Origin: Rhodospirillales bacterium
GTDB taxonomy: Bacteria; Pseudomonadota; Alphaproteobacteria; Rhodospirillales; Thalassospiraceae
DNA: 64,000 bases
Direction of reading: 5' to 3'
Assembly (NCBI GenBank): GCA_019634165.1
Contig: JAHQVT010000002.1
Span: forward strand, 62,001 to 126,000
Shown here one piece after another: positions 1 through 64,000 of the stretch. Each line of letters begins with the position of its first letter. Within the stretch, counting starts at the first letter, position 1. A model generated the notes under the pieces. That model saw only the letters and a list, made by a program, of their open reading frames with translations. It had not been told where the DNA came from and did no database searches. Made by a program: the position numbers and the translations under genes.

Positions 1-28
1 AATCCGACAAACCGGAGCCCACAGAATT

Positions 29-943
29 ATGAGTGAAACTTTTTACACCCTGCTGCCTGACCGCGCGGTGATCCGCGTCAGCGGTCCGGACCGCGTAAGC
101 TTTTTGCAAGGGCTGGTATCAAACAACATCGAAACCATCACAGCCGATAAATCTGGCTATGGTGCATTATTGACCCCACAGGGGAAATTCCTGTTTGATT
201 TCTTTGTTTATCAACAAGATGAAGACAGCCTTCTGATCGAATGCGAACGTGGTGAAAATGGCGAACGGGCAGCCGATCTTTTCAAAAAGCTTCGCATGTA
301 TAAGCTTCGTGCCAAGGTCGAGCTCACCGATGTGACCGACAGCTATGATGTCATTGCCGTCTTTGGCGATGACGCACTTCGCGCGCTGTCACTGAACACG
401 CAACCGGGCAGCACCGGGCATATTGCCAATGGCATCAAGGCCGTTGATCCGCGTTTAACCGCCATCGGGGTGCGTGTTTTGCTGCCTAAAAATGAATTGG
501 CTGAAATGGCCGCGATTGGCGCAAGCGAAAGTGATGTCGAAACCTATCATCAGCTTCGTGTTTCCCTTGGCCTGCCAAATGGCAGCGAAGAACTTGAAAT
601 TGAAAAATCCATCTTGCTTGAAAATGGTTTTGAAGAACTAGGTGGTGTTGATTTCAAGAAGGGTTGCTATATGGGACAGGAACTGACCGCGCGGACCAAA
701 TATCGCGGTCTTGTTCGCAAACGCCTATTGCCGATCAAGATTGATGGCACAGCGCCAATCGCAGGCACAGCCATCATGAATGGCGACAAGGAAGCAGGCA
801 TTATTCGATCGGTTCACGGCGAGAACGGACTTGCCCTTATTCGATTGGAACGTATCAGTGATGACGCAAAATTAAATGCGGGTGATGCCAAAATCACGGT
901 CATGGTTCCCGACTGGGTAAATTTGCCAGAAGCCTCAGCGTAA
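29..943 (+). CDS. ygfZ: YgfZ/GcvT-family folate-binding protein
   Basis: A 304-residue protein of the YgfZ (COG0354) family, tetrahydrofolate-binding relatives of the glycine-cleavage T protein that help make or repair certain Fe-S enzymes such as MiaB in the cytosol. The family signature K-G-C-Y-x-G-Q-E is present at residues 211-218 (KGCYMGQE), including the conserved Cys213. The N-terminal segment with DRVSFLQGLVSNN is also typical. Length matches the family. It has no close operon partner: the next gene on this strand starts 137 bases later. The family call is secure; the physiological client is not visible from sequence. Confidence 0.93.
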   Translation: MSETFYTLLPDRAVIRVSGPDRVSFLQGLVSNNIETITADKSGYGALLTPQGKFLFDFFVYQQDEDSLLIECERGENGERAADLFKKLRMYKLRAKVELTDVTDSYDVIAVFGDDALRALSLNTQPGSTGHIANGIKAVDPRLTAIGVRVLLPKNELAEMAAIGASESDVETYHQLRVSLGLPNGSEELEIEKSILLENGFEELGGVDFKKGCYMGQELTARTKYRGLVRKRLLPIKIDGTAPIAGTAIMNGDKEAGIIRSVHGENGLALIRLERISDDAKLNAGDAKITVMVPDWVNLPEASA

Positions 944-1080
944 GGCGCATCAACAAAATTACGACCAGCAATAGATCAGAATATGAAGCAGGCCCCATTT
1001 TGGGGCTTGCTTTGCATTCAAACCTGTTCGAAAGAGTAGTTAAGCCCTATGTTAAGGGAAGAAGAGAACAGGAACCTGTA

Positions 1081-1755
1081 ATGAAACTGCGCAATGTCGC
1101 ACCCTGTCTGATCGCAATGGTCATCGCCCTATTGGCGGCTACATCATCAAACAGTGCATCAGCCCAACAACGCCCCATTGATCTTAGCGACATACCAGTT
1201 GCAGATATGTCAGTTGCCGAGGCCAATAAGGAACTTGCGACGATTACGCAGGCCTATAACCGTAAAGGCGATCTCGTCAAACAAATGGCGCTGGGCACAT
1301 TGCTGCGGTTCTATTCCCCCAAAATTGTTCCCTGCGGTGCCATTGTTACGAATGTGCGCGATTGCCTAGAAAATGAATGGTCGGATTTGAAAAACTATCC
1401 GGGTCATTTTTTGGGCCCTAATGAAACCCGCGCGCTTAAGCCAACCGTCGCACAGGCCCGCATGACCGAAGAAAACTATTTTGATGCGGTTGAGCGCCTA
1501 AACATGCTCCTGCGTGCGGTGCGCTATGAAAGCACAGTAAAGCCCGATGAACGCTACCGGGAACAACTGCACACTGTCATCACCCATCTGACAGACTTGC
1601 AGGAAGAAGAATTCCGTACAGCAGCCCTTTATGAAAAGATCTTCAAAATTGGCGGGATCATTTTACTGCTGCTCGGCCTGTCTGTAGGCGGCATGTTGAC
1701 GATGAAGCATCTTGCCCACCGCGCAGACCCATCATCACAAAACGTAAAAAAATAA
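1081..1755 (+). CDS. Exported hypothetical protein with C-terminal membrane anchor
   Basis: No recognised family. I chose the ATG at 1081 because it begins a clear signal peptide (MKLRNVAPCLIAMVIALLAA..., likely cleavage after SASAQ); an in-frame start at 1000 would place about 27 unlikely residues ahead of it. The mature part is mostly helical and charged, with two cysteines in a short segment (IVPCGAIVTNVRDC, possible disulfide). Near the C-terminus is one hydrophobic helix (IGGIILLLLGLSVGGML) followed by a basic tail, which suggests a periplasmic domain anchored to the inner membrane with its C-terminus inside. It is followed by a terminator, so it is probably monocistronic. Function unknown. 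Confidence 0.75.
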   Translation: MKLRNVAPCLIAMVIALLAATSSNSASAQQRPIDLSDIPVADMSVAEANKELATITQAYNRKGDLVKQMALGTLLRFYSPKIVPCGAIVTNVRDCLENEWSDLKNYPGHFLGPNETRALKPTVAQARMTEENYFDAVERLNMLLRAVRYESTVKPDERYREQLHTVITHLTDLQEEEFRTAALYEKIFKIGGIILLLLGLSVGGMLTMKHLAHRADPSSQNVKK

Positions 1756-1790
1756 CGACGGCAAGTTCCCCTGCCGCCGTTTTGGGATTG
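1755..1790. terminator. Bidirectional rho-independent terminator
   Basis: Stem ACGACGGCA / TGCCGCCGT with one mismatch around a short C-rich loop. It is followed by TTTT on the plus strand and, read on the minus strand, by a long T run (complement of the A-rich 3' end of the upstream gene). It can end both the plus-strand gene before it and the minus-strand ppdK transcript. Confidence 0.7.
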
Positions 1791-1797
1791 ATAGATC

Positions 1798-1830
1798 GCT
1801 GCCATACACAGTATGGCAGCTTTATCTTTT
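1798..1830 (+). terminator. Perfect 10-bp hairpin plus T-rich tail
   Basis: GCTGCCATAC, 3-base loop ACA, GTATGGCAGC, then TTTATCTTTT. This is a second terminator-like hairpin between the converging plus-strand gene and ppdK. Confidence 0.6.
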
Positions 1831-1834
1831 GCTA

Positions 1835-4507
1835 TTAGGACTGCTTACGGTCCAAAGCGGCCTGTGCTGCTGCAAGGCGGGCAATCGGCACGCGGTAGGG
1901 CGAACAAGATACATAATCAAGTCCCTGAGCTTCACAGAACGCGATTGATGCCGGATCGCCGCCATGTTCACCACAAATACCTAGCTTGATGTCACTACGG
2001 GTCGCACGCCCACGTTCAGCCGCCAAACTGACCAGTTCGCCAACCCCTTCCTGATCAAGCGACACAAACGGGTCACCCGCAAAAATTTCCTTGGAAATAT
2101 AAGTATCAAGGAAGCGCGACGCATCATCACGTGACAGGCCAAATGTCGTCTGGGTCAAATCGTTGGTCCCAAAGCTGAAGAATTCAGCTTCTTCGGCGAT
2201 TTCACCAGCCCGCAAAGCCGCACGTGGCAATTCAATCATGGTGCCAACCAAGAAGCTCAGCTTAGCGGATTTTTCGCCTTCAACATCCGAGGCAACCTTA
2301 ATGATCGCCGCTTTCAGGATTTCAAGTTCCTTCTTGCCGACAATCAGCGGGATCATGATTTCTGGAATAACCAAATCACCACCGTCTTTTGAAACCTCTA
2401 TCGCGGCTTCAAAGATCGCACGTGCCTGCATTTCATAGATTTCAGGATAACTAATGCCAAGTCGGCACCCGCGATGCCCCAACATCGGGTTTGCTTCGGC
2501 AAGGTCAAGCAAGCGACGTTTTACAATCGCCTCAGAAACACCCGCAGCATTCGCGACTTCGGCAATTTCGGCATCTCCATGCGGCAGGAATTCATGCAAT
2601 GGCGGGTCCAGCAAACGGATCGTAACCGGAAGCCCCTTCATAATGCGGAACAGGTCGATAAAGTCCTGACGCTGATAAGGCAGAAGCTTATCAAGTGCAG
2701 CACGACGGCCCTGTTCGGTCTCGGCCAAAATCATTTCGCGCATGGAAATGATCCGTGCCGGATCAAAGAACATGTGTTCGGTCCGGCAAAGGCCAATGCC
2801 CTCTGCACCAAAACCACGCGCGGTTGCCGCATCGTCTGGCGTTTCCGCATTGGTGCGGACCTTAAGACGGCGCACGCCATCGGCCCATTCCATAAGCTGC
2901 GAAAAGTCACCCGAAAGATCAGGCTTAAGGGTCGCCACTTCGCCCAGCATGACTTCGCCAGTACTGCCATCAAGGGTGATGACATCCCCTTCTTTTAAGG
3001 TCACACCACCGGAAATCATGGTTTTGTTGGCGTAATCGATCTTGACCTGACCGGCACCGCAAACGCACGGCGTTCCCATACCACGCGCCACAACAGCAGC
3101 ATGACTGGTCATGCCCCCGCGCGAGGTCAAGATACCCTCAGCCGCATGCATGCCCGCAATATCTTCTGGGCTGGTTTCGATACGCACCAAAATGACTTTG
3201 CGGCCTTTATTGCTGGCCCATTCTTCCGCTGATTCAGCAGAAAACACGATTTGGCCAGATGCCGCACCAGGAGATGCAGGAAGCCCCATGCCAACCACTT
3301 TACGTGCCGCATCCGGATCAAGGGTCGGGTGCAACAATTGGTCAAGCTGTGCTGGGTCAACACGGCGCAGGGCATCTTCTTGGGAAATCACGCCATCGCG
3401 GCACATTTCAACAGCAATGCGCAAGGCTGCCTTGGCGGTACGTTTGCCCGCACGGGTCTGAAGCATATAAAGCTTGCCGGACTCAACCGTAAATTCCATG
3501 TCCTGCATGTCGCGGTAATGGGATTCAAGCCGATCACGGATTTCACAAAGCTCACCAAATACTTTTGGCAAAGCTTCTTCCATCGAGGTTAGGTCAGAAC
3601 CCGATTCTTCGCGTTCGATCTTGGTCAGCGGTGCCGGGGTCCGAATGCCCGCAACCACATCTTCGCCCTGTGCGTTGATCAGATATTCGCCGTAGAAACG
3701 GTCTTCACCGGTTGATGGATTGCGCGAGAAACAAACACCCGTCGCACAGTCATCGCCCATATTACCAAAGACCATCGCTTGGACATTCACAGCCGTCCCC
3801 CAGCTTGCCGGGATGCTGTGCAAACGACGATAGGTGTTGGCACGCGCATTCATCCAACTGCCAAAGACAGCCCCGATCGCGCCCCAAAGCTGTTCGCGCG
3901 GGTCTTGCGGGAAAGGAGCATCAAGTTCACTTTGAACTTTTTTCTTAAAGCCCTGAACGATTTGCGCCCAGTCATCGGCATCCATTTCGGTATCAAGGGA
4001 ATAACCCTTGTCTTCCTTGTGTATCTCAAGGATTTCTTCGAAATGATAGTGCTCAACACCAAGCACCACATCACCATACATCTGAATAAAGCGGCGGTAG
4101 CTGTCATAGGCAAAACGACGATCACCTGACACAGTTGCCAGACCTTCGACCGTTTCATCATTCAAGCCCAGATTAAGAACCGTATCCATCATGCCAGGCA
4201 TAGAGGCCCGCGCACCGGAACGAACAGAAACCAAAAGGGGGTCTTTTGCGTCACCGAATTTGCGCCCGACCAGCTTTTCAATCGCGGCCAGTGCATTTTC
4301 GACTTCTATGTCGAGCCCATCCGGGTAGGCACGATCGTTATCATAAAACGCCGTGCAGACTTCGGTGGTAATGGTAAATCCGGGGGGAACCGGAAGTCCA
4401 AGATTGCTCATCTCAGCAAGGTTAGCACCCTTGCCGCCCAGAAGTTCACGCATATCCGAACGGCCTTCGGCGCGACCGCCACCGAAACCGTACACCCATT
4501 TGGTCAT
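1835..4507 (-). CDS. ppdK: Pyruvate, phosphate dikinase
   Basis: An 890-residue PPDK, the usual bacterial length. It interconverts pyruvate + ATP + Pi and PEP + AMP + PPi in the cytosol, linking lower glycolysis and gluconeogenesis. Domains in order: N-terminal nucleotide-binding domain (about residues 20-350, with GGKGANLAEM near the start), swivelling phosphohistidine domain (about 400-510) with GGMTSHAAVVARG carrying catalytic His469 and the regulatory Thr467, and C-terminal PEP/pyruvate TIM barrel (about 530-885) with the LGICGEHGGDP motif. The ATG at 4507 has an AAGG-containing leader. It lies 75 bases downstream of glyS on the same strand, so read-through from glyQS is possible. No regulatory-protein gene (PDRP, DUF299) is seen beside it. 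Confidence 0.97.
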   Translation of the reverse strand: MTKWVYGFGGGRAEGRSDMRELLGGKGANLAEMSNLGLPVPPGFTITTEVCTAFYDNDRAYPDGLDIEVENALAAIEKLVGRKFGDAKDPLLVSVRSGARASMPGMMDTVLNLGLNDETVEGLATVSGDRRFAYDSYRRFIQMYGDVVLGVEHYHFEEILEIHKEDKGYSLDTEMDADDWAQIVQGFKKKVQSELDAPFPQDPREQLWGAIGAVFGSWMNARANTYRRLHSIPASWGTAVNVQAMVFGNMGDDCATGVCFSRNPSTGEDRFYGEYLINAQGEDVVAGIRTPAPLTKIEREESGSDLTSMEEALPKVFGELCEIRDRLESHYRDMQDMEFTVESGKLYMLQTRAGKRTAKAALRIAVEMCRDGVISQEDALRRVDPAQLDQLLHPTLDPDAARKVVGMGLPASPGAASGQIVFSAESAEEWASNKGRKVILVRIETSPEDIAGMHAAEGILTSRGGMTSHAAVVARGMGTPCVCGAGQVKIDYANKTMISGGVTLKEGDVITLDGSTGEVMLGEVATLKPDLSGDFSQLMEWADGVRRLKVRTNAETPDDAATARGFGAEGIGLCRTEHMFFDPARIISMREMILAETEQGRRAALDKLLPYQRQDFIDLFRIMKGLPVTIRLLDPPLHEFLPHGDAEIAEVANAAGVSEAIVKRRLLDLAEANPMLGHRGCRLGISYPEIYEMQARAIFEAAIEVSKDGGDLVIPEIMIPLIVGKKELEILKAAIIKVASDVEGEKSAKLSFLVGTMIELPRAALRAGEIAEEAEFFSFGTNDLTQTTFGLSRDDASRFLDTYISKEIFAGDPFVSLDQEGVGELVSLAAERGRATRSDIKLGICGEHGGDPASIAFCEAQGLDYVSCSPYRVPIARLAAAQAALDRKQS

Positions 4508-4582
4508 CTTGCCTTTTCCTCATCTGGTCAAGGCCCTTATGGGCCTCCCCGGATGGGGAAAGCCCCGCAACCTTGACCTATT

Positions 4583-6646
4583 TTATGACTCGATCTTTGA
4601 GAAGTCCGCAATGTCATGCAAAGCAGTGCGAATTTGCGCCAGCAGCTTAAGCCGGTTGGCACGTTCGTCTGCCTTGTCACTATTCACCGTGACCTTTTCA
4701 AAGAATGCATCAACCGGTTCACGCAACCGCGCAAACTCGGTCATAGCCGCGGCATAATCCTCGTCACGCAGAAGTGGCAAGGCCTTATGCCGGACATCAA
4801 TGAGCGCCTCATACAGCTTGCATTCTTCATCCTCGCGCAGAAGATCAGCGGAAACGTCCGCTTCATAGGACGTATCGTCTTTTTTCTCTTCGATGCGCAG
4901 AATGTTCGATGCACGCTTGTAGCCAGCCATAAGGTTGACGCCGCTTTCACCCGAAACAAAATCGGAAAGCGCATCAACACGGGCCAGCAGGCGGACAAGA
5001 TCGTCCTCGCCATCCAATGCAAACACAGCCGACACCAGATCGTGGCGCACACCCTGTTCACGCAGATGGACTTTCAGACGGTCGGCAAAGAAGGCCAGAA
5101 GGTCTTCAACTGCCTCGTCTCGACGAATGGTTGCCGGATATTGGGAAACGGCAAATGCGAATATCCGCCGAAGCTTTACGCGCAACCCGTTTTCCAAAAC
5201 CAGACGGATAACACCCAATGCCGCACGACGCAGCGCAAACGGGTCTTTTGAACCGGTTGGCTTTTCATCGATGGTAAAGAACCCGGCAAGGGTATCAAGC
5301 TTTTCTGCCAGTGCGACGGCAACTGAAACCGGCGCGGTCGGGCACATGTCAGACGGACCAGCCGGTGCATAATGCTCGGCAATGGCATTGGCAACTTCCA
5401 GGGCTTCGCCATCGTTCTCGGCGTAGTATTTGCCCATCAGTCCCTGAAGTTCGGTGAACTCAAACACCATCTGCGACACCAGATCGGCTTTGCCGATTTC
5501 GGCGGCGCGATCGGCCAGTTTGACATCACAATTGGGAATATCAGCCGACAATTCACGTGCAAGGCCGCGAAGACGCAGTACGCGCTCGGCAAGCGATCCA
5601 AGTTTGGCGTGGAAAACAATTGTATCAAGCTTCGGCAGACGCGACTGCAGTGTCACTTTCCGATCCTGATCCCAGAAGAACTTGGCATCATGCAGGCGTG
5701 CACGCAAAACGCGCTCGTTCCCGGCGATGATTTTGGCGTTATTATCCGCCGTTTCCATGTTCGAAATCGTGATGAAGCGCGCAGCAAGTTTGCCGCTTTT
5801 ATCTTCGACCACAAAATACTTCTGATGTTCACGCATCGAGGTTTCAAGAACTTCACGCGGAATATCCATGAACAGGTCATCGACCTTGCCCATCACCGGA
5901 ACCGGCCATTCAACCAGACCACAAACTTCTTCCAGAAGCCCGTTATCTTCAAGAAGCTTGAACCCTTCGGCAGCGGCCAGTTTCTTTGCCCCGTCAAGAA
6001 TAACCTGCTTGCGCTCTTCCCGGTCGATCATGACCTTGGCAGCACGCAGTTTTTCCTTATATTCCGCCCCATTGGCAACGCTGAATTCAGCCGGAGCCAG
6101 GAAACGATGACCACTGGTGGTGTTTCCTGCCGTGACCGGGCCATAAGTTGCCGGGATCACTTTACCGTCAAACAGGCACAGAATACGGTCAAGCTGACGT
6201 ACCCAGCGGACTTTTTCAGTCCCCCAGCGCATTGACTTCGGCCAAGGCAGTTTGGCCATGGCCTCTTCGATGATTTCCTTGATCACTTCGGATGCCGCAC
6301 GGCCTTTTTGTTCGACAATCGCAAACAGGAAGGTGCCTTTTGGCATTTCGCGCTTTTCGCACTGATCAAGGGTCACGCCATTGCCTGTCAAAAAGCCGTT
6401 GATTGCCTTTTCAGGTGCATCCGCACGCGGACCGCGGCGTTCTTCGCGCAGGTCCGGTTGCTTTTCAGGCAAGCCGTCAATAATCAGGGTCAAACGACGC
6501 GGGGTCACCAGTGCTTCGACCTTATCAAACGCAAGATCAGCGGCTTTAAGACCATCCGTAATCAGTTTAGCAAGATCAGCAGAAGCACGGGCCTGCATAC
6601 GGGCCGGAATTTCTTCGGAAAACAGTTCAAGCAGCAATTCGGCCAT
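4583..6646 (-). CDS. glyS: Glycine-tRNA ligase, beta subunit
   Basis: A 687-residue beta chain of the bacterial alpha2-beta2 glycyl-tRNA synthetase. The N-terminus (MAELLLELFSEEIPARMQ) is the family hallmark. The beta chain carries the tRNA-recognition parts: an HD-like core and a C-terminal anticodon-binding region. It begins only 3 bases after the alpha-subunit stop codon, so the two are translated from one transcript and presumably coupled. It acts in the cytosol, charging tRNA-Gly together with GlyQ. Length and content are normal. Confidence 0.97.
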   Translation of the reverse strand: MAELLLELFSEEIPARMQARASADLAKLITDGLKAADLAFDKVEALVTPRRLTLIIDGLPEKQPDLREERRGPRADAPEKAINGFLTGNGVTLDQCEKREMPKGTFLFAIVEQKGRAASEVIKEIIEEAMAKLPWPKSMRWGTEKVRWVRQLDRILCLFDGKVIPATYGPVTAGNTTSGHRFLAPAEFSVANGAEYKEKLRAAKVMIDREERKQVILDGAKKLAAAEGFKLLEDNGLLEEVCGLVEWPVPVMGKVDDLFMDIPREVLETSMREHQKYFVVEDKSGKLAARFITISNMETADNNAKIIAGNERVLRARLHDAKFFWDQDRKVTLQSRLPKLDTIVFHAKLGSLAERVLRLRGLARELSADIPNCDVKLADRAAEIGKADLVSQMVFEFTELQGLMGKYYAENDGEALEVANAIAEHYAPAGPSDMCPTAPVSVAVALAEKLDTLAGFFTIDEKPTGSKDPFALRRAALGVIRLVLENGLRVKLRRIFAFAVSQYPATIRRDEAVEDLLAFFADRLKVHLREQGVRHDLVSAVFALDGEDDLVRLLARVDALSDFVSGESGVNLMAGYKRASNILRIEEKKDDTSYEADVSADLLREDEECKLYEALIDVRHKALPLLRDEDYAAAMTEFARLREPVDAFFEKVTVNSDKADERANRLKLLAQIRTALHDIADFSKIES

Positions 6647-6649
6647 AAC

Positions 6650-7540
6650 TTATGCCTCCTCTTTCAGATGACCACGCGACCGCAGCCACGCCTCGCAGCA
6701 AGATTTCGACATGTCACGAACACGACCAATATAGGCCGCACGTTCAGTGACAGAAATCACGCCGCGCGCATCAAGAAGGTTAAAGATATGGCTGGCTTTC
6801 ATGGCCTGCTCATAAGCCGGAAGCGCCAGACCGCGTTCGATATTGACCGCACATTCTGCCTGCGCATCTTTAAAGTGCGAGAACAGCATATCTGTGTTCG
6901 CGACTTCAAAGTTATAGGTCGACTGTTCCACTTCGTTTTGCAGGAACACATCGCCATAACTTACACCCTGACCATTATAATCAAGGTCATAGACGTTCTC
7001 GACACCCTGAATATACATCGCCAATCGTTCCAGACCATAGGTCAGCTCGACCGGAACCGGGTTACATTCATAACCACCAACTTGCTGGAAATAGGTAAAC
7101 TGGGTGACTTCCATACCATCAAGCCAGACTTCCCAGCCAAGGCCCCAAGCACCAAGAGTTGGGCTTTCCCAGTCATCCTCGACAAAGCGGATGTCGTGGG
7201 CCAACGGATCAATACCCAAATGGCGCAACGAACCAAGATACAGCTCCTGAGAGTTGCTTGGCGACGGCTTCAGCAGAACCTGAAACTGGTAATAGTGCTG
7301 CAAGCGGTTCGGGTTTTCCCCATAGCGACCATCGGTCGGACGACGACATGGCTGCACATAAGCCACATTCCAGCTTTCCGGACCAAGCGCGCGCAAGGTT
7401 GTCGCTGTATGGAAGGTGCCAGCACCGACTTCCAAGTCATAAGGCTGCAGGATTACACAACCCTGTTCGGCCCAATAACTTTGCAGTCGAAGAATGATTT
7501 CCTGGAATGAAGGGGGACGTTGCGACCCGTCGAGCGCCAT
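6650..7540 (-). CDS. glyQ: Glycine-tRNA ligase, alpha subunit
   Basis: A 296-residue class II aminoacyl-tRNA synthetase alpha chain. [45 protein letters not shown] is typical of bacterial GlyQ, as is the later [27 protein letters not shown] block. It forms the active site for glycine and ATP and works only with GlyS. It is the first gene of the glyQ-glyS pair. The start at 7540 ([16 protein letters not shown]) fits the family N-terminus. Confidence 0.97.
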
Positions 7541-7840
7541 GGCGCGAACTCTCTATTACTGTTGTCTATGAACTGGAGCATGGATCAGATTTAACGCACC
7601 ATGCTCTGGAGCGGCAAGCTACCGCCCTGCCCCCTCGCGGTCAAGAAGGCAAAAGCCCTGAGACACGTTGAATTTGCAACCCTTGTATCCCTGCCAACCC
7701 GATCATATCGCATTGCAGCAATACTCATTAGCGATTGAGGCAAGAATTCCAAGCAAAATCCGCAAACCTTGATCCAAAGTCGAACACCGCGCGAACAATC
7801 ACCATTCAATCAGATTAGCACCGATTCAGATGGGGCATAT
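7541..7840. other. 300-base gap with no recognised gene
   Basis: This lies between the glyQ start and the stop codon of the next minus-strand gene. Open frames here are short and have no family resemblance or ribosome binding site. It most likely holds the glyQS promoter. I see no strong hairpin. Confidence 0.5.
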
Positions 7841-8065
7841 TTATCCGTCGCAACGGTGCGCGTTACCCTCGGCATGGTAAACGCCGCAATTGGGGCATTT
7901 TTCCATTTCCTGCGGGGCTGATCCGGCTTTGTTTTTTTTCTGATCGCGCTTTTGTTTTGGCTGATCATTGTTTGAAACCTGCTTTGCGCGGTTAAACAGC
8001 TTGAAGCCCTGCCATACGACAACGACAACCAATGCGGTGAAGATGATTTTAGAAAAGCTCAGCAT
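7841..8065 (-). CDS. Small membrane-anchored zinc-ribbon protein (PP0621-like)
   Basis: A 74-residue protein starting at the ATG at 8065 (MLSFSKIIFTALVVVVVW). An upstream in-frame start at 8119 would add an unlikely cysteine-rich leader that runs into the neighbouring intergenic DNA. It has one N-terminal membrane helix, a basic/polar linker rich in K and Q, and a C-terminal half zinc ribbon CPNCGVYHAEGNAHRC. This layout resembles the PP0621 family, whose function is unknown. The family assignment is from pattern only. Confidence 0.6.
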   Translation of the reverse strand: MLSFSKIIFTALVVVVVWQGFKLFNRAKQVSNNDQPKQKRDQKKNKAGSAPQEMEKCPNCGVYHAEGNAHRCDG

Positions 8066-8140
8066 GTCCGATCCCAAAGCACGTGTTATTCTGCCGCATC
8101 CGCCACAGTTAGGGCGCACTTATATTCAACTTAGGCGCAT

Positions 8141-8929
8141 TTAGAAACCGGGCAATGACAAAGGATTGCGCAAAAGTTCGTCAATTTGCGGCAAATAGAC
8201 ACCATCGGCATCATTCAAAACAAGCCCGCGCCGCATGGTTAGCGGTGATGCCACACCTTTTCTCGCCGAAACAATCACCCGCAACGGGGTTTGCGCATCT
8301 TGTTTGCTCCAGATCGGAAAAATGGTCATATCGCCTGCCCGGCCATGCAACAGACCAATAATACGATCAAGATGATCGGCACGATGCACCAAGGTAATCC
8401 TGCCTTTATGGCGCAGCATCTTTAGGCAAAAGCCAATCCAGTCTTTTAAACCTGTACTGCCTTCCTGATGGGCGGTCGCGCGGCTTTCATTGGTCGGGCG
8501 TGTGCCGCTTGGATAATAAGGCGGGTTTGAAATCACCTGATCAAAGCTATGGGCGGCTAAGGGCAGTTGGCGACTGTTGCTAATATCACCGTGAATAGGG
8601 GTTACCCGCCCGACAAAATCGTTTTCCGTCACGTTGCGGCAAAACAACGCATAAAGATCGTCTTGCAGTTCAATACCCGTAACTTTTGCATTTTCCAGAC
8701 GTTTGGCCACACATAAGCCGACCGACCCGACGGCCGCCCCCACATCCAAAATCTTTTCTTCACGGTGTGAATTGATTGAAACCGACGCAGCAAGCAGCAC
8801 AGCATCAATCGCCGTGTGATAACCATCCACTGGTTGCTTCAGCGTTACCGAACCACCCAGCAGGAAATCATGACTGATCCGATCTTCGGGAAAATCGGGC
8901 ACCTCAATCGTTGAAACTGCACTTGCCAT
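8141..8929 (-). CDS. tRNA1(Val) A37 N6-methyltransferase-like protein
   Basis: A 262-residue Rossmann-fold SAM methyltransferase of the TrmN6/YfiC group (COG4123). Motif I is ILDVGAAVGSVGL (about residues 61-73), and the catalytic N6-adenine motif is NPPYY (about 135-139). A front part with GYHTAIDAVLLAAS is typical of this group. The E. coli member methylates A37 of tRNA1(Val); substrate here is inferred. I prefer the ATG at 8929, just after an in-frame TTG, because AAGGA lies at good spacing. The next minus-strand gene (DUF2007) lies 42 bases upstream and may be cotranscribed. Confidence 0.82.
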   Translation of the reverse strand: MASAVSTIEVPDFPEDRISHDFLLGGSVTLKQPVDGYHTAIDAVLLAASVSINSHREEKILDVGAAVGSVGLCVAKRLENAKVTGIELQDDLYALFCRNVTENDFVGRVTPIHGDISNSRQLPLAAHSFDQVISNPPYYPSGTRPTNESRATAHQEGSTGLKDWIGFCLKMLRHKGRITLVHRADHLDRIIGLLHGRAGDMTIFPIWSKQDAQTPLRVIVSARKGVASPLTMRRGLVLNDADGVYLPQIDELLRNPLSLPGF

Positions 8930-8970
8930 CAATCGTCCTTGGTTACCGTATCTTGCAATGGTTGCCTCCG

Positions 8971-9228
8971 TTATTCGGATGTCAGCACATCAGATGTATC
9001 TTTGGCAGCGTTATGCGCATCCAGATCGCGTCTGGCAATATCGAGAATGTATTTCGCCCGACTTTCTTCTTCACCACCCACCATCAAACGCCGCGGCAAT
9101 GCGCCAATCGAACCTTCGATGATGCTGGCATGGTAATCGAAAATATGGCTTGCGATACCTTCATCGGCCAAAACCGATTGTGCCCAGCTTAGTTCGATCG
9201 GATCGTTGCTGCGAAAAAGCTCGATCAT
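8971..9228 (-). CDS. DUF2007-family small protein
   Basis: An 85-residue protein: MIELFRSNDPIELSWAQSVLADEGIASHIFDYHASIIEGSIG.... This is the usual DUF2007 pattern, a putative signal-transducing or PII-like small domain of unknown role. The start at 9228 is fixed by the family N-terminus and an AGGGG ribosome binding site about 10 bases upstream; longer in-frame starts to 9414 do not fit. It is divergent from the polyprenyl synthase and upstream of the tRNA methyltransferase on the same strand. Confidence 0.8.
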   Translation of the reverse strand: MIELFRSNDPIELSWAQSVLADEGIASHIFDYHASIIEGSIGALPRRLMVGGEEESRAKYILDIARRDLDAHNAAKDTSDVLTSE

Positions 9229-9485
9229 ATGGCATTTCCCCTGAAAACTTTGGTGGCCTTTGGCCTTTGATATATCCGGCAATAGTGATCCAAACCCGAT
9301 ATATGCAATATAATGTAGTAACTTGCTGGCATGATTTTTAAAAAACCTGCTGACAAGACCGCATTTTGGCAGGATTTTCATGCATGGCGTGATGACATTT
9401 GCCCACTTGACCACAATGCCTTGGCCTATCTATGTTGAGGCCGCCTGGTGTTATTTGCAATCTTCGCCGAATTCAGGCAGCGAAG

Positions 9486-10523
9486 ATGCCATTGAAAAAG
9501 TCGGAATACAGCGTGACCAATACCGCACCGCAGCCTAAGACTCAGCCGAGCCTAGATTCCCTGGTTACCCTTGTCGACAGCGATATGAAGCGCGTCAATC
9601 AGGTAATCATCGACAATATGCACAGCGAAGTCGCCCTGATTCCGCAATTGGCAACCCATCTTGTGGCAGCAGGCGGCAAACGCATGCGCCCGATGCTAAC
9701 CCTCGCATCTGCACAGCTTTGTGGCTATGGCGATGGCCCTGATGCTGTTGATCTGGCAGCGTGTGTTGAATTCATTCACACCGCAACGCTTCTTCATGAT
9801 GACGTGGTTGATGAAAGCCAGCTACGCCGCGGGCAGGCTTCTGCCAATGCCCTGTTTGGCAACGAAGCAAGCGTTCTGGTGGGTGATTTCCTGTTTGCGC
9901 GCGCTTTTGTCGTCATGGTCAAAACCGGGTCGCTGCGCGTTCTTGATATTCTGGCACAGGCATCGGCCGTCATTGCCGAAGGCGAAGTTTTGCAACTTTC
10001 GACCGCAAATGACATGGGCACGACCGAAGCATCCTATCTTGAAGTTATCACGGCTAAAACCGCTGCCTTGTTTGGCGCGGCATCCCAGATCGGGGCCGTA
10101 ATTGCAAAACGTTCCGCCGAGGATGAAGAAGCCCTTCGTCTGTATGGCATTTACCTTGGCACGGCCTTCCAGTTAATTGACGATGTTCTGGATTACTCAG
10201 CCCATCAGGCGACCCTTGGTAAAACCGTTGGCGATGACTTCCGCGACGGCAAGGTCACCCTGCCGGTCATCATTTCCTATGCCAAGGGTGATGAGGACGA
10301 AAAAGCCTTCTGGCGCCGCTGCATGGAAGATCAGAACTTCGAAGAAGGTGATCTTGACCGCGCACAAGCATTGATCCGCAAATATGATGCACTTGATGCA
10401 TCAATGGACCGCGCACGCGAATATGGTCAAATGGCAATCGAAACCCTGACCCGCTTTGATGATGGTGCAATCAAGGACGCCATGATTGAAGCCGTCGAGT
10501 TTTGTATTTCGCGCCCCTACTAA
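9486..10523 (+). CDS. ispB: All-trans polyprenyl (octa/decaprenyl) diphosphate synthase
   Basis: A 345-residue trans-isoprenyl diphosphate synthase that builds the ubiquinone side chain from farnesyl-PP and IPP. It has both Asp-rich motifs: LLHDDVVDES (DDVVD at 105-109) and LIDDVLDYS (DDVLD at 232-236), plus GGKRMRP near residue 64. Chain length cannot be read with certainty; decaprenyl is expected if the organism is a ubiquinone-10 alphaproteobacterium. The start is uncertain: ATG at 9486 is preferred, with an earlier ATG at 9432 and a GTG at 9513 also in frame. It is monocistronic by position and followed by a tRNA gene. Confidence 0.92.
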   Translation: MPLKKSEYSVTNTAPQPKTQPSLDSLVTLVDSDMKRVNQVIIDNMHSEVALIPQLATHLVAAGGKRMRPMLTLASAQLCGYGDGPDAVDLAACVEFIHTATLLHDDVVDESQLRRGQASANALFGNEASVLVGDFLFARAFVVMVKTGSLRVLDILAQASAVIAEGEVLQLSTANDMGTTEASYLEVITAKTAALFGAASQIGAVIAKRSAEDEEALRLYGIYLGTAFQLIDDVLDYSAHQATLGKTVGDDFRDGKVTLPVIISYAKGDEDEKAFWRRCMEDQNFEEGDLDRAQALIRKYDALDASMDRAREYGQMAIETLTRFDDGAIKDAMIEAVEFCISRPY

Positions 10524-10634
10524 AGGACGGCCCGAAAACCATATGAATATCGCATGCCGGGGTTACGGTTGACCGGTGCAAAAATCTCTTGCGTCATCTG
10601 CTAGAAACCATTATCACCCGGCTTCGCAGAATGA

Positions 10635-10711
10635 CGGAGCGTAGCTCAGCCTGGTAGAGCACTGTCTTCGGGAGGCAGGGGTCGGAGGTTCGAATCCTCT
10701 CGCTCCGACCA
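10635..10711 (+). tRNA. tRNA-Pro (anticodon CGG), copy 1
   Basis: A 77-base cloverleaf with acceptor CGGAGCG/CGCTCCG, D arm GCTC/GAGC, anticodon stem CTGTC/GGCAG with loop TTCGGGA (CGG), T arm GGAGG-TTCGAAT-CCTCT, discriminator A and encoded CCA. It is identical to copy 2 at 10926. Confidence 0.96.
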
Positions 10712-10720
10712 TCATTCAAA

Positions 10721-10754
10721 GGCCCTGAAACGGTTATTCGTTTCAGGGCCTTTT
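10721..10754 (+). terminator. Terminator after tRNA-Pro copy 1
   Basis: GGCCCTGAAACG / CGTTTCAGGGCC around a 6-base loop, followed by TTTT. It begins ten bases after the tRNA end. Confidence 0.88.
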
Positions 10755-10925
10755 GCGTTTCAGCCAAAAGACCATTTAAGCCCTCAAAGCACAGCCCTAA
10801 GGTGATCTTTCCCGCCGTTGGGCAACCAGGCTCTATAGCGTCACAAACCAGCAACTTTTTTCGCACAAAACAGCCGATTTATGCTTGATCGCCGCGTCTA
10901 GAAGGGCTAAACCTCCGCCCACTGA

Positions 10926-11002
10926 CGGAGCGTAGCTCAGCCTGGTAGAGCACTGTCTTCGGGAGGCAGGGGTCGGAGGTTCGAATCCTCTCGCTCCGAC
11001 CA
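10926..11002 (+). tRNA. tRNA-Pro (anticodon CGG), copy 2
   Basis: Base-for-base repeat of the tRNA at 10635, CCA included. The flanks differ except for the TGA just before the acceptor stem, so this is a gene duplication rather than a recent large tandem copy. Confidence 0.96.
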
Positions 11003-11007
11003 TCAGT

Positions 11008-11040
11008 CGGGCGGTCTTTCATTGAAAGATCGCCCGTTTT
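11008..11040 (+). terminator. Terminator after tRNA-Pro copy 2
   Basis: CGGGCG-G-TCTTTC / GAAAGA-T-CGCCCG hairpin followed by TTTT. The sequence is unrelated to the terminator of copy 1. Confidence 0.85.
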
Positions 11041-11327
11041 CATTTCGGCGATGACAAACATTTGCTTCGCCCACCAATCAGCCCCTGCGCCCTAAAATCA
11101 CAAGACGCACTTTTATGTGTGGCGATGCGACATTGCATCTGCACACCGATGGCAAGACATCCATCTGAGATTCATATACCCGAACGGGTGGGGAAAACAC
11201 GATTCCAGATGGTAAATTTGGAATCGGGTGGCAAAACCCAGATCACCCCAGCAATTTAATGTGTCTTTTTAGGACAATACCAATGTCGGCGCCGAATCCC
11301 GGTAAAATGCGCATTCCCGTGCGCAAA

Positions 11328-11345
11328 TCCTACTTTTGAGTAGGA
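11328..11345. promoter_or_regulatory. Inverted repeat upstream of dctP (possible operator)
   Basis: TCCTAC-TTTTGA-GTAGGA, perfect 6-bp arms. It lies 203 bases before the dctP start. Confidence 0.35.
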
Positions 11346-11362
11346 ATGCAAGTTGTTTTTCC

Positions 11363-11388
11363 CGCAAGAACGAAGATATTTTCTTGCG
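11363..11388. promoter_or_regulatory. Inverted repeat upstream of dctP (possible operator)
   Basis: CGCAAGAA-10 bases-TTCTTGCG, perfect 8-bp arms centred about one helical turn apart. No T run follows, so an operator is likelier than a terminator. The cognate regulator is unknown. Confidence 0.4.
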
Positions 11389-11547
11389 CGGATGGTGAAA
11401 CAAACTTGCCCATACTTGCGAAATACGCTTATGCTTCGCCCCGCAACAAAAAGATCGGGGACAAAACCGCCCCAATAATAAAAGCAACAGGCGGTAGTCG
11501 CCCTCACGTGGTATTACCAATTTCGGACTTCTTAGGGAGGAAGACGA

Positions 11548-12609
11548 ATGACTTTTTCTAAATTGCTAAAATCGGCAACTTGCGTCGCAGTTCTTGCTGC
11601 GGCCGCTTTTACGGCTGCACCGTCTGATGCAGATGCCCAGGAACGTGTTCGCTGGAAAATGGGCTCCACCTATCCAGGTAGCCTGACCCAGCTTGGTACC
11701 CTTGGTAAGCGCGTTGATGATAAAATCGACGAAGTTTCCGGTGGCAATATCAACATTAAATTCTACGAGCCAGGCGCACTTGTGCCGGCACTCGAAGTTT
11801 TCGATGCTGTTTCGACCGGCTCGATTGATGCCGCATACTCCACCCCAGGTTACTGGGCTGGTAAAGTTCCGGCATTGCAGCTGTTTGGCGCTGTTCCGTT
11901 TGGCCCACAGGCAGGTGAATATCTTGCTTGGGTTAAGTTCGGCGGTGGTCAGGAAATCTTTGACAAGCTCTATGCTGAACATGGCATCAAGTCGCTGTTC
12001 TGCGGCCTGATCGCACCAGAAGCTTCTGGTTGGTTCTCCAAGGAAATCAACTCGCCTGACGACCTTAAAGGCCTGAAAATGCGCTTCTTCGGTCTTGGCG
12101 CAAAGGTCATGGAAAAGCTTGGCGTTTCGACCCAGCTTCTTTCGGCTGGCGACATTTACCCGGCACTTGAACTCGGCACCATTGACGCGACCGAATTCTC
12201 CATGCCGGCAATTGACCTGAAACTTGGCTTCCATCAGGTTGCCAAATACTACTACTTCCCGGGTTGGCATCAGCAGTCGACCTTCTTTGATCTGATGATG
12301 AACAAAGAAAAATGGGATGCTCTTTCCGATACCCAACGCGCCCAGATCGAGTCTGTCTGTAACGACAACATCGCTTATGGTTTCGCCGAAGGTGAAGCGA
12401 TCCAGTTCGCAGCCCTGAAAGAACTTCAGGAAAAAGGCGTGAACATCAAGAAATGGTCGCCGGAAATGCTCGATGCAATGCGCGGAGCATGGGAAGAAGT
12501 AGCAGGCGAACTTTCGAGTGAAGATGCTGCTTTCAAGGAAGCCTATGCAAGCTTGCAGTCCTTCCGTGCAGATTACAAAATCTGGAAAGACATCGGTTAT
12601 CTCGACTAA
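11548..12609 (+). CDS. dctP: TRAP transporter periplasmic substrate-binding protein (DctP family)
   Basis: A 353-residue DctP-family solute-binding protein. The signal peptide MTFSKLLKSATCVAVLAAAAFTAA... is probably cleaved near SDADAQ. The mature start RWKMGSTYPGSLTQLG, the segment LKGLKMRFFGLGAKV (family Arg that binds the substrate carboxylate) and EFSMPAIDLKLGFHQVAKYYYFPGWH resemble the 2-oxo acid/lactate-binding (TakP-like) branch. A monocarboxylate or keto acid ligand is therefore a reasonable but unproven guess. It is the first gene of a dctP-dctQ-dctM operon, preceded by a strong ribosome binding site (AGGGAGGAAG). The intergenic hairpin before dctQ would favour more DctP than permease. 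Confidence 0.93.
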   Translation: MTFSKLLKSATCVAVLAAAAFTAAPSDADAQERVRWKMGSTYPGSLTQLGTLGKRVDDKIDEVSGGNINIKFYEPGALVPALEVFDAVSTGSIDAAYSTPGYWAGKVPALQLFGAVPFGPQAGEYLAWVKFGGGQEIFDKLYAEHGIKSLFCGLIAPEASGWFSKEINSPDDLKGLKMRFFGLGAKVMEKLGVSTQLLSAGDIYPALELGTIDATEFSMPAIDLKLGFHQVAKYYYFPGWHQQSTFFDLMMNKEKWDALSDTQRAQIESVCNDNIAYGFAEGEAIQFAALKELQEKGVNIKKWSPEMLDAMRGAWEEVAGELSSEDAAFKEAYASLQSFRADYKIWKDIGYLD

Positions 12610-12624
12610 TCCAACAGGTCTGAA

Positions 12625-12640
12625 CGACTGCTAGCAGTCG
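12625..12640. repeat. Perfect 16-bp palindrome in the dctP-dctQ gap
   Basis: CGACTGCTAGCAGTCG with no spacer, 15 bases after the dctP stop. It could be a protein site or, as RNA, part of the 3' structure of the dctP message. Confidence 0.5.
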
Positions 12641-12657
12641 ATAAGAACAAGTCTCGG

Positions 12658-12688
12658 CAAGGCCGGGTGCCATGTGCCCCCGGCCTTG
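12658..12688 (+). promoter_or_regulatory. Intercistronic hairpin between dctP and dctQ
   Basis: CAAGGCCGGG / CCCGGCCTTG, perfect 10-bp GC-rich stem with an 11-base loop. No T run follows. Such stems between binding-protein and permease genes usually stabilise the upstream message or attenuate transcription. Confidence 0.6.
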
Positions 12689-12718
12689 ACCGCGAAAAAA
12701 AGACCCGGGAGACCTTCT

Positions 12719-13303
12719 ATGGAAGCGCTACTGAAATTTAGTGACAGCATCGACAATGTTGTTACCCGCGTGGGGAAGATGGCATCCTTGCTTGCCATAC
12801 CCCTGATGTTTGTCATCATCTATGACGTAATCCAGCGCAAGTTTGGCGGTCAGGGTTCAATTAAGCTGCAAGAGCTTGAATGGCACCTTCATACCGGCCT
12901 GTTCATGCTGTGCTTTGGATATGGATATGTTCGCGATTCCCACGTTCGCATCGAACTTATCAGAGACGCCTTGCGCCCACGCACACGTGCCATCATCGAG
13001 ATGATCGGCGGCATTCTATGTGTTTTGCCATTCTGTGCGCTGGTGATCTATTTCGGTTTTGATTTTGTCGTTCGGTCCTATGACAACCACGAGGTTTCTG
13101 CCGCGACCACCGGCTTGACCCATCGCTGGATCATCAAATCCACCATTCCCATTGGCTTTGGCCTTCTCGCCATGGCGGGGCTTTCAATCTTCCTGAAATG
13201 CTACGTCTTTGTCTTTGGTCCGACCAACCTGCACAAACGTGCCGGGTACTATGTCGGCACTCACCACGCAGACCTTGGCGACGTTGCCAAGCTCGAAGAC
13301 TGA
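12719..13303 (+). CDS. dctQ: TRAP transporter small permease subunit (DctQ family)
   Basis: A 194-residue four-helix membrane protein of the DctQ family, the small subunit of the sodium-driven TRAP permease. It starts at the ATG at 12719 (MEALLKFSDSIDNVVTRV) after a GGGAG site; an in-frame ATG at 12674 would overlap the intergenic hairpin. Typical features are DVIQRKFGGQGSIKLQELEWHLHTGLFMLCFGYGYVRDSHVRIEL and the later KSTIPIGFGLLAMAG. The C-terminus is longer than in many homologues. It is between dctP and dctM, 22 bases before the latter. Confidence 0.93.
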   Translation: MEALLKFSDSIDNVVTRVGKMASLLAIPLMFVIIYDVIQRKFGGQGSIKLQELEWHLHTGLFMLCFGYGYVRDSHVRIELIRDALRPRTRAIIEMIGGILCVLPFCALVIYFGFDFVVRSYDNHEVSAATTGLTHRWIIKSTIPIGFGLLAMAGLSIFLKCYVFVFGPTNLHKRAGYYVGTHHADLGDVAKLED

Positions 13304-13324
13304 GCGGAACGGGGATAAATCCAA

Positions 13325-14716
13325 ATGGATAACTTCTACATCGAAGACTGGTTCCCGCTGTTCATGTTTGCCTCTTTAGGCTTTCTTGTCTTCACCGGGC
13401 TTCCAGTCGCATTCGTCATTTCAGGCATCGGGATCGCCTTTGGCTTCCTTGGCATGGCCTATGACGTTTTCTCTTTTATTGAATTCTTCAATATCGTTTC
13501 GCGCATCTGGGGCGGCATCTCCGAAAACATGGTGATGGTTGCTGTTCCGATGTTCATTTACATGGGAACGATGCTTGAAAAAAGTGGCGTTGCAGAAGAC
13601 CTTCTGGAATGCCTGAACATGTTGCTACGCAAAGTTCCTGGCGGTTTGGCCCTGTCTGTTACCCTGATGGGAACGATCATGGCGGCCACCACCGGGATCA
13701 TTGGTGCATCGGTCGTGATGATGACGTTGCTGGCCCTGCCGGTCATGTTGCGCCGGAATTATGATCCGTCCCTTGCAACAGGAACAATTGCTGCATCTGG
13801 AACGCTTGGCATTTTGATCCCACCTTCGATCATGCTGGTTCTGATGTCTGACCTTCTGTCGATTTCGGTTGGCAACCTGTTCCTTGCGGCAATCATGCCT
13901 GGCCTTCTTCTGGCCAGCTTGTACACCGTTTATATCTTTGTCCGTTGCCAGATGAACCCGTCGCTGGCACCGCCGCTTCCAGAAGGCGAAGCCGTACACG
14001 GCATGGATCTGGTCAAGATGATGCTACGCAGCTTCCTGCCGCCAGTCTTCCTGATTGTTCTTGTACTTGGTTCGATCTTTGCCGGTTTTGCCACCCCGAC
14101 CGAGGCCGCTGGCGTTGGTGCGGTTGGCGCGACCTTCCTGGCACTGGTTAAAGGCCGTTTGAAATGGCCAGTCCTTAAGGACGTTTGCGAACGTTCGGCA
14201 CTGACAGGTGCGATGCTGTTCTTCCTGTTTGCAGGTGCAACGGTATTCTCCTATGTCTTCCGATCATTGGGCGGTGACGATCTGGTTATTGATCTGGTTG
14301 AAAGTGCAGGCCTTGGATCATGGGGCGTTCTGCTTCTTCTGATGATGATCGTCTTTATCCTTGGCTTCTTCTTTGACTGGGTTGAGATCACCCTGATTGT
14401 GCTGCCAATCTTTGCGCCGGTCATTGCACAGCTTGATTTTGGTCATCACCTTGATATCGGTGGCATTGAAGCATCAGAAGCACAAATTCTGACATGGTTC
14501 GCTGTCCTTGTGGCGGTGAACTTGCAAACAAGCTTCTTAACCCCGCCATTTGGCTTTGCCCTATTCTATCTCAAGGGTGTCGCGCCAAAGTCGATCTCGA
14601 TCCAGCAAATCTACAAAGGCATCATTCCCTTTGTTCTTTTACAGGTCATTGGATTGATCTTGGTGATGTATTTCCCAGAGATCGCTTTGTGGATGCCAAA
14701 TACGCTTCTCGAATAG
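13325..14716 (+). CDS. dctM: TRAP transporter large permease subunit (DctM family)
   Basis: A 463-residue DctM-family membrane protein with about 12 hydrophobic segments, the transport channel of the TRAP system. Family marks include SGTLGILIPPSIMLVLM, AGFATPTEAAGVGAVGA and the C-terminal TSFLTPPFGFALFYLKG. It belongs to the longer-looped variant, with a charged insert MNPSLAPPLPEGEAVHGMD around residue 210. It completes the operon begun by dctP and is followed closely by a strong terminator. Confidence 0.95.
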   Translation: MDNFYIEDWFPLFMFASLGFLVFTGLPVAFVISGIGIAFGFLGMAYDVFSFIEFFNIVSRIWGGISENMVMVAVPMFIYMGTMLEKSGVAEDLLECLNMLLRKVPGGLALSVTLMGTIMAATTGIIGASVVMMTLLALPVMLRRNYDPSLATGTIAASGTLGILIPPSIMLVLMSDLLSISVGNLFLAAIMPGLLLASLYTVYIFVRCQMNPSLAPPLPEGEAVHGMDLVKMMLRSFLPPVFLIVLVLGSIFAGFATPTEAAGVGAVGATFLALVKGRLKWPVLKDVCERSALTGAMLFFLFAGATVFSYVFRSLGGDDLVIDLVESAGLGSWGVLLLLMMIVFILGFFFDWVEITLIVLPIFAPVIAQLDFGHHLDIGGIEASEAQILTWFAVLVAVNLQTSFLTPPFGFALFYLKGVAPKSISIQQIYKGIIPFVLLQVIGLILVMYFPEIALWMPNTLLE

Positions 14717-14735
14717 GCACATGATCTGATTACGC

Positions 14736-14770
14736 AAAAGGCGCTGTTTGGAAAAACAGCGCCTTTTTTT
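14736..14770 (+). terminator. Terminator of the dctPQM operon
   Basis: AAAAGGCGCTGTTT / AAACAGCGCCTTTT, perfect 14-bp stem with a 4-base loop, ending in a T run. Confidence 0.92.
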
Positions 14771-14799
14771 GTTGCCCGCTGATCATCATAGAACACCAG

Positions 14800-14838
14800 A
14801 TAAAACAAAACCGCCCGGATCAAAGATGCGGGCGGTTT
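14800..14838 (-). terminator. Terminator of the DUF2336 gene
   Basis: AAACCGCCCG / CGGGCGGTTT stem, followed on the minus strand by TTTGTTTTATC. It is positioned just downstream of the minus-strand gene at 14863. Confidence 0.85.
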
Positions 14839-14862
14839 AAATGCTTTTCAGCGGTCAGGAGT

Positions 14863-15999
14863 TTACGGATGCAACGCCCGTTCACTTGGCAATTGTAACA
14901 TCCGCCCCATCAGATAATCGACGTCATCAGAATCAAATTCGACACCAAGATCACCATACTGGGTCAGGACCCGTTCGATCATGCGGCGTGAATACCGTTC
15001 TTTATCTTGTTCCCCACCGTCAAAGGTGGTTTCACGGGCAACTTCGATTGCCGCACGGACACCGGGGAAGAAATGCTCTGGCAAATCCGCCTTATTATAG
15101 ATCGCCTCAAGACCAAACGGTCCGCTGTCATGAATAAGGATGCGGGTATTGATCAAGGACACGCCAGCACGTTTTGCCAAGGCAGCTTCAAAGAACGATA
15201 CATCGCCCATGCACAGCGCACGAAGGATCAACCCGCTGGTCAAACGGTTGTTGGTATAAAGATGTTCTACCAGCAATTCGACATCGCGGTCTTCAACACC
15301 ATCGCCAAGAAGCCCGATCGTCGCACTTTCCTGCGACTGGGTCATAACGGCATTAACGATGCCTTCTGGGATATGTCCGCGTGAAATCAACTGCGAACGC
15401 ATGCGTTCAGATACCAATGTCACCAGCCGTTCGGCAATCGTGATCGGCAAATGATTGCGTTCAATCATTGGTTTTTGGATGCGCTCATTGTCGCCAAAAT
15501 CGCTAACGACTTTCTGAAGGGAAACCTCGCTGATTTCTGCGCCCTCGTTGGACATCAGATCAACCATCACATCTTCATGGCCGATATCCACCAAGGTTGC
15601 CGAAACAACTTCTGAAACGTGCGCGCGTGAGGCAATAGCGCGTTGTTTTTCAACGCTATCAGCATTGTCACCAATGATATCAACCAGGTCCTCATCATTC
15701 AGGACCTCAGAAAATTCAAGAACCGGAAGAGCAACTTCATCGACATCACGTGCAAGAGTAGCCGCCACATCGTGGGGCACAAGCGGCGTCTGCGCGAGGT
15801 TCTTGGCAAGCGCCTTGCGCACGCGGACCTCGGCATCACGGATCATCAGACGGAAGATATCTTCAGCCAGAACACGTTCACTCTCAGAAAGAGTATCTGT
15901 GGTGAATTCACGACTGATCTTCTCGGCTGTATCAGCACGATTTTGGTCAGATGGATCCTGAACCAGCTTAGTCAGATCTTCTTTGGTGATACGTGGCAA
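14863..15999 (-). CDS. DUF2336 domain-containing protein
   Basis: A 378-residue soluble protein of the DUF2336 family, which is common in alphaproteobacteria and has no settled function. The N-terminal half shows the usual helical pattern: LVQDPSDQNRADTAEKISREF, AEDIFRLMIRDAEVRVRKALAKNLAQTPLVPHDVAATLARDVDEVALPVLEFS. This is HEAT-repeat-like. The start is a TTG codon at 15999 with an excellent AGGAG site eight bases upstream. No cysteine motif, signal or membrane segment is seen. It is a single gene with its own terminator. Confidence 0.85.
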   Translation of the reverse strand: MPRITKEDLTKLVQDPSDQNRADTAEKISREFTTDTLSESERVLAEDIFRLMIRDAEVRVRKALAKNLAQTPLVPHDVAATLARDVDEVALPVLEFSEVLNDEDLVDIIGDNADSVEKQRAIASRAHVSEVVSATLVDIGHEDVMVDLMSNEGAEISEVSLQKVVSDFGDNERIQKPMIERNHLPITIAERLVTLVSERMRSQLISRGHIPEGIVNAVMTQSQESATIGLLGDGVEDRDVELLVEHLYTNNRLTSGLILRALCMGDVSFFEAALAKRAGVSLINTRILIHDSGPFGLEAIYNKADLPEHFFPGVRAAIEVARETTFDGGEQDKERYSRRMIERVLTQYGDLGVEFDSDDVDYLMGRMLQLPSERALHP

Positions 16000-16277
16000 T
16001 AGATATCTCCTGGCACGCTTCTCAAATGGCTGCCAATTTAGATGCCTAGATTATACTTCTGGCGCTAAATCGACAATCATATTTTCCCCAAATGGGCGAC
16101 AAGTTCCTGATTTTCAACCATCCTAAAGGTTAGGTAAGCAGCCATAAGTTGATAAACCAGCCTTCCCAATCATTATTATTAGGTGTTTTAGCGTTAAACC
16201 CTTTGCCGCACCCTCTTGTTTTTAGCCATTTGGACTATATCTGACCAAATTGACGAAACTCAAAACCCTGATGCACC

Positions 16278-16313
16278 GTATATGGTAAAGATCCCGATAA
16301 AGTTGCCATATAC
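16278..16313. promoter_or_regulatory. Inverted repeat upstream of the cytochrome c gene
   Basis: GTATATGG-20 bases-CCATATAC, perfect 8-bp arms. The centre-to-centre distance is 28 bases, nearly three helical turns. Possible operator; regulator unknown. Confidence 0.35.
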
Positions 16314-16354
16314 CTTAGATAAATTACCCTTTTTTTATCAGAAACCCTGCAGTG

Positions 16355-16370
16355 TTGACCCAATGGTCAC
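16355..16370. promoter_or_regulatory. Short dyad resembling a CRP/FNR-type site
   Basis: TTGACC-CAAT-GGTCAC, inner arms TGACC/GGTCA exact, 70 bases upstream of the cytochrome c start. The spacing is like CRP/FNR-family sites, but the arms match neither consensus well. Confidence 0.25.
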
Positions 16371-16439
16371 CCATCAACTGATAATCTTAGTACATACAGT
16401 CCCGATCAACGGGAAGAACCAAGAGAGAGAGGCCACATA

Positions 16440-16838
16440 ATGACCTATTCGCGCAAACTTGCCCTTGTAGCTGGCTCTTTAATGATCCTTGCGACCGCAC
16501 CTGCTGTTGCAGGGGATGCCGCCAAAGGTGAGAAACTTTTCAAACGATGTGCAGCCTGCCATAGCCTTGATGCCGGTAAGAACAAAGTTGGCCCAAGTCT
16601 GGCTGGCGCAGTTGGTCGCGAATGCGGCACTGCCGAAGGCTATAAATATGGCCGGGGCTATAAGGCCGCATGTGAAAATGGATTTATCGCAGACGAAGCA
16701 TTTCTGAGCGATTACCTTAAAGATCCTTCTGCAAAGCTCAGCGAGATTGCGGGTTCAAAGCAACGCTCAAAAATGTCGTTTAAACTCAAAAAAGAAGACG
16801 ACGTTGCTGATGTCATCGAGTTTTTGAAAACCAAATAA
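16440..16838 (+). CDS. Class I cytochrome c (c2/c-550 type)
   Basis: A 132-residue periplasmic cytochrome with signal peptide MTYSRKLALVAGSLMILATAPAVAG and heme motif CAACH (Cys37, Cys40, His41). The likely Met ligand is in RSKMSF (Met112). Two further cysteines (Cys62, Cys78), within ECGTAEGYKYGRGYKAACEN, may form a disulfide. It is a soluble electron carrier, probably between the bc1 complex and oxidases or reductases. It stands alone between its own promoter region and a terminator. Confidence 0.92.
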   Translation: MTYSRKLALVAGSLMILATAPAVAGDAAKGEKLFKRCAACHSLDAGKNKVGPSLAGAVGRECGTAEGYKYGRGYKAACENGFIADEAFLSDYLKDPSAKLSEIAGSKQRSKMSFKLKKEDDVADVIEFLKTK

Positions 16839-16863
16839 CGACGCGCATCGGTTTAAAACCAAC

Positions 16864-16898
16864 AAATGGCCGGATGCGACATGCACCGGCCATTTTAT
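16864..16898 (+). terminator. Terminator of the cytochrome c gene
   Basis: AAATGGCCGG / CCGGCCATTT, perfect 10-bp stem, followed by TATTTG. It may also work on the minus strand for the gene ending at 16941. Confidence 0.8.
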
Positions 16899-16940
16899 TT
16901 GTCCGCAAACGTCAACAACGACAACATGTCGTCTGTCATG

Positions 16941-17681
16941 CTAGGCAGCCTTACGACGACGCCCAAGCTCGTCACCAATTGCACGCATCTGCTCGACCAC
17001 GGTGATGTTCTCCGTCGAGGTCACTTCCAAATTCCGGTCTTCATAAACATCGCCGTCTGGGTGTTGTTCCAACCAGTCGGAAACCGTTTTGTCACGCTGG
17101 CGAATTAAGTCTTCGATTTGCGGACGATAAAGAACCATCATGCCAGATACCCACCGGTTTACTGGCCAAGACGGCTGGGCATGGTCGATCACAAAACCTT
17201 CAAGCATGGAAATAGTATCTTCAGCGTCATACCAGACCTCGCCCGTTACCCAGCGATTGGTGGTAAATAGCCGCTGGCAAAAGCCAAACTCGTCCATCGA
17301 AAATGCGACCAGATGCGATAACGCGTCATTTGGGCCTTCGGGATATTCAAACCCGTCGATCTGTTTGGGCTTACAGTTTTCAGGCATACCGCGCGGGCGC
17401 ATAAACGTATGGAAATGACCATGTTCATCCCAATCACGCCGTTCTTCCTTGGGATGTGCATGATAGTAAAATTGCGCATGAGATTGCCGGTCATATACGT
17501 CCCCTTCGGGATAATGTGACCATTCATAGAAAGAACCGGCACTCTTAATCAGTTCGCCGACAATGTTATCGCCCGTTGCTGTCAGCACACGATGGCATTC
17601 CATAACATCGCGTCCTGCCGCCAACATTCTTTCAAGTTGGCTGGTGGGGATAGAAGTCCAATCAATTGCAATTTCAGTCAT
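16941..17681 (-). CDS. Conserved hypothetical protein (DUF6969-like)
   Basis: A 246-residue soluble protein without signal peptide. It is rich in aromatic and His residues: YNVGEL-like start (DNIVGELIKSAGSFYEWSHYPEGDVYD), then SHAQFYYHAHPKEERRDWDEHGHFHTFMRPRG. The clustered histidines could bind a metal. The pattern recalls the DUF6969 family as I remember it; treat that name as tentative. It is minus strand, 188 bases downstream of the formylglycine-enzyme-like gene, so the two might share a transcript. Function unknown. Confidence 0.6.
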   Translation of the reverse strand: MTEIAIDWTSIPTSQLERMLAAGRDVMECHRVLTATGDNIVGELIKSAGSFYEWSHYPEGDVYDRQSHAQFYYHAHPKEERRDWDEHGHFHTFMRPRGMPENCKPKQIDGFEYPEGPNDALSHLVAFSMDEFGFCQRLFTTNRWVTGEVWYDAEDTISMLEGFVIDHAQPSWPVNRWVSGMMVLYRPQIEDLIRQRDKTVSDWLEQHPDGDVYEDRNLEVTSTENITVVEQMRAIGDELGRRRKAA

Positions 17682-17869
17682 ACAAACACCAGCATCTTTG
17701 CGATCCGCTCAAGAATTTCCGCAAAGGCAGAATAACCCGCATCCCAGCCGATCAGGCCAATGAATACAGATCAACTGTTAGTGATTTCCACTTGGTTTGC
17801 AACAATCATCCATCAAAATTGGATGTTTTTCACCGATATGCAGGAGTCATCCAACACCGCCCGGCCCCA

Positions 17870-18739
17870 TCAGTCTTCATACATCACGCGAAAGCCAATC
17901 AGGATGTGCTTAAGATGTTCCGGGCGACCATGCTGTGCCGCAGGGCGGCAGACACCGCAACCGCGATCATCCCATGAACCGCCTTTGACAAGCCGATAAC
18001 CTGCCTGCGCCGAGGTCAATGTCCATTCAAATACCTGTCCGACACCGTCATAAAGTCCATAAGGACCGGCTTCGAACTGCCGCACTGGCATGGTGTCAAA
18101 CGGCCCACGATCGCCACTATTCAAACGATCCGGGTCAAAGATATTGCCCCAAGGATAAAAAAGGCCATCCGGGCCGCGAACGGCTTTCTCCCAATGCAGC
18201 TCACTGGGCAAATGCCACTGTTTACCGGTTTTGGAACTCAGCCATTCTGTATAGGCCACGGCATCCTGCCATGAAACCAAAACAACCGGATGATCCCCTC
18301 GCCCTTTTGGAGGTTTCCCCTTGGACCACAAAAAAGGAAGGACCGTATCGTAATTATATATCAGCCCCTGCCGGTTCCATTCATCCTTGCCAACTTCCGG
18401 TGCGGGATAATCCGTCTCCTTGATGAACACCGCATACTGATCATTGGTCACCGGGGTTTCGCTTATGTGGTAGCTCAGAAGATGAACCCGCCATTTATCG
18501 CTTTCGATATCGTACCAACGGTTACGCCGACTGATGTCGTGACCATAAACTTGTTCATCGATGTCATAGGCATATTTCCGCTCGACCGAGTCCGACCCTT
18601 GCCAGAACCAGCCTGTCGGGACTTCAACAACTGTCGGCACGCCATCATTTGCCTGTGCAGGAGACACTGCCGCCAAAGCAAAAATACACGCTACAGCACA
18701 AATTTTCTGTATCGAAGCGATACTCTCTCCGACTTTCAT
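17870..18739 (-). CDS. Exported SUMF1/formylglycine-generating-enzyme-like protein
   Basis: A 289-residue protein with a signal peptide (KICAVACIFALAAVSPAQA) and a SUMF1/FGE-sulfatase fold. Family marks: SYHISETPVTNDQYAVFI, HPVVLVSWQDAVAYTEWLSSKTGKQWHLPSELHWEKAVRG, YPWGN, GLYDGVGQVFEWT, VKGGSWDDRGCGVCRPA, GFRV. True FGEs place two catalytic cysteines at defined spacings after GGS. Here the only pair is a CxxC (Cys261, Cys264), with a different offset, so classical sulfatase activation is not assured. Other members act in EgtB/PvdO-type oxidations. No sulfatase gene lies in the window. It is periplasmic by inference. Confidence 0.85.
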   Translation of the reverse strand: MKVGESIASIQKICAVACIFALAAVSPAQANDGVPTVVEVPTGWFWQGSDSVERKYAYDIDEQVYGHDISRRNRWYDIESDKWRVHLLSYHISETPVTNDQYAVFIKETDYPAPEVGKDEWNRQGLIYNYDTVLPFLWSKGKPPKGRGDHPVVLVSWQDAVAYTEWLSSKTGKQWHLPSELHWEKAVRGPDGLFYPWGNIFDPDRLNSGDRGPFDTMPVRQFEAGPYGLYDGVGQVFEWTLTSAQAGYRLVKGGSWDDRGCGVCRPAAQHGRPEHLKHILIGFRVMYED

Positions 18740-19069
18740 AAGCGATTTCCATCCTGATCGGATTTGGTTCTCACGGTTTATTCAACCGGCCCAACGACTT
18801 TAACTTGCCGTCCTTATAACTATAAACATGCGTAAATTTGATCGTTCTTTCAATCAGTTTGACGATTTTATTCGCACGTACATTTGAAATTTATCCGTGA
18901 GTTCGTCCCTCGCAATGCGCGCATGACCTCTTATCCTCACACGCGGCTCTCACAGAACAGTGAAACTATGTGACGCCGCCTCTTTGATGAATTGAACCAT
19001 AGTGCCCATACCGACGGCCGCCTAAATGTGCGTCGGCTTTGACATTTCAGGACTTTCAGAGAGGCAATG
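18740..19069. promoter_or_regulatory. 330-base divergent intergenic region
   Basis: It lies between the minus-strand FGE-like gene and the plus-strand cysteine-repeat gene and holds both promoters. I see no gene, no strong hairpin and no recognised operator. An AGAGAGG site lies just before 19067-19070. Confidence 0.5.
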
Positions 19070-19387
19070 ATGACCAAGAAAACCGCAAGTTTCGCCCAAA
19101 TGGCTTTGATCCCCGCACTCGCCGTGGGAACCAGCCTTGCAATGGCAACTCCGATGGCAATGGCGGCCCCGCTTCCGGCACCAACAGCCGAAGTCGCAAG
19201 CTGTGCGCCATGCAAACCCTGCGCTGCAAATCCATGCGCGGCTAATCCATGTGCGGCGAACCCATGTGCTGCGAAAAAGATCATAAATCCGTGCAACCCC
19301 TGCAGCCCATGCGCCGCAAACCCATGTGCAGCAGCCAACCCGTGTGCGGCTAATCCATGTGCAGCCAATCCCTGTGCGGCAAAATAA
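19070..19387 (+). CDS. Exported cysteine-repeat protein (NPCAA repeats)
   Basis: A 105-residue protein not assigned to a named family. A signal peptide (to about residue 33, ...MAMAAP) is followed by a proline/alanine linker and then a tail made almost wholly of NPCAA units, with 13 cysteines between residues 45 and 102, spaced mostly every five residues. Two blocks of repeats flank KKIINPCNPCSPC. The regular soft-ligand display suggests binding of a thiophilic metal, or redox buffering, in the periplasm; this is inference. I prefer the second of two tandem ATGs because of its spacing to GAGG. It has its own terminator and stands alone. Confidence 0.85.
   Translation: MTKKTASFAQMALIPALAVGTSLAMATPMAMAAPLPAPTAEVASCAPCKPCAANPCAANPCAANPCAAKKIINPCNPCSPCAANPCAAANPCAANPCAANPCAAK
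19202..19384 (+). repeat. 15-bp-period coding repeat (NPCAA units)
   Basis: Imperfect 15-base repeats of the form AAYCCATGTGCGGCK encode NPCAA. Third positions vary (CCA/CCG/CCC, TGT/TGC), so the amino acid pattern is kept by selection rather than by very recent slippage. The opposite strand also stays open, which creates spurious frames. Confidence 0.85.
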
Positions 19388-19408
19388 CCCAACGTTATTT
19401 GCACACAC

Positions 19409-19444
19409 AAAAGGGGCGATGCTTTTGCATCGCCCCTTTTGTGT
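19409..19444. terminator. Bidirectional terminator
   Basis: AAAAGGGGCGATGC-TTTT-GCATCGCCCCTTTT, perfect 14-bp stem with A/T runs on both sides. It serves the cysteine-repeat gene and the converging uspA-type gene. Confidence 0.92.
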
Positions 19445-19472
19445 TTTCTAACGCCTAGCGAATTGGCAAGGA

Positions 19473-19901
19473 TCAATCGCGAACGACCATCACCGAACAA
19501 TTGGCATGACGCACGACCCGAGCGGCATTCGGCCCCAAAAGATAATCTTTAAGTTCGGGGCGATGCGAACCAATCACGATCAGGTCGCAATTGGTCTTTT
19601 TCGCCATGTTCAAGATCACTTCATAGACCGTTCCCTGACCTACAATATGCTGCACCTTTATATCCGACGGAATATGTTCGGAAACAAACTCATGCAGACG
19701 TTTGTTATAGGCTTCCAGAACCTTGGCCTCGTATCCCTTTGGAAAGAACTGACCGACCATCGACATCCCAACAGTGGGAACCACTGTCAGAACATGCAAA
19801 CGAGCACCAAAGGTTTGCGCTTGTTTGATCGCGACCGGAACTGCTTTCTTCCAGGAAGATTCATGCTCAAGGTCTACTGTAACAAGAATATCCTTATACA
19901 T
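19473..19901 (-). CDS. Universal stress protein, TRAP-associated (TeaD-like)
   Basis: A 142-residue single-domain UspA-fold protein: MYKDILVTVDLEHESSWKKAVPVAIKQAQ... with the ATP-binding pattern VIGSHRPELKDYLLGPNAARVVRHANCSVMVVRD. This is close to the G-2x-G-9x-G(S/T) motif. It starts 14 bases after the fused TRAP permease on the same strand, an arrangement like Halomonas teaABC-teaD, where the Usp binds ATP and tunes ectoine uptake. A regulatory role for this TRAP system is therefore inferred. I chose the second of two near ATGs because its spacing to GGGAG is better. Confidence 0.9.
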   Translation of the reverse strand: MYKDILVTVDLEHESSWKKAVPVAIKQAQTFGARLHVLTVVPTVGMSMVGQFFPKGYEAKVLEAYNKRLHEFVSEHIPSDIKVQHIVGQGTVYEVILNMAKKTNCDLIVIGSHRPELKDYLLGPNAARVVRHANCSVMVVRD

Positions 19902-19915
19902 GGTCATTCTCCCTG

Positions 19916-22519
19916 TCAGGCCGTGCCAAGCGCATCTTCGCTGCGCTTACGACGGCGTTGCAGAACAGTGATCCCCGCCAGCAACAAGAATGCCGGAATA
20001 AAGAACACTTCTTTAGGTAGACGGTTAGCTTCGATCTTGACGGCAGTGATTTCAAAATCGAAATCAAGACCAGCCTTTTCAGCCGGACCCGCAAAGACCA
20101 GATCGTCGATATAGATGCGGCCATCTTCGTCACGAATGACGATACCCGCATTGTAAAGACGATCCTCACCTGTACCTGCTGGACCAAGTGGCAACATGAC
20201 CGATTTGGAAATCTCGTCACCCTCGATACTGATACCTTCGACATCCAGAAGAATGTTTGAATCGACCGGCATCTGCGCCGCATCTTCCACAATCGTCGTT
20301 GCCGGAAGATCTTGGTATGGTGGTTCAATCATGTCGAGCCAGAACCCAGGACGGAACAGGGTAAAGGCAATCAACAGCAATGCAGCACTTTCCCACAGCT
20401 TGGATCGGGCAAAGAAATACCCTTGTGTCGCTGCGGCAAATACAAGCATGGCTATTGTCGAAACAATGATGACGACCACCACATCCACCGGATGATCAAG
20501 ACCGATCATCAGAAGCTGGGTGTTAAACAGGAACAGGAACGGCAAAACCGCTGTGCGCATGCTATAGAAGAACGCAACAAAACCGGTCTTCATCGGATCG
20601 GCACCCGATATGGCAGCAGCAGCAAATGATGCCAATCCAACCGGTGGCGTCACATCGGCCATGATCCCGAAATAGAACACGAACAGATGAACCGCAATCA
20701 GCGGCACAATCAATCCGTTTTGCGCCCCCAACTCGACAATCACTGGCGCCATCAAGCTTGAAACCACGATATAGTTCGCCGTCGTCGGCAACCCCATACC
20801 CAGGATCAAACTGATTATCGCAGTGAAGATCAAGATCAGCATCAAATTGCCGCCCGATACGATCTCGACGAACTCGACCATCACCTGACCAATACCGGTC
20901 AATGAAACCGTACCAACAATAATCCCGGCTGCAGCGGTTGCGACACCGATACCGATCATATTACGGGCACCCGTGGCCAAGCCATCAATCATATCGGCAA
21001 AACCGTTACGAAATTCGGCCATATAATCCGGCTGCTTGCGGAAAAATGCCTTTATCGGCTTTTGGGTCAGCATGATGAAAATCATCAAAACTGTCGCCCA
21101 GAAGGCAGAAAGCCCCGGTGATTTCAATTCAATCATCAGGAACCAGACAAGCACCACAACCGGCAACAGATAATGCAATCCGGCCTTTGCGGTTTCACCC
21201 AAAGCGGGCAACTCGATCACCGGCTGATTGGGATCATCCATTTCAAGATCGGGATATTTCGCCCCGTAATACAATCCGGCGAAATAGACCAGCGCACTTT
21301 CGATGGCAACAATCCAGCCGACACCATCGCCAAAGATCTGTTTTTGCAACGTAATCGCGTAATAGATAATCCCAGACAGGATCACCAACGAGCAAACAAA
21401 GATCAACGAGCGCATCATCGTCTGTTTTAGCGTCGTGACCTCGCGTCGCGGCAGACCTTGCATATTGGCCTTCAACGCTTCGAGATGGACGATATAAATC
21501 AGCGCAATATAGGAAATCGTTGCTGGCAGGAAGGCATGCTTGATGACTTCCGGGTAAGGAATACCAACATACTCAACCATCAAGAAGGCCGCAGCCCCCA
21601 TGACCGGCGGCATGATCTGACCATTGACCGAAGATGCAACTTCAACTGCACCGGCCTTCTCGCCAGAGAACCCGACACGCTTCATCAATGGAATGGTAAA
21701 AGTCCCGGTGGTCACAACGTTTGCAATCGACGAGCCGGAAATAAGACCGGTCATGGCCGATGACAAAACGGCTGCCTTTGCCGGGCCACCACGCATGTGA
21801 CCAAGGGCAGCAAACGCCACCTTGATGAAATAGTTACCTGCCCCGGCTTTATCGAGAAGTGACCCAAACAGCACGAACAAGAAGACAAAGCTGGTTGAAA
21901 CACCAAGTGCAATCCCAAACACGCCTTCCGTCGTAATCCACTGGTGCGACATTGCCTTGGAGAAGCTCGCACCGCTCCATTGCAGAACATCTGGCACCCA
22001 CGGCGCATTACCAAAGAAGACATAAGCAAGGAATAGAAGTGCGACACACATCAAGGGTGGGCCAAGCGCACGGCGGGTTGCTTCAAGCAACATCACAAGG
22101 CCAACACCGGCTGCCGCCAAATCTGCCGTGATCGGCAGTCCGGGACGATCCGACAAGTCGCGATAGAAGATATAGATGTAGGCTGCGCAGAAAGCACCAA
22201 TCGATGCCAAAATCCAATCAACAATTGGAATGTAGCCGCGCGGCGAATTTTTAAAGGCCGGATACGCCATAAATGCGAGGAAGATGGCAAATGCCAAATG
22301 AATCGACCGGGCTTCGGTCGAGTTCAAAACCCCGAAATTAAAGATAAATGGCAACGGCGAAGCCAGCCAAAGCTGAAACAGCGACCACGAAACAGCAAGC
22401 CACAGCAACAGTTTTGCGGCAAAGCCACTCGGCTGGCGAGCACCTGTATCATTTTCAGCAATCAGGTCCTGCAAGCCCTGATCAACTGATAAATTGTCCG
22501 CTTTTTTATCGTCAGTCAT
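19916..22519 (-). CDS. Fused TRAP transporter permease (TAXI type) with DUF3394 tail
   Basis: An 867-residue membrane protein that merges the DctQ-like (4 helices) and DctM-like (about 12 helices) parts of a TRAP transporter, as is usual for TAXI systems. DctM marks include GSSIANVVTTGTFTIPLMKRVGF, LILGMGLPTTANYIV and PPVGLASFAAAAISGADPMKTG. After the last permease helices, a soluble segment (about 750-835) and a final helix match DUF3394, found in this subclass. The start at 22519 (MTDDKKADNL) follows a GGGAG site; a start at 22615 would add an unlikely leader. It works with the TAXI binding protein upstream. Confidence 0.93.
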   Translation of the reverse strand: MTDDKKADNLSVDQGLQDLIAENDTGARQPSGFAAKLLLWLAVSWSLFQLWLASPLPFIFNFGVLNSTEARSIHLAFAIFLAFMAYPAFKNSPRGYIPIVDWILASIGAFCAAYIYIFYRDLSDRPGLPITADLAAAGVGLVMLLEATRRALGPPLMCVALLFLAYVFFGNAPWVPDVLQWSGASFSKAMSHQWITTEGVFGIALGVSTSFVFLFVLFGSLLDKAGAGNYFIKVAFAALGHMRGGPAKAAVLSSAMTGLISGSSIANVVTTGTFTIPLMKRVGFSGEKAGAVEVASSVNGQIMPPVMGAAAFLMVEYVGIPYPEVIKHAFLPATISYIALIYIVHLEALKANMQGLPRREVTTLKQTMMRSLIFVCSLVILSGIIYYAITLQKQIFGDGVGWIVAIESALVYFAGLYYGAKYPDLEMDDPNQPVIELPALGETAKAGLHYLLPVVVLVWFLMIELKSPGLSAFWATVLMIFIMLTQKPIKAFFRKQPDYMAEFRNGFADMIDGLATGARNMIGIGVATAAAGIIVGTVSLTGIGQVMVEFVEIVSGGNLMLILIFTAIISLILGMGLPTTANYIVVSSLMAPVIVELGAQNGLIVPLIAVHLFVFYFGIMADVTPPVGLASFAAAAISGADPMKTGFVAFFYSMRTAVLPFLFLFNTQLLMIGLDHPVDVVVVIIVSTIAMLVFAAATQGYFFARSKLWESAALLLIAFTLFRPGFWLDMIEPPYQDLPATTIVEDAAQMPVDSNILLDVEGISIEGDEISKSVMLPLGPAGTGEDRLYNAGIVIRDEDGRIYIDDLVFAGPAEKAGLDFDFEITAVKIEANRLPKEVFFIPAFLLLAGITVLQRRRKRSEDALGTA

Positions 22520-22681
22520 CACAAACTCCCGGTCAGCACGAAAGCCTTTTGAACTGGAAACCCAGAAACAAAAAGCCTCCGTCGACACACACCCGGTCGC
22601 CCACGGAGTACTCAAACACCAATGCTATGGCGTTGTCGTTATTCAATTTTTCTAAACGTACCCGTTGGGCGCAAGAAGAAA

Positions 22682-22705
22682 ACGGAGGGCAAGACTGCCC
22701 TCCGT
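22682..22705 (-). promoter_or_regulatory. Intercistronic hairpin between TAXI protein and permease
   Basis: ACGGAGGGCA-4 bases-TGCCCTCCGT. On the minus strand it is followed by TTTTCTTCTTG, so it may act as a partial terminator that lowers permease expression relative to the binding protein. Confidence 0.65.
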
Positions 22706-22716
22706 TCGTAGCCGAA

Positions 22717-23694
22717 TTACATCAGGCCTGCTTCTTTATAGTACTTAGCAGCACCGTCATGCAGCGGAGCCGACAGACCGTCCTTGATCATTTCTTCTTT
22801 CTTCAGGACGCCAAATGCCGGATGCAGCTTTTTGAAGTCATCGAAGTTTTCGAAGACTGCTTTGACAACATTGTAAACAATGTCTGCATCGGTATTGGTC
22901 GAGGACACGAAGGTCGCGCCAACACCGAAGGTGGTGACATCATCCGGGTTGCCGCGATACATGCCGCCCGGAATGGTGGCTGCACGGTAATACGGGTTGT
23001 CAGCAACCAGTTTGTCGATCGCCGGACCAGCAACTTCTACCAGAACCGAATCACATGCAGTGGTCGCTTCCTGGATTGAGCCGGACGGATGACCAACGGT
23101 ATAGATCATTGCATCGATCTTGTTGTCACAAAGCGCCTGTGACTGTTCTGCCGGCTTCAGTTCCGAAGCAAGCGCGAAGTCATCAAGGCTCCAGCCTTTG
23201 GCAGCAAGAACGATGTCCATGGTGCCGCGCTGGCCCGAACCTGGGTTACCAATGTTCACGCGTTTGCCTTTGAGATCGTCAAAGGTTTTGATGCCTGCAT
23301 CAGCACGTGCAACCACGGTAAACGGCTCTGGATGAACAGAGAACACTGCACGCAGGTCTTTGAACGGACCGAGGTCTTCGAATTTCGAAGTACCGTTATA
23401 AGCATGGAACTGCCAATCGGACTGAGCAACGCCCATGTCCAGTTCGCCAGAACGGATGGTGTTGATGTTATAGACCGAACCGCCAGTGGATTCGACCGAG
23501 CAACGAATGCCGTGCTCTTTACGGTCTTTATTTACCAGACGGCAGATTGCACCACCGGTCGGATAATAAACACCCGTAACGCCACCGGTACCGATGGTGA
23601 TGAAACGGTTTTCCTGTGCTGATGCCTGACCAGCAAACAGCGACGCGCCCGCGATTGCAGCGACTGCACCCGCTACAGCAATAAGTTTTTTCAT
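22717..23694 (-). CDS. TAXI-family TRAP substrate-binding protein
   Basis: A 325-residue periplasmic binding protein of the TAXI (TRAP-associated extracytoplasmic immunogenic) family. The signal peptide [26 protein letters not shown] is followed by the family opening [29 protein letters not shown]. Other marks are [27 protein letters not shown] and [11 protein letters not shown]. It delivers a ligand, often glutamate- or carboxylate-like in known members, to the fused permease downstream. Here the neighbouring aminotransferase and BKACE point to an amino or keto acid. The start has a GGGAG site. A dyad related to the RpiR operator lies upstream (23766). Confidence 0.94.
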
Positions 23695-23735
23695 TAGGAA
23701 TAGCTCCCTTGTACACCCTGTTATTAGGCATTCAA

Positions 23736-23753
23736 CCGTTCAGTGAAGAACGG
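23736..23753. repeat. Short dyad upstream of the TAXI gene
   Basis: CCGTTC-AGTGAA-GAACGG, 6-bp arms, 42 bases before the start codon on the minus strand. Possible leader structure or site. Confidence 0.3.
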
Positions 23754-23765
23754 AAGAATCATATG

Positions 23766-23791
23766 GAAACATCAGACAAATCAGATGTTTC
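23766..23791. promoter_or_regulatory. GAAACAT dyad upstream of the TAXI gene (possible RpiR site)
   Basis: GAAACATC-10 bases-GATGTTTC, perfect 8-bp arms, 72 bases upstream of the TAXI start. The GAAACAT core is also the core of the larger dyad in front of the RpiR gene at 27081, suggesting a shared regulator. Confidence 0.5.
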
Positions 23792-23899
23792 GACTAAAGG
23801 ATTATAGAATCCGCGCCTGCGGATTAAAAGCCTATAACCCCAAAACCTCCTGATAGTTTATGCTTTTTAAGCAACTTTTTTGGTCTTGACCGAAATTCA

Positions 23900-24733
23900 T
23901 TACCACTGTGGTTGCATGATCTGCTTGGCCTGCTCGCCAGTCGCGATTTTGCGGTTCATTAAACGTGCACCATCACGCGCCTGGGCAATTAGCTCAGCAT
24001 TATCGTCTGCGGAGTTCCCGTCAACCCCAAGATGATTATTTTCAAATCCAATGCGACCATGACCACCCAATCCAGCCCCCGTCAAGATGCATGCATTTTC
24101 AAACGCACCAAAAGCACACAGCATCCATTCAGAGATATAGGAACTCGAACCAATGAATGGCAACAAATCAACCGGATTGGATTGCTGTCCAGCGGTATAA
24201 CGGCCCAAAACGAACAAGACCGGGAATTTTTCGCCCGGTAGCACACCAATTTCGACAAGCTGGTTAAAACGCTGCACATCTTCAGGGGCATAGACAATAA
24301 ATTGTGGTGAAATCGCAGCTTCACGCATAAATTCGAAAAACCCTTTCACCTCATTCAGATCGGCATCAATCGGCGCGATTTCGCGAATAGCAATCGACAC
24401 GGCGTCAGGGACAAGGTCCCGAACCATCGCCATTTGATCACCCGCGCTATACATCCCCACCGCTTCGGTTGTCACTTGCAACACCATATCGGGCCCAACC
24501 GCAGCACGCACTTCACGCAGCATTTCCCGGTAACGCCCGGCATCAAGGCTGTGTCGTTGTTCATCATCGCGAACATGAAGATGCATCATGCCTGCACCGG
24601 CCTGTTTACATTTAAGCGCGGTCTTTGCGACCTCCACGGGGGTAATCGGAATATTGGGCAAGTCTGCCTTGGTCTTGCGCGCACCGTTCGGGGCCGATGC
24701 GATCAGAAACGGGGTATCGGTGTATCCCATCAT
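23900..24733 (-). CDS. Beta-keto acid cleavage enzyme (BKACE, DUF849 family)
   Basis: A 277-residue BKACE/Kce-family TIM barrel. It condenses a beta-keto acid with acetyl-CoA and cleaves it to acetoacetate and a new acyl-CoA. The zinc ligands are visible: HLHVRD (His51, His53) and the C-terminal GGHGRIGFENN (Glu231); the N-terminal PNGA segment and TPVEVAKTALKCKQAGAGMMHLHVRD are typical. The substrate side chain cannot be read from sequence. Its start overlaps the stop of the aminotransferase (ATGA), so the two are translationally coupled. That fits a transaminase making a beta-keto acid for this enzyme. Confidence 0.93.
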   Translation of the reverse strand: MMGYTDTPFLIASAPNGARKTKADLPNIPITPVEVAKTALKCKQAGAGMMHLHVRDDEQRHSLDAGRYREMLREVRAAVGPDMVLQVTTEAVGMYSAGDQMAMVRDLVPDAVSIAIREIAPIDADLNEVKGFFEFMREAAISPQFIVYAPEDVQRFNQLVEIGVLPGEKFPVLFVLGRYTAGQQSNPVDLLPFIGSSSYISEWMLCAFGAFENACILTGAGLGGHGRIGFENNHLGVDGNSADDNAELIAQARDGARLMNRKIATGEQAKQIMQPQW

Positions 24734-26106
24734 GACAATCCTTCCGCCTTAAAGACGTCATCCAACGCCGCGGCAAACAGATCAACGATTTTGCCTATAT
24801 CGCTCTCGGTCACGATGAAGGCAGGCGCAAACAGCACATGATCGCCGCGCACGCCATCAATCGTCCCGCCCATCGGATAGGCCATCAAGCCACGCGCAAA
24901 GGCCGCCTTCTTGATTTTGGCATTGATCTTAAGGGCCGGGTCAAACGGGTCTTTGGTTTCACGGTCTACGACCAGTTCCACCCCCCGAAACAGCCCACGT
25001 CCGCGAATATCACCAACAAACGGATGCTGACCCAGTTTGGCCTGTAAACCACCCACAAGGTTTTCGCCCTGTTTGACCACATTGGCCAAAAGGTTGCGTT
25101 CTTTAATCACGCGTTGCGTTGCAAGGGCCGCAGCACAAGCAGTTGCATGGCCCTGATAAGTATGCCCATGTTGAAAGAACCCTGATCCGTTGGCGATGGC
25201 ATCATTGATTTTCTTGGACACCAAAACCGCACCAATCGGCTGATACCCTGCTCCCAACCCCTTGGCGATGGTTTGCAAATCGCCTGAAATGCCTTCCTGT
25301 TCAATCGCGTGAAGCGTGCCGGTTCGACCCATACCGCACATGACTTCATCAAGGATCAGCAACACGCCATATTGATCACAAATCTCGCGCACGCGTTTGA
25401 AATACCCCGGCACAGGTGCCAGCGCCCCGGACGTCGCCCCGACAACCGGTTCGGCTACGAATGCCGCAACACTATCGGCACCAAGTTCAAGAATTGCAGT
25501 TTCGAGTTCATTGGCAACGCGCAGCCCATATGCTTCGGCCGTCTCGTTGGCACGCTGGTCACGATATTGATAAACCGGGGCGATATGGCTTGCCGTGATC
25601 AAAAGCGGTTCGAACTGTTTACGCCGCCACATATTGCCACCGACAGACAGCGCACCAAGCGTATTGCCATGATAGGACTGACGGCGCGCAATGACGTATT
25701 TTCGATCTGGCTGACCAATTTCAAGGAAATACTGACGCGCCATCTTAAGCGCGGCTTCGGTTGCCTCGGACCCACCAGATACAAAATAGACCTTATCAAT
25801 TCCTTCTGGTGCATTTGCCACCAGTTCATCTGCCAGTTCTTCCATCGCATCAGATGAAAAGAACCCGGAATGGGCATAGGCAATCTGATCAATCTGGGCA
25901 TGCATGGCCGCACGGACTTCCGGGTCGGAATGGCCAAGGCAGGACACAGCCGCACCGCCGCAGGCATCAAGATAAGCTTTGCCATTCTGATCGAAAATAT
26001 AGATGCCCTCGCCCTTTACCGCACGGGGCGGTATTGCAACACTTGTTCGGTGCAGAACATGGGTGGAGGCATATGGGGCAGAAGCAGCATTTGACACAGT
26101 TGTCAT
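24730..26106 (-). CDS. Class III (omega) aminotransferase, PLP-dependent
   Basis: A 458-residue fold-type I, subgroup III aminotransferase. The PLP lysine is Lys282 in IAKGLGAGYQPIGAVL. Asp253 in LLILDEVMCGMGRTG contacts the PLP nitrogen, and SGGSEATEAALKMARQY binds the phosphate. Family members act on omega- or beta-amino groups (beta-alanine, taurine, ornithine, adenosylmethionine-like donors). Coupling by overlap to a beta-keto acid cleavage enzyme suggests a beta-amino acid substrate; this is inference. It starts 40 bases after the RpiR gene stop, so probably one operon. Confidence 0.92.
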   Translation of the reverse strand: MTTVSNAASAPYASTHVLHRTSVAIPPRAVKGEGIYIFDQNGKAYLDACGGAAVSCLGHSDPEVRAAMHAQIDQIAYAHSGFFSSDAMEELADELVANAPEGIDKVYFVSGGSEATEAALKMARQYFLEIGQPDRKYVIARRQSYHGNTLGALSVGGNMWRRKQFEPLLITASHIAPVYQYRDQRANETAEAYGLRVANELETAILELGADSVAAFVAEPVVGATSGALAPVPGYFKRVREICDQYGVLLILDEVMCGMGRTGTLHAIEQEGISGDLQTIAKGLGAGYQPIGAVLVSKKINDAIANGSGFFQHGHTYQGHATACAAALATQRVIKERNLLANVVKQGENLVGGLQAKLGQHPFVGDIRGRGLFRGVELVVDRETKDPFDPALKINAKIKKAAFARGLMAYPMGGTIDGVRGDHVLFAPAFIVTESDIGKIVDLFAAALDDVFKAEGLS

Positions 26107-26146
26107 GATCGGGGGGGTCCGTGTGGGGCGTTAAGGTCAGGGTTCA

Positions 26147-27022
26147 CTAATCTTCGAGATAGGTATCGAAGGCCGCAAGTTGTTCTTCAGCAACAGCAAT
26201 CCGTTGCAGGGCTTTTTGACCACCACGCGCAACCAGCAGGGCAACCAGCGCCTGCATGACCGATAACGCAGCAGTAAAACTTTGGAAAAATGATTGGGAA
26301 TGGTCGCGCACAACCAGTTTGGTCATCGCATCAAGCGCAATCGGCGATACGTCTGAATCACTTATTGCAATGACCGGGCAGTGTTGATCGCGCGCAAACC
26401 GTACGGCTTGTACCGTGTCGCGGATATAGGGTTTTGCGCCAACCGCAATGAGCAAATCACGCCGTGTAATCCCGCGCAATTCATCACCAAAAGCACCGGA
26501 ATGACCATCGACCAAAATGCCATTGTCACGAAACAGACGATAAGCATATGCAAACTGATAGGCCGCCGGATAAGCCGCCCCACAGCCGACGATAAAAACG
26601 TGGCGCGCATTCTCAATCGCGCCACAGGCTTCAATCATCCGCGATGAAAGTTCCGGGCTAAAAGCCGCGCTGATATTGTCAATTTCAGTCCGGGCAATGC
26701 TTTCAAGCAGATGTTCATCGCGATTGGCGTCATTTTCAACGCTTTGTGTTTCACGCGCACGCTGGGCATAGCTTGCGGGCTGATCAAGCAAACGGCTTTG
26801 ATAATGGTCGCGAAAATCTTGCCATGTCTCCACACCAATCGCCCCCATCAATCGGGTAATCGTGCTTGGCGGAACATCCGCCGCCCCCGCAAGGGCCCGC
26901 ATTGATCGCAGGGCAACCTCGTTTGGGTGGTCAAGGATATAACGCGCGGCTTTCTGCATCTGCGGACTAAGCTTGGCATAGTCCGAAATCAGTTTTTCAC
27001 GCAAATCGGAATACAAACCCAT
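26147..27022 (-). CDS. MurR/RpiR-family transcriptional regulator
   Basis: A 291-residue regulator with an N-terminal RpiR helix-turn-helix (about residues 1-78: LSPQMQKAARYILDHPNEVALRSMRALAGAADVPPSTITRLMGAIGVETWQDFRDHYQ) and a C-terminal SIS sugar/phosphosugar-binding-type domain (about 125-255, VFIVGCGAAYPAAYQFAY). It leads the aminotransferase-BKACE-TAXI block, with a perfect long dyad 59 bases upstream, so local and self regulation is likely. The ATG at 27022 is preferred over the TTG just before it. The ligand is unknown; SIS domains here need not bind sugars. Confidence 0.92.
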   Translation of the reverse strand: MGLYSDLREKLISDYAKLSPQMQKAARYILDHPNEVALRSMRALAGAADVPPSTITRLMGAIGVETWQDFRDHYQSRLLDQPASYAQRARETQSVENDANRDEHLLESIARTEIDNISAAFSPELSSRMIEACGAIENARHVFIVGCGAAYPAAYQFAYAYRLFRDNGILVDGHSGAFGDELRGITRRDLLIAVGAKPYIRDTVQAVRFARDQHCPVIAISDSDVSPIALDAMTKLVVRDHSQSFFQSFTAALSVMQALVALLVARGGQKALQRIAVAEEQLAAFDTYLED

Positions 27023-27080
27023 CAATCAAGCCCCCCTGTGCGACGAGACACTTGAAATTACGCCATAAACCGCGACCCTC

Positions 27081-27125
27081 CGCAACAAATGTTTCATGTG
27101 AACAAAAAATGAAACATTTGTTGCG
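27081..27125. promoter_or_regulatory. Perfect 17-bp-arm inverted repeat (probable RpiR operator)
   Basis: CGCAACAAATGTTTCAT, 11-base spacer GTGAACAAAAA, ATGAAACATTTGTTGCG. Both arms match at all 17 positions. A partial third copy (TTTGTTTCAC) follows at about 27129. It sits 59 bases upstream of the RpiR gene and about 175 bases upstream of the divergent PAS-REC-HPT gene. Operator function is inferred from symmetry and place. Confidence 0.75.
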
Positions 27126-27298
27126 ATTGTTTGTTTCACTTCTCCGATAGCCTTTGTCGCTGTGTATTTGAAAAAACATGGACTTATTAGGAAAAGCTGC
27201 AACAATAAATAGAGTCACAATTGAAACCCCTGCGTTTCATAAAAAAGAATATTTGTGCCTCTTGGTATGGGACTGGGCACCGAATCGATAGGTGGCCA

Positions 27299-28390
27299 AT
27301 GGAAAATCGGATCTTGGATGCGCTTGCACAAACGCAAGCTGGCATAGCACTTTTTGATGCTGACGAACGGATTGTTTACGCCAACCCGGCGTGGGAACAG
27401 CTCATCACAGGCATCGCTGAAGAAGACCTGATCTTTAATGAAACCGAACTTTCCGATGGCGGCATGATTTCTGTTTGCTTTGTCAAACCCCAACGACTTC
27501 CGCTTGATAAAATCACCCCAAGCAGTTCGGCCAATGATCCGAAAATTGGCACTGTCATCATTGCCGATGACAGCGAAAGCAACCGTATGGTGGCACGGCG
27601 TATCCTTCAATCTGAAGGATATAACATTATCGAGGCCAGCAATGGCCAAACCGTGCTGAACATGTTGCGACGGGGTGTCACCGCGGATTTGATCCTGATG
27701 GATGTTGAAATGCCCGACATGGATGGACTGCACACAACGCGGCGCATCCGCCATATGTCCGGCCCGGTTTCACAAACACCGATTATTGCGCTGTCGGCCC
27801 ATCAATCGCGCGACTGGAACGTGATTGCCCGTCAATCTGGTGTTGACGAGTTCATCAACAAACCCATTCAACGCGACAAATTGATTGAAACCATGCAGGA
27901 GCTGATTTCGCGATCGCCAAATCAGAAATTCAGCGAAAAAAATTCGGCCCCACCGGTTCATCTGCGCAGCAAAGGCGCACGCCTAGGCCGCCCTTCGCGG
28001 CCAGAATCACTTACCAGTCCGGTTCTTGATATTCACATTCTTGAACAGCTTTACAGTGATGCCGGCGATGAAGGGGCAAAATGCGGCATTGATATCTTCA
28101 TCAATGAAACCGAAACCCGGTTGGTCAAAATTGATAAAGCGCTTTCAGAAGACGACCTGACAACTGTGCGCAATGAAGTGCATGCTTTAAAAAGCACATC
28201 AGGAACATTCGGCCTGCGTCAGCTTTCTGAACTCTGCGAAACCACCCAGTCAATCTTTGAAGACAGCCAGATTGACGAAAACCGCGTTCTGACACTGTCT
28301 CGTCAGGTTGTGCAGTTGGCACCGACTGCCCTGACCGCGCTTAACCTGTATTGTCGATCACGCAATATCGGCAGCGACAGCCACGCTTAG
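27299..28390 (+). CDS. PAS-like/receiver/HPT signalling protein without kinase
   Basis: A 363-residue cytosolic protein. N-terminal short PAS-like part (ILDALAQTQAGIALFDADERIVYANPAWEQL, residues 4-34), then a complete receiver domain (about 84-203) with acidic pair Asp90/Asp91, phospho-acceptor Asp135 (LILMDVEMPDMDG) and Lys188. A basic linker leads to a C-terminal HPT domain (about 240-345) with His295 (VHALKSTSGTFGL). No HisKA or ATPase domain is present, so it is a phosphorelay intermediate needing an outside kinase. I chose ATG 27299 with AGGTGG before it; a start at 27221 adds a poor leader. Its 3' end overlaps convergent asnB by 33 bases. Confidence 0.85.
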   Translation: MENRILDALAQTQAGIALFDADERIVYANPAWEQLITGIAEEDLIFNETELSDGGMISVCFVKPQRLPLDKITPSSSANDPKIGTVIIADDSESNRMVARRILQSEGYNIIEASNGQTVLNMLRRGVTADLILMDVEMPDMDGLHTTRRIRHMSGPVSQTPIIALSAHQSRDWNVIARQSGVDEFINKPIQRDKLIETMQELISRSPNQKFSEKNSAPPVHLRSKGARLGRPSRPESLTSPVLDIHILEQLYSDAGDEGAKCGIDIFINETETRLVKIDKALSEDDLTTVRNEVHALKSTSGTFGLRQLSELCETTQSIFEDSQIDENRVLTLSRQVVQLAPTALTALNLYCRSRNIGSDSHA

Positions 28391-30286
28391 TTTTTCATGA
28401 GCCCCCTGAACATGATGCTGAACATCATGCCTCACAGCATCCTTTAAAATTATCTGCCAAACCTGCCACACCAGCAGCGCCCAAACGGTCAATGACATAT
28501 CCATATCCTTGCCCGAAATCGCACGTTGCCAATATCTGTGCTGATCTTCTTTTGCCACCTTCTCGCCGTCGAAAATGGCCGCAACGGCGGCTTCATCACC
28601 GCCCCAAATATAACGACCAAGCATCAAAAGCCAGTTCGCGACCGGCGGGTTAAAGCCAATTTTGGATCGTTGAACATGACTTTTTGGAAGATAGGGCGCG
28701 ATGGCGTCGCGCCAAACCGCCTTTAACCCACCTTGCAAATGTTGATCTGCAGACATCATGGATGCGATTGAAACGACTTCATGGCCCAACAACGGCAGAC
28801 GATATTCCAATCCATGCGCCATTCCACACCGATCTGACATCACCAATTGATTGCCCGGTAACGTCGCATCCCGATCAAATCGCATCATCCGATCAACAAG
28901 GTTCAGCCCACGTTCTTGCTGATCTTGAATTGGCACCGCACATAAGCGGGCTTTAAGTTCAGGAATGGCACAACGATTGTTCCAGCGATCAAACGCCTCA
29001 TCAAAATCACCCGCCCCACCGACGAGAAACCGACGAAGGTTTCGCACATCCACCTGGTTCGACATGCCTGCTGCCCACCGGCGTAATCCAGCAGGCACAT
29101 GCTGCCAATAATGTTGGTAAATTGATGCAGCACGATAGCGCGGATAGCCGCCAAACAGCTCATCCCCACCGTCGCCCGCCAAACACACCCGCACATATTG
29201 ACCAACCGCTGCCGAAAGATGATTCATCAAAACAATCGATGGATTGGCAAAGGGCGCGCCAACACTGCAAAGCCCACGACACAGCGCATCGTAAATGTCT
29301 TGGTCCCGTTCTGGCGCCTTGATGATGTGTAATTCTTGTCCGGTATGCTGGCACAAATTCTTTGCAAACCCGGTTTCATCACGTGCTTGGTCATCAAACC
29401 CCATGACAAAAGCCAACGGAGGTTCTTTGCCAGACTCACGCGCGATGTCACAGGCCATGGCCGATACACCCGCACTATCCAATCCCCCCGACACAAGCGC
29501 ACCAACAGAACAGTCCGCATCCATCGCATCGGCAACCGATTGACGAACCACCTGACGCAGCTTGGTTGCGGCCTTGTGCCCATTTGATATTGGACGCACC
29601 CTGTTATCCGGGTGCCTGATCTGCGATCTGGTGGTTTTCCCCGCCTGCCAACACAGCACCATTCCCGGTGCCAATAGTTCAATGCCAACAACACCGCTTT
29701 TCGGCGGCGGAACAAACAGATGAGCAAGATAGGCCGCCTTAACATCCCGATCAAAAGACAAGGGTGCCAGAACATCGAACGCACCAACTTCTGATGCAAA
29801 AGCAATCTCGCCATGTGGGCGCGCCATTACATAAAGTGGCTTGATACCAAGCGGATCACGGGCCAGCCACAAGCACCCCGTTATGCAATCCCATAACGCC
29901 AATGCATATTGCCCGGACAATTCTTCAAGTGCTGAGGCAATAGCGCGCCCGTGATGAACTGCCTGTGCCAAAAGATGCAAGACAAGTTCCGCATCGTTCT
30001 TGCTTTTGAACGCTGTGCCTTGTTTCGTATATTCCGCGATCAAGCGGCGATGACCAGCGATATATCCGTTAAAGGCCAGAACAAACCGACCATCACGGGA
30101 ACAAATAGGTTGCTGCGCGATTGGGGTGCGATCAGTTGTTGCCAGACGTGCACAGCCAAGTGTGATCAATCCATTGGGATCAGACCAAACGTCGCTGCCA
30201 TCCGGTCCACGATGAACAAGCTTTTGCAAGGTACGGGCAACGGCCGCCTGATCGTCCGATGTTGTTGCCCCTGCAATTGCACACAT
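28358..30286 (-). CDS. asnB: Asparagine synthetase, glutamine-hydrolysing (AsnB-like)
   Basis: A 642-residue two-domain amidotransferase. The N-terminal class II glutaminase uses Cys2 (MCAIAG), with LVHRGPDG and AFNGYI. The C-terminal ATP-pyrophosphatase synthetase has VGALVSGGLDSAGV (PP-loop SGGLDS, residues 266-271) and later GDGGDELFGGYPRY. It converts aspartate + glutamine + ATP to asparagine, or amidates another carboxylate: some paralogues serve surface polysaccharide or peptide pathways. No such cluster is seen here. It starts 15 bases after the RHH gene, so the two are probably cotranscribed. Confidence 0.92.
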   Translation of the reverse strand: MCAIAGATTSDDQAAVARTLQKLVHRGPDGSDVWSDPNGLITLGCARLATTDRTPIAQQPICSRDGRFVLAFNGYIAGHRRLIAEYTKQGTAFKSKNDAELVLHLLAQAVHHGRAIASALEELSGQYALALWDCITGCLWLARDPLGIKPLYVMARPHGEIAFASEVGAFDVLAPLSFDRDVKAAYLAHLFVPPPKSGVVGIELLAPGMVLCWQAGKTTRSQIRHPDNRVRPISNGHKAATKLRQVVRQSVADAMDADCSVGALVSGGLDSAGVSAMACDIARESGKEPPLAFVMGFDDQARDETGFAKNLCQHTGQELHIIKAPERDQDIYDALCRGLCSVGAPFANPSIVLMNHLSAAVGQYVRVCLAGDGGDELFGGYPRYRAASIYQHYWQHVPAGLRRWAAGMSNQVDVRNLRRFLVGGAGDFDEAFDRWNNRCAIPELKARLCAVPIQDQQERGLNLVDRMMRFDRDATLPGNQLVMSDRCGMAHGLEYRLPLLGHEVVSIASMMSADQHLQGGLKAVWRDAIAPYLPKSHVQRSKIGFNPPVANWLLMLGRYIWGGDEAAVAAIFDGEKVAKEDQHRYWQRAISGKDMDMSLTVWALLVWQVWQIILKDAVRHDVQHHVQGAHEKLSVAVAADIA

Positions 30287-30301
30287 CGCCGATACCGTTA
30301 C

Positions 30302-30577
30302 CTAGCTTTTTTCCGAAAGATCGTCGTCTGATGGAAGATCGTCATTGTCTTCGTCCAGTCCTGCCAACCGATTCTGAAGATCGCGCAGAATGAAAAGACG
30401 CAAGGCACTTGAAAGATTACCATCACGTTCGGAATCAATTTCCACAACCAGTTCGGCCATTGTGATATCGCGCTTTTGCGCAATCCCAACCAGTTCTTGC
30501 CAGAACGCATCTTCAAGCGAAAAACTGGTTCTGTGGCCTGCAATTGTCACTGATCTTTTACGAACGGTGTCATCCAT
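30302..30577 (-). CDS. Ribbon-helix-helix domain protein
   Basis: A 91-residue protein with the pattern KRSVTIAGHRTSFSLEDAFWQELVGIAQKRDITMAELVVEIDSERDGNLSSALRLFILRDLQNRL. This is the RHH_4 (formerly aryl-sulfotransferase-like) family, frequent in alphaproteobacteria, with a very acidic tail (LDEDNDDLPSDDDLSEKS). RHH folds usually bind DNA as dimers. It sits just upstream of asnB on the same strand and may regulate it, or be unlinked in function. The ribosome binding site is weak. Confidence 0.82.
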   Translation of the reverse strand: MDDTVRKRSVTIAGHRTSFSLEDAFWQELVGIAQKRDITMAELVVEIDSERDGNLSSALRLFILRDLQNRLAGLDEDNDDLPSDDDLSEKS

Positions 30578-30652
30578 CGGCGTTTATATCTTTTCATGTT
30601 TTGAAAAAACGAACATGATTTCAAATGCTTTCCGCCATGATAGGGCATCGCC

Positions 30653-31432
30653 ATGAAATTCATACATCTTTCCGACCTTCATATTCTTGCCCGCAATGAC
30701 GTATCACGCCAACCTGATGCGGCCGCAACTTTGCGTAAAGTGATCCGTGAAATCAACGCACGGCACCAAGATGCCGAGATTTGCGTCATAACCGGCGACA
30801 TCACCCATCGCGGCACCCCTGAACAGTATGAACAGGCCGTCGAAATTTTATCCGATCTTGCCATTCCCTATATGCTTATTCCGGGCAACCATGACATCCG
30901 TGACGCTTTCAAGGATGCCTTCCCAACCACACCGGTCGATGCCAACGGGTTTGTTAATTTCGGCCAAACACTTAATGGTGTCCGGTTTGTCATGATGGAC
31001 AGTATTGTTCCGGGGTATCATCACGGAACATTGTGTGAAAAGCGCCTTGGCTGGCTGCGCGATGAATTAACCGCGCACAAAGAGACACCAACCTTTCTTT
31101 TCATGCACCATCCGCCGTTTGAAATGGGCATGCCGTTTATAGATACCATTCGGCTGGATGCAGAAAAGGAACTCGGCGAAATCATTGCAACCAATCAACA
31201 GATCAAGCATCTGTTTTTTGGTCATTTACATCGCCCAGCAACCGGCACATGGCTTGGCGTTCCATTTGTGCTGGCAAACAGCACGCAATCTGGTGAGCCG
31301 CTTGATTTCCGTAACGAAAAAGAAGAAGACCTTGAAGACCGCAATCCCCTTGGTCCGGGATATGGTATCGGTTTTTCAGACCCGATGGGCGGACTTCGCT
31401 ATCACTTTGATTTTGTGAAGTTCGACATGTAA
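30653..31432 (+). CDS. Metallophosphoesterase, CpdA-like cyclic nucleotide phosphodiesterase
   Basis: A 259-residue calcineurin-like metallophosphoesterase with all metal-binding blocks: HLSDLHI (residues 5-11), GDITHRG, GNHD, MHHPP and FGHLHRP. The arrangement, without signal peptide, matches class III cyclic nucleotide phosphodiesterases such as CpdA, which hydrolyse 3',5'-cAMP. Other phosphodiester substrates cannot be excluded. It is divergent from the RHH-asnB pair and converges on queG with only 6 bases between stop codons. Confidence 0.85.
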   Translation: MKFIHLSDLHILARNDVSRQPDAAATLRKVIREINARHQDAEICVITGDITHRGTPEQYEQAVEILSDLAIPYMLIPGNHDIRDAFKDAFPTTPVDANGFVNFGQTLNGVRFVMMDSIVPGYHHGTLCEKRLGWLRDELTAHKETPTFLFMHHPPFEMGMPFIDTIRLDAEKELGEIIATNQQIKHLFFGHLHRPATGTWLGVPFVLANSTQSGEPLDFRNEKEEDLEDRNPLGPGYGIGFSDPMGGLRYHFDFVKFDM

Positions 31433-31438
31433 GGATGA

Positions 31439-32593
31439 TCAGGCTGCCCTTGCGGCCTGATCCCATTCCGCCAGAACGTCCTGATCTTCTTCGCCGTCAA
31501 GATGCTTTGCCTTTAGCATGCGAAAGCCGTTTGCATCCATCAATTGCGCCAATGCCCAAACCGCACTGCCCCGGATCAGGGCACTTTCATCGGCCAACAG
31601 CCTTTCGATACGCGGGGTAAGGTACGTGGCACCGCTATTGCCCGCAGCGATCAAGACATTACGCAAGAATTTCGCCCGGCCGATCCGCTTGATCGGCGAT
31701 CCGGTAAAGAAGGCCCGAAACGCCGTATCATCCAGATCAAGAAAATCAGCCAATCTTGGCGCTGTCAGTTCAGCACGCGGAATAAAAGCCAACTCTTCGG
31801 TCCGGCTGGCAAACTTGTTCCAAGGGCAGGCCGCCAAACAATCATCACAGCCATAAATGCGATTGCCCATCGCCTGGCGGAATTGATCGGGGATCAGCCC
31901 GTCATGTTCGATCGTCAGGTATGAAATACATTTGCGCGCATCAAGCTTATAGGGGGCCGGAAACGCATTGGTCGGACAGGCTGAAAGGCATTTCGAACAT
32001 GTCCCGCAATGATCAATTTCAGGCGATGCTTCCTCAAAGCAGATGGTGGTAAACACCTCACCCAAAAACAACCAACTGCCAAATTCGCGCGACACAAGAT
32101 TGGTATGCTTACCTTGCCAACCAATCCCGGATGCTTGGCCCAATGGTTTTTCCAAAACCGGGGCGGTATCGACAAATACTTTGACCTGTTCGCGCCCACC
32201 GGATTTTTCGACCAACCAGCGTGCGAGTTGCTTTAAGCGTTTTTTGATCAGGTCGTGATAATCTTTGTTCTTGGCATAGACCGAAATCATTGCCCGGTCA
32301 GGGTGATCCAACAACGCCATTGGGTTTTCTGCCGGACCATAATTGCTGCCAAGAACGATCACGGATTTGACATCTGGCCATAACATTTCCGGGTCACGAC
32401 GCCGCGGCAATCGTTCCGGGTCATTCATCCACGCCATCGACCCGTATTCACCCGCAGCGACAAATTCATCCAGTCGTTTCTGATTGCGCGGATCAATTTT
32501 TGGACGCGCCACCCCACAGACGTCAAAGCCGATTTCACGGGCTTTGGCCTGTAACATATCGAATGTAATCACATCAGCCGATTGGGCGGTCAT
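31439..32593 (-). CDS. queG: Epoxyqueuosine reductase
   Basis: A 384-residue cobalamin- and Fe-S-dependent enzyme that reduces epoxyqueuosine to queuosine in tRNA, the last step of the pathway. The two [4Fe-4S] motifs are CGTCSKCLSACPTNAF and CDDCLAACPWNKF. The N-terminus (AREIGFDVCGVARP) and GWQGKHTNLVSREFGSWLFLGEV are family marks. A HEAT-like C-terminal part (LLADESALIRGSAVWALAQL) is normal. It is monocistronic here, separated from the other queuosine genes by a siderophore module. Confidence 0.95.
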   Translation of the reverse strand: MTAQSADVITFDMLQAKAREIGFDVCGVARPKIDPRNQKRLDEFVAAGEYGSMAWMNDPERLPRRRDPEMLWPDVKSVIVLGSNYGPAENPMALLDHPDRAMISVYAKNKDYHDLIKKRLKQLARWLVEKSGGREQVKVFVDTAPVLEKPLGQASGIGWQGKHTNLVSREFGSWLFLGEVFTTICFEEASPEIDHCGTCSKCLSACPTNAFPAPYKLDARKCISYLTIEHDGLIPDQFRQAMGNRIYGCDDCLAACPWNKFASRTEELAFIPRAELTAPRLADFLDLDDTAFRAFFTGSPIKRIGRAKFLRNVLIAAGNSGATYLTPRIERLLADESALIRGSAVWALAQLMDANGFRMLKAKHLDGEEDQDVLAEWDQAARAA

Positions 32594-32676
32594 GGCACTG
32601 GTTCATTTACGGGGCAGTTATGTGTGGTCGCTTATGTCTCTCTTTGCTGCCTTATATAATCTTTCACAAGAAACAC

Positions 32677-32707
32677 AAAAGGCCGCAACATCATGCTGCG
32701 GCCTTTT
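32677..32707. terminator. Bidirectional-type terminator after the receptor gene
   Basis: AAAAGGCCGCA-9 bases-TGCGGCCTTTT, perfect 11-bp arms including A/T ends. It lies just downstream of the minus-strand TonB receptor. Confidence 0.85.
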
Positions 32708-32729
32708 GCATTAAAAGTCTGTAACCGGA

Positions 32730-35213
32730 TTACCAATTGTAGGTCAGATTGGCGATCACGCGGCGACCATCCCCGATATAGCAACGATACTGCGTGCAAT
32801 TGGTCAGGTACTGATCATCAAGAAGATTGGTCGCATTCACACCCAGCGCCCAATTTGGGTTAATGCGATAGTTCACAACTGCATCAAACAGCGTATAGGA
32901 ATCCGCCCGATAATTGTTTGCCTCATCACTGTAATAACCACCATTATAACGCGCACCTGAACCAACACTTAGCCCGTCAAGCGTACCACCATCAAAACTA
33001 TACATGGCCCAAATAGACGCCAGATGCTTTGGCGCATTGGGGGCATAGTTGCCGACATTCCCATTTGTGCTTTCGGTGATTTCAGCTTTGGTAAAGGCAT
33101 AGGAGGCGGTGACATCCAAGGCATCGCTCAGCGCAACCTTGGCTTCAAGTTCCATACCGCGTGAACGGACTTCATCGGTCTGAACATATGCGGTTGCCGC
33201 ATTGTCATAGTTCACAACATTGGTTTTGGTCAGTTGGAACAAGGACGCTGTGAACAGTGCATCCATATTGGCCGGTGCGTATTTCACACCCAGTTCATAC
33301 TGATCTGACTCTTCGGGATCGAACGTGTCACCATTGGCATCAACATTATTGTTGATGTTAAAGCCCTGCGCGTAGCTGACATACGGAATGACACCATTGT
33401 CAAATTCATAACTCAGCGCCGCCTGGCCGGTAAACGCGTCTTCGGTGTTTTCGCTTGTTACACCCGTCTGGTTGTATTCCATCTTGCGATAGGCTGTGGT
33501 GTAACGCCCGCCAAGATTAACCAACCAACGATCCGCAATCCTCATTTGATCTTGTGCATAAACACCATATTCAATGTTGGTCTGATCAAAATCGTACTTG
33601 CTATTATAGGTGCCGTTAAACGATGAACTGCCTGCATATACCGGGTTTGAAATGCTTAGGTTCGCAACCGTGTAATCTTCGCCGCCATAGCGGAATTCAT
33701 TGATTTCGTATTCGCCATCAAGCCCCATCAGTACAGTATGTTCGATTATGTCGGTATCGAAGTCTGCCTGCACCTGATTATCAACGACAATGCCACGCAC
33801 TTCGTTGTCAGTATAATTGACATATCGCTTGATTGAATCGCCATCACGGTCCCAGCCAAACACACCGCCTGCTTCGACATCAATGCTGGAATAACGTGTT
33901 TTCTGGCGGAACTGCAATGTGTCATTCAAACGATGTTCAAATTCAATTCCGGCAGTGAACTGTTCATTGTCATAGAACTCAAAGCCTGGCTCACCAGGCA
34001 TAAAGCCAAGATTGTTGCCATTCTCATCAACAAACGCGTAGTTCCCACCACGCTCATCGAGCGTGTAATCGGTCATGATCGTTAACTTGGTATCGTCGTT
34101 TGGCTGAACAGTGAACGATGGCGCGATATAGATACGGTCTTTGTCGACCTCATCACCATTGGCAAGATCGTATTCATAATTGCCGTGACTTGCCAAACCG
34201 ACCAGACGGAACATCGCAGACAGATCTTCAACAACCGCACCGCCAATATCAAACGCGCCGGACATATGGTTCCAGTCGCCATATTCCAAACGAACTTCCT
34301 GTTTTTGATCCGCATTCGGGCGTTTGGTGGTGCTATTGACAATACCGCCAACATTGGCCTGCCCATACAGGATGTTGCTGGACCCTTTCAGAACATCAAC
34401 CCGTTCAAGGCCATAAGCCTCGGCAGCGTAAAGTGCCTGATTACCGCCCGACACACGCAATCCATCGCGGAATTCGCCACTTTCATAATTTGAAAATCCG
34501 CGCATGTAGAAGCTGTCATAACCGCGTGGGTCTTTGCCATATGCTTCGCCAAATACGCCTGCGGTATATCGCGTGGCTTCAAACAGCGTCGCCGCACCAC
34601 GGTCGGTCATTTCATCGCGCGTCACGACTGAAATCGACTGAGGTGTCTCAACAATCGACGTCCCGGTTTTGGTCGCAGTGCTGCTTGACGTCGCGATATA
34701 GCCATCAATCGGGCCGGTCGTATCTGTGGATGCGGAATTTGCTTCAACCCGAACCGGATCAAGAACGTTCTTACCGTTGGCAGCGACCTTTTCAATCGTA
34801 ACTGTGCCACCATCGGTGTAACGCCACGTAAAACCGGTTCCGCGCAGAAGTGCGGTCAAGGCCGCATCAACCGACATTTCCCCCTGAAGTGCGGGTACTT
34901 TCATATCGCTTAGCCCGTTGGACGGGAACAACAATTTCAGACCTGCCTGATCGGCAAAGCTGGTCAATGCACGATCCAAATCCTGTGCTGGAATATCTAG
35001 GTTGATCAAGCTTGCTTGGGCAAGTTCAACATTTGTTGTCGAATTTGTCGCCAAACCTTCGGCGCTTGCCTGCCATGGGCTTAGGGCCGCCAATCCTGAA
35101 ATTAATGTGGTCGCGACTAAACGGCGCATCCACACAGTGCGCAGTTCCCCCGTTTGCTGATCAGGCGACTGGTAGGAAGTTGCCTGCATCATCAAATTAG
35201 CTGAATTCATCAT
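32730..35213 (-). CDS. TonB-dependent siderophore receptor with STN signalling domain
   Basis: An outer-membrane transducer-type receptor of about 827 residues. Order: signal peptide (RRLVATTLISGLAALSPWQASA), an N-terminal STN secretin/TonB signalling domain (LINLDIPAQDLDRALTSFADQAGLKLLFPSNGL...), plug (GTSIVETPQSISVVTRDEMTDRGA), 22-strand barrel with the C-terminal NCTQYRCYIGDGRRVIANLTYNW ending in Trp. This is the FpvA/coprogen-type group for hydroxamate or mixed ferric siderophores. The STN domain fits cell-surface signalling with the adjacent FecR and sigma genes. The start at 35213 (or 35210) follows AGAAGG. Confidence 0.94.
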   Translation of the reverse strand: MMNSANLMMQATSYQSPDQQTGELRTVWMRRLVATTLISGLAALSPWQASAEGLATNSTTNVELAQASLINLDIPAQDLDRALTSFADQAGLKLLFPSNGLSDMKVPALQGEMSVDAALTALLRGTGFTWRYTDGGTVTIEKVAANGKNVLDPVRVEANSASTDTTGPIDGYIATSSSTATKTGTSIVETPQSISVVTRDEMTDRGAATLFEATRYTAGVFGEAYGKDPRGYDSFYMRGFSNYESGEFRDGLRVSGGNQALYAAEAYGLERVDVLKGSSNILYGQANVGGIVNSTTKRPNADQKQEVRLEYGDWNHMSGAFDIGGAVVEDLSAMFRLVGLASHGNYEYDLANGDEVDKDRIYIAPSFTVQPNDDTKLTIMTDYTLDERGGNYAFVDENGNNLGFMPGEPGFEFYDNEQFTAGIEFEHRLNDTLQFRQKTRYSSIDVEAGGVFGWDRDGDSIKRYVNYTDNEVRGIVVDNQVQADFDTDIIEHTVLMGLDGEYEINEFRYGGEDYTVANLSISNPVYAGSSSFNGTYNSKYDFDQTNIEYGVYAQDQMRIADRWLVNLGGRYTTAYRKMEYNQTGVTSENTEDAFTGQAALSYEFDNGVIPYVSYAQGFNINNNVDANGDTFDPEESDQYELGVKYAPANMDALFTASLFQLTKTNVVNYDNAATAYVQTDEVRSRGMELEAKVALSDALDVTASYAFTKAEITESTNGNVGNYAPNAPKHLASIWAMYSFDGGTLDGLSVGSGARYNGGYYSDEANNYRADSYTLFDAVVNYRINPNWALGVNATNLLDDQYLTNCTQYRCYIGDGRRVIANLTYNW

Positions 35214-35378
35214 AAGGCCTTCTGGTTTAATTCCCCATTGCAAATGATGTTAAGAACCGAAATCATTTGCTTTTGATCTTAAGACGATTTCACCCAACGT
35301 TAATTGCACCAGATTTTTCAATTTTTTTGAAATTTTTAAACCTGTAGGATTTCACAAGCGGCAAAAGCCCCGGAAAAC

Positions 35379-36437
35379 CTAGTAAATTACGGTCAGAAGC
35401 GGCAGCTTCACAACCATTGCGCCGGTTGTTTGCTCTAGCGAGTTCAACAGATCATCAAGTTCTCGCGTTTCAAAAACACCGGTGACGTTCAAATCACGCA
35501 ATGCATCGCGCGCAATGACAATCCGTTCTGCCTTGTATCGCTGTACTTCACCAATCACATCGCCCAGCGGGCGGCTATTGAAGATCAATTTGCCACGTTG
35601 CCAACTGCCATACGCCGCAAGATCAGCATCGGCATGGAATTCTGGTCCGGAACCTTCTGTGTAAGATGCTTGTTCGCCAGCGATAAGCCGAACACTGTTG
35701 CCAAGACCATTGCGCACTTCAACAATGCCTTCCTGCACGGTGACATTGACCTGATCATTTTCAATGCGAACACCATAAATCGTCCCAAGCGCCATCGCCT
35801 CGCCGCCTGATGCCGAAACGATAAATGGATGTTGGGCATCCTTGGCAACATTGAAAATAACTTCGCCAGAAGCAAGTTGAATGCGGCGCACATCCCCCGA
35901 AAAATCGACTGAAAAGGCCGATGCCGTATTAAGATGCGCAACCGTCCCATCAGAAAGGGTAACTGTGGCCAATTCGCCAATTGCAGTGCTGTAATCTGCA
36001 TTCCATCGCGCCCAAAGACCCGTCTTCTGAAACCCACCGACAATCACAACGGCCAAAAGCGCACAAACAGATGCCATAACAACGACACCCCGCCGACCAA
36101 TCGAACCAACCCGCAATATGGAACGCGCCCCTATTCCCATCCGCCGGGGACGTGGTTTGGATGGTTGAACATTACGCGCAGACAAAGCGGCTACACCGAT
36201 CCAGTTCTGCGCAGTTTCGGTTTCATCTATCCCGCCAAACAGGGCTTTGGCATCTCGGGCGGCGCGGGCATGGTCTGCAGATTGATCGCACCATTGATCA
36301 AATGCCACGCGATCCTTATCCGTCGCATCCTCGCACTGCAGACGCACAAGCCAATCAATGGCCTGATCACTTAGCGCGATCATGTCATTGTCATAGGCGT
36401 GCAGTGCGGTCTGTTCCTGCGCGGATGTCCTCGACAT
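35379..36437 (-). CDS. fecR: FecR-family transmembrane regulator (anti-sigma/transducer)
   Basis: A 352-residue FecR-type protein. The N-terminal cytosolic DUF4880 helix bundle (AIDWLVRLQCEDATDKDRVAFDQWCDQSADHARAARDAKALF) binds the sigma factor. One membrane helix lies near residue 115-130 (GVVVMASVCALLAVVIVGG). The periplasmic FecR domain contains TAIGELATVTLSDGTVAHLNTASAFSVDF, and the C-terminal end resembles an STN-type segment that contacts the receptor. It relays receptor occupancy to the ECF sigma factor. ATG 36437 is preferred over a TTG before it. Confidence 0.93.
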   Translation of the reverse strand: MSRTSAQEQTALHAYDNDMIALSDQAIDWLVRLQCEDATDKDRVAFDQWCDQSADHARAARDAKALFGGIDETETAQNWIGVAALSARNVQPSKPRPRRMGIGARSILRVGSIGRRGVVVMASVCALLAVVIVGGFQKTGLWARWNADYSTAIGELATVTLSDGTVAHLNTASAFSVDFSGDVRRIQLASGEVIFNVAKDAQHPFIVSASGGEAMALGTIYGVRIENDQVNVTVQEGIVEVRNGLGNSVRLIAGEQASYTEGSGPEFHADADLAAYGSWQRGKLIFNSRPLGDVIGEVQRYKAERIVIARDALRDLNVTGVFETRELDDLLNSLEQTTGAMVVKLPLLTVIY

Positions 36438-36540
36438 CAAAATCTGTATCCCCGATATTGCCTAATGGCCGCTCCTGATAAACGGCATCCCTTGATAGTA
36501 AGACGAACGAGTGGTGCCAACTCTGTCATTTTTTTTGACA

Positions 36541-37065
36541 TTATTTTAGCCCCCCGATCAAAAGTGCGTCGCGGCAATGCTTCAAGGCATGACCTATATA
36601 TTTCGCAACCATGCTGTTGGAAACATCAAGCTTCTTGGCAATTTCACGATGTGACAAACCTTCAACCCGGAACAAAAGCAACGCTTCCCGGGGCTTTTGC
36701 GGCAATTGCGCAAGGGCGCGGTCAAGCAGCATGATCTGTTCGCGCGAAAGATAAATGTTTTCAGGTCCAGGGGCTGGGTCCGTCACCTCAGCCCCGCTGT
36801 CGTCTTTGTCATGATGGGCTGAACTGCGCCGATCGCTTCGGATTTGATCAATCGCAAGGTTCCCGGCAACCCGGTAAATATAAGCGCGCGGATTGACGAT
36901 TTTCTCGACAGTTTGCGGGGTTTTGGCAAGACGCAAATACGTATCCTGCACAACATCAGCAGCACGTTGGGAATCACCATTTAACTTCCGGGTCAAAAAC
37001 CGCAGAAGTTGATCATAGTTTTCCTGAAAACTCGTAATAAGAACTGATGCGCTTTGACGCGCCAT
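36541..37065 (-). CDS. ECF sigma factor, FecI type
   Basis: A 174-residue sigma-70-family ECF factor. Region 2: NYDQLLRFLTRKLNGDSQRAADVVQDTYLRLAK and PRAYIYRVAGNLAIDQIRSDRR; region 4: LAQLPQKPREALLLFRVEGLSHREIAKKLDVSNSMVAKYIGHALKHCRDAL, with the FecI-like V-AKYI-HAL-HCR end. It should direct RNA polymerase to the receptor promoter when FecR is activated. The start codon is ambiguous (37071 or 37065). A Fur-box-like sequence 85 bases upstream suggests iron repression of the whole module. Confidence 0.93.
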   Translation of the reverse strand: MARQSASVLITSFQENYDQLLRFLTRKLNGDSQRAADVVQDTYLRLAKTPQTVEKIVNPRAYIYRVAGNLAIDQIRSDRRSSAHHDKDDSGAEVTDPAPGPENIYLSREQIMLLDRALAQLPQKPREALLLFRVEGLSHREIAKKLDVSNSMVAKYIGHALKHCRDALLIGGLK

Positions 37066-37149
37066 CACCATTTCCAACCAAGCCAATCGCACACATTCAG
37101 CAGTCCCCTGCTGCGCCCTTCAATTAGCAGGAACCGGCCACTGAAGCAA

Positions 37150-37164
37150 TGCGAATAATTATCA
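37150..37164. promoter_or_regulatory. Fur-box-like site upstream of the FecI-type sigma gene
   Basis: TGCGAATAATTATCA matches the 7-1-7 Fur pattern TGATAAT-N-ATTATCA at 12 of 14 arm positions, with AATGC/CACTTGC flanks. It lies between queF and the sigma gene, in promoter position for the latter. Confidence 0.7.
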
Positions 37165-37205
37165 CTTGCTTAATATATGGAATCGAAATAAAGCCTACCC
37201 GATAC

Positions 37206-37239
37206 AAAAAAGGCTGCCTCATATCGCGAAGCAGCCCTT
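37206..37239 (-). terminator. Terminator of the queA-tgt-queF operon
   Basis: GGCTGC / GCAGCC stem with A-T/A extensions. On the minus strand it is followed by CTTTTTTG. It is located just downstream of the queF stop. Confidence 0.7.
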
Positions 37240-37263
37240 TGGATTTCCGATCATAATCCGGCC

Positions 37264-37731
37264 TTAGCCGCGCCCACGATACGGGGCAACACCCTGTTCG
37301 GGAATCCAGACACCTTCTGGTGCGCCACCCGTCTGGTAAAACACATCAATCGGAATACCGCCGCGCGGATACCAGTATCCGCCAATCCGCAGCCATTTCG
37401 GATCAAGCGTTTCGACAATGCGCTTGGCAACCTTGATCGTGCAATCTTCGTGGAATGATCCATGATTACGGAACGAGGTCAGGAAAAGCTTCAATGATTT
37501 GCTTTCGACCAGCCAATCGCCGGGAATGTAATCAATCACCAGATGGGCAAAATCCGGCTGCCCGGTCATCGGGCAGAGCGATGTGAATTCCGGGGCAACA
37601 AAGCGCACACAGTAATCGGTTCCGGCTTGCGGATTGGCCACACGTTCAAGAACGGCTTCTTCCGGAGATGCCGGCTGGGCCGTATCACTGCCCAACATGG
37701 TCAGATTGTCATAGATGGTTTGATCAGCCAT
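37264..37731 (-). CDS. queF: NADPH-dependent preQ0 reductase
   Basis: A 155-residue short-form (type I) QueF that reduces 7-cyano-7-deazaguanine (preQ0) to preQ1. The catalytic Cys53 is in [13 protein letters not shown] and the proton donor Asp60 follows. [23 protein letters not shown] is the QueF signature. The start at 37731 (MADQTIYDN) is set by the family length; a longer frame to 37827 overlaps the tgt gene. It lies 4 bases after tgt in a queA-tgt-queF operon. Confidence 0.95.
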
Positions 37732-37735
37732 GTGC

Positions 37736-38878
37736 TTAATCCTCGATAATCGGCACGGGATCAATGTCCCCGCCTTCCTGTCCTGCTTGGAAATCACGCG
37801 CGAACGCATCCATGCGGCCATCCGCAATTGCTGTGCGCATATCGCGCATCAAGTCCTGATAATAGGCAAGGTTGTGCCAAGTCAGCAGCATCGCACCAAG
37901 CATTTCACCCGACTTAATCAGGTGATGCAAATAAGCCCGCGAATATTTCGTGCAGGCCGGGCAACCACATTGATTATCCAACGGACGATCATCATCGCGA
38001 TGACGACCATTTTTCAAATTCAACGTCCCATGATGGGTAAAGGCCTGTGCATTTCGGCCAGATCTGGTCGGAAGAACACAGTCAAACTGATCAATCCCGC
38101 GCATGACAGCGCCAACAAGATCAGACGGCTTGCCAACCCCCATCAAATAGCGCGGCTTGTTGGCAGGCAACATATCAACGCAGAAATCAAGCGTATCAAA
38201 CATGATCTGCTGACCTTCGCCAACCGCAAGCCCGCCAACCGAATGGCCCGGAAGATCAAGCTCGGTCAGTTTTTCCGAACTCTCACGGCGGAGGTTTTCA
38301 AAAACACTGCCCTGCTGAATGCCATAAAGCGCGTATCCTTCGCGCTCGACAAACGCATCCTTTGACCGCTTGGCCCAACGCATCGACATCTGCATGCTCT
38401 CGCGTGCTTGGCTTTCTGTCGCCGGGAACGGGGTGCATTCATCAAACGCCATGGTGATGGTTGAGCCCAGCAGATGCTGAATTTCCATCGAACGTTCTGG
38501 GGTCAGGTTAAATTTACGCCCGTCGATATGGCTTTTGAACGTCACACCTTCTTCGGTGATCTTGCGCAATTTCGCCAATGACATCACCTGATACCCGCCG
38601 CTATCGGTCAGGATCGGTTTGTCCCAATTCATGAATTTGTGCAAGCCACCAAGGCGCGCAATGCGTTCCGCACCGGGGCGCAGCATCAAATGATAGGTAT
38701 TGCCCAGCAAAATCTGCGCACCAGTATCGGCGACATTTTCCGGCAGCATCCCCTTAACCGTCGCGGCAGTTCCCACCGGCATAAAGGTCGGTGTATCTAT
38801 CACGCCATGTGCGGTGTGAATGCGGCCCAGACGGGCCTTGCCATCTTGGGCAAGCAGTTCATAGCGAAATTCGGTCAT
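37736..38878 (-). CDS. tgt: tRNA-guanine(34) transglycosylase
   Basis: A 380-residue bacterial Tgt, a zinc TIM barrel that swaps guanine 34 of GUN-anticodon tRNAs for preQ1. Marks: [19 protein letters not shown] (general acid/base Asp), [16 protein letters not shown] (nucleophile region), and zinc site [17 protein letters not shown]. Length is normal. It sits between queA (25-base gap) and queF (4-base gap) on one transcript. Confidence 0.97.
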
Positions 38879-38895
38879 GTCAAATTATGTCCGTA

Positions 38896-38926
38896 CATCA
38901 ATTTTACTGGGCATCAATTTTACTGG
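38896..38926. repeat. 16-base tandem duplication across the queA stop codon
   Basis: CATCAATTTTACTGG occurs twice, one base apart (38896-38910 and 38912-38926). On the coding strand the second copy is read in a shifted frame and supplies the stop codon: ...ASKIDAQ, then TAA. Confidence 0.85.
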
Positions 38927-39953
38927 CGCATTCAAGCAAGCTGCAATCGCCATAAGAATAGAAACGATATTCGTTTTCGATTGCATGAGCATAAGCAGCC
39001 TTCATTCGGTCAAACCCGGCAAAGGCCGACACCAGCATAAACAGGGTCGAGCGCGGCAAATGGAAATTGGTCAAAAGCATATCGACCGCGCGGAATTTAT
39101 AGCCCGGCGTGATAAAGATGTCGGTCTCCGCCTCGAAAGGTTCAACCACACCATCTTCGCGTGCTGCACTTTCAAGCAAGCGAAGTGACGTTGTTCCCAC
39201 CGCAATCACCCGACCACCTTTGGCCCGCGTTTCATTGATCAGATCGGCAATTTCGCTGCTGATTGATCCCCATTCGGCATGCATCTTGTGATCTTCGGTG
39301 TCATCCACCTTAACCGGAAGAAACGTCCCAGCCCCAACATGCAGCGTAATCGTCCGACGATTAATCCCGCGCGCATCAAGGTTAGCCAAAAGGTCTGGAG
39401 TAAAATGCAAACCCGCAGTCGGGGCCGCAACAGCACCGTCTTTTTGCGCAAAAATCGTCTGATAATCAGAATTATCCTGCTTATCGCCACCGGTTTCCCG
39501 ACGGATATAAGGCGGCAACGGCATCACACCGTATTTCTCAAGCGCTGCGATTAAATCCGCACCAGACCGGTTGAATTTAAGAGCAACTTCGCCGCCGTCC
39601 TTTTTATCAAGAACTTCGGCTTCAAATTCGTCACTCACCCGGAATGTTTCGCCAATACGAAGCTTTTTCGCAGGCTTAGCAAAAGCAACCCACGTCCCAA
39701 GACCTTCTTGCTTATGCAAGGTGACTTCGACTTTGGCCTCGCCGCGCTTGCCAAATAGGCGCGCAGGAATAACGCGGGTGTCGTTTGAAATCAGCAAATC
39801 ACCGGCGCGCAGGATATCTGGCAATTCACGCACGATACGATCAATCATTCCATCCGAAGACAGATCAAGCATACGGGCGGCATCACGCGGATTTGCTGGA
39901 TGTTCAGCAATCCGTTCACGCGGCAATTCGAAATCGAACAGATCGACTTTCAT
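38904..39953 (-). CDS. queA: S-adenosylmethionine:tRNA ribosyltransferase-isomerase
   Basis: A 349-residue QueA, which transfers and isomerises the ribose of SAM onto preQ1 in tRNA to form epoxyqueuosine. Family marks: [59 protein letters not shown], and [19 protein letters not shown]. It is the first gene of the queA-tgt-queF operon. The last residues are shaped by a 16-base tandem duplication at the 3' end, which changes only the C-terminal tail (…SKIDAQ; without it …SKIDVRT). Confidence 0.97.
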
Positions 39954-39988
39954 GGATCGGGGTTATTCCGGGTTAATTGAGAAACGAA

Positions 39989-40015
39989 CGAAGGGGCGTT
40001 TTATGCGCCCCTTCG
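39989..40015 (-). terminator. Terminator-like hairpin between the transporter gene and queA
   Basis: CGAAGGGGCG-7 bases-CGCCCCTTCG, 10-bp stem. On the minus strand it is followed by TTCGTTTCTC, a weak T tract. It lies 29 bases after the transporter stop and suggests queA has its own promoter. Confidence 0.65.
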
Positions 40016-40044
40016 CCAAAAATCACAAGTCGATGACAGGCATA

Positions 40045-40590
40045 TCAGCCTTGTGCTGGTTCCGCGTTCAAACGCGGTGTGATCACTGTCATCAACAGGC
40101 GGAATGGCGCCAGACAGGTCAGCGCCATGATCATCTTGGCAGCAAAGTCGCCAAGCGCCCAGGTATCCCACGGAAGACCGGTACCAGCAAAGGCGATGGA
40201 AAAGAACAATGCCGTATCAACAGCCGAGCCAATGCCCGATGAAATCAGCGGTGCTTTCCACCAGGTTGCCCGACGCAATTTGTCAAAGATCGTAACATCA
40301 AGCATCTGCGCAATCAGAAACGCCGTACCCGATGCAATGGCGATGCGCGTGTCAGCAAAGATCAGCGACAACACAACCGCCAAAGCAAACCCGGCCAGAA
40401 CCACGATGCGCGCAGCACCAGCCCCGCGTGCGCGGTTGGTCAAATCCGTAACAAGAAAGGCCACCGGATAGGTGAACGCACCATAGGTCAGCCAATCGGC
40501 CAGAACACCCGGCAGCGGATATTCAACCAGAATGTTTGATGCAACAACGGTTACCGCCATGGCCAGAATGCCGAAAATGATCGTTTTCAT
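40045..40590 (-). CDS. yhhQ: YhhQ/VUT-family queuosine precursor transporter
   Basis: A 181-residue membrane protein of the VUT (YhhQ, COG1738) family with about six helices. E. coli YhhQ imports preQ0/preQ1. Marks: YGAFTYPVAFLVTDLTNRARG (the usual tFPlvyilsDvvte-like block) and IASGTAFLIAQMLDVTIFDKLR. The start at 40590 is preferred because AAGGA lies seven bases before it. Its place next to queA-tgt-queF supports the role. With no queD/queE/queC in this window, salvage of preQ0/preQ1 is possible but synthesis genes may be elsewhere. Confidence 0.88.
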   Translation of the reverse strand: MKTIIFGILAMAVTVVASNILVEYPLPGVLADWLTYGAFTYPVAFLVTDLTNRARGAGAARIVVLAGFALAVVLSLIFADTRIAIASGTAFLIAQMLDVTIFDKLRRATWWKAPLISSGIGSAVDTALFFSIAFAGTGLPWDTWALGDFAAKMIMALTCLAPFRLLMTVITPRLNAEPAQG

Positions 40591-40712
40591 CTTCATGTCC
40601 TTTAAATGGTCACCCCACGCATAACAAATCTCGCGGCCCACTATTCTGGGCGACGATCAAGACCGGGGTTCTTCAACTTTGGTTGCCGGGTGTTTACGCC
40701 CAAGCCCCCCTA

Positions 40713-40743
40713 GGGTCAAGGAAAAACGGGGTCAAAGAAAAAC
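40713..40743. repeat. Tandem direct repeat downstream of the phosphate transporter gene
   Basis: GGGTCAAGGAAAAAC and GGGTCAAAGAAAAAC, 16 bases apart, followed by a decayed third unit (GCGGTCAAGGAAA) that forms one arm of the terminator next to it. Confidence 0.65.
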
Positions 40744-40769
40744 GGCGGTCAAGGAAACCCTGACCGCCG
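40730..40769 (-). terminator. Terminator of the PiT gene
   Basis: CGGCGGTCA-9 bases-TGACCGCCG stem. On the minus strand it is followed by TTTTTCTTTG. It is located 67 bases after the pit stop. Confidence 0.8.
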
Positions 40770-40835
40770 CTGCAGATCGCTGCATGCGCCCCGGGGAAAT
40801 GGGGCACAGTGCCGCGAAACAGTATTCTTACGAAA

Positions 40836-42362
40836 TTACAGCATGATGCCGCGAATGGTGAAGAACAGCAAAGCACCAAGGAACGCACCAGCCGGAACCG
40901 TCACCACCCAAGCGGTTGCAATCGTCACCGCATAACGGCGACGGACCAAAAGACGCTTGCGGAATTTCCGTTCGGCTTTTTCGGCTTCGCTTGGGTCAAT
41001 CTGACGCAGGGCTTCGATATGTTCGTCAGCCTGTTCATCTTCCGGGGTATCCACCAACATCGGTGGCGCGACCTGACGACGGCGATGTGACAGGGTTTCA
41101 CGCAGGAAACCAACGCCAAACACCGCACCAACCGCAATATGGGTTGAACTGACCGGAAGCCCCAAGGCAGAAGCAACAATCACGGTAAGGGCTGCCGACA
41201 GCGCCACGGTATAGGCCCGGATCGGGTCCAATTTGGTGATTTTCGATCCAACAGTTCGGACCAGCTTCGGACCAAACAGGATCAGACCAGCAGAAATACC
41301 AAGGGCACCAATGACCATCACCCAAATCGGGATCGGTGCTGATGTTACAATCTCACCGCTATTAATTGCCGATACGATGGCAGCAAGCGGGCCAATCGCG
41401 TTGGCAACGTCGTTTGAACCATGCGCAAAGGAAAGCAGTGCGGCAGACACAATAAGCGGGATACGGAACAGGGATGCAATTTCCCTGCGACGTCCGCTCA
41501 TGGTGGCGGATGCGCGGACAACAGCCTTGCGCACCGGAATAACCGTCAGGAAGAAGGCTGCAAGACCAATCGCAATTACGACCGAAGTATCAGCTTTCCA
41601 GACTTTTTTCACACCCTTCATCATCAGATACATCGAGAAGGCCGATACCATCACGCCAACCAAAATCGGCACCCATTTACGAGCAGCCGTGATGCGGTCT
41701 TCGGTATAGATGATGCGAAACTTAATGAAGGCAAGGAAACCCGCAGCAATCAAGCCGCCAAGAACCGGGGAAATCACCCAGCTTGCTGCGATCTTGCCCA
41801 TTGTCGGCCAGTTAACTGCGCCAAAGCCAACAGCAGCCATACCTGCACCCATCACACCACCAACGATGGAATGGGTGGTCGATACCGGCGCACCAAGCCA
41901 AGTCGCAAGGTTCAGCCACAAGGCCGCGGCCAAAAGGGCCGCCATCATGGCCCAGACAAAGGTCTGCGTATCTGGCATTTGGGATGGATCAATGATGCCG
42001 TTTTTGATCGTGCCAACGACATCACCACCGGCAATAATTGCACCAGCAGCTTCAAATATTGCAGCAATCAACAGCGCGCCAACCATCGTCAGCGCCTTCG
42101 AACCGACCGCCGGGCCAACATTGTTGGCAACGTCGTTGGCACCGATATTCAGCGCCATGTAACCACCGATCACTGCAGCAGCAATCAGGAAGCCACTTTG
42201 CGGCAAGCCACCCATGTGAAAGGCGACAAACGCACTACAGGCAAGCAAGAATACAAGTGCCAATCCAAGCTTTGCACTGATGGAGGCGGTTTGTCCCATC
42301 CCCGCATCCATGCGCTTTTGCCACTTGAGATCTTTATCCAGAGCAGTTTTTTTAACCGACAT
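40836..42362 (-). CDS. pit: Inorganic phosphate transporter, PiT family
   Basis: A PiT-family membrane transporter of about 508 residues with the two duplicated PD001131-type signatures: GGYMALNIGANDVANNVGPAVGSKALT (N-terminal) and LLSFAHGSNDVANAIGPLAAI (C-terminal). It carries metal-phosphate with protons or sodium at low affinity. Also typical are GAPVSTTHSIVGGVMGAG and GLPVSSTHIAVGAVFGVGFLRE. A central cytosolic loop is short. No PhoU-like (DUF47) partner is adjacent. The start at 42362 is chosen since the upstream extension (to 42419) looks non-coding. Confidence 0.94.
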   Translation of the reverse strand: MSVKKTALDKDLKWQKRMDAGMGQTASISAKLGLALVFLLACSAFVAFHMGGLPQSGFLIAAAVIGGYMALNIGANDVANNVGPAVGSKALTMVGALLIAAIFEAAGAIIAGGDVVGTIKNGIIDPSQMPDTQTFVWAMMAALLAAALWLNLATWLGAPVSTTHSIVGGVMGAGMAAVGFGAVNWPTMGKIAASWVISPVLGGLIAAGFLAFIKFRIIYTEDRITAARKWVPILVGVMVSAFSMYLMMKGVKKVWKADTSVVIAIGLAAFFLTVIPVRKAVVRASATMSGRRREIASLFRIPLIVSAALLSFAHGSNDVANAIGPLAAIVSAINSGEIVTSAPIPIWVMVIGALGISAGLILFGPKLVRTVGSKITKLDPIRAYTVALSAALTVIVASALGLPVSSTHIAVGAVFGVGFLRETLSHRRRQVAPPMLVDTPEDEQADEHIEALRQIDPSEAEKAERKFRKRLLVRRRYAVTIATAWVVTVPAGAFLGALLFFTIRGIML

Positions 42363-42480
42363 AATCAACCGTTGCCACCAAAGGGAATCGACGGGCGGAT
42401 CATGTCGAAGCAACGTCACTTTGTTAAGGTTTTTTTGCAGTTATGTGACAGCCATTTACCAACCTACTGACTTACAAGGC

Positions 42481-42509
42481 AAAACGGCCCCACAAAGTGG
42501 AGCCGTTTT
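42481..42509. terminator. Terminator of the AsmA gene
   Basis: AAAACGGC-C-CCAC-AAA-GTGG-A-GCCGTTTT hairpin with A/T ends on both sides, 24 bases downstream of the minus-strand AsmA stop codon. Confidence 0.8.
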
Positions 42510-42532
42510 AAACAAATCAGTATGTTTTTGGA

Positions 42533-45500
42533 TCAGCGACCGAATTGATTCAACAGACCTTTTAGCAATCCTTTGGCCGCATCTTCGGCTGAACCGCCGC
42601 TTGATCCAGAAGAATCGTTGTTTGATCCGCTTCCGCCAAGTGCCTTGTCCAAAATGTTGTCCAAAACCTTGACCGCAATCTTGTCCATACGCCCAGTGAT
42701 CACAGGATCATCAATTTTGCCTTTTGCATAAACGCTAAAGGGCGGCAGTTCTTCGATCTTTTTGGACAGATCAAAGTCTGCTTTCGTATCCATGATCCAC
42801 TTTGGCAAATCGACAGTCGCATCCGCATCCGCCGTACCAACACGTGAAATTGCTTCGACCCGTGTTGTTTTAGCAACGCCTTTGGTAATGACGATATCGC
42901 CTTCAAGTGATTGAAGAAGATCGTTATTCCCAACCCCTTCAACGACCATTGCCTGCGGCCCCTGACTAAGCAGCGCCTGAATATTGATGCTTGGGTCTGC
43001 TGAACGTTTGCTTGCATTGCTAAACCGCACTTCGGACAGAACCAAATCGGCTGTGCCATTCAATGCCGAAACCAATCGACGGGATGTATTCCCGGCCGCC
43101 GCAACATCGAATTTCAAGTTTGCCCCACCTTGAACAGTGTCATTGGCAACCTTAATCGGTGTCAGCTTTTCAATCCGGGCACCATCCAGGGCACCTTTCA
43201 GTATGAGTTGCGGCACGTCGGAATTACGGGCATCGAAGGTGCCATTGATCCCAAGATCACCGTCCCCAAGCAACCCTTTCAGATTGGCAATCGTTAGAAG
43301 TCCCTTGACCAAGGTCGCCTTCAAGTCCGGCTTCACAAGGCTGTAGGCATCAAAATCAAGCTGATCAAGTGCAATCGCAATATCAGCATCAATCGACCGC
43401 AGTGCCGATACATCAATGACCGTATCGTCCCATGGTGTGCCGTCACGGGCATCAACACGGGTTACATTCATACGTTCCGGAAGGTTAAATGCAGCCTTGC
43501 GCGGACCACTACCCGCACCAGGCATCAAACCGGCACGTTTTTCACCCGGCAAGAACGGATCAACCACAAGGGATCCACCCGTCAACGCAACAGACAGTTT
43601 AGGCTGTGCTTGCGATCCGTCGAACGTAACGTTACCGGCTGTTTCAAATGCCCCGACAGTCAACTTCAATCCATCAAGCGTGATGTTTTGTGCATTGCCT
43701 TTAACCGCGCTTGAAACTGCCAATCGGCCAAGATTGCCAGACGGAGTGTAGTCCGGTGCCAAAATATCTAACGCACGGTTCAAACTTGATGCCTGAAGCG
43801 CAAGCTTGCCGTTCAATCCCGGATTGGCCCCAAGCATGTCAGAAACCACACCATCAAGTGCGATCTGCAGCAACGGGTTAGACACATCAACATCGACTGT
43901 CGGGCCCGTAATCGGGCCATTCACGCCCAGATTTGCCTGAATGCTTTTATAACTGCTTGCCGGTGCCGGTAGGCTAATCCCCGTCAGCTTTGCCAAGGGT
44001 TCAAGTGTTTTGGCCGTCACCCGAACGCTCAGGTTCTCAAACGCAGGAACATTTGCCGTGCCGTTAAAGGCTCCTTTTACCGTGGCAGTCAGGCCTGCAG
44101 CATCGGCAATGGCAAAGTTATTAAGAGTAATGTTCGCACCATTGATATTACCATCAATGGCGATTCCACGAACCGATACGCCAGATGAAATGATCTCATC
44201 AGCGGCAAGGCGGTAGTTCGCAGCCAAACCATCAAGCGGGGCCAAGGCATCCTTGATAACCTTGACCATATCATCGCCACTACCCGCAGTTGGTTTACTC
44301 GTCCCGTTTGATGACGTCGAGGCCGGACCACTTGCCCCAGATGACGCAGTACCAGAAGAACCCGAACCGCTATTTTCTGTGCCACCACTTGCCGGGCTGC
44401 TTGCGATATATTGATCAAGATTAATGCGATCAAGCTTCAAGCCAATCCCCAAGGCGGGAAGCCCCGAACCACTAAGGTTGGCAACAACAGCACCACGGAT
44501 TGCCGTATCATCAATACGCAAATCCAGATCAGAAATATTAAGCTGATCGGGGGTTCCCTTGATCCCGCCAGTTAATGAGAACCGGCGCAAACGATCGGCC
44601 CGGACCCCATCAACATCAACACCAAGCCAACGAATGACAGCGCGGATATTCTCCGATGCAATCTCATAGCTAAGCGCGGCACTCATCTGCGGTTTCTGAC
44701 CGGAAATACTGCCAAACACAGCAAAATCAGTTCCGCCCGGAAGACCTGCCGATACCTCGTTCAAGGTGACCTTACTGTTGGCAATCGCGGCATTGATCCG
44801 TGCGTTATGGACCGGTGTTTGATTGTAGATCAGGGTTTCGACCTCAAAATCAATCGAGGCGGTCAAATCAGACGGGATTGCCGGGGCATTGGCAGATGCC
44901 CCTTTTTGCACCGAGCTTTGCGATGGAATGGATTGTGCAGCACCATCGTCATCTGATGCTGCGCTGTCGGAAGATGACGTATTGCCAGACGCCGCACCTG
45001 TCGAACCGCTTGCTTGCTTTGCAGCGCCATCACCCATTTCAGCCAGAACCAGAATGCTATCGAGATCAAGCTGATTGAAACGAAGTGCAACATCCGCCCG
45101 CATGCTGGGTTCTTGATCAATGGCAATCGCCCCAGACCCGCGGGTTTCGCCAAAGCGGATCGAAAGATCGTTTAAGGTGACAGACTTGGCATTGGCGGTA
45201 ATGTGCCCGCCAATGTCCAATGGTTTGGCTGCGACATCGGGAATGTCGGCACCTTCGCCGGCAATCCGTACTGCTGCCTGACGCAGATCATCGAAATCAC
45301 CATCGATTTGGCCATCAAAGCCGGGATTATCAGATGAAAGATCGACACGCCCGCCAACCGTTATGGCGCCATCGACCTTATCAATGCCAAGTTTAACACT
45401 AACCGGGAATGGTTCAGTCTGGCTGATCTGACCAACGTTAAATCCAAAGGTCAGCGGCACACCGCGATAGAAGACATAGCCTTCGCCTTCCAACGGGCCA

Positions 45501-46123
45501 TTGAGTGTATCTGCTGAAACGCCAATGGTCAGGCCTTCAATGCGCTCAACAGACCCCGGCGCACGGTAAATGATGGTGGCATTTTCGATCTCAAGCCGGT
45601 CCACCTGGATGGTGCTGGCGAAATCACTGCCTTGGTCAGAATTATCTGCCTGTTCTTGAGACTGATCAGCGGTTTGATCGCCGGTGGTGGGCAACGTAAT
45701 CGTACCTGCATCCGGGCCAGAACGCGCGGCCTGCGCAGGATCAAAGACCAGATTGTTGCTGCCATCTTCAAACGTCTCAATGGCAATAACCGGATCAATC
45801 AGGCTGATTTCCTTGACCTGTATATTCCCGGTCAGAAGCGGCATCAGGGCAACCGATACCCGTGCCTCGCCAATCGATACCATTTCGGCATCTTGTGCAC
45901 CGGCCAGATTACCAAGTGATACTTGGGCTGCCGAAAGCGAGGGCGACGGGATCAACGACATTGAAAGGTCACCCTTAATGTCAAGTTCACGCCCGGTTGC
46001 ATCGCGCACAGCTTGACTGATCTGTGCCTTGTAACCATTCCAGTCAATCAATGATGGAATGATCAGCAGTGCGGCTACAAGAACCACGACTAACGCACCG
46101 ACAACGGCAAGGATCTTTTTCAA
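42533..46123 (-). CDS. AsmA-family protein (inner-membrane-anchored, large)
   Basis: A 1196-residue AsmA-like protein. A single N-terminal helix (KKILAVVGALVVVLVAALLIIPSLIDWNGYKAQISQAVRDATGRELDIKGDLSMSLIPSPSLSA) is the AsmA hallmark. The long periplasmic part is beta-rich, with an AsmA_2-type C-terminal domain. Two low-complexity Ser/Gly/Ala linkers lie at about residues 370-410 and 580-615. Relatives (AsmA, TamB, YhdP) are implicated in phospholipid transport between membranes. The start is a TTG at 46123 with GGAG eight bases upstream. Single gene with its own terminator. Confidence 0.9.
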   Translation of the reverse strand: MKKILAVVGALVVVLVAALLIIPSLIDWNGYKAQISQAVRDATGRELDIKGDLSMSLIPSPSLSAAQVSLGNLAGAQDAEMVSIGEARVSVALMPLLTGNIQVKEISLIDPVIAIETFEDGSNNLVFDPAQAARSGPDAGTITLPTTGDQTADQSQEQADNSDQGSDFASTIQVDRLEIENATIIYRAPGSVERIEGLTIGVSADTLNGPLEGEGYVFYRGVPLTFGFNVGQISQTEPFPVSVKLGIDKVDGAITVGGRVDLSSDNPGFDGQIDGDFDDLRQAAVRIAGEGADIPDVAAKPLDIGGHITANAKSVTLNDLSIRFGETRGSGAIAIDQEPSMRADVALRFNQLDLDSILVLAEMGDGAAKQASGSTGAASGNTSSSDSAASDDDGAAQSIPSQSSVQKGASANAPAIPSDLTASIDFEVETLIYNQTPVHNARINAAIANSKVTLNEVSAGLPGGTDFAVFGSISGQKPQMSAALSYEIASENIRAVIRWLGVDVDGVRADRLRRFSLTGGIKGTPDQLNISDLDLRIDDTAIRGAVVANLSGSGLPALGIGLKLDRINLDQYIASSPASGGTENSGSGSSGTASSGASGPASTSSNGTSKPTAGSGDDMVKVIKDALAPLDGLAANYRLAADEIISSGVSVRGIAIDGNINGANITLNNFAIADAAGLTATVKGAFNGTANVPAFENLSVRVTAKTLEPLAKLTGISLPAPASSYKSIQANLGVNGPITGPTVDVDVSNPLLQIALDGVVSDMLGANPGLNGKLALQASSLNRALDILAPDYTPSGNLGRLAVSSAVKGNAQNITLDGLKLTVGAFETAGNVTFDGSQAQPKLSVALTGGSLVVDPFLPGEKRAGLMPGAGSGPRKAAFNLPERMNVTRVDARDGTPWDDTVIDVSALRSIDADIAIALDQLDFDAYSLVKPDLKATLVKGLLTIANLKGLLGDGDLGINGTFDARNSDVPQLILKGALDGARIEKLTPIKVANDTVQGGANLKFDVAAAGNTSRRLVSALNGTADLVLSEVRFSNASKRSADPSINIQALLSQGPQAMVVEGVGNNDLLQSLEGDIVITKGVAKTTRVEAISRVGTADADATVDLPKWIMDTKADFDLSKKIEELPPFSVYAKGKIDDPVITGRMDKIAVKVLDNILDKALGGSGSNNDSSGSSGGSAEDAAKGLLKGLLNQFGR

Positions 46124-46588
46124 CAGTCAGGCTCCACTTGGTCGTGAGATCAAACTGCCTTTTGGCAGCGACCCTCAATGGTTTGATTTTCAGTTCAAAA
46201 GCATAGGGCTCGCGATAGCTCTCGCAACAGAAAATGGCGAGAGAATGTTGTTTATTTCGGACAGAGACTATTTTCCATCAACCATGCCGATTTGATCATC
46301 TTCGAGCCTACAATTCACCTTCATGTGAGTAGAACAGGCACTTTGATCAAGCATCGAACATGAACCCAGCGATTTTTAATCGATAAAAACTAGGTCGGAA
46401 TACACGGAAACAAAACCCTAAATATTTGCAGCCGTTCAATCACATGCAAAAGACATGCTTTAAAATCAACTAGATGCTGGAAATCAGCAACAAAAATGAT
46501 ACATTTTATAAAACAATAAATTCAATCCTGACTTTCATTTTGGGCGAAAGATCGTTGCAGGCAAATGCAACAGGGAGGATTAAAACAA
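46124..46588. promoter_or_regulatory. 465-base divergent intergenic region
   Basis: It separates the AsmA gene (minus) and the DUF2189 gene (plus). No gene recognised. It is strongly AT-rich near 46480-46540 (likely promoter). It contains the inverted repeat CTCTCGC-11 bases-GCGAGAG (46219-46243) and ends in a good ribosome binding site (GGGAGGA). Confidence 0.55.
46219..46243. promoter_or_regulatory. Inverted repeat upstream of the AsmA gene
   Basis: CTCTCGC-AACAGAAAATG-GCGAGAG, perfect 7-bp arms, 96 bases upstream of the AsmA start. Possible operator. Confidence 0.3.
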
Positions 46589-47437
46589 ATGAATGATACA
46601 ACAATTGAAACGCCAGACAACACACCCGAGCACGCAGCACCGAGCGCTCAGCACGGTATTACCGTACGTGAAATAACCACCGATCAATCTGGGGCTTGGC
46701 TTGAAGCCGGTTGGCGAGATTTCAAGCGAACCCCGGCCATCGGTCTGGCTTATGGCGGATTTTGCGTTTTGGCAGGTTGGCTTGTCGTACTGAGCATCTT
46801 TCAAACGGGACAACCCTATCTGACATTGCCGCTTGCGGCGGGCTTTATGCTTCTTGCACCGTTGATCGCCGTTGGGCTTTATGAAACCAGCCGTCGCCTT
46901 GAAATGGGCGAGAATGCCACCCTTTGGCACAGCTTGAACGGATTTCGACGCAATCCCGGACAGATCGGTGCAATCGGCGTTGTCTTGATGCTGTTCTTTT
47001 TGGCATGGACGCGCATTGCGATGTTGCTGTTTGCCCTGTTTTACAGCGGCTCTGTCCCATCGCTTGAAGTTCTGGTTTGGGAAACCTTCTTTTCACGCGA
47101 CGCCATTACTTTCTTAATCACCGGAAGCATCCTTGGCGGGGCACTTGCCGTTATCGTTTTTGCCATATCGGTGGTTTCGATACCGCTTTTGGTGGACCGG
47201 GATGTCGATGTCATCACCGCAGTTATCATTAGCGTTTCTGCGTTTCGGAAAAACTGGAAAGTCCTGATTGGCTGGGCCGCCGTGATCGCCATCCTGTCGG
47301 CCTGCGGCATGATTGTCTTCATGTTTGGATTGGCCATCATCATGCCCCTTCTTGGCTATTCCAGTTGGCATGCTTATCGCGGGATCATTGATGCCAGTAA
47401 GGCCGATGTCGCCCGTCTGCGCCGTCAAGTACCGTAA
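46589..47437 (+). CDS. DUF2189 integral membrane protein
   Basis: A 282-residue membrane protein of the DUF2189 (COG5473) family with about six helices. The family opening VREITTDQSGAWLEAGWRDFKRTPAIGLAYGGFCVLAG is clear, as is the end LIMPLLGYSSWHAYRGIIDAS. Function unknown. In several alphaproteobacteria it occurs near respiratory oxidases, but none is here. The start at 46589 is chosen by the GGGAGGA site nine bases upstream. It is followed by a strong terminator. Confidence 0.88.
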   Translation: MNDTTIETPDNTPEHAAPSAQHGITVREITTDQSGAWLEAGWRDFKRTPAIGLAYGGFCVLAGWLVVLSIFQTGQPYLTLPLAAGFMLLAPLIAVGLYETSRRLEMGENATLWHSLNGFRRNPGQIGAIGVVLMLFFLAWTRIAMLLFALFYSGSVPSLEVLVWETFFSRDAITFLITGSILGGALAVIVFAISVVSIPLLVDRDVDVITAVIISVSAFRKNWKVLIGWAAVIAILSACGMIVFMFGLAIIMPLLGYSSWHAYRGIIDASKADVARLRRQVP

Positions 47438-47487
47438 GCTGCGATAAGGTCGCCACGGAACGACGCACGGTCCCACATCAAACATCG

Positions 47488-47518
47488 AAAACGCTGTCTG
47501 AAAAGGCAGCGTTTTTTA
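47488..47518 (+). terminator. Terminator of the DUF2189 gene
   Basis: AAAACGCTGTC-6 bases-GGCAGCGTTTT with a T run. Confidence 0.88.
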
Positions 47519-47647
47519 TTGCGTAAATGGCAAAACTAAAATCATTTAGCAAAAATGATCACTGGCAAGCTTGCCGCAAATTGTCCACAATCTGCCTTCA
47601 ACAGGTAGTCACCCTGCAACCATTTGCATTTGCGAGATAAACTTACC

Positions 47648-48736
47648 ATGCGCCAAACCCCTGCAATTCGTCATATTGTCGCGGTTTCAACATCTCTTTT
47701 TGCCTTTATGGCAATTGCAGACGATGCGAATGCCCAAACCGATACTGCAGATGGCCCGCAATCAACGCGCACACCTGATGACAAATGGGGTGTGTCCTTG
47801 TCGGTCGAAAATGACCTGTTCACACCCACCAATAGTGACCAGCATTACACCAACGGCGTGCGATTGGCATTTGTCTCGCCCGAGGATTCAGCACCGGCAA
47901 CATTCCTGAATATGGCGAAAAAGGTGCCCTTCTTTGCATCCCAAGGCCGCATTCGCACCAGCTATTCGCTGGGGCAAACCATGTATACGCCAGATGACAT
48001 TACCATCGCAGAAAATCAGCCCAATGATCGACCATGGGCCGGAATGCTATATGGCACTGCCGGGCTTTTGTCCGATACCGGCCTTCAAAGCGATGGCGAT
48101 GCCAGCAACTATTCGCGCATTGATACACTTGAACTGACACTTGGCGTGGTCGGCCCTGCATCGCTTGCCGATAAAACACAGGATTTCGTTCACAAGCTGA
48201 TCGATAGCCCCCGCCCCAAAGGCTGGGACAATCAGATCAAGAACGAACCGATCATTGGCCTGACCTATCAACGGAAGTATCGCAGTTGGTTCGAAGCCGA
48301 CATCTCTGGCATCGAATTTGATGCCACACCGCACGGGGCATTCACGCTTGGCAATGCATTTACCAATGCCGAACTGGGGACCATGTTCCGAATGGGCTTT
48401 GATTTACCCGCAGATTATGGCCCGCCGCGCATTCGCCCCAGTTTGCCGGGATCAGACTTCTTTGCGCCAGATACGAATGGTTTTCCATTAAGCGGTTATT
48501 TGTTTGCTGGCTTTGCCGGGCGTTATGTTGCCCGCGACATCACCCTTGATGGCAACACATTTGCCAACAGCGCATCCGTAGACAAAGAACCATGGGTTGG
48601 TGATCTGCAAATTGGTGTTGCCATGATCATTGGCCAAGCCCGCCTGACCTACACCCACGTTTACCGCACGCCTGAATTTACCGCCCAAAGTGGTGCTGAT
48701 CAATTCGGGTCCATATCGCTATCATTCCGGTTCTAA
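47648..48736 (+). CDS. lpxR: LpxR-family outer-membrane lipid A deacylase
   Basis: A 362-residue outer-membrane protein of the LpxR (DUF2219) family, which removes the 3'-acyloxyacyl chains of lipid A. Signal peptide MRQTPAIRHIVAVSTSLFAFMAIADDANAQ. Active-site Asn55/Asp56 lie in SVENDLFTPTNSDQHYTNGVRLAF. The His-containing block GPASLADKTQDFVHKLI corresponds to the catalytic His region. RPWAGMLYGTAGL and the C-terminal ISLSFRF (final Phe) fit a beta-barrel. It is a lone gene with its own terminator; regulation is not visible. Confidence 0.9.
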   Translation: MRQTPAIRHIVAVSTSLFAFMAIADDANAQTDTADGPQSTRTPDDKWGVSLSVENDLFTPTNSDQHYTNGVRLAFVSPEDSAPATFLNMAKKVPFFASQGRIRTSYSLGQTMYTPDDITIAENQPNDRPWAGMLYGTAGLLSDTGLQSDGDASNYSRIDTLELTLGVVGPASLADKTQDFVHKLIDSPRPKGWDNQIKNEPIIGLTYQRKYRSWFEADISGIEFDATPHGAFTLGNAFTNAELGTMFRMGFDLPADYGPPRIRPSLPGSDFFAPDTNGFPLSGYLFAGFAGRYVARDITLDGNTFANSASVDKEPWVGDLQIGVAMIIGQARLTYTHVYRTPEFTAQSGADQFGSISLSFRF

Positions 48737-48743
48737 GCATAAA

Positions 48744-48772
48744 AAAACGGGGCCGATTGGCCCCGTTTTCGC
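48744..48772. terminator. Bidirectional terminator between lpxR and the FAD oxidase gene
   Basis: AAAACGGGGCC-GATT-GGCCCCGTTTT, perfect 11-bp stem with A and T runs at its ends. Confidence 0.92.
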
Positions 48773-48797
48773 ACTCTCATGCAATTGTATGATGATA

Positions 48798-50201
48798 TCA
48801 AAGACCCGGAATAAGCTTACCCGGGTTCATCAGACCTTTTGGATCAATGGCTGCTTTTAGTGTGCGCATCAGGGCAATGGTGTCTTCCCCATGCTCGGCC
48901 ACCATGAAGTCCAGCTTGCCGTAACCGATCCCGTGTTCCCCGGTACAGGTTCCCCCCAGTTTCAACGCACGTTCGACCATGCGCTCGTGCAGGCGGTTGG
49001 CTTCTGCCATCTGGGCGGGGTCTTCCGGGTCAAGCAAGATCAGGGTGTGGAAATTACCATCACCGACATGGCCAATGATGGTGCAGGTCAGCGGGCTGGC
49101 ATCACAATCGGCCCGGGTTTGTGAAATGGCTTCGGCCAAGCGCGAAATCGGCACGCAAACATCGGTTGGCATCCCGGCCTTGCCCGGTTCGAGTTGCAAG
49201 GATGCGTAATAGGCCTTGTGCCGTGCGGCCCACAGCTTGTTGCGGTCTTCCTGTCGGGTTGCCCACTGGAATTCTTCGGCGCCATATTCTTCGGCCACCG
49301 ACTGCACGAACTCTGCCTGTTCCTTCACCCCGGCTTCGGAGCCATGAAATTCAAAGAACAGGGTCGGGGCTTCTTTGTGGTCAAGCTTGGAATAATTGTT
49401 GACCGCACGCACCTGCAATTCATCAAGAAATTCAATCCGCGCAACCGGAATGCCGGCCTGAATGGTCAGAATAACCGTGTCTACCGCAGCCTCAACCGAC
49501 GGAAAGGCACAAACAGCCGCCGACATTGCTTCGGGGATGCCATACAGCTTCAACCCAATTTCCGTGATCACACCAAGGGTGCCTTCGGACCCGACAAACA
49601 AACGGGTCAGGTCATAGCCCGCCGATGATTTTCGTGCCCGATTGGCGGTTTTAATGATCTTGCCATCCGGGGTCACCACGGTCAGGTTCAGAACATTTTC
49701 ACGCATGGTGCCATACCGCACCGCATTCGTTCCCGATGCGCGGGTCGCGGTCATGCCACCGATCGATGCATTCGCCCCCGGATCAATCGGAAAGAACAAA
49801 CCGGTATCGCGCAAATGTTCATTAAGCTGTTCACGGGTTACCCCCGCTTGTACACGACAATCAAGGTCTTCGTTGTGAACCTCAAGGATCGCATCCATCC
49901 GTGACAGATCAATACAAATGCCCCCACGCAAGGCCGCAACATGGCCTTCAAGCGACGATCCCGTACCAAAAGGCACAATCGGAACATCATGTTCAGCACA
50001 AAGCTTGACCACTTCGGCGACTTCTTCGGTCGAAGTTGCAAACACAACCGCGTCGGGCGGCGATGCTTCGTGCCAGCTTTCATCCTTGCCATGCTGTTCA
50101 AGAACAGCAGTTGCGGTCGACAACCGATCGCCCAGCATTTCGCGCAAAGCGCTGATCAAACTTTCAGGGGTTTCGATGCGTTCATATTGGCGATCTGACA
50201 T
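48798..50201 (-). CDS. FAD-linked D-2-hydroxyacid (D-lactate type) dehydrogenase
   Basis: A 467-residue GlcD/DLD-family flavoprotein. N-terminal PCMH FAD-binding domain (VVFATSTEEVAEVVKLCAEHDVPIVPFGTGSSLEGHVAALRGGICIDLSRM) and C-terminal FAD-oxidase cap with GHVGDGNFHTLILLDP and the closing GTCTGEHGIGYGKLDFM...ALKAAIDPKGLMNPGKL. It resembles mitochondrial-type D-lactate dehydrogenase (cytochrome) and probably feeds electrons to the respiratory chain; other D-2-hydroxyacids are possible. The start at 50201 (MSDRQYERIETPESL) is chosen. It is a single gene. Confidence 0.9.
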   Translation of the reverse strand: MSDRQYERIETPESLISALREMLGDRLSTATAVLEQHGKDESWHEASPPDAVVFATSTEEVAEVVKLCAEHDVPIVPFGTGSSLEGHVAALRGGICIDLSRMDAILEVHNEDLDCRVQAGVTREQLNEHLRDTGLFFPIDPGANASIGGMTATRASGTNAVRYGTMRENVLNLTVVTPDGKIIKTANRARKSSAGYDLTRLFVGSEGTLGVITEIGLKLYGIPEAMSAAVCAFPSVEAAVDTVILTIQAGIPVARIEFLDELQVRAVNNYSKLDHKEAPTLFFEFHGSEAGVKEQAEFVQSVAEEYGAEEFQWATRQEDRNKLWAARHKAYYASLQLEPGKAGMPTDVCVPISRLAEAISQTRADCDASPLTCTIIGHVGDGNFHTLILLDPEDPAQMAEANRLHERMVERALKLGGTCTGEHGIGYGKLDFMVAEHGEDTIALMRTLKAAIDPKGLMNPGKLIPGL

Positions 50202-50436
50202 GGTTTTACTCTTTGGCCTCTTTGGTCCTGGTGGCAGTCCGGGCAACTAATCATATGATATGAGGTTTAATGATGCTGTCCTTGATATTGGCGCATACCC
50301 TACGCCGAGATATCAAAAATTGGTATTACCTTTTGCCCGCAAAAGGCAAAAATTCTGCCCGTCGTGACGGGATGCATCCATCTAACCAAAAAGATGGATC
50401 CCCAAAAAATCACCCCGCACCAAAATGCACCAAGGT

Positions 50437-51144
50437 TTACCCTTTGTTGCGATCCTGCGGCAAAGCAGCCGCAATGCGGTCGGCCAAACGCGAGAATGGC
50501 AGGCTTTGCAACCACACAGTGCCCGGACCTTCAAGGGTTGTGACAAACAATCCTTCGCCGCCAAACAGCGCATTGGTAAACCCGCCAACAAACTTGATCG
50601 AATAATCAATTGATGGGGTCATTGCGACCAATGCGCCGGTATCAACGCGCAATGTCTCGCCCGGTTTTAAATCCTTGCGAATGATGGTGCCACCAGCATG
50701 CATAAAGGCCAGACCATCACCGCTTAGCCGCTGTAAAATGAACCCTTCACCACCAAACAGCCCAGCGCCGATTTTCTTGGAAAAGGCGATATCAATATCA
50801 ATGCCCGCTGCCGCACACAAAAATGCATCTTTCTGGCAAATGATTTCCCCGCCATGCTCTGACAAATTAAGCGGGACGACTTTGCCCGGATAAGGTGCTG
50901 CAAAGGCAACATGCCCCTTGCCTGATCCTTCATGGACAAAGCTTGTGATAAAGAACCCTTCGCCCGTCAGCATGCGTTTGAAACCGGAAAAAATGCCGCC
51001 ACCCGTTCCGGTCTGCATGGCAATGCCATCGCCCATATACATCATGGCACCGGCTTCGGCCCGAACCCCTTCACCCGGATCAAGTTCGATTTCCACCAAC
51101 TGCATTTCTTCGCCATGGATCGTATAATCGATCACGTCTGCCAT
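50437..51144 (-). CDS. TIGR00266/AIM24-family protein
   Basis: A 235-residue beta-rich protein of the TIGR00266 (COG2013, AIM24-like) family, function unknown. Family marks: [94 protein letters not shown]. It is cytosolic with no signal peptide and has an AGGAG site before the ATG. It is on the same strand as the FAD dehydrogenase, 235 bases upstream of it, probably separate. Confidence 0.92.
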
Positions 51145-51523
51145 GCGGGCGTCTCCTGTTTTGAATTTGTCTTTGAATTTATGTGTTGGGTGTAAGTTTG
51201 AAACCTGTTGCGCCTGATCGCAAGGAAAAGGGACAACAATGAGGATCTGAACCCAATATCATCAAGAACCCTTTGCGTTATGAAGTACTTAAGTTTCACT
51301 CTTGTAGAATTTCATCATTGGCCGTTCCAGTGACGAAACAAGGCAGGTCTCTGATGTTCTGCCACTGCGATAATCCATTGTTAAAGTGTGGATTTATCGG
51401 TATCGCATGGGGAAACAGCCTATTACTTCGTCCAGCAGGACATTCATGAAACACAGGGTCCAAACATTAAGACCCGATCTGTGAGCAGGCAAACTGCACA
51501 AGCAAGCGACGAAGGTAGTCAAG
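51145..51523. other. 379-base divergent gap without recognised gene
   Basis: It holds the promoters of the TIGR00266 gene and the diguanylate cyclase. I see no strong repeat or hairpin. Confidence 0.45.
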
Positions 51524-52525
51524 ATGGTCTCACTGAAAACATTGGGCTGGATCACACAAGATGATGCCATGCAGGCATCCCTTGCCAAATGGCAACGTGT
51601 TGTTGATCTGATGACCACCTTGCTAGGGGCGACGGCAGGCTATGTCGTTGAATATAATGACAACCGCGGTTATCTCGCGGTCCTGACCAGTCAAAACCCC
51701 GAAAACCCCCATCCCAAAGTTTCGGGCACGCCCCAGTCGGTGGATGCCAACGTCTATTGTCGCAACGTTATACAATCCAAGGCCACCTATTATGAACAGG
51801 ATGCCACGGGCAAACCTGAATGGGCCGATAACCCCGAACTGCTCGAAGACGGCTATGTGTCCTATCTTGGCATTCCCTTGTTGTGGCCCAATGGTGAAGT
51901 GTTTGGAACGCTGTGTGTTTTTGATCAAAAACCAACCGGTTACGACAAGACCCAACTTGAACTCATGGATGTTTTCCGCGACCTGATCGAAGCTGATTTG
52001 CGCTTGTATGAACAGTTCGAAATCATGCGTAACCTGTCGATGCACGATCCGCTGACCGGGTTGAACAACCGCACCGGGTTTGAGTTACTTGCCGAACAGA
52101 AAATCCGCATCGCCAAACGCTACAAGCACAATATCGGGATCATTTTCATCGATCTTGATCGTATGAAACATTGGAACGATAGTTACGGTCATGCAGCAGG
52201 TGACGCAGCCTTGCGCGCCGTTGCCGCGGCAATCACCCAAAGCATTCGCGAAGTCGATATTTGCGGCCGGGTCGGCGGCGATGAATTTGCCGTTCTTGGA
52301 TATGTCCGCAATCGCGGCGATTTAACCACCATCATCACGCGGGTACGTAACGCATTGGCCCATGCCAGGTTAACCGTTCCAAACTCAAAATCCCCGATTG
52401 ATGAAACCCCAGACATAAGTTCCGGCGCATCGGTCTTTTTTGATCCAATTGACCAAAACCTTGAAGCCATGATGGCCACGGCGGACCTTGAAATGTATCG
52501 CGATAAACAACGTCGCAAAAAATAA
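51524..52525 (+). CDS. GAF-GGDEF diguanylate cyclase
   Basis: A 333-residue cytosolic protein. N-terminal GAF domain (about residues 15-160; VSYLGIPLLWPNGEVFGTLCVFD is typical) and C-terminal GGDEF domain (about 170-333) with intact RVGGDEF (GGDEF at 251-255) and the allosteric inhibition site RxxD five residues before it (242-245, REVD). It should make cyclic di-GMP from two GTP under control of a signal bound by the GAF domain and product inhibition. No EAL domain. The start has a GAAGG site. It stands alone, so its target is unknown. Confidence 0.94.
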   Translation: MVSLKTLGWITQDDAMQASLAKWQRVVDLMTTLLGATAGYVVEYNDNRGYLAVLTSQNPENPHPKVSGTPQSVDANVYCRNVIQSKATYYEQDATGKPEWADNPELLEDGYVSYLGIPLLWPNGEVFGTLCVFDQKPTGYDKTQLELMDVFRDLIEADLRLYEQFEIMRNLSMHDPLTGLNNRTGFELLAEQKIRIAKRYKHNIGIIFIDLDRMKHWNDSYGHAAGDAALRAVAAAITQSIREVDICGRVGGDEFAVLGYVRNRGDLTTIITRVRNALAHARLTVPNSKSPIDETPDISSGASVFFDPIDQNLEAMMATADLEMYRDKQRRKK

Positions 52526-52699
52526 ATCAGATTGGGCCTCATACCAGTTTCGCGCAGAATTCCCGTTATTATTGCCATGCATTTCTGGAAAAACATTCAT
52601 GTCCCTGCCCGGTATTAACGACATGGTATTATTTTCAGGCCACACTCCAAACTGGGTACAAAGCCCCGCATAAAAATAACGATCACGAGCTTATAAAAA

Positions 52700-53176
52700 A
52701 TGCAGATCCGCAAAGGCACTGCCGACGACCTTCCCTTCATCCGCAACCTGACCATCCGGGCCACCGATCCAACCTTTTCCAGTAGTGGAACGGGGAATGA
52801 CGCAACCACGACAGTGACGACCGAAGCTGAAAGATCGACAAGCATCTTTGAAAATGCGCTTAGCAGCGACAACCATTCGGTTTATGTCGCCACCGCAAAT
52901 GACACGCTTCTTGGCTATGTCATCGCCATCCACCAAGCACCCGAAATCGAATGGATCATTGTTGATCCGGCATCGCATGGCAGTGGTGCTGGCAAGGCAT
53001 TAATGATTGCAGCCCTTGACGCACTGGCCGAAAAAGGATCACGCGGCAATGTTCGTCTGACCGTTGTTGCCCATAATGAACGCGCCAAAGCGTTTTATCG
53101 CAAATTCGGCTTCCTTGTGACCGGCCCGGTTCCCGGCCGCGACATTCCAACCGTGGAAATGCAACGCGCGGCCTAA
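52700..53176 (+). CDS. GNAT-family N-acetyltransferase
   Basis: A 158-residue GNAT protein. MQIRKGTADDLPFIRNLTIRA opens the fold; the acetyl-CoA-binding block is WIIVDPASHGSGAGKALMIAALDALAEKG (Q/RxxGxG/A-like, GSGAGKA). VVAHNERAKAFYRKFGFLVTG is the usual C-terminal part. The substrate cannot be inferred. The ribosome binding site is weak. It sits at the left edge of the accessory-looking region and ends in its own terminator. Confidence 0.87.
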   Translation: MQIRKGTADDLPFIRNLTIRATDPTFSSSGTGNDATTTVTTEAERSTSIFENALSSDNHSVYVATANDTLLGYVIAIHQAPEIEWIIVDPASHGSGAGKALMIAALDALAEKGSRGNVRLTVVAHNERAKAFYRKFGFLVTGPVPGRDIPTVEMQRAA

Positions 53177-53250
53177 CGGATACAAATCCATTTCACAGAC
53201 CTGATCATTAAACGCCCAGAACAAAGCCCGACGCTAGAAGTCCTAGTTTA

Positions 53251-53280
53251 CCTTTCAATTCCGCAATTGAAAGGTTTTGG
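53251..53280 (+). terminator. Terminator of the GNAT gene
   Basis: CCTTTCAATT-CCGC-AATTGAAAGG, perfect 10-bp stem followed by TTTT. Confidence 0.8.
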
Positions 53281-53286
53281 GTTCAA

Positions 53287-54159
53287 TCAATCTACTAAAT
53301 CCACATCTGAATTAAAAAGCTCCATGATCCATTTGCGATCAGAAGGCTGTAAATACGCGATAAACTCGTTGGTCCACGGTCGTTTTGGGTAGTCTTGAAC
53401 AAGCATGTTAACGGCTGAAATGATTTGATAACCTGCCTCGTTTTTTGTGCAACCAACATATATCTCTAGCGGCTGGGACGCGTTGCGTATTGGAATTGAC
53501 AAATATTCGGACACTATACCCTTTCCCTTTGCCTGATGGGTTATCTCGGCGGGGTAAAACAGCGCCCAATCCAGACGGTCAACTTCAAGTAAATGCAGTA
53601 AGTTCGTATCGTTCGCAGAAGAACTGATCGAATTATTATCAGGCATATCGTCAAGCATCGCATCAATTGCGGGACTATAAGAACGTCCTATCTTTCTGGC
53701 ACCATGCAAGCGCGTCTCTCTTAGCAATTTTTGAAAATCGATATGACCGTCTCGATCCGTCAAGTGACGGAACAAATCAATTTTATCTACACGAACAACA
53801 ACTGAAATCGGAAGATTGAAGGCTATCAGTTGACTGAAGACGACATGGCTCTCGCGTTCAGGTGTTTTGATCATCGCCGGAAGACACAGGCTTTCGCCTG
53901 TCTCAAAAGCCTTCAACGCTCGTGAAAGCGGCTTTATATCTACTTGATGAATGTATTGTGGCAGATGCTTGATAAACCAGTTCAGACTGTATCCGGCAAA
54001 ACCTTCAAGACCATTTTCTGATACAATGTAAGCAGGTGGACGACCATCGTGGAACCAATGAACGATATTATCCTGAGCAAAGGATTGCTTGCAAAATAGC
54101 AAAAGTAGCATTGCACTCAATACCTGCCGCCAAGCACCTAAAAGCCAATATGTTCCCAT
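53287..54159 (-). CDS. Periplasmic amino-acid-type binding protein (TIGR02285-like)
   Basis: A 290-residue exported protein with signal peptide (AWRQVLSAMLLLLFCKQSFAQ) and the sequence pattern of small family-3-type solute-binding domains: IVHWFHDGRPPAYIVSENGLEGFAGYSLNWFIKHLP, later GRSYSPAIDAMLDDM, YVGCTKNEAGYQIISAVNMLV. It resembles the TIGR02285 group, stand-alone binding proteins with no transporter genes beside them. It may act as a sensor input rather than in import. AT-richer than the genes to its left. ATG 54159 follows AAGGGG. Confidence 0.72.
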   Translation of the reverse strand: MGTYWLLGAWRQVLSAMLLLLFCKQSFAQDNIVHWFHDGRPPAYIVSENGLEGFAGYSLNWFIKHLPQYIHQVDIKPLSRALKAFETGESLCLPAMIKTPERESHVVFSQLIAFNLPISVVVRVDKIDLFRHLTDRDGHIDFQKLLRETRLHGARKIGRSYSPAIDAMLDDMPDNNSISSSANDTNLLHLLEVDRLDWALFYPAEITHQAKGKGIVSEYLSIPIRNASQPLEIYVGCTKNEAGYQIISAVNMLVQDYPKRPWTNEFIAYLQPSDRKWIMELFNSDVDLVD

Positions 54160-54619
54160 TACATCCCCTTACGCGGCAATCTCCTCGTTCTAATTTGGGG
54201 TGTCTTGTTGCTGGTTCAATGACAGGAATGATCCAAGGCAGCCTGGCGAGTAAAACCTCGAAGCAATTTAAGCCGATTTCTACTGTCGACTCTTATAAGG
54301 CCAAAACAGGGCTTGCTTGGAAGCAAAATTTTCCGGCACCGCGCGGTTCAGGATCGGGGACTACAAAGGCGAAAATGAAGCGAGCGGCTTGACAGACCGT
54401 ACGTTTCCCGTAAATCTGCCACCTGAGTTTAATCGGAGTTTTTATGTCAGAGTCCCGGCACAGCCGCTGATCGCGGTTTGATCGCCCAGAGCCAATTCCA
54501 GACCGCTGATCAGCAGATCGGATCGCATGCCTGAACACTGTTTGGGCGTGCCTGATCGGTACTGTTGTGCCCGTCCCGATCGGAAACCGCTTTTCTTACT
54601 GGTTTTCGGACTCTGAACA
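54160..54619. other. 460-base region without supported gene
   Basis: Several short open frames exist on both strands but none has a family pattern or a start with a ribosome binding site. The right part (54469-54581) holds seven GATC tetramers in 113 bases. It may be decayed or boundary DNA of the accessory island. No integrase or transposase remnant recognised. Confidence 0.45.
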
Positions 54620-54877
54620 TTGAATATATCGAAAAATGAACAGCGCGTGCTTCATGCACTCGCACAAGGCGGCCTGATCAAAGTGATCAAGGACGACAAA
54701 AACCATATCCTCGAAGCAGATTGCATCACACGTGACGGCTGGTTTCTAACCGACTGCACGATCGAGGTTTTCAAGAAACTGCGCAAACGGCGCCTCATCC
54801 GTTCACACTGTGGCGCACCATACAGCATCACCCGCGAAGGATTGTTTGCTGTTCGCGCAGAATTGTTTCAACGCTAA
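54620..54877 (+). CDS. yjhX: YjhX-family toxin
   Basis: An 85-residue protein matching the YjhX (UPF0386) family over its full length: NISKNEQRVLHALAQGGLIKVIKDDKNHILEADCITRDGWFLTDCTIEVFKKLRKRRLIRSHCGAPYSITREGLFAVRAEL. In E. coli YjhX is described as a toxin neutralised by the GNAT-like YjhQ. The start is a TTG codon at 54620, set by the family N-terminus. No antitoxin gene is adjacent; the nearest GNAT gene ends 1.4 kb to the left. The fold looks like a winged helix, so DNA binding is possible. Confidence 0.85.
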   Translation: MNISKNEQRVLHALAQGGLIKVIKDDKNHILEADCITRDGWFLTDCTIEVFKKLRKRRLIRSHCGAPYSITREGLFAVRAELFQR

Positions 54878-54884
54878 TGACAAA

Positions 54885-54908
54885 GCCCGGCTGCTTTTGC
54901 AGTCGGGC
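54885..54908. terminator. Hairpin after yjhX
   Basis: GCCCGGCTGC-TTTT-GCAGTCGGGC, 10-bp stem with one G-T wobble. No plus-strand T run follows, so termination is uncertain. Confidence 0.45.
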
Positions 54909-55046
54909 ACAGTCTGTGAGAGACGCCCCAAACAACCCTTCCCAAGCCACAACAATCTTCAATTGAATTAATCAGCAATTGCCACACCAATAAATAAGCG
55001 ATTAAGTTAGTGGCATACAATACTTGTTAACGAGAGTGCTGCAAAC

Positions 55047-55880
55047 ATGGTGCTGCGATGCGGTTCGAAATGGCGTCCTAACAATGTAACACGTTGCGTA
55101 GAACGTTATCCCACCAGCACGAATGTTTCATTCGTAGACACAGACCAAGGTCTAGGTTTCCTTAAAGGTCCATCTCCAGCAGGAGATCAGGCACTTGCAT
55201 GTGAACTACTTGGAACAGAGTTAGCTGGATGGATTGGACTTCCGACTTTCGATTTCAGCACTATTACGATCAACAGAGATTTGTATCCGGACAGCATTCA
55301 GAATGATTTAGAAAGCCCGTTTTTGACTGGTTACATTACTAAAAACGAGAAAGAGCTAATGATTTGGGATGGGCATTCCGAAATATTAGAATTAACAAAA
55401 AATCGGGAATGCATTTCGGGATTAGTTGTCTTTGACACATGGATTATGAACTTCGACCGCTGCGGGCCCGACCCAAACATTCATGAAATTAAACGTGACA
55501 ATTATGCTTTTGTGCCGGTAGGCAGGAGAAAGTACAATATCTTGGCAATTGACCACACCCATATTCTGACAGAAGGAGACCTTTGGTTAGATATATTTGA
55601 CCCTGAGTTTGCAATTACTGACGACATCTATGGACTTCCAGAGGCATTTAAACCATATGTCAACCATAGATCAGCTAAGCCATTCTTGGAAAAACTCAGG
55701 AATATTGACGTAGACGAAATTTCTGAGATAGTCAGATCAATTCCTGCGAACTGGGGGAATACAGGTGCACGAACTGAAAAGTTAATCGAGTGCCTTTGCA
55801 ACCGCGCACAACATGTTGTCGAAAATTTGCCGGGAAAAATCTTTGACGACGCAGATCTCTTCGATTGGAAGGAGGGTTAA
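55047..55880 (+). CDS. HipA-like kinase (HipA_2 family)
   Basis: A 277-residue protein of the short HipA-like kinase family. Visible kinase parts: ATP-site Lys40 in GLGFLKGPSPAGDQALACELLGTELAGWIGLP, catalytic loop VVFDTWIMNFDRCG (Asn135, Asp137), and the metal-binding DHTH (Asp169). It lacks the N-terminal couple domain of HipA toxins and no HipB-type antitoxin precedes it. It is followed 4 bases later by a DUF3037 gene, a recurrent partner of this family. It is lower in GC than its flanks and probably acquired. The target and role (toxin, defence or regulation) are unknown. Confidence 0.85.
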   Translation: MVLRCGSKWRPNNVTRCVERYPTSTNVSFVDTDQGLGFLKGPSPAGDQALACELLGTELAGWIGLPTFDFSTITINRDLYPDSIQNDLESPFLTGYITKNEKELMIWDGHSEILELTKNRECISGLVVFDTWIMNFDRCGPDPNIHEIKRDNYAFVPVGRRKYNILAIDHTHILTEGDLWLDIFDPEFAITDDIYGLPEAFKPYVNHRSAKPFLEKLRNIDVDEISEIVRSIPANWGNTGARTEKLIECLCNRAQHVVENLPGKIFDDADLFDWKEG

Positions 55881-55884
55881 AACA

Positions 55885-56700
55885 ATGAGCCAGTATTCAG
55901 CTTACTACTCAATTTTACAGTACTGCCCTCATCCAGAGAGGTTTGAAGCAATAAATGTGGGCGTTGTCCTTCGTCCCCAAGACCCCGAACAAGAAGTGAA
56001 GGTACGCGTGGTTCGTGCAGGGAAGCGCGTTGAACAAGTTTTTGGTAATATTGTTGAAAACCGTTTCCTAATTGCACTGAACAGCTTCTGCAACCGTGTT
56101 CGAGACGAACTTAGCAAATCCGCTTTCAAAGAAAGTTTTTCTGATTTTGCAAATAAAAGAGCAAACCAGTTCAGAGTAACGCCGCTGAAGCCTTTGCATG
56201 TGAGCAATCTGGATGCTGAAGTAGACGTACTGTTTGATAAGTTAGTTGGTGAACCAGTCAAACATCAGAGAAAACCTGCTGCCAAAAGCAAATTGAAGAA
56301 GATTTTCGACTCTAAAGGCGTGCTTCCACTACTTGATCAAAAGCCAGAAGTTGTAGTTTTGCCAGAATATGAGTTGAAGATTAAGGCGGCATTTGGCTAT
56401 CAGAACGGCTCGTATAATCTCATTGACGCCGTTAACATGACAGATCGGGACAGTGCAAAAGTACTCAAAGAAGCAGGAGAGCGGGCTCTAGAAGGCTCTC
56501 TTTTGTTTAAACACTATGCGCATCAACAAAATGACAGAGACAAGAAAAAGCTGATTGTAGTTGCCGACTTCGGCAGCCATCCATTCCAGCTTTTCCAAGA
56601 CGTTCGCGATATCCTAAAGAATGACGGGACACAATTGTACCGCATGGATGAAATTGACGGCTTGATTGATAACATAGCCGCCAATAGGCACGTTCACTAA
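55885..56700 (+). CDS. DUF3037 protein, partner of the HipA-like kinase
   Basis: A 271-residue soluble protein that opens with the DUF3037 pattern MSQYSAYYSILQYCPHPERFEAINVGVVLRPQDPE. The rest is helical, basic in the middle (KHQRKPAAKSKLKKIF) and without recognised catalytic motif. The start at 55885 has an excellent site (GGAAGGAGGG) whose bases lie inside the 3' end of the kinase gene, so translation is tightly coupled. The pair suggests a two-protein complex. Function unknown; antitoxin or regulator of the kinase is a reasonable guess only. Confidence 0.85.
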   Translation: MSQYSAYYSILQYCPHPERFEAINVGVVLRPQDPEQEVKVRVVRAGKRVEQVFGNIVENRFLIALNSFCNRVRDELSKSAFKESFSDFANKRANQFRVTPLKPLHVSNLDAEVDVLFDKLVGEPVKHQRKPAAKSKLKKIFDSKGVLPLLDQKPEVVVLPEYELKIKAAFGYQNGSYNLIDAVNMTDRDSAKVLKEAGERALEGSLLFKHYAHQQNDRDKKKLIVVADFGSHPFQLFQDVRDILKNDGTQLYRMDEIDGLIDNIAANRHVH

Positions 56701-56737
56701 TATCCGCGTTCTATCATTTGACGATCTGACAGTCTCT

Positions 56738-58414
56738 CTATTGCCCCGCCTTCATATCGGTATCATCCTTATGGCGCTTATACGGCCCAAACGGGATTTC
56801 CTTGGGCGCGAAGGTTTCTGGTGATGCACGATCCCAGCGCGAATGCCAGTCATGGAGTTCTTCGATTTCCGTTTCAGCCAACAAGAAGCCTTCTGGCAAA
56901 TACGGATAGGCTTCGTTGCCATCCAGGAACTCGTTGTCTTTCTGGCGGACCATGAAGTGATAGGGCATGAAATTTCGTGGGTCGTGCAGGCCCGCAGCCC
57001 CGGTAATTTCCGCCAGCGCATGCATGGTGTTTTTATGGAACCGTGCGACCCGTTCGCTTTTATCGCCCGGATCAAGGGCACGTTGGCGGATTTTATCCTG
57101 TGTCGCGATGCCAACCGGGCAGCAGTTGGTGTGGCATGACTGGGCCTGAATACAGCCCAGCGCAAACATAAAACCACGCGCGGCATTACACCAATCCGCC
57201 CCAAGGGCAAGGGTCCGGGCAATGTCAAAGGCCGACACGATCTTGCCCGCTGCCCCGACCTTAACCTGTTCACGAAGGCCCGCCCCACGAAGTGCATTAT
57301 GAACAAATGTCAGGCCTTCATGCATTGGCATACCAACATGGTTGGCAAATTCAACCGGGGCAGCACCGGTGCCACCTTCCTTACCGTCAACAACAATGAA
57401 GTCGGGCACAATGTCGGTTTTAAGCATCGCTTTAAGGATGCTCATGAACTCGCGCCGATGACCGATACAAAGCTTAAACCCGACCGGTTTGCCGCCTGAA
57501 AGGTCACGCAGTTTGCCGATGAATTCCATTAAGCCAACCGGGGTAGAAAACGTGCTGTGCGCAGCAGGTGAGATACAATCAATCCCCATCGGGATGCCGC
57601 GTGCTTCGGAAATTTCCTTGGTGATCTTGGCCGCCGGCAACATGCCACCATGGCCGGGCTTGGCCCCTTGGCTCAGCTTGACCTCGATCATTTTAACTTG
57701 TGGGTCAGCAGCCGTTTCGGCAAAGCGTTCTTCCGAGAATGAGCCATCATCATTACGACAGCCAAAATACCCCGATGCCACCTGATAAATCAGATCACCG
57801 CCGCCTTCGCGGTGATAGCGCGAAATGCTGCCTTCCCCGGTATCATGGGCAAATCCGCCTTTCTTTGCGCCCTTGTTCAGTGCCAAAATCGCATTGCCCG
57901 ATAGGGAACCAAAGCTCATCGCCGAGATATTATAAAGGCTTGCGTGATAGGGTTGTTTGCACTTTGGCCCGCCAACACGAACGCGAAAATCGCTATCGGA
58001 TATTTTGGTTGGGGCGACCGAGTGGGTCAGCCACGCATAACCGGATTTATACACATCTTCGATGGTGCCAAACGGGCGTTTATCTTCGGCCCCCTTGGCA
58101 CGTTGATAAACCAAACCACGCGACTGGCGGCTAAACGGGATTTGGTCCTGATCGCTTTCAAGCAAATATTGGCGGATTTCCGGGCGGAAGCTTTCAAGGA
58201 TAAAGCGGATATGTGCACTGATCGGATAGTTGCGCAGGATGGAATGCTTGTTCTGATGCAAATCACGTAGACCGACAAGCAACAGCACACCAAAGATGAT
58301 GGCAGGTAGCCAGAACCAACTATTTACTTCCGTGGCACTGATGACAGAAATAACGGTCAGAAGTGCAACGCCTATGATCACGAAATAGCGTTGGTTCGTT
58401 ATAAAGAATTTCAC
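56738..58414 (-). CDS. FMN-binding glutamate synthase-like protein, membrane-anchored
   Basis: A protein of about 558 residues that contains only the FMN synthase TIM barrel of glutamate synthase (GltB2 type). N-terminal two membrane helices (RYFVIIGVALLTVISVIS..., WLPAIIFGVLLLVGL). Marks: SRYHREGGGDLIYQVASGYFGCR, VKLSQGAKPGHGGMLPAAKITKEI, VVDGKEGGTGAAPVEFANHVG, and the 3Fe-4S-type cysteines CIQAQSCHTNCCPVGIATQ. No glutaminase or FAD subunit gene is beside it. GTG at 58414 (VKFFITNQRYF) with AGGATGAG upstream is preferred; a GTG at 58465 is possible. The reaction in vivo is uncertain. Confidence 0.88.
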   Translation of the reverse strand: MKFFITNQRYFVIIGVALLTVISVISATEVNSWFWLPAIIFGVLLLVGLRDLHQNKHSILRNYPISAHIRFILESFRPEIRQYLLESDQDQIPFSRQSRGLVYQRAKGAEDKRPFGTIEDVYKSGYAWLTHSVAPTKISDSDFRVRVGGPKCKQPYHASLYNISAMSFGSLSGNAILALNKGAKKGGFAHDTGEGSISRYHREGGGDLIYQVASGYFGCRNDDGSFSEERFAETAADPQVKMIEVKLSQGAKPGHGGMLPAAKITKEISEARGIPMGIDCISPAAHSTFSTPVGLMEFIGKLRDLSGGKPVGFKLCIGHRREFMSILKAMLKTDIVPDFIVVDGKEGGTGAAPVEFANHVGMPMHEGLTFVHNALRGAGLREQVKVGAAGKIVSAFDIARTLALGADWCNAARGFMFALGCIQAQSCHTNCCPVGIATQDKIRQRALDPGDKSERVARFHKNTMHALAEITGAAGLHDPRNFMPYHFMVRQKDNEFLDGNEAYPYLPEGFLLAETEIEELHDWHSRWDRASPETFAPKEIPFGPYKRHKDDTDMKAGQ

Positions 58415-58690
58415 GGTGCTCTCATCCTGTCTGTTCAGGTCGATCTGATCGTCCGGCGACACCACCTGTGCGGGCAGATATTTGGCATCCCGGTTCCTTG
58501 ATTACAGCAACACCCATGATCATCCTTGATTTGATCACGGGCCTCAATGGCAATGTCGTTGATTTGTAAAGAAATCCCCACTTCATATGCATGTAGGAAC
58601 GATCTTGCCAACATCAAGAAAAAGCCGCCCAACAGAATGACTGCGCGGCGGCTTTAGCTGCAACAGGGAGGCTTATCGCAAGGAGGGCAA
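58415..58690. promoter_or_regulatory. Promoter region of the glutamate synthase-like gene
   Basis: 276 bases between two minus-strand genes. It holds the terminator at 58621-58655 and, by position, the promoter of the gene at 56738. No other feature seen. Confidence 0.5.
58612..58655 (-). terminator. Terminator of the oxoprolinase/TRAP operon
   Basis: AAAGCCGCC / GGCGGCTTT stem with a 17-base loop. On the minus strand it is followed by TTTTTCTTGATG. Confidence 0.75.
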
Positions 58691-61600
58691 TTACGCCTTG
58701 CCGTAACCACCACCCCCCGGTGTTTCGATGATAAAGACATCACCGGGATGCATTTCTGCCCCGTCGGTTCCTTTAAGCTCTTCAACCGTGCCATCAACAC
58801 GTTCAATCGCATTACGGCCAAGCTTGCCCGGTTCACCACCGGCAACCGCCTGATTTGGAACGCGGCGATGGTTAGACAAGATCGATGCGGTCATGTCTTC
58901 TAGGAAACGGACACGGCGTGTTGTGCCATCGCCACCTTTGAATTCACCATTCCCGCCCGATCCTTTGCGGATTTCAAAACTTTCAAGCAGAACCGGGAAA
59001 CGCCATTCAAGCACTTCCGGGTCGGTCAGGCGCGAGTTGGTCATATGGGTGTGAACACCACTTGTCCCGTCAAAGCCCGGACCAGCCCCCGAACCACCAC
59101 AGATGGTTTCATAATACTGATGCGTATCATTGCCCCAGGTGAAGTTGTTCATCGTGCCTTGTGCACCTGACATCACGCCAAGGGCGGCATAAAGGGTGTC
59201 AGTGACATGCTGGGACGTTTCAACGTTGCCCGCAACCACGGCGGCCGGATAACGCGGGTTAAGCATGGACCCTTCGGGCACAATCAGATTAACCGGTTTC
59301 AAGCACCCGGCATTCAGCGGAATGTCATCATCAACCAGCGTTCTGAAAACATACAGAACGGCCGCACGGGTAACAGCAGATGGTGCATTGAAATTGTTAT
59401 CAAGCTGATCGGATGTGCCCGTGAAATCAACCGTGGCTGATCTGGTTTCCTTATGGATGGTGACCTTGGCCTTTACTACCGCGCCGTTATCCATCTCATA
59501 GGAAAATTCACCGCCCTTAAGGTTATCAATCACACGACGTACGCTTTCTTCGGCATTGTCCTGCACATGGCCCATATAGGCATGAACAACATCTAGGCCA
59601 AAGTGATCGACCATCTTGCGCAGTTCCTGAACACCTTTTTCGTTCGCGGCAATCTGCGCGCGAAGGTCAGCGATGTTCTGATAAGGGTTGCGGGCCGGGT
59701 ATTTCGCCCCTTCAAGCAACGCCGTCAGACCAGCTTCATCAAATTTGCCCTGATCCACCAGTTTGAAGTTGTCGATCAGAACGCCTTCTTCTTCAAGAAT
59801 ACGCGAATTTGGCGCCATCGAGCCCGGCGTGATCCCGCCCACATCGGCATGGTGGCCACGCGATGCAACGTAGAACAGGATATCTTTGCCATCATCGCCA
59901 AAGACCGGCGTGATCAACGTGATGTCCGGCAAGTGGGTTCCGCCATTATACGGGTCATTGAGCATATAAACATCGCCGGGCTTCATCACCCCGACATTGT
60001 TGCGCATGACCGCCTGAACCGATTCCCCCATTGACCCCAAATGGACCGGCATATGCGGCGCATTGGCGATCAGAAGGCCTTCTTGGTCAAACAGCGCACA
60101 AGAGAAATCAAGACGTTCCTTGATGTTCACCGAATAGGACGTGTTGGCAAGGGTAACGCCCATCTGTTCGGCAATATTCATGAACAGGTTGTTGAAGACT
60201 TCGAGCATCACCGGATCAGCTTGGGTGCCAATCGCTTCGGAGCGTTTCATCGCAACAACGCGGGTCAGAACCAAATGATCCCGGCCATTAACCTTGGCTT
60301 CCCAGCCCGGATCAATCACGGTCGTACCAACCGGTTCAACAATCACAGCAGGGCCGCGCACTGTTGCACCGGGTTTCATGTCTTCGCGTTTATAGAACGG
60401 CGTGTTTTCCGATGTGCCATCAAAGACAACCGCACGGGTCGCAAGGGCATCCGGGGCGACACCATCGGTGTTATCGGATTTTGCTTCTGCATCGGGAAGG
60501 CTTTGTGTTTCGCCAACGGCTTCGACCGCAACGGCTTCAACCACCAACGGCTTTTCATCCATGACAAAGCCGTAACGCTGTTTGTGCTGTTCTTCGAACT
60601 GCGATTTGATGGCCGCAACATCACCAAAATCAACGATCAATGGCGTGTCGGTTCCGTCATAGCGCAGATGCAGCTTTCTCAGCATGCTGATCTTGGCATC
60701 TGGAATGCCCTGTTCATGCAGTTCAGCACGGGCATCTGCCGCCAAGGCATCAAGGCTTTTATCCAGACCACCAAGGGCACCTGCTTCAAGCTTGGCCTCG
60801 ACCGCCTGTTCGCGCATCGCACGGATATCAGCTAACCCCATGCCATAGGCCGACAAAACACCGGCAAACGGATGGACAAATACCTTTGTCATGCCAAGGG
60901 TGTCTGCGACCTGACAGGCATGCTGCCCACCAGCCCCGCCAAAGCATTGCAAGATATAATCGGTCACGTCATAGCCGCGCTGCACCGAGATTTGCTTGAT
61001 CGCATTGGCCATGTTTTCAACGGCAATACGCAGGAAACCTTCGGCGACTTCTTCGGGGGTGCGAACCTGACCGGTGCTGTCCTTGATCTTGGCTGCCATG
61101 GCTTCAAAGCCCGCCTTGACCGCATCGGCATCAAGTGGCTCGTTGCCTTCGGGGCCAAAAACATTAGGGAAGAAGTCCGGCTGCACCTTGCCAAGCATGA
61201 CGTTAATGTCCGTCACGGCAAGCGGTCCACCACGACGATAAGCCGCAGGACCGGGATTTGCACCGGCACTGTCCGGGCCAACACGGAAACGTGCGCCATC
61301 GAAATGCAGGATTGATCCACCACCGGCCGCAACCGTGTGGATTTTCATCATGGGTGCGCGCATGCGTACACCGGCAACCTGTGTTTCAAAGTCGCGTTCA
61401 TACTCGCCGTCATAGTGCGATACATCGGTGGACGTGCCCCCCATATCGAACCCGATGACCTGTTTGAAGCCATCCATTTCAGCGGTACGGACCATGCCAA
61501 CAACCCCGCCAGCCGGACCAGACAGGATGGCGTCTTTGCCTTGGAACTTGGCCGCGTCGGTCAGGCCACCATTAGACTGCATGAACATCAGTTTCACGCC

Positions 61601-62335
61601 GCCCAGTTCGGACGCCACCTGATCAACATAACGGCGCAGGATCGGGGACAGATACGCATCAACCACCGTGGTATCGCCGCGCGAGACCAATTTCATCAGC
61701 GGGCTGACTTCATGACTGACAGAAATCTGTGTGAAACCAACTTCGCGGGCGATTTCGGCTGCTGCGTTTTCATGCGCTGTATAGCGATACCCATGCATGA
61801 AGACGATGGCACAGGCGCGAATGCCTGAATCAAATGCCGCTTGCAGGTCTTTGCACAGATTGTCGCGATCAAGCGGGGTCAGTTCGCTCCCTTGGGCATC
61901 AAAACGACCTTCGGCCTCAATCACGCTTTCATAGAGCGTTTCAGGCAATTTGATATTGCGGTCAAACAGACGCGGGCGGTTCTGATAGGCCAGACGCAGC
62001 GCATCACGGAAACCCTTGGTGGTTACCAGAACCGTGCGGTCGCCTTTGCGCTCCAACAGTGCATTGGTAGCAACGGTCGTGCCCATTTTCACAGCGTCGA
62101 TTTTTTCAGCCGGGATTTTTTCACCGGCAGGAACATCAAGCAGTTCGCGAATGCCCTGAATGGCCGCATCAGCATAGCGTTCCGGGTTTTCCGAAAGCAG
62201 CTTGTGGGTAACAAGTGATCCGTCAGGCTTACGCGCAACGATGTCGGTAAAGGTGCCGCCGCGATCAATCCAGAACTGCCATTTTGGCTGTCCGGTTGTC
62301 TGCGAGGTGGGCGATTTTTGGTCGTGAGAAGCCAT
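58691..62335 (-). CDS. 5-oxoprolinase/hydantoinase, fused HyuA-HyuB type
   Basis: A 1214-residue ATP-dependent cyclic amide hydrolase, full-length fusion like eukaryotic OXP1. N-terminal HyuA-type half ([36 protein letters not shown]..., [32 protein letters not shown]) and C-terminal HyuB half ([44 protein letters not shown], ...[29 protein letters not shown] end). It opens 5-oxoproline or a hydantoin-like ring. ATG 62335 with AAGGAG is preferred. It follows TRAP permease genes by 68 bases, suggesting import of its substrate. Confidence 0.93.
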
Positions 62336-62403
62336 GATGCTGTCTCCTTGGGCATCTGTAGTCATAAAATTCTGTACGAACGATCAGGTCTTCAAAAGAC
62401 CGA

Positions 62404-63705
62404 TCAGCCATTCATTTGCTGGGGCAGCCATGTTGCGATTTCCGGGAAAACGGTAATCAGCAATACGGCAAACAACAGCAGGAAGAAGAACGGCAAAGCA
62501 GCTAGTGCAATGGCAAACAGGTTCTTGCCTGTCAGGCCTTGCAAAACAAAAAGGTTGAAACCCACCGGCGGGGTGATCTGCGACATTTCGACCACCAACA
62601 CCACATAGATGCCAAACCACAAAAGATCGATCCCGGCTGCCTGAACCATCGGCAGGATGACCGAGGTGGTCAGAACCACCACCGAAATCCCGTCAAGGAA
62701 GCAGCCAAGAACAATAAAGAACACGGTCAGTGCGGCGAGCAGCGCATAGGGCGACAAATCCATCAGCGCGATCCATGCTGCAAGCTCACGCGGGATCCCG
62801 GTAAAGCCCATAGCAACGGTCAAAACAGCCGCACCAGCAAGAATGAAACAGATCATGCAGGATGTGCGCGTTGCCCCCATGATGCCGTCGATCAAGGTTT
62901 CTTTGGTCAAAGAACCGCTAAGACCAGACAGGATCAGGGCACCGACCACGCCAAATGCTGCGGCCTCGGTCGGGGTGGCAACCCCGCCATAGATTGATCC
63001 GATAACCGCACTGATCAATAAAATGACCGGGATCAGACGACCCGATGCGCGAACTTTTTCGCCAAACGGGATGGTTTGGGCAGCGGCGGGCATTTTGTCC
63101 TTGTTCATCGTTGCCCAAATGCCAACGAAGCTCATGAACATAATAATCAGCATCGCACCGGGCAAAACACCGGCAATGAACAAACGCGCAATCGAAAGTT
63201 CGGCTGAAACACCATAAACAATCAAAATGATTGAAGGCGGGATCAAAAGACCAAGGGTGCCTGACCCGGCCAAAGTGCCAAGGATCAGTTTGTCGGGATA
63301 GCCTTGTTTACGCAGTTCGGGGATCGACATGCGGCCAATGGTTGCCGCCGTTGCCGCCGATGACCCTGACACCGCAGCAAAGATGCCACAGCCCAGAATA
63401 TTCACATGTAACAAACGACCGGGCAGTTTGTTGAGCCATGGGGCAAGACCGGTAAACATGTCTTCTGACAGTTTTGACCGAAACAGAATTTCGCCCATCC
63501 AGATAAACAACGGCAGCGGTGCCAACGACCAAGTCGCCAAGCTTGACCACGCGGTTGTCGCAATGATCGGGCCGGTCTGCGCACTGGTGAAGAAATCAAG
63601 CGCGAATACGCCAATCGCAAATAGCGCAAGTGCAACCCAAAGCCCCGCCCCAAGGAACAGGAACAACAGCCCCATCAGGATCAGGCCAATTTCAAGAACT
63701 TCCAT
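62404..63705 (-). CDS. dctM: TRAP transporter large permease (DctM family)
   Basis: A 433-residue DctM-family protein with about 12 helices. Marks: LPLFIWMGEILFRSKLSEDMFTGLAPWLNKLPGRLLHVNILGCGIFAAVSGSSAATAATIG, GSGTLGLLIPPSIILIVYGVSAELSI, GVATPTEAAAFGVVGA, and MSQITPPVGFNLFVLQGLTG. It starts 9 bases after the small permease gene and lies directly upstream of the oxoprolinase. The substrate is inferred from that neighbour (5-oxoproline or related cyclic amide). The binding protein gene is not in the window. Confidence 0.95.
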   Translation of the reverse strand: MEVLEIGLILMGLLFLFLGAGLWVALALFAIGVFALDFFTSAQTGPIIATTAWSSLATWSLAPLPLFIWMGEILFRSKLSEDMFTGLAPWLNKLPGRLLHVNILGCGIFAAVSGSSAATAATIGRMSIPELRKQGYPDKLILGTLAGSGTLGLLIPPSIILIVYGVSAELSIARLFIAGVLPGAMLIIMFMSFVGIWATMNKDKMPAAAQTIPFGEKVRASGRLIPVILLISAVIGSIYGGVATPTEAAAFGVVGALILSGLSGSLTKETLIDGIMGATRTSCMICFILAGAAVLTVAMGFTGIPRELAAWIALMDLSPYALLAALTVFFIVLGCFLDGISVVVLTTSVILPMVQAAGIDLLWFGIYVVLVVEMSQITPPVGFNLFVLQGLTGKNLFAIALAALPFFFLLLFAVLLITVFPEIATWLPQQMNG

Positions 63706-63714
63706 GACCGTTTC

Positions 63715-64000
63715 CTACTCGTTCAACTCGTTGGCTTCGCCAAGGGCAAAAGCAGCGTCGCGACCAGCCACTGTATCAATCAGGGCTTCAATCATGCCGA
63801 TGGTGAAAACAACCAATCCAAAGGCCATCGCGGTTTGGGGGATCCAAAGCGGGAAGGCCAATACACCCGGTGACGTATCACCGTATGAAAAGCTTTCTTC
63901 GGCCAGAACCGCCATCCACCAGGCAAAATACCCACCCAGGAAGGTTGCAGCGCATAAGGTGATGCTTTCCATCACCCGGCGGACTTTGCCATTCAGATGC
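63715..64000 (-). CDS. dctQ: TRAP transporter small permease (DctQ family), partial
   Basis: The C-terminal part of a DctQ-type protein; the frame stays open to the right edge, so the start lies outside. Visible: RRVMESITLCAATFLGGYFAWWMAVLAEESFSYGDTSPGVLAFPLWIPQTAMAFGLVVFTIGMIEALID, the usual last two helices with the spG-x-PlWip segment. It sits 9 bases upstream of dctM on the same strand. The binding protein is expected further right. Confidence 0.9.
   Translation of the reverse strand, partial: HLNGKVRRVMESITLCAATFLGGYFAWWMAVLAEESFSYGDTSPGVLAFPLWIPQTAMAFGLVVFTIGMIEALIDTVAGRDAAFALGEANELNE

Follow-up and report, generated by a model that had tools for sequence, protein, structure and literature searches.

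Gene content of the locus

Six neighbouring genes in a Thalassospira genome encode a regulator, two enzymes, a two-part transporter and a universal stress protein, and this arrangement raises the question of whether they serve the uptake and breakdown of a single compound, and of which one. The window was the whole 64,000-nt stretch of DNA that was analysed. The six same-strand genes claimed by the original prediction were all found, on the minus strand and at the positions it gave, each with a family profile match (Table 1). The 4-nt overlap (ATGA) claimed between the aminotransferase (AT) and DUF849 (BKACE) genes was also seen in the coordinates. The other intergenic gaps were 40 nt (RpiR-AT), 205 nt (BKACE-TAXI), about 197 nt (TAXI-TRAP) and 8 nt (TRAP-Usp). 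The TRAP permease start at 22519 is the ATG counted in frame; family scans used 22525.

Table 1. Features of the locus, in positions of the window.
Feature	Position	Strand	Basis
RpiR/MurR-type regulator	26147..27022	-	Pfam HTH_6 and SIS, both above cut-off
Class III aminotransferase (AT), PRK07483 group	24730..26106	-	NCBIfam PRK07483 / NF005685, 756.5 bits (cut-off 485)
DUF849 (BKACE-fold) enzyme, divergent subfamily	23900..24733	-	PF05853, 212.5 bits (cut-off 24.8)
Leader between DUF849 and TAXI genes, 205 nt	23695..23899	-	Gap from coordinates
TAXI solute-binding protein, glutamate (VcGluP) type	22717..23694	-	TIGR02122, 389 bits; 8s4j, E=1.2e-137
12-pair GC-rich hairpin with T-rich tail, after TAXI	22680..22707	-	Consensus scan and prediction across Thalassospira gaps
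Fused TRAP permease (TRAP_fused) with C-terminal DUF3394 'claw' domain	about 19916..22519	-	TIGR02123, 709 bits; DUF3394, 233 bits
Universal stress protein (Usp)	19473..19907	-	Pfam Usp, 108 bits

Our preferred reading, held tentatively and with slightly less than an even chance of being right, is that the module serves to import a glutamate-type amino acid and to degrade it by transamination, followed by a non-canonical handling of the beta-keto acid.

Conservation of the gene linkage

The original prediction had also claimed a conserved gene unit, and a database neighbourhood check bore this out. The DUF849 gene was found in 28/28 other Thalassospira genomes searched, adjoined by AT and TAXI genes in every one, and the six-gene order was complete in all 18 named Thalassospira loci, where the RpiR gene adjoined AT throughout (RpiR match partial in two). 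Outside the genus, 80 of the 88 DUF849-subfamily matches were fetched, and gene maps were drawn with a codon-scored gene caller. AT, DUF849 and TAXI occurred together by score in 43 of these 80 neighbourhoods, in six layouts: 26 share that of the window and 17 are spread over five others. A looser version of this count gave 26 gene-order strings among 58 loci; the stricter recount was used because some of those strings are distinguished by nothing more than an absent gene or the end of a contig. When AT was required at an identity of at least 50%, AT together with TAXI/TRAP was present in 42 neighbourhoods, AT only in 13, TAXI/TRAP only in 4 and neither in 21, and these 21 count against the preferred reading. 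At class level, 40/56 DUF849-subfamily matches had an AT match within 8 kb. A Vibrio plasmid carries AT-DUF849-TAXI, a Paracoccus plasmid carries TAXI-TRAP-Usp-AT-DUF849, and Usp lies 3' of TRAP in many fetched loci. No description of an AT-DUF849-TAXI cluster was found among the matches listed from one open-access library.

The TAXI-TRAP set often stands without AT (no AT match lay within 8 kb of 56/100 TAXI matches), which would suit an explanation with no shared function, a common transporter set merely lying beside an AT-DUF849 pair. This explanation is nevertheless very hard to credit, because the association persists through several rearrangements and inversions across families and co-occurrence across 385 genomes is strong, though it comes from related genomes and non-independent tests. 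A chance neighbourhood was likewise judged unlikely, given the linkage in 28/28 genomes of the genus, the co-occurrence in 385 genomes and the keeping of partners through rearrangements.

The linkage of AT to TAXI was also followed from the AT side, where 41/97 AT matches had a TAXI match within 8 kb. Sixteen of these 41 pairs had no nearby DUF849-subfamily match, which counts against the preferred reading, and 15 of the 16 genomes had no subfamily match anywhere at the threshold used. The neighbourhoods retrieved comprise all 16 of these loci and 24 of the 41 with AT alone; no obvious substitute for DUF849 was seen in the gene maps of the AT-TAXI loci that lack it.

A glutamate-type pocket in the TAXI protein

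TAXI transporters had been said to have unknown substrates, so that this locus could define both transporter and BKACE. This no longer applies to the transporter: solved close relatives include the L-glutamate-binding VcGluP, which has the same pocket core. Over aligned columns, the window TAXI protein is 66% identical to VcGluP of the Vibrio cholerae L-glutamate TAXI-TRAP system VcGluPQM (VC0430/VC0429), and all of the VcGluP pocket residues Y45, S75, Q93, H123 and E125 are present. Among 52 TAXI proteins, Y45, S75, Q93 and E125 were kept in 51, 52, 50 and 52, respectively. The two systems also have in common the fused permease with a DUF3394 claw domain and a downstream Usp. Judged by these residues, the window TAXI protein is not an orphan and its pocket is of the glutamate type. 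The differences lie at position 157 (Gln in the window, Asp in VcGluP) and position 201 (Thr versus Met), and in gene context, since VC0430 is downstream of argR and mdh whereas the window TAXI gene is linked to RpiR-AT-DUF849.

VcGluP has an affinity of 65 nM for L-glutamate, and aspartate, lysine, 2-oxoglutarate and adipate at 1 mM produced no thermal shift of the protein (PMC11574862); beta-glutamate is not mentioned in the main text of that paper. In Cereibacter sphaeroides, deletion of a TAXI-TRAP (rsp_1412/1413) abolishes sodium-dependent growth on L-glutamate (PMC12632250), which counts against the preferred reading. That locus, likened to the window by description only, has TAXI and TRAP with three close downstream genes, and the gene order on the Paracoccus plasmid suggests that these are probably Usp, AT and DUF849. 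The main text of PMC12632250 mentions neither an aminotransferase, nor a universal stress protein, nor 3-keto-5-aminohexanoate.

Both the L-glutamate binding by VcGluP and the Cereibacter phenotype would be expected if the transporter served ordinary L-glutamate, with the AT glutamate-linked on its donor or product side, DUF849 acting on another compound (for example in an aldolase or hydrolase step) and no beta-amino acid involved. The existence of AT-TAXI pairs without DUF849 fits this explanation, and so does the pocket itself, whose core was unchanged in 20/20 TAXI loci unlinked to AT (these 20 were drawn from the 56 matches that lack a nearby AT; for one of them, L287, the retrieved sequence includes a 36% AT). 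A pocket signature of AT-linked TAXI was sought among 40 proteins from loci with AT and DUF849, 16 from loci with AT alone and 20 from loci lacking a close AT; none was found, the core being common to all, and the pocket thus carries no mark of a special ligand, against the preferred reading. The three linkage groups were intermixed in the TAXI tree (24 changes), which contains two very long branches and whose bootstrap had not settled. On the other hand, a class III AT devoted to L-glutamate would seem redundant, and a carnitine-dehydrogenase-like enzyme beside the same DUF849 subfamily in five loci, described below, points to a beta-keto acid. We regard the L-glutamate explanation as possible but doubtful.

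Replacement of the usual catalytic residues in the DUF849 enzyme

The AlphaFold model of the DUF849 protein had a pLDDT of 95.8, and its top Foldseek matches were Kce and DUF849 structures, the best being Kce 2y7f (TMq 0.84 to 2y7f_B, modelled). The enzyme shares with Kce the fold, the Zn ligands, Arg227 and Tyr148. The Zn ligands H51, H53 and E231 (His-x-His plus Glu) and Arg227 were kept in 80/80 subfamily members and Tyr148 in 76/80. In contrast, the position of the catalytic Glu (E171 of BKACE15, E143 of Kce) is Ile146 in the window, as confirmed by direct alignment to BKACE15, and was Ile in 79/80 members and Leu in 1/80. The conserved Asp after the Zn Glu (D231 of Kce) is Asn232, and was Asn in 80/80; Q144 stands where relatives have Glu. 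Among 29 DUF849 proteins outside the subfamily, the catalytic Glu was kept in 28 and the Asp in 29; the lone exception, L323 (Met), is poorly aligned around the site. This family control came from 31 loci of 71 matches, biased to the best match per genome, with two of the 31 falling in the subfamily. By this comparison, the gene encodes a member of a divergent subfamily of Zn TIM-barrels from which the usual catalytic residues are lost. Databases name members of this subfamily a cleavage protein ('3-keto-5-aminohexanoate cleavage protein' in 11/11 annotated entries among the 25 plasmid matches listed for the window protein), though other residues stand in place of the catalytic Glu and Asp in those members that were surveyed.

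Three residues, R19, E90 and E118, are subfamily-specific. Glu90 and Glu118 are invariant, and Arg19 was found in 77/80 members and in 0/29 proteins outside. Arg19 takes the place of Kce Glu14, which is described in an excerpt of PMC10470551 as touching the substrate amine, and the exchange hints at an acidic end on the substrate.

A transaminated beta-amino acid had been said to give exactly what a BKACE condenses with acetyl-CoA; a canonical BKACE would then convert the AT-made beta-keto acid of an unspecified beta-amino acid to acetoacetate and an acyl-CoA. The catalytic Glu and conserved Asp of characterised BKACEs were sought and are missing from the window enzyme. Moreover, an E171L change (Glu to Leu) in BKACE15 abolishes activity (PMC11961710), so ordinary acetyl-CoA cleavage is not to be assumed. 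That scheme nonetheless draws on the PF05853 assignment, the kept Zn ligands, Arg227 and Tyr148, and the recurrence of AT-DUF849 pairs; the same genome contains another such pair, and there the DUF849 protein carries the usual residues. An Arg had been put forward earlier as the base in BKACEs (PMC11961710). Since Arg227 aligns with it, the chemistry may be unaltered despite the missing Glu, which also weighs against the preferred reading. Glu90 or Glu118 could act as a replacement base, and with the kept Arg they leave room for activity of the canonical kind. Taken together, a canonical BKACE is improbable here.

The fold itself also covers non-BKACE enzymes such as BsfD and cis-epoxysuccinate hydrolase, the latter among the Foldseek matches, which is in keeping with the L-glutamate explanation. 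As summarised in PMC4922564, DUF849 group G6 decarboxylates beta-ketoglutarate, the exact step needed for 3-oxoglutarate, and is likened to the window enzyme by this reported activity only; group G7 is summarised there as inactive on every substrate tested. The window's subfamily could belong to G7, which counts against the preferred reading.

A candidate route for beta-glutamate

According to the preferred reading, the TAXI protein would capture a glutamate-type amino acid, the DUF3394-bearing TRAP permease would carry it inward, and the class III AT would strip it of its amino group. The resulting beta-keto acid would then be processed by the DUF849 enzyme, a Zn TIM-barrel in which the catalytic acids are rearranged; RpiR may regulate the module and Usp may modulate it. 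This order of reactions and the beta-keto acid intermediate are what we infer from the gene set. A carnitine-dehydrogenase-like gene (3-hydroxy-acid type) adjoins the same DUF849 subfamily in five loci (L186, L187, L188, L196 and L197), the family having been assigned on the L188 member only, at 271 bits, below the curated cut-off of 414. All five lack an AT of at least 50% identity, and two have one of 35-36%. Such a neighbour points to a beta-keto acid as the DUF849 substrate. The earlier proposal that the AT feeds DUF849 a beta-keto acid keeps its place as a sensible scheme with some support from these loci, while its substrate and pathway are still conjecture.

With a glutamate-type transporter so often linked to the subfamily, the search for the substrate comes down to a handful of compounds. 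Beta-glutamate (3-aminopentanedioate), an isomer of glutamate, would be the leading substrate; it gives the best fit to transporter and enzymes, and we put it forward as a candidate with only about a one-third likelihood in our estimate. Its transamination would yield the beta-keto acid 3-oxoglutarate, for which two fates are conceivable: decarboxylation, giving acetoacetate, or cleavage through a variant Claisen reaction. The route could be completed by an enzyme from another part of the genome, either an acetoacetyl-CoA synthetase or a CoA transferase; a gene for the former (962.9 bits, cut-off 520.9) and two genes with CoA-transferase domains are present. The full proposal is a dedicated bacterial beta-glutamate route, with import by a GluP-type TAXI-TRAP, a PRK07483 AT producing 3-oxoglutarate, and DUF849 forming acetoacetate by decarboxylation or variant cleavage, its catalytic carboxylate no longer on strand 5, where Kce has Glu143, but provided by Glu90 or Glu118, which follow strands 3 and 4. 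In all its parts this is unlikely. Beta-glutamate is a major osmolyte of marine archaea; an excerpt of PMC8269262 gives up to 730 mM in Nitrosopumilus maritimus and reports its measurement in the sea. If beta-glutamate is the true substrate, the module would represent a bacterial sink for a compound that ammonia-oxidising archaea make in abundance, and would supply genes for tracking it in the ocean.

Features around the TAXI gene and other neighbours

The DUF849-TAXI leader was 204-217 nt long in 19/19 Thalassospira sequences, and a search of the window's leader for an Rfam match gave none. A separate promoter for the transporter possibly lies here. Directly 3' of TAXI, a strong predicted hairpin with a T-rich tract was noticed that is absent from the original prediction. 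It was predicted in 19/19 Thalassospira TAXI-TRAP gaps, with compensatory stem changes, which suggests attenuation between TAXI and TRAP; the consensus scan that flagged it gave, over all sites, no excess versus shuffled sequence. The hairpin is a possible intrinsic terminator or attenuator.

Several other neighbouring genes were recorded. MlaE/F/D-type lipid transporter genes, a phosphoribosyltransferase and a glycine-cleavage P protein were judged incidental. A FAD plus GcvT protein occurred in 6/120 neighbourhoods (L167, L169, L170, L180, L181 and L258; scanned on L169 only), and a BhcC-like PLP enzyme in L155, L158 and L159 (scanned on L155 only, at 456 bits against a cut-off of 690).

Gene content and layout of the module

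The six genes that the original prediction had grouped were all found, and they share the minus strand. The closest named matches of the window DUF849 protein were from Thalassospira (73-84% identity), which places the window in a genome of that genus. The predicted hairpin 3′ of TAXI was found in 19/19 Thalassospira sequences with compensatory changes, and a leader of 204-217 nt preceded TAXI in 19/19. The hairpin may reduce expression of TRAP compared with that of the binding protein; together with the leader, it suggests that the RpiR-AT-DUF849 and TAXI-TRAP-Usp parts could be tuned independently. The DUF6969 gene recurred in 11 of the 120 neighbourhoods fetched, at times immediately behind Usp or TAXI, and is a possible further member.

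Features of the module and its flanks in the window
Feature	Position	Strand	Remark
RpiR regulator		-	module gene
Class III aminotransferase (AT)		-	module gene; PRK07483 group
DUF849 (BKACE) protein		-	module gene; overlaps AT by ATGA
TAXI binding protein		-	module gene
Fused TRAP permease		-	module gene; DUF3394 domain
Universal stress protein (Usp)		-	module gene
Predicted hairpin, T-rich tail	22680-22707	-	directly 3′ of TAXI
DUF6969 gene	16941-17681	-	downstream of module
106-aa ORF	19067-19387	+	repeated Cys-Ala-Ala-Asn-Pro units; just past Usp

Linkage of the module across genomes

The DUF849 gene was present in all 28 other Thalassospira genomes searched, and AT and TAXI adjoined it in 28/28. 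Outside the genus, 80 of 88 matches of the DUF849 subfamily, the divergent group holding the window protein, were fetched with neighbourhoods. AT (at least 50% identity) and TAXI/TRAP were nearby at 42 of the 80 loci, AT only at 13, TAXI/TRAP only at 4 and neither at 21. When AT was called by score instead, 58/80 loci carried it, AT preceding DUF849 on the same strand (46), the two being divergent (6) or DUF849 coming first (6). AT, DUF849 and TAXI occurred together by score at 43/80 loci, 26 of them arranged as in the window and 17 in five other layouts. Across 385 genomes drawn class-wide, an AT match lay within 8 kb of 40/56 DUF849-subfamily matches and a TAXI match within 8 kb of 28/56; TAXI was likewise close to 41/97 AT matches, 16 of those 41 without DUF849, and the Fisher values of this draw are not independent tests because the genomes are related. 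A Vibrio plasmid also has AT-DUF849-TAXI, and at one locus (L163) TAXI's place beside AT and DUF849 is taken by an ABC transporter of amino-acid type, with SBP_bac_3 and permease domains. The predicted linkage was borne out, and the module is a real functional unit, widespread in the genomes searched.

On a Sinorhizobium meliloti plasmid (L264), AT-RpiR was divergent from DUF849 near hydroxyproline genes, with no TAXI within the fetched stretch; a different S. meliloti record, NZ_CP019586.1, has TAXI and DUF849 matches ~19 kb apart. E. coli plasmid pBH100alpha (L268) carried a same-group RpiR-AT pair near insertion sequences, resistance genes and gltS.

Active site of the DUF849 protein

Zn ligands and Arg227 were kept in 80/80 subfamily proteins and Tyr148 in 76/80. 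By alignment to the characterised BKACE Kce, Glu143, Asp231, Ser82 and Glu14 are replaced by Ile146, Asn232, Thr88 and Arg19 in the window protein. Counts across the subfamily (n=80) were Ile146 79, Asn232 80, Arg19 77, Gln144 79, Glu90 80 and Glu118 80. Profile alignment to BKACE15 itself placed Ile146 at Glu171, which is argued to be the catalytic base, Glu171Leu being inactive, according to PMC11961710. Earlier studies, as described there, took an Arg as base (PMC11961710), and the Arg aligned to it is kept in the subfamily. Among 29 DUF849 proteins outside the subfamily, Glu was present in 28, Asp in 29 and Arg at position 14 in none; both other DUF849 genes of the window's genome retain the usual residues, Glu and Asp, at these sites. 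Therefore the subfamily active site differs, and the canonical BKACE reading needs correction: either the carboxylate has moved, to Glu90 or Glu118, or the enzyme now does different chemistry. Kce Glu14 is described as contacting the substrate amine (PMC10470551), and Arg19 at this site gives a hint that one end of the substrate is acidic. Only the fold was taken from the structure model.

Elsewhere in the same genome (L001; C6, about 800446-802643), a second class III AT adjoins a DUF849 gene with usual catalytic residues and 25% identity to its window counterpart.

TAXI protein and transport

The closest solved relatives of the window TAXI include 8s4j, the Vibrio cholerae protein VcGluP with bound L-glutamate. 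Its pocket residues Y45, S75, Q93, H123 and E125 (as described in PMC11574862) were each conserved in 49 to 52 of the 52 TAXI proteins from module loci, so the earlier view of a TAXI of unknown substrate also had to be revised. All five were present in 40/40 TAXI proteins with AT and DUF849, 16/16 with AT only and 20/20 with no close AT; they were thus common to the three groups, and the pocket carried no signature of a special ligand. Deletion of a TAXI-TRAP pair in Cereibacter sphaeroides, one with three close genes downstream, abolished sodium-dependent growth on L-glutamate (PMC12632250). Those three probably encode Usp, AT and DUF849, because a Paracoccus plasmid has the order TAXI-TRAP-Usp-AT-DUF849. 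The transporter evidence points to a glutamate-type amino acid.

Substrate and pathway

The enzymes point to a beta-keto acid, because AT, or in five loci (L186, L187, L188, L196, L197) a carnitine-dehydrogenase-like gene, adjoins DUF849; the latter assignment came from clustering and from a family scan of the L188 protein that scored under the cut-off. AT of 35-36% identity was also present in L196 and L197. As a substrate hypothesis, one compound satisfying both transporter and enzymes is beta-glutamate, which would give 3-oxoglutarate; genes in other parts of the genome encode enzymes that could activate acetoacetate. Counted against beta-glutamate were the TAXI pocket, unchanged between linked and unlinked loci, and 15 genomes of the 385-genome draw with an AT-TAXI pair and no DUF849-subfamily match. 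3-Oxoglutarate loses CO2 spontaneously, which would explain such genomes and also makes the beta-glutamate idea harder to refute. The L-glutamate phenotype of the Cereibacter deletion (PMC12632250) was also counted against it, as was DUF849 group G7, without activity on tested substrates (PMC4922564). Counted in its favour was DUF849 group G6, which the same paper links to beta-ketoglutarate decarboxylation. Beta-glutamate is described as an osmolyte in methanogens (PMC1224877) and, at 730 mM, as the most abundant identified metabolite of Nitrosopumilus maritimus (PMC8269262). The module represents known parts in a new variant, with a testable substrate hypothesis.

Other enzymes also adjoined the module or its DUF849 gene. 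A protein combining FAD oxidoreductase and GcvT-type parts was found in L169, L170, L180 and L181, the L169 member being sarcosine or dimethylglycine dehydrogenase-like by scan. In L155, L158 and L159, with no AT near, a BhcC-like PLP enzyme (scan of the L155 member, below the family cut-off) was directly upstream of the DUF849-subfamily gene.
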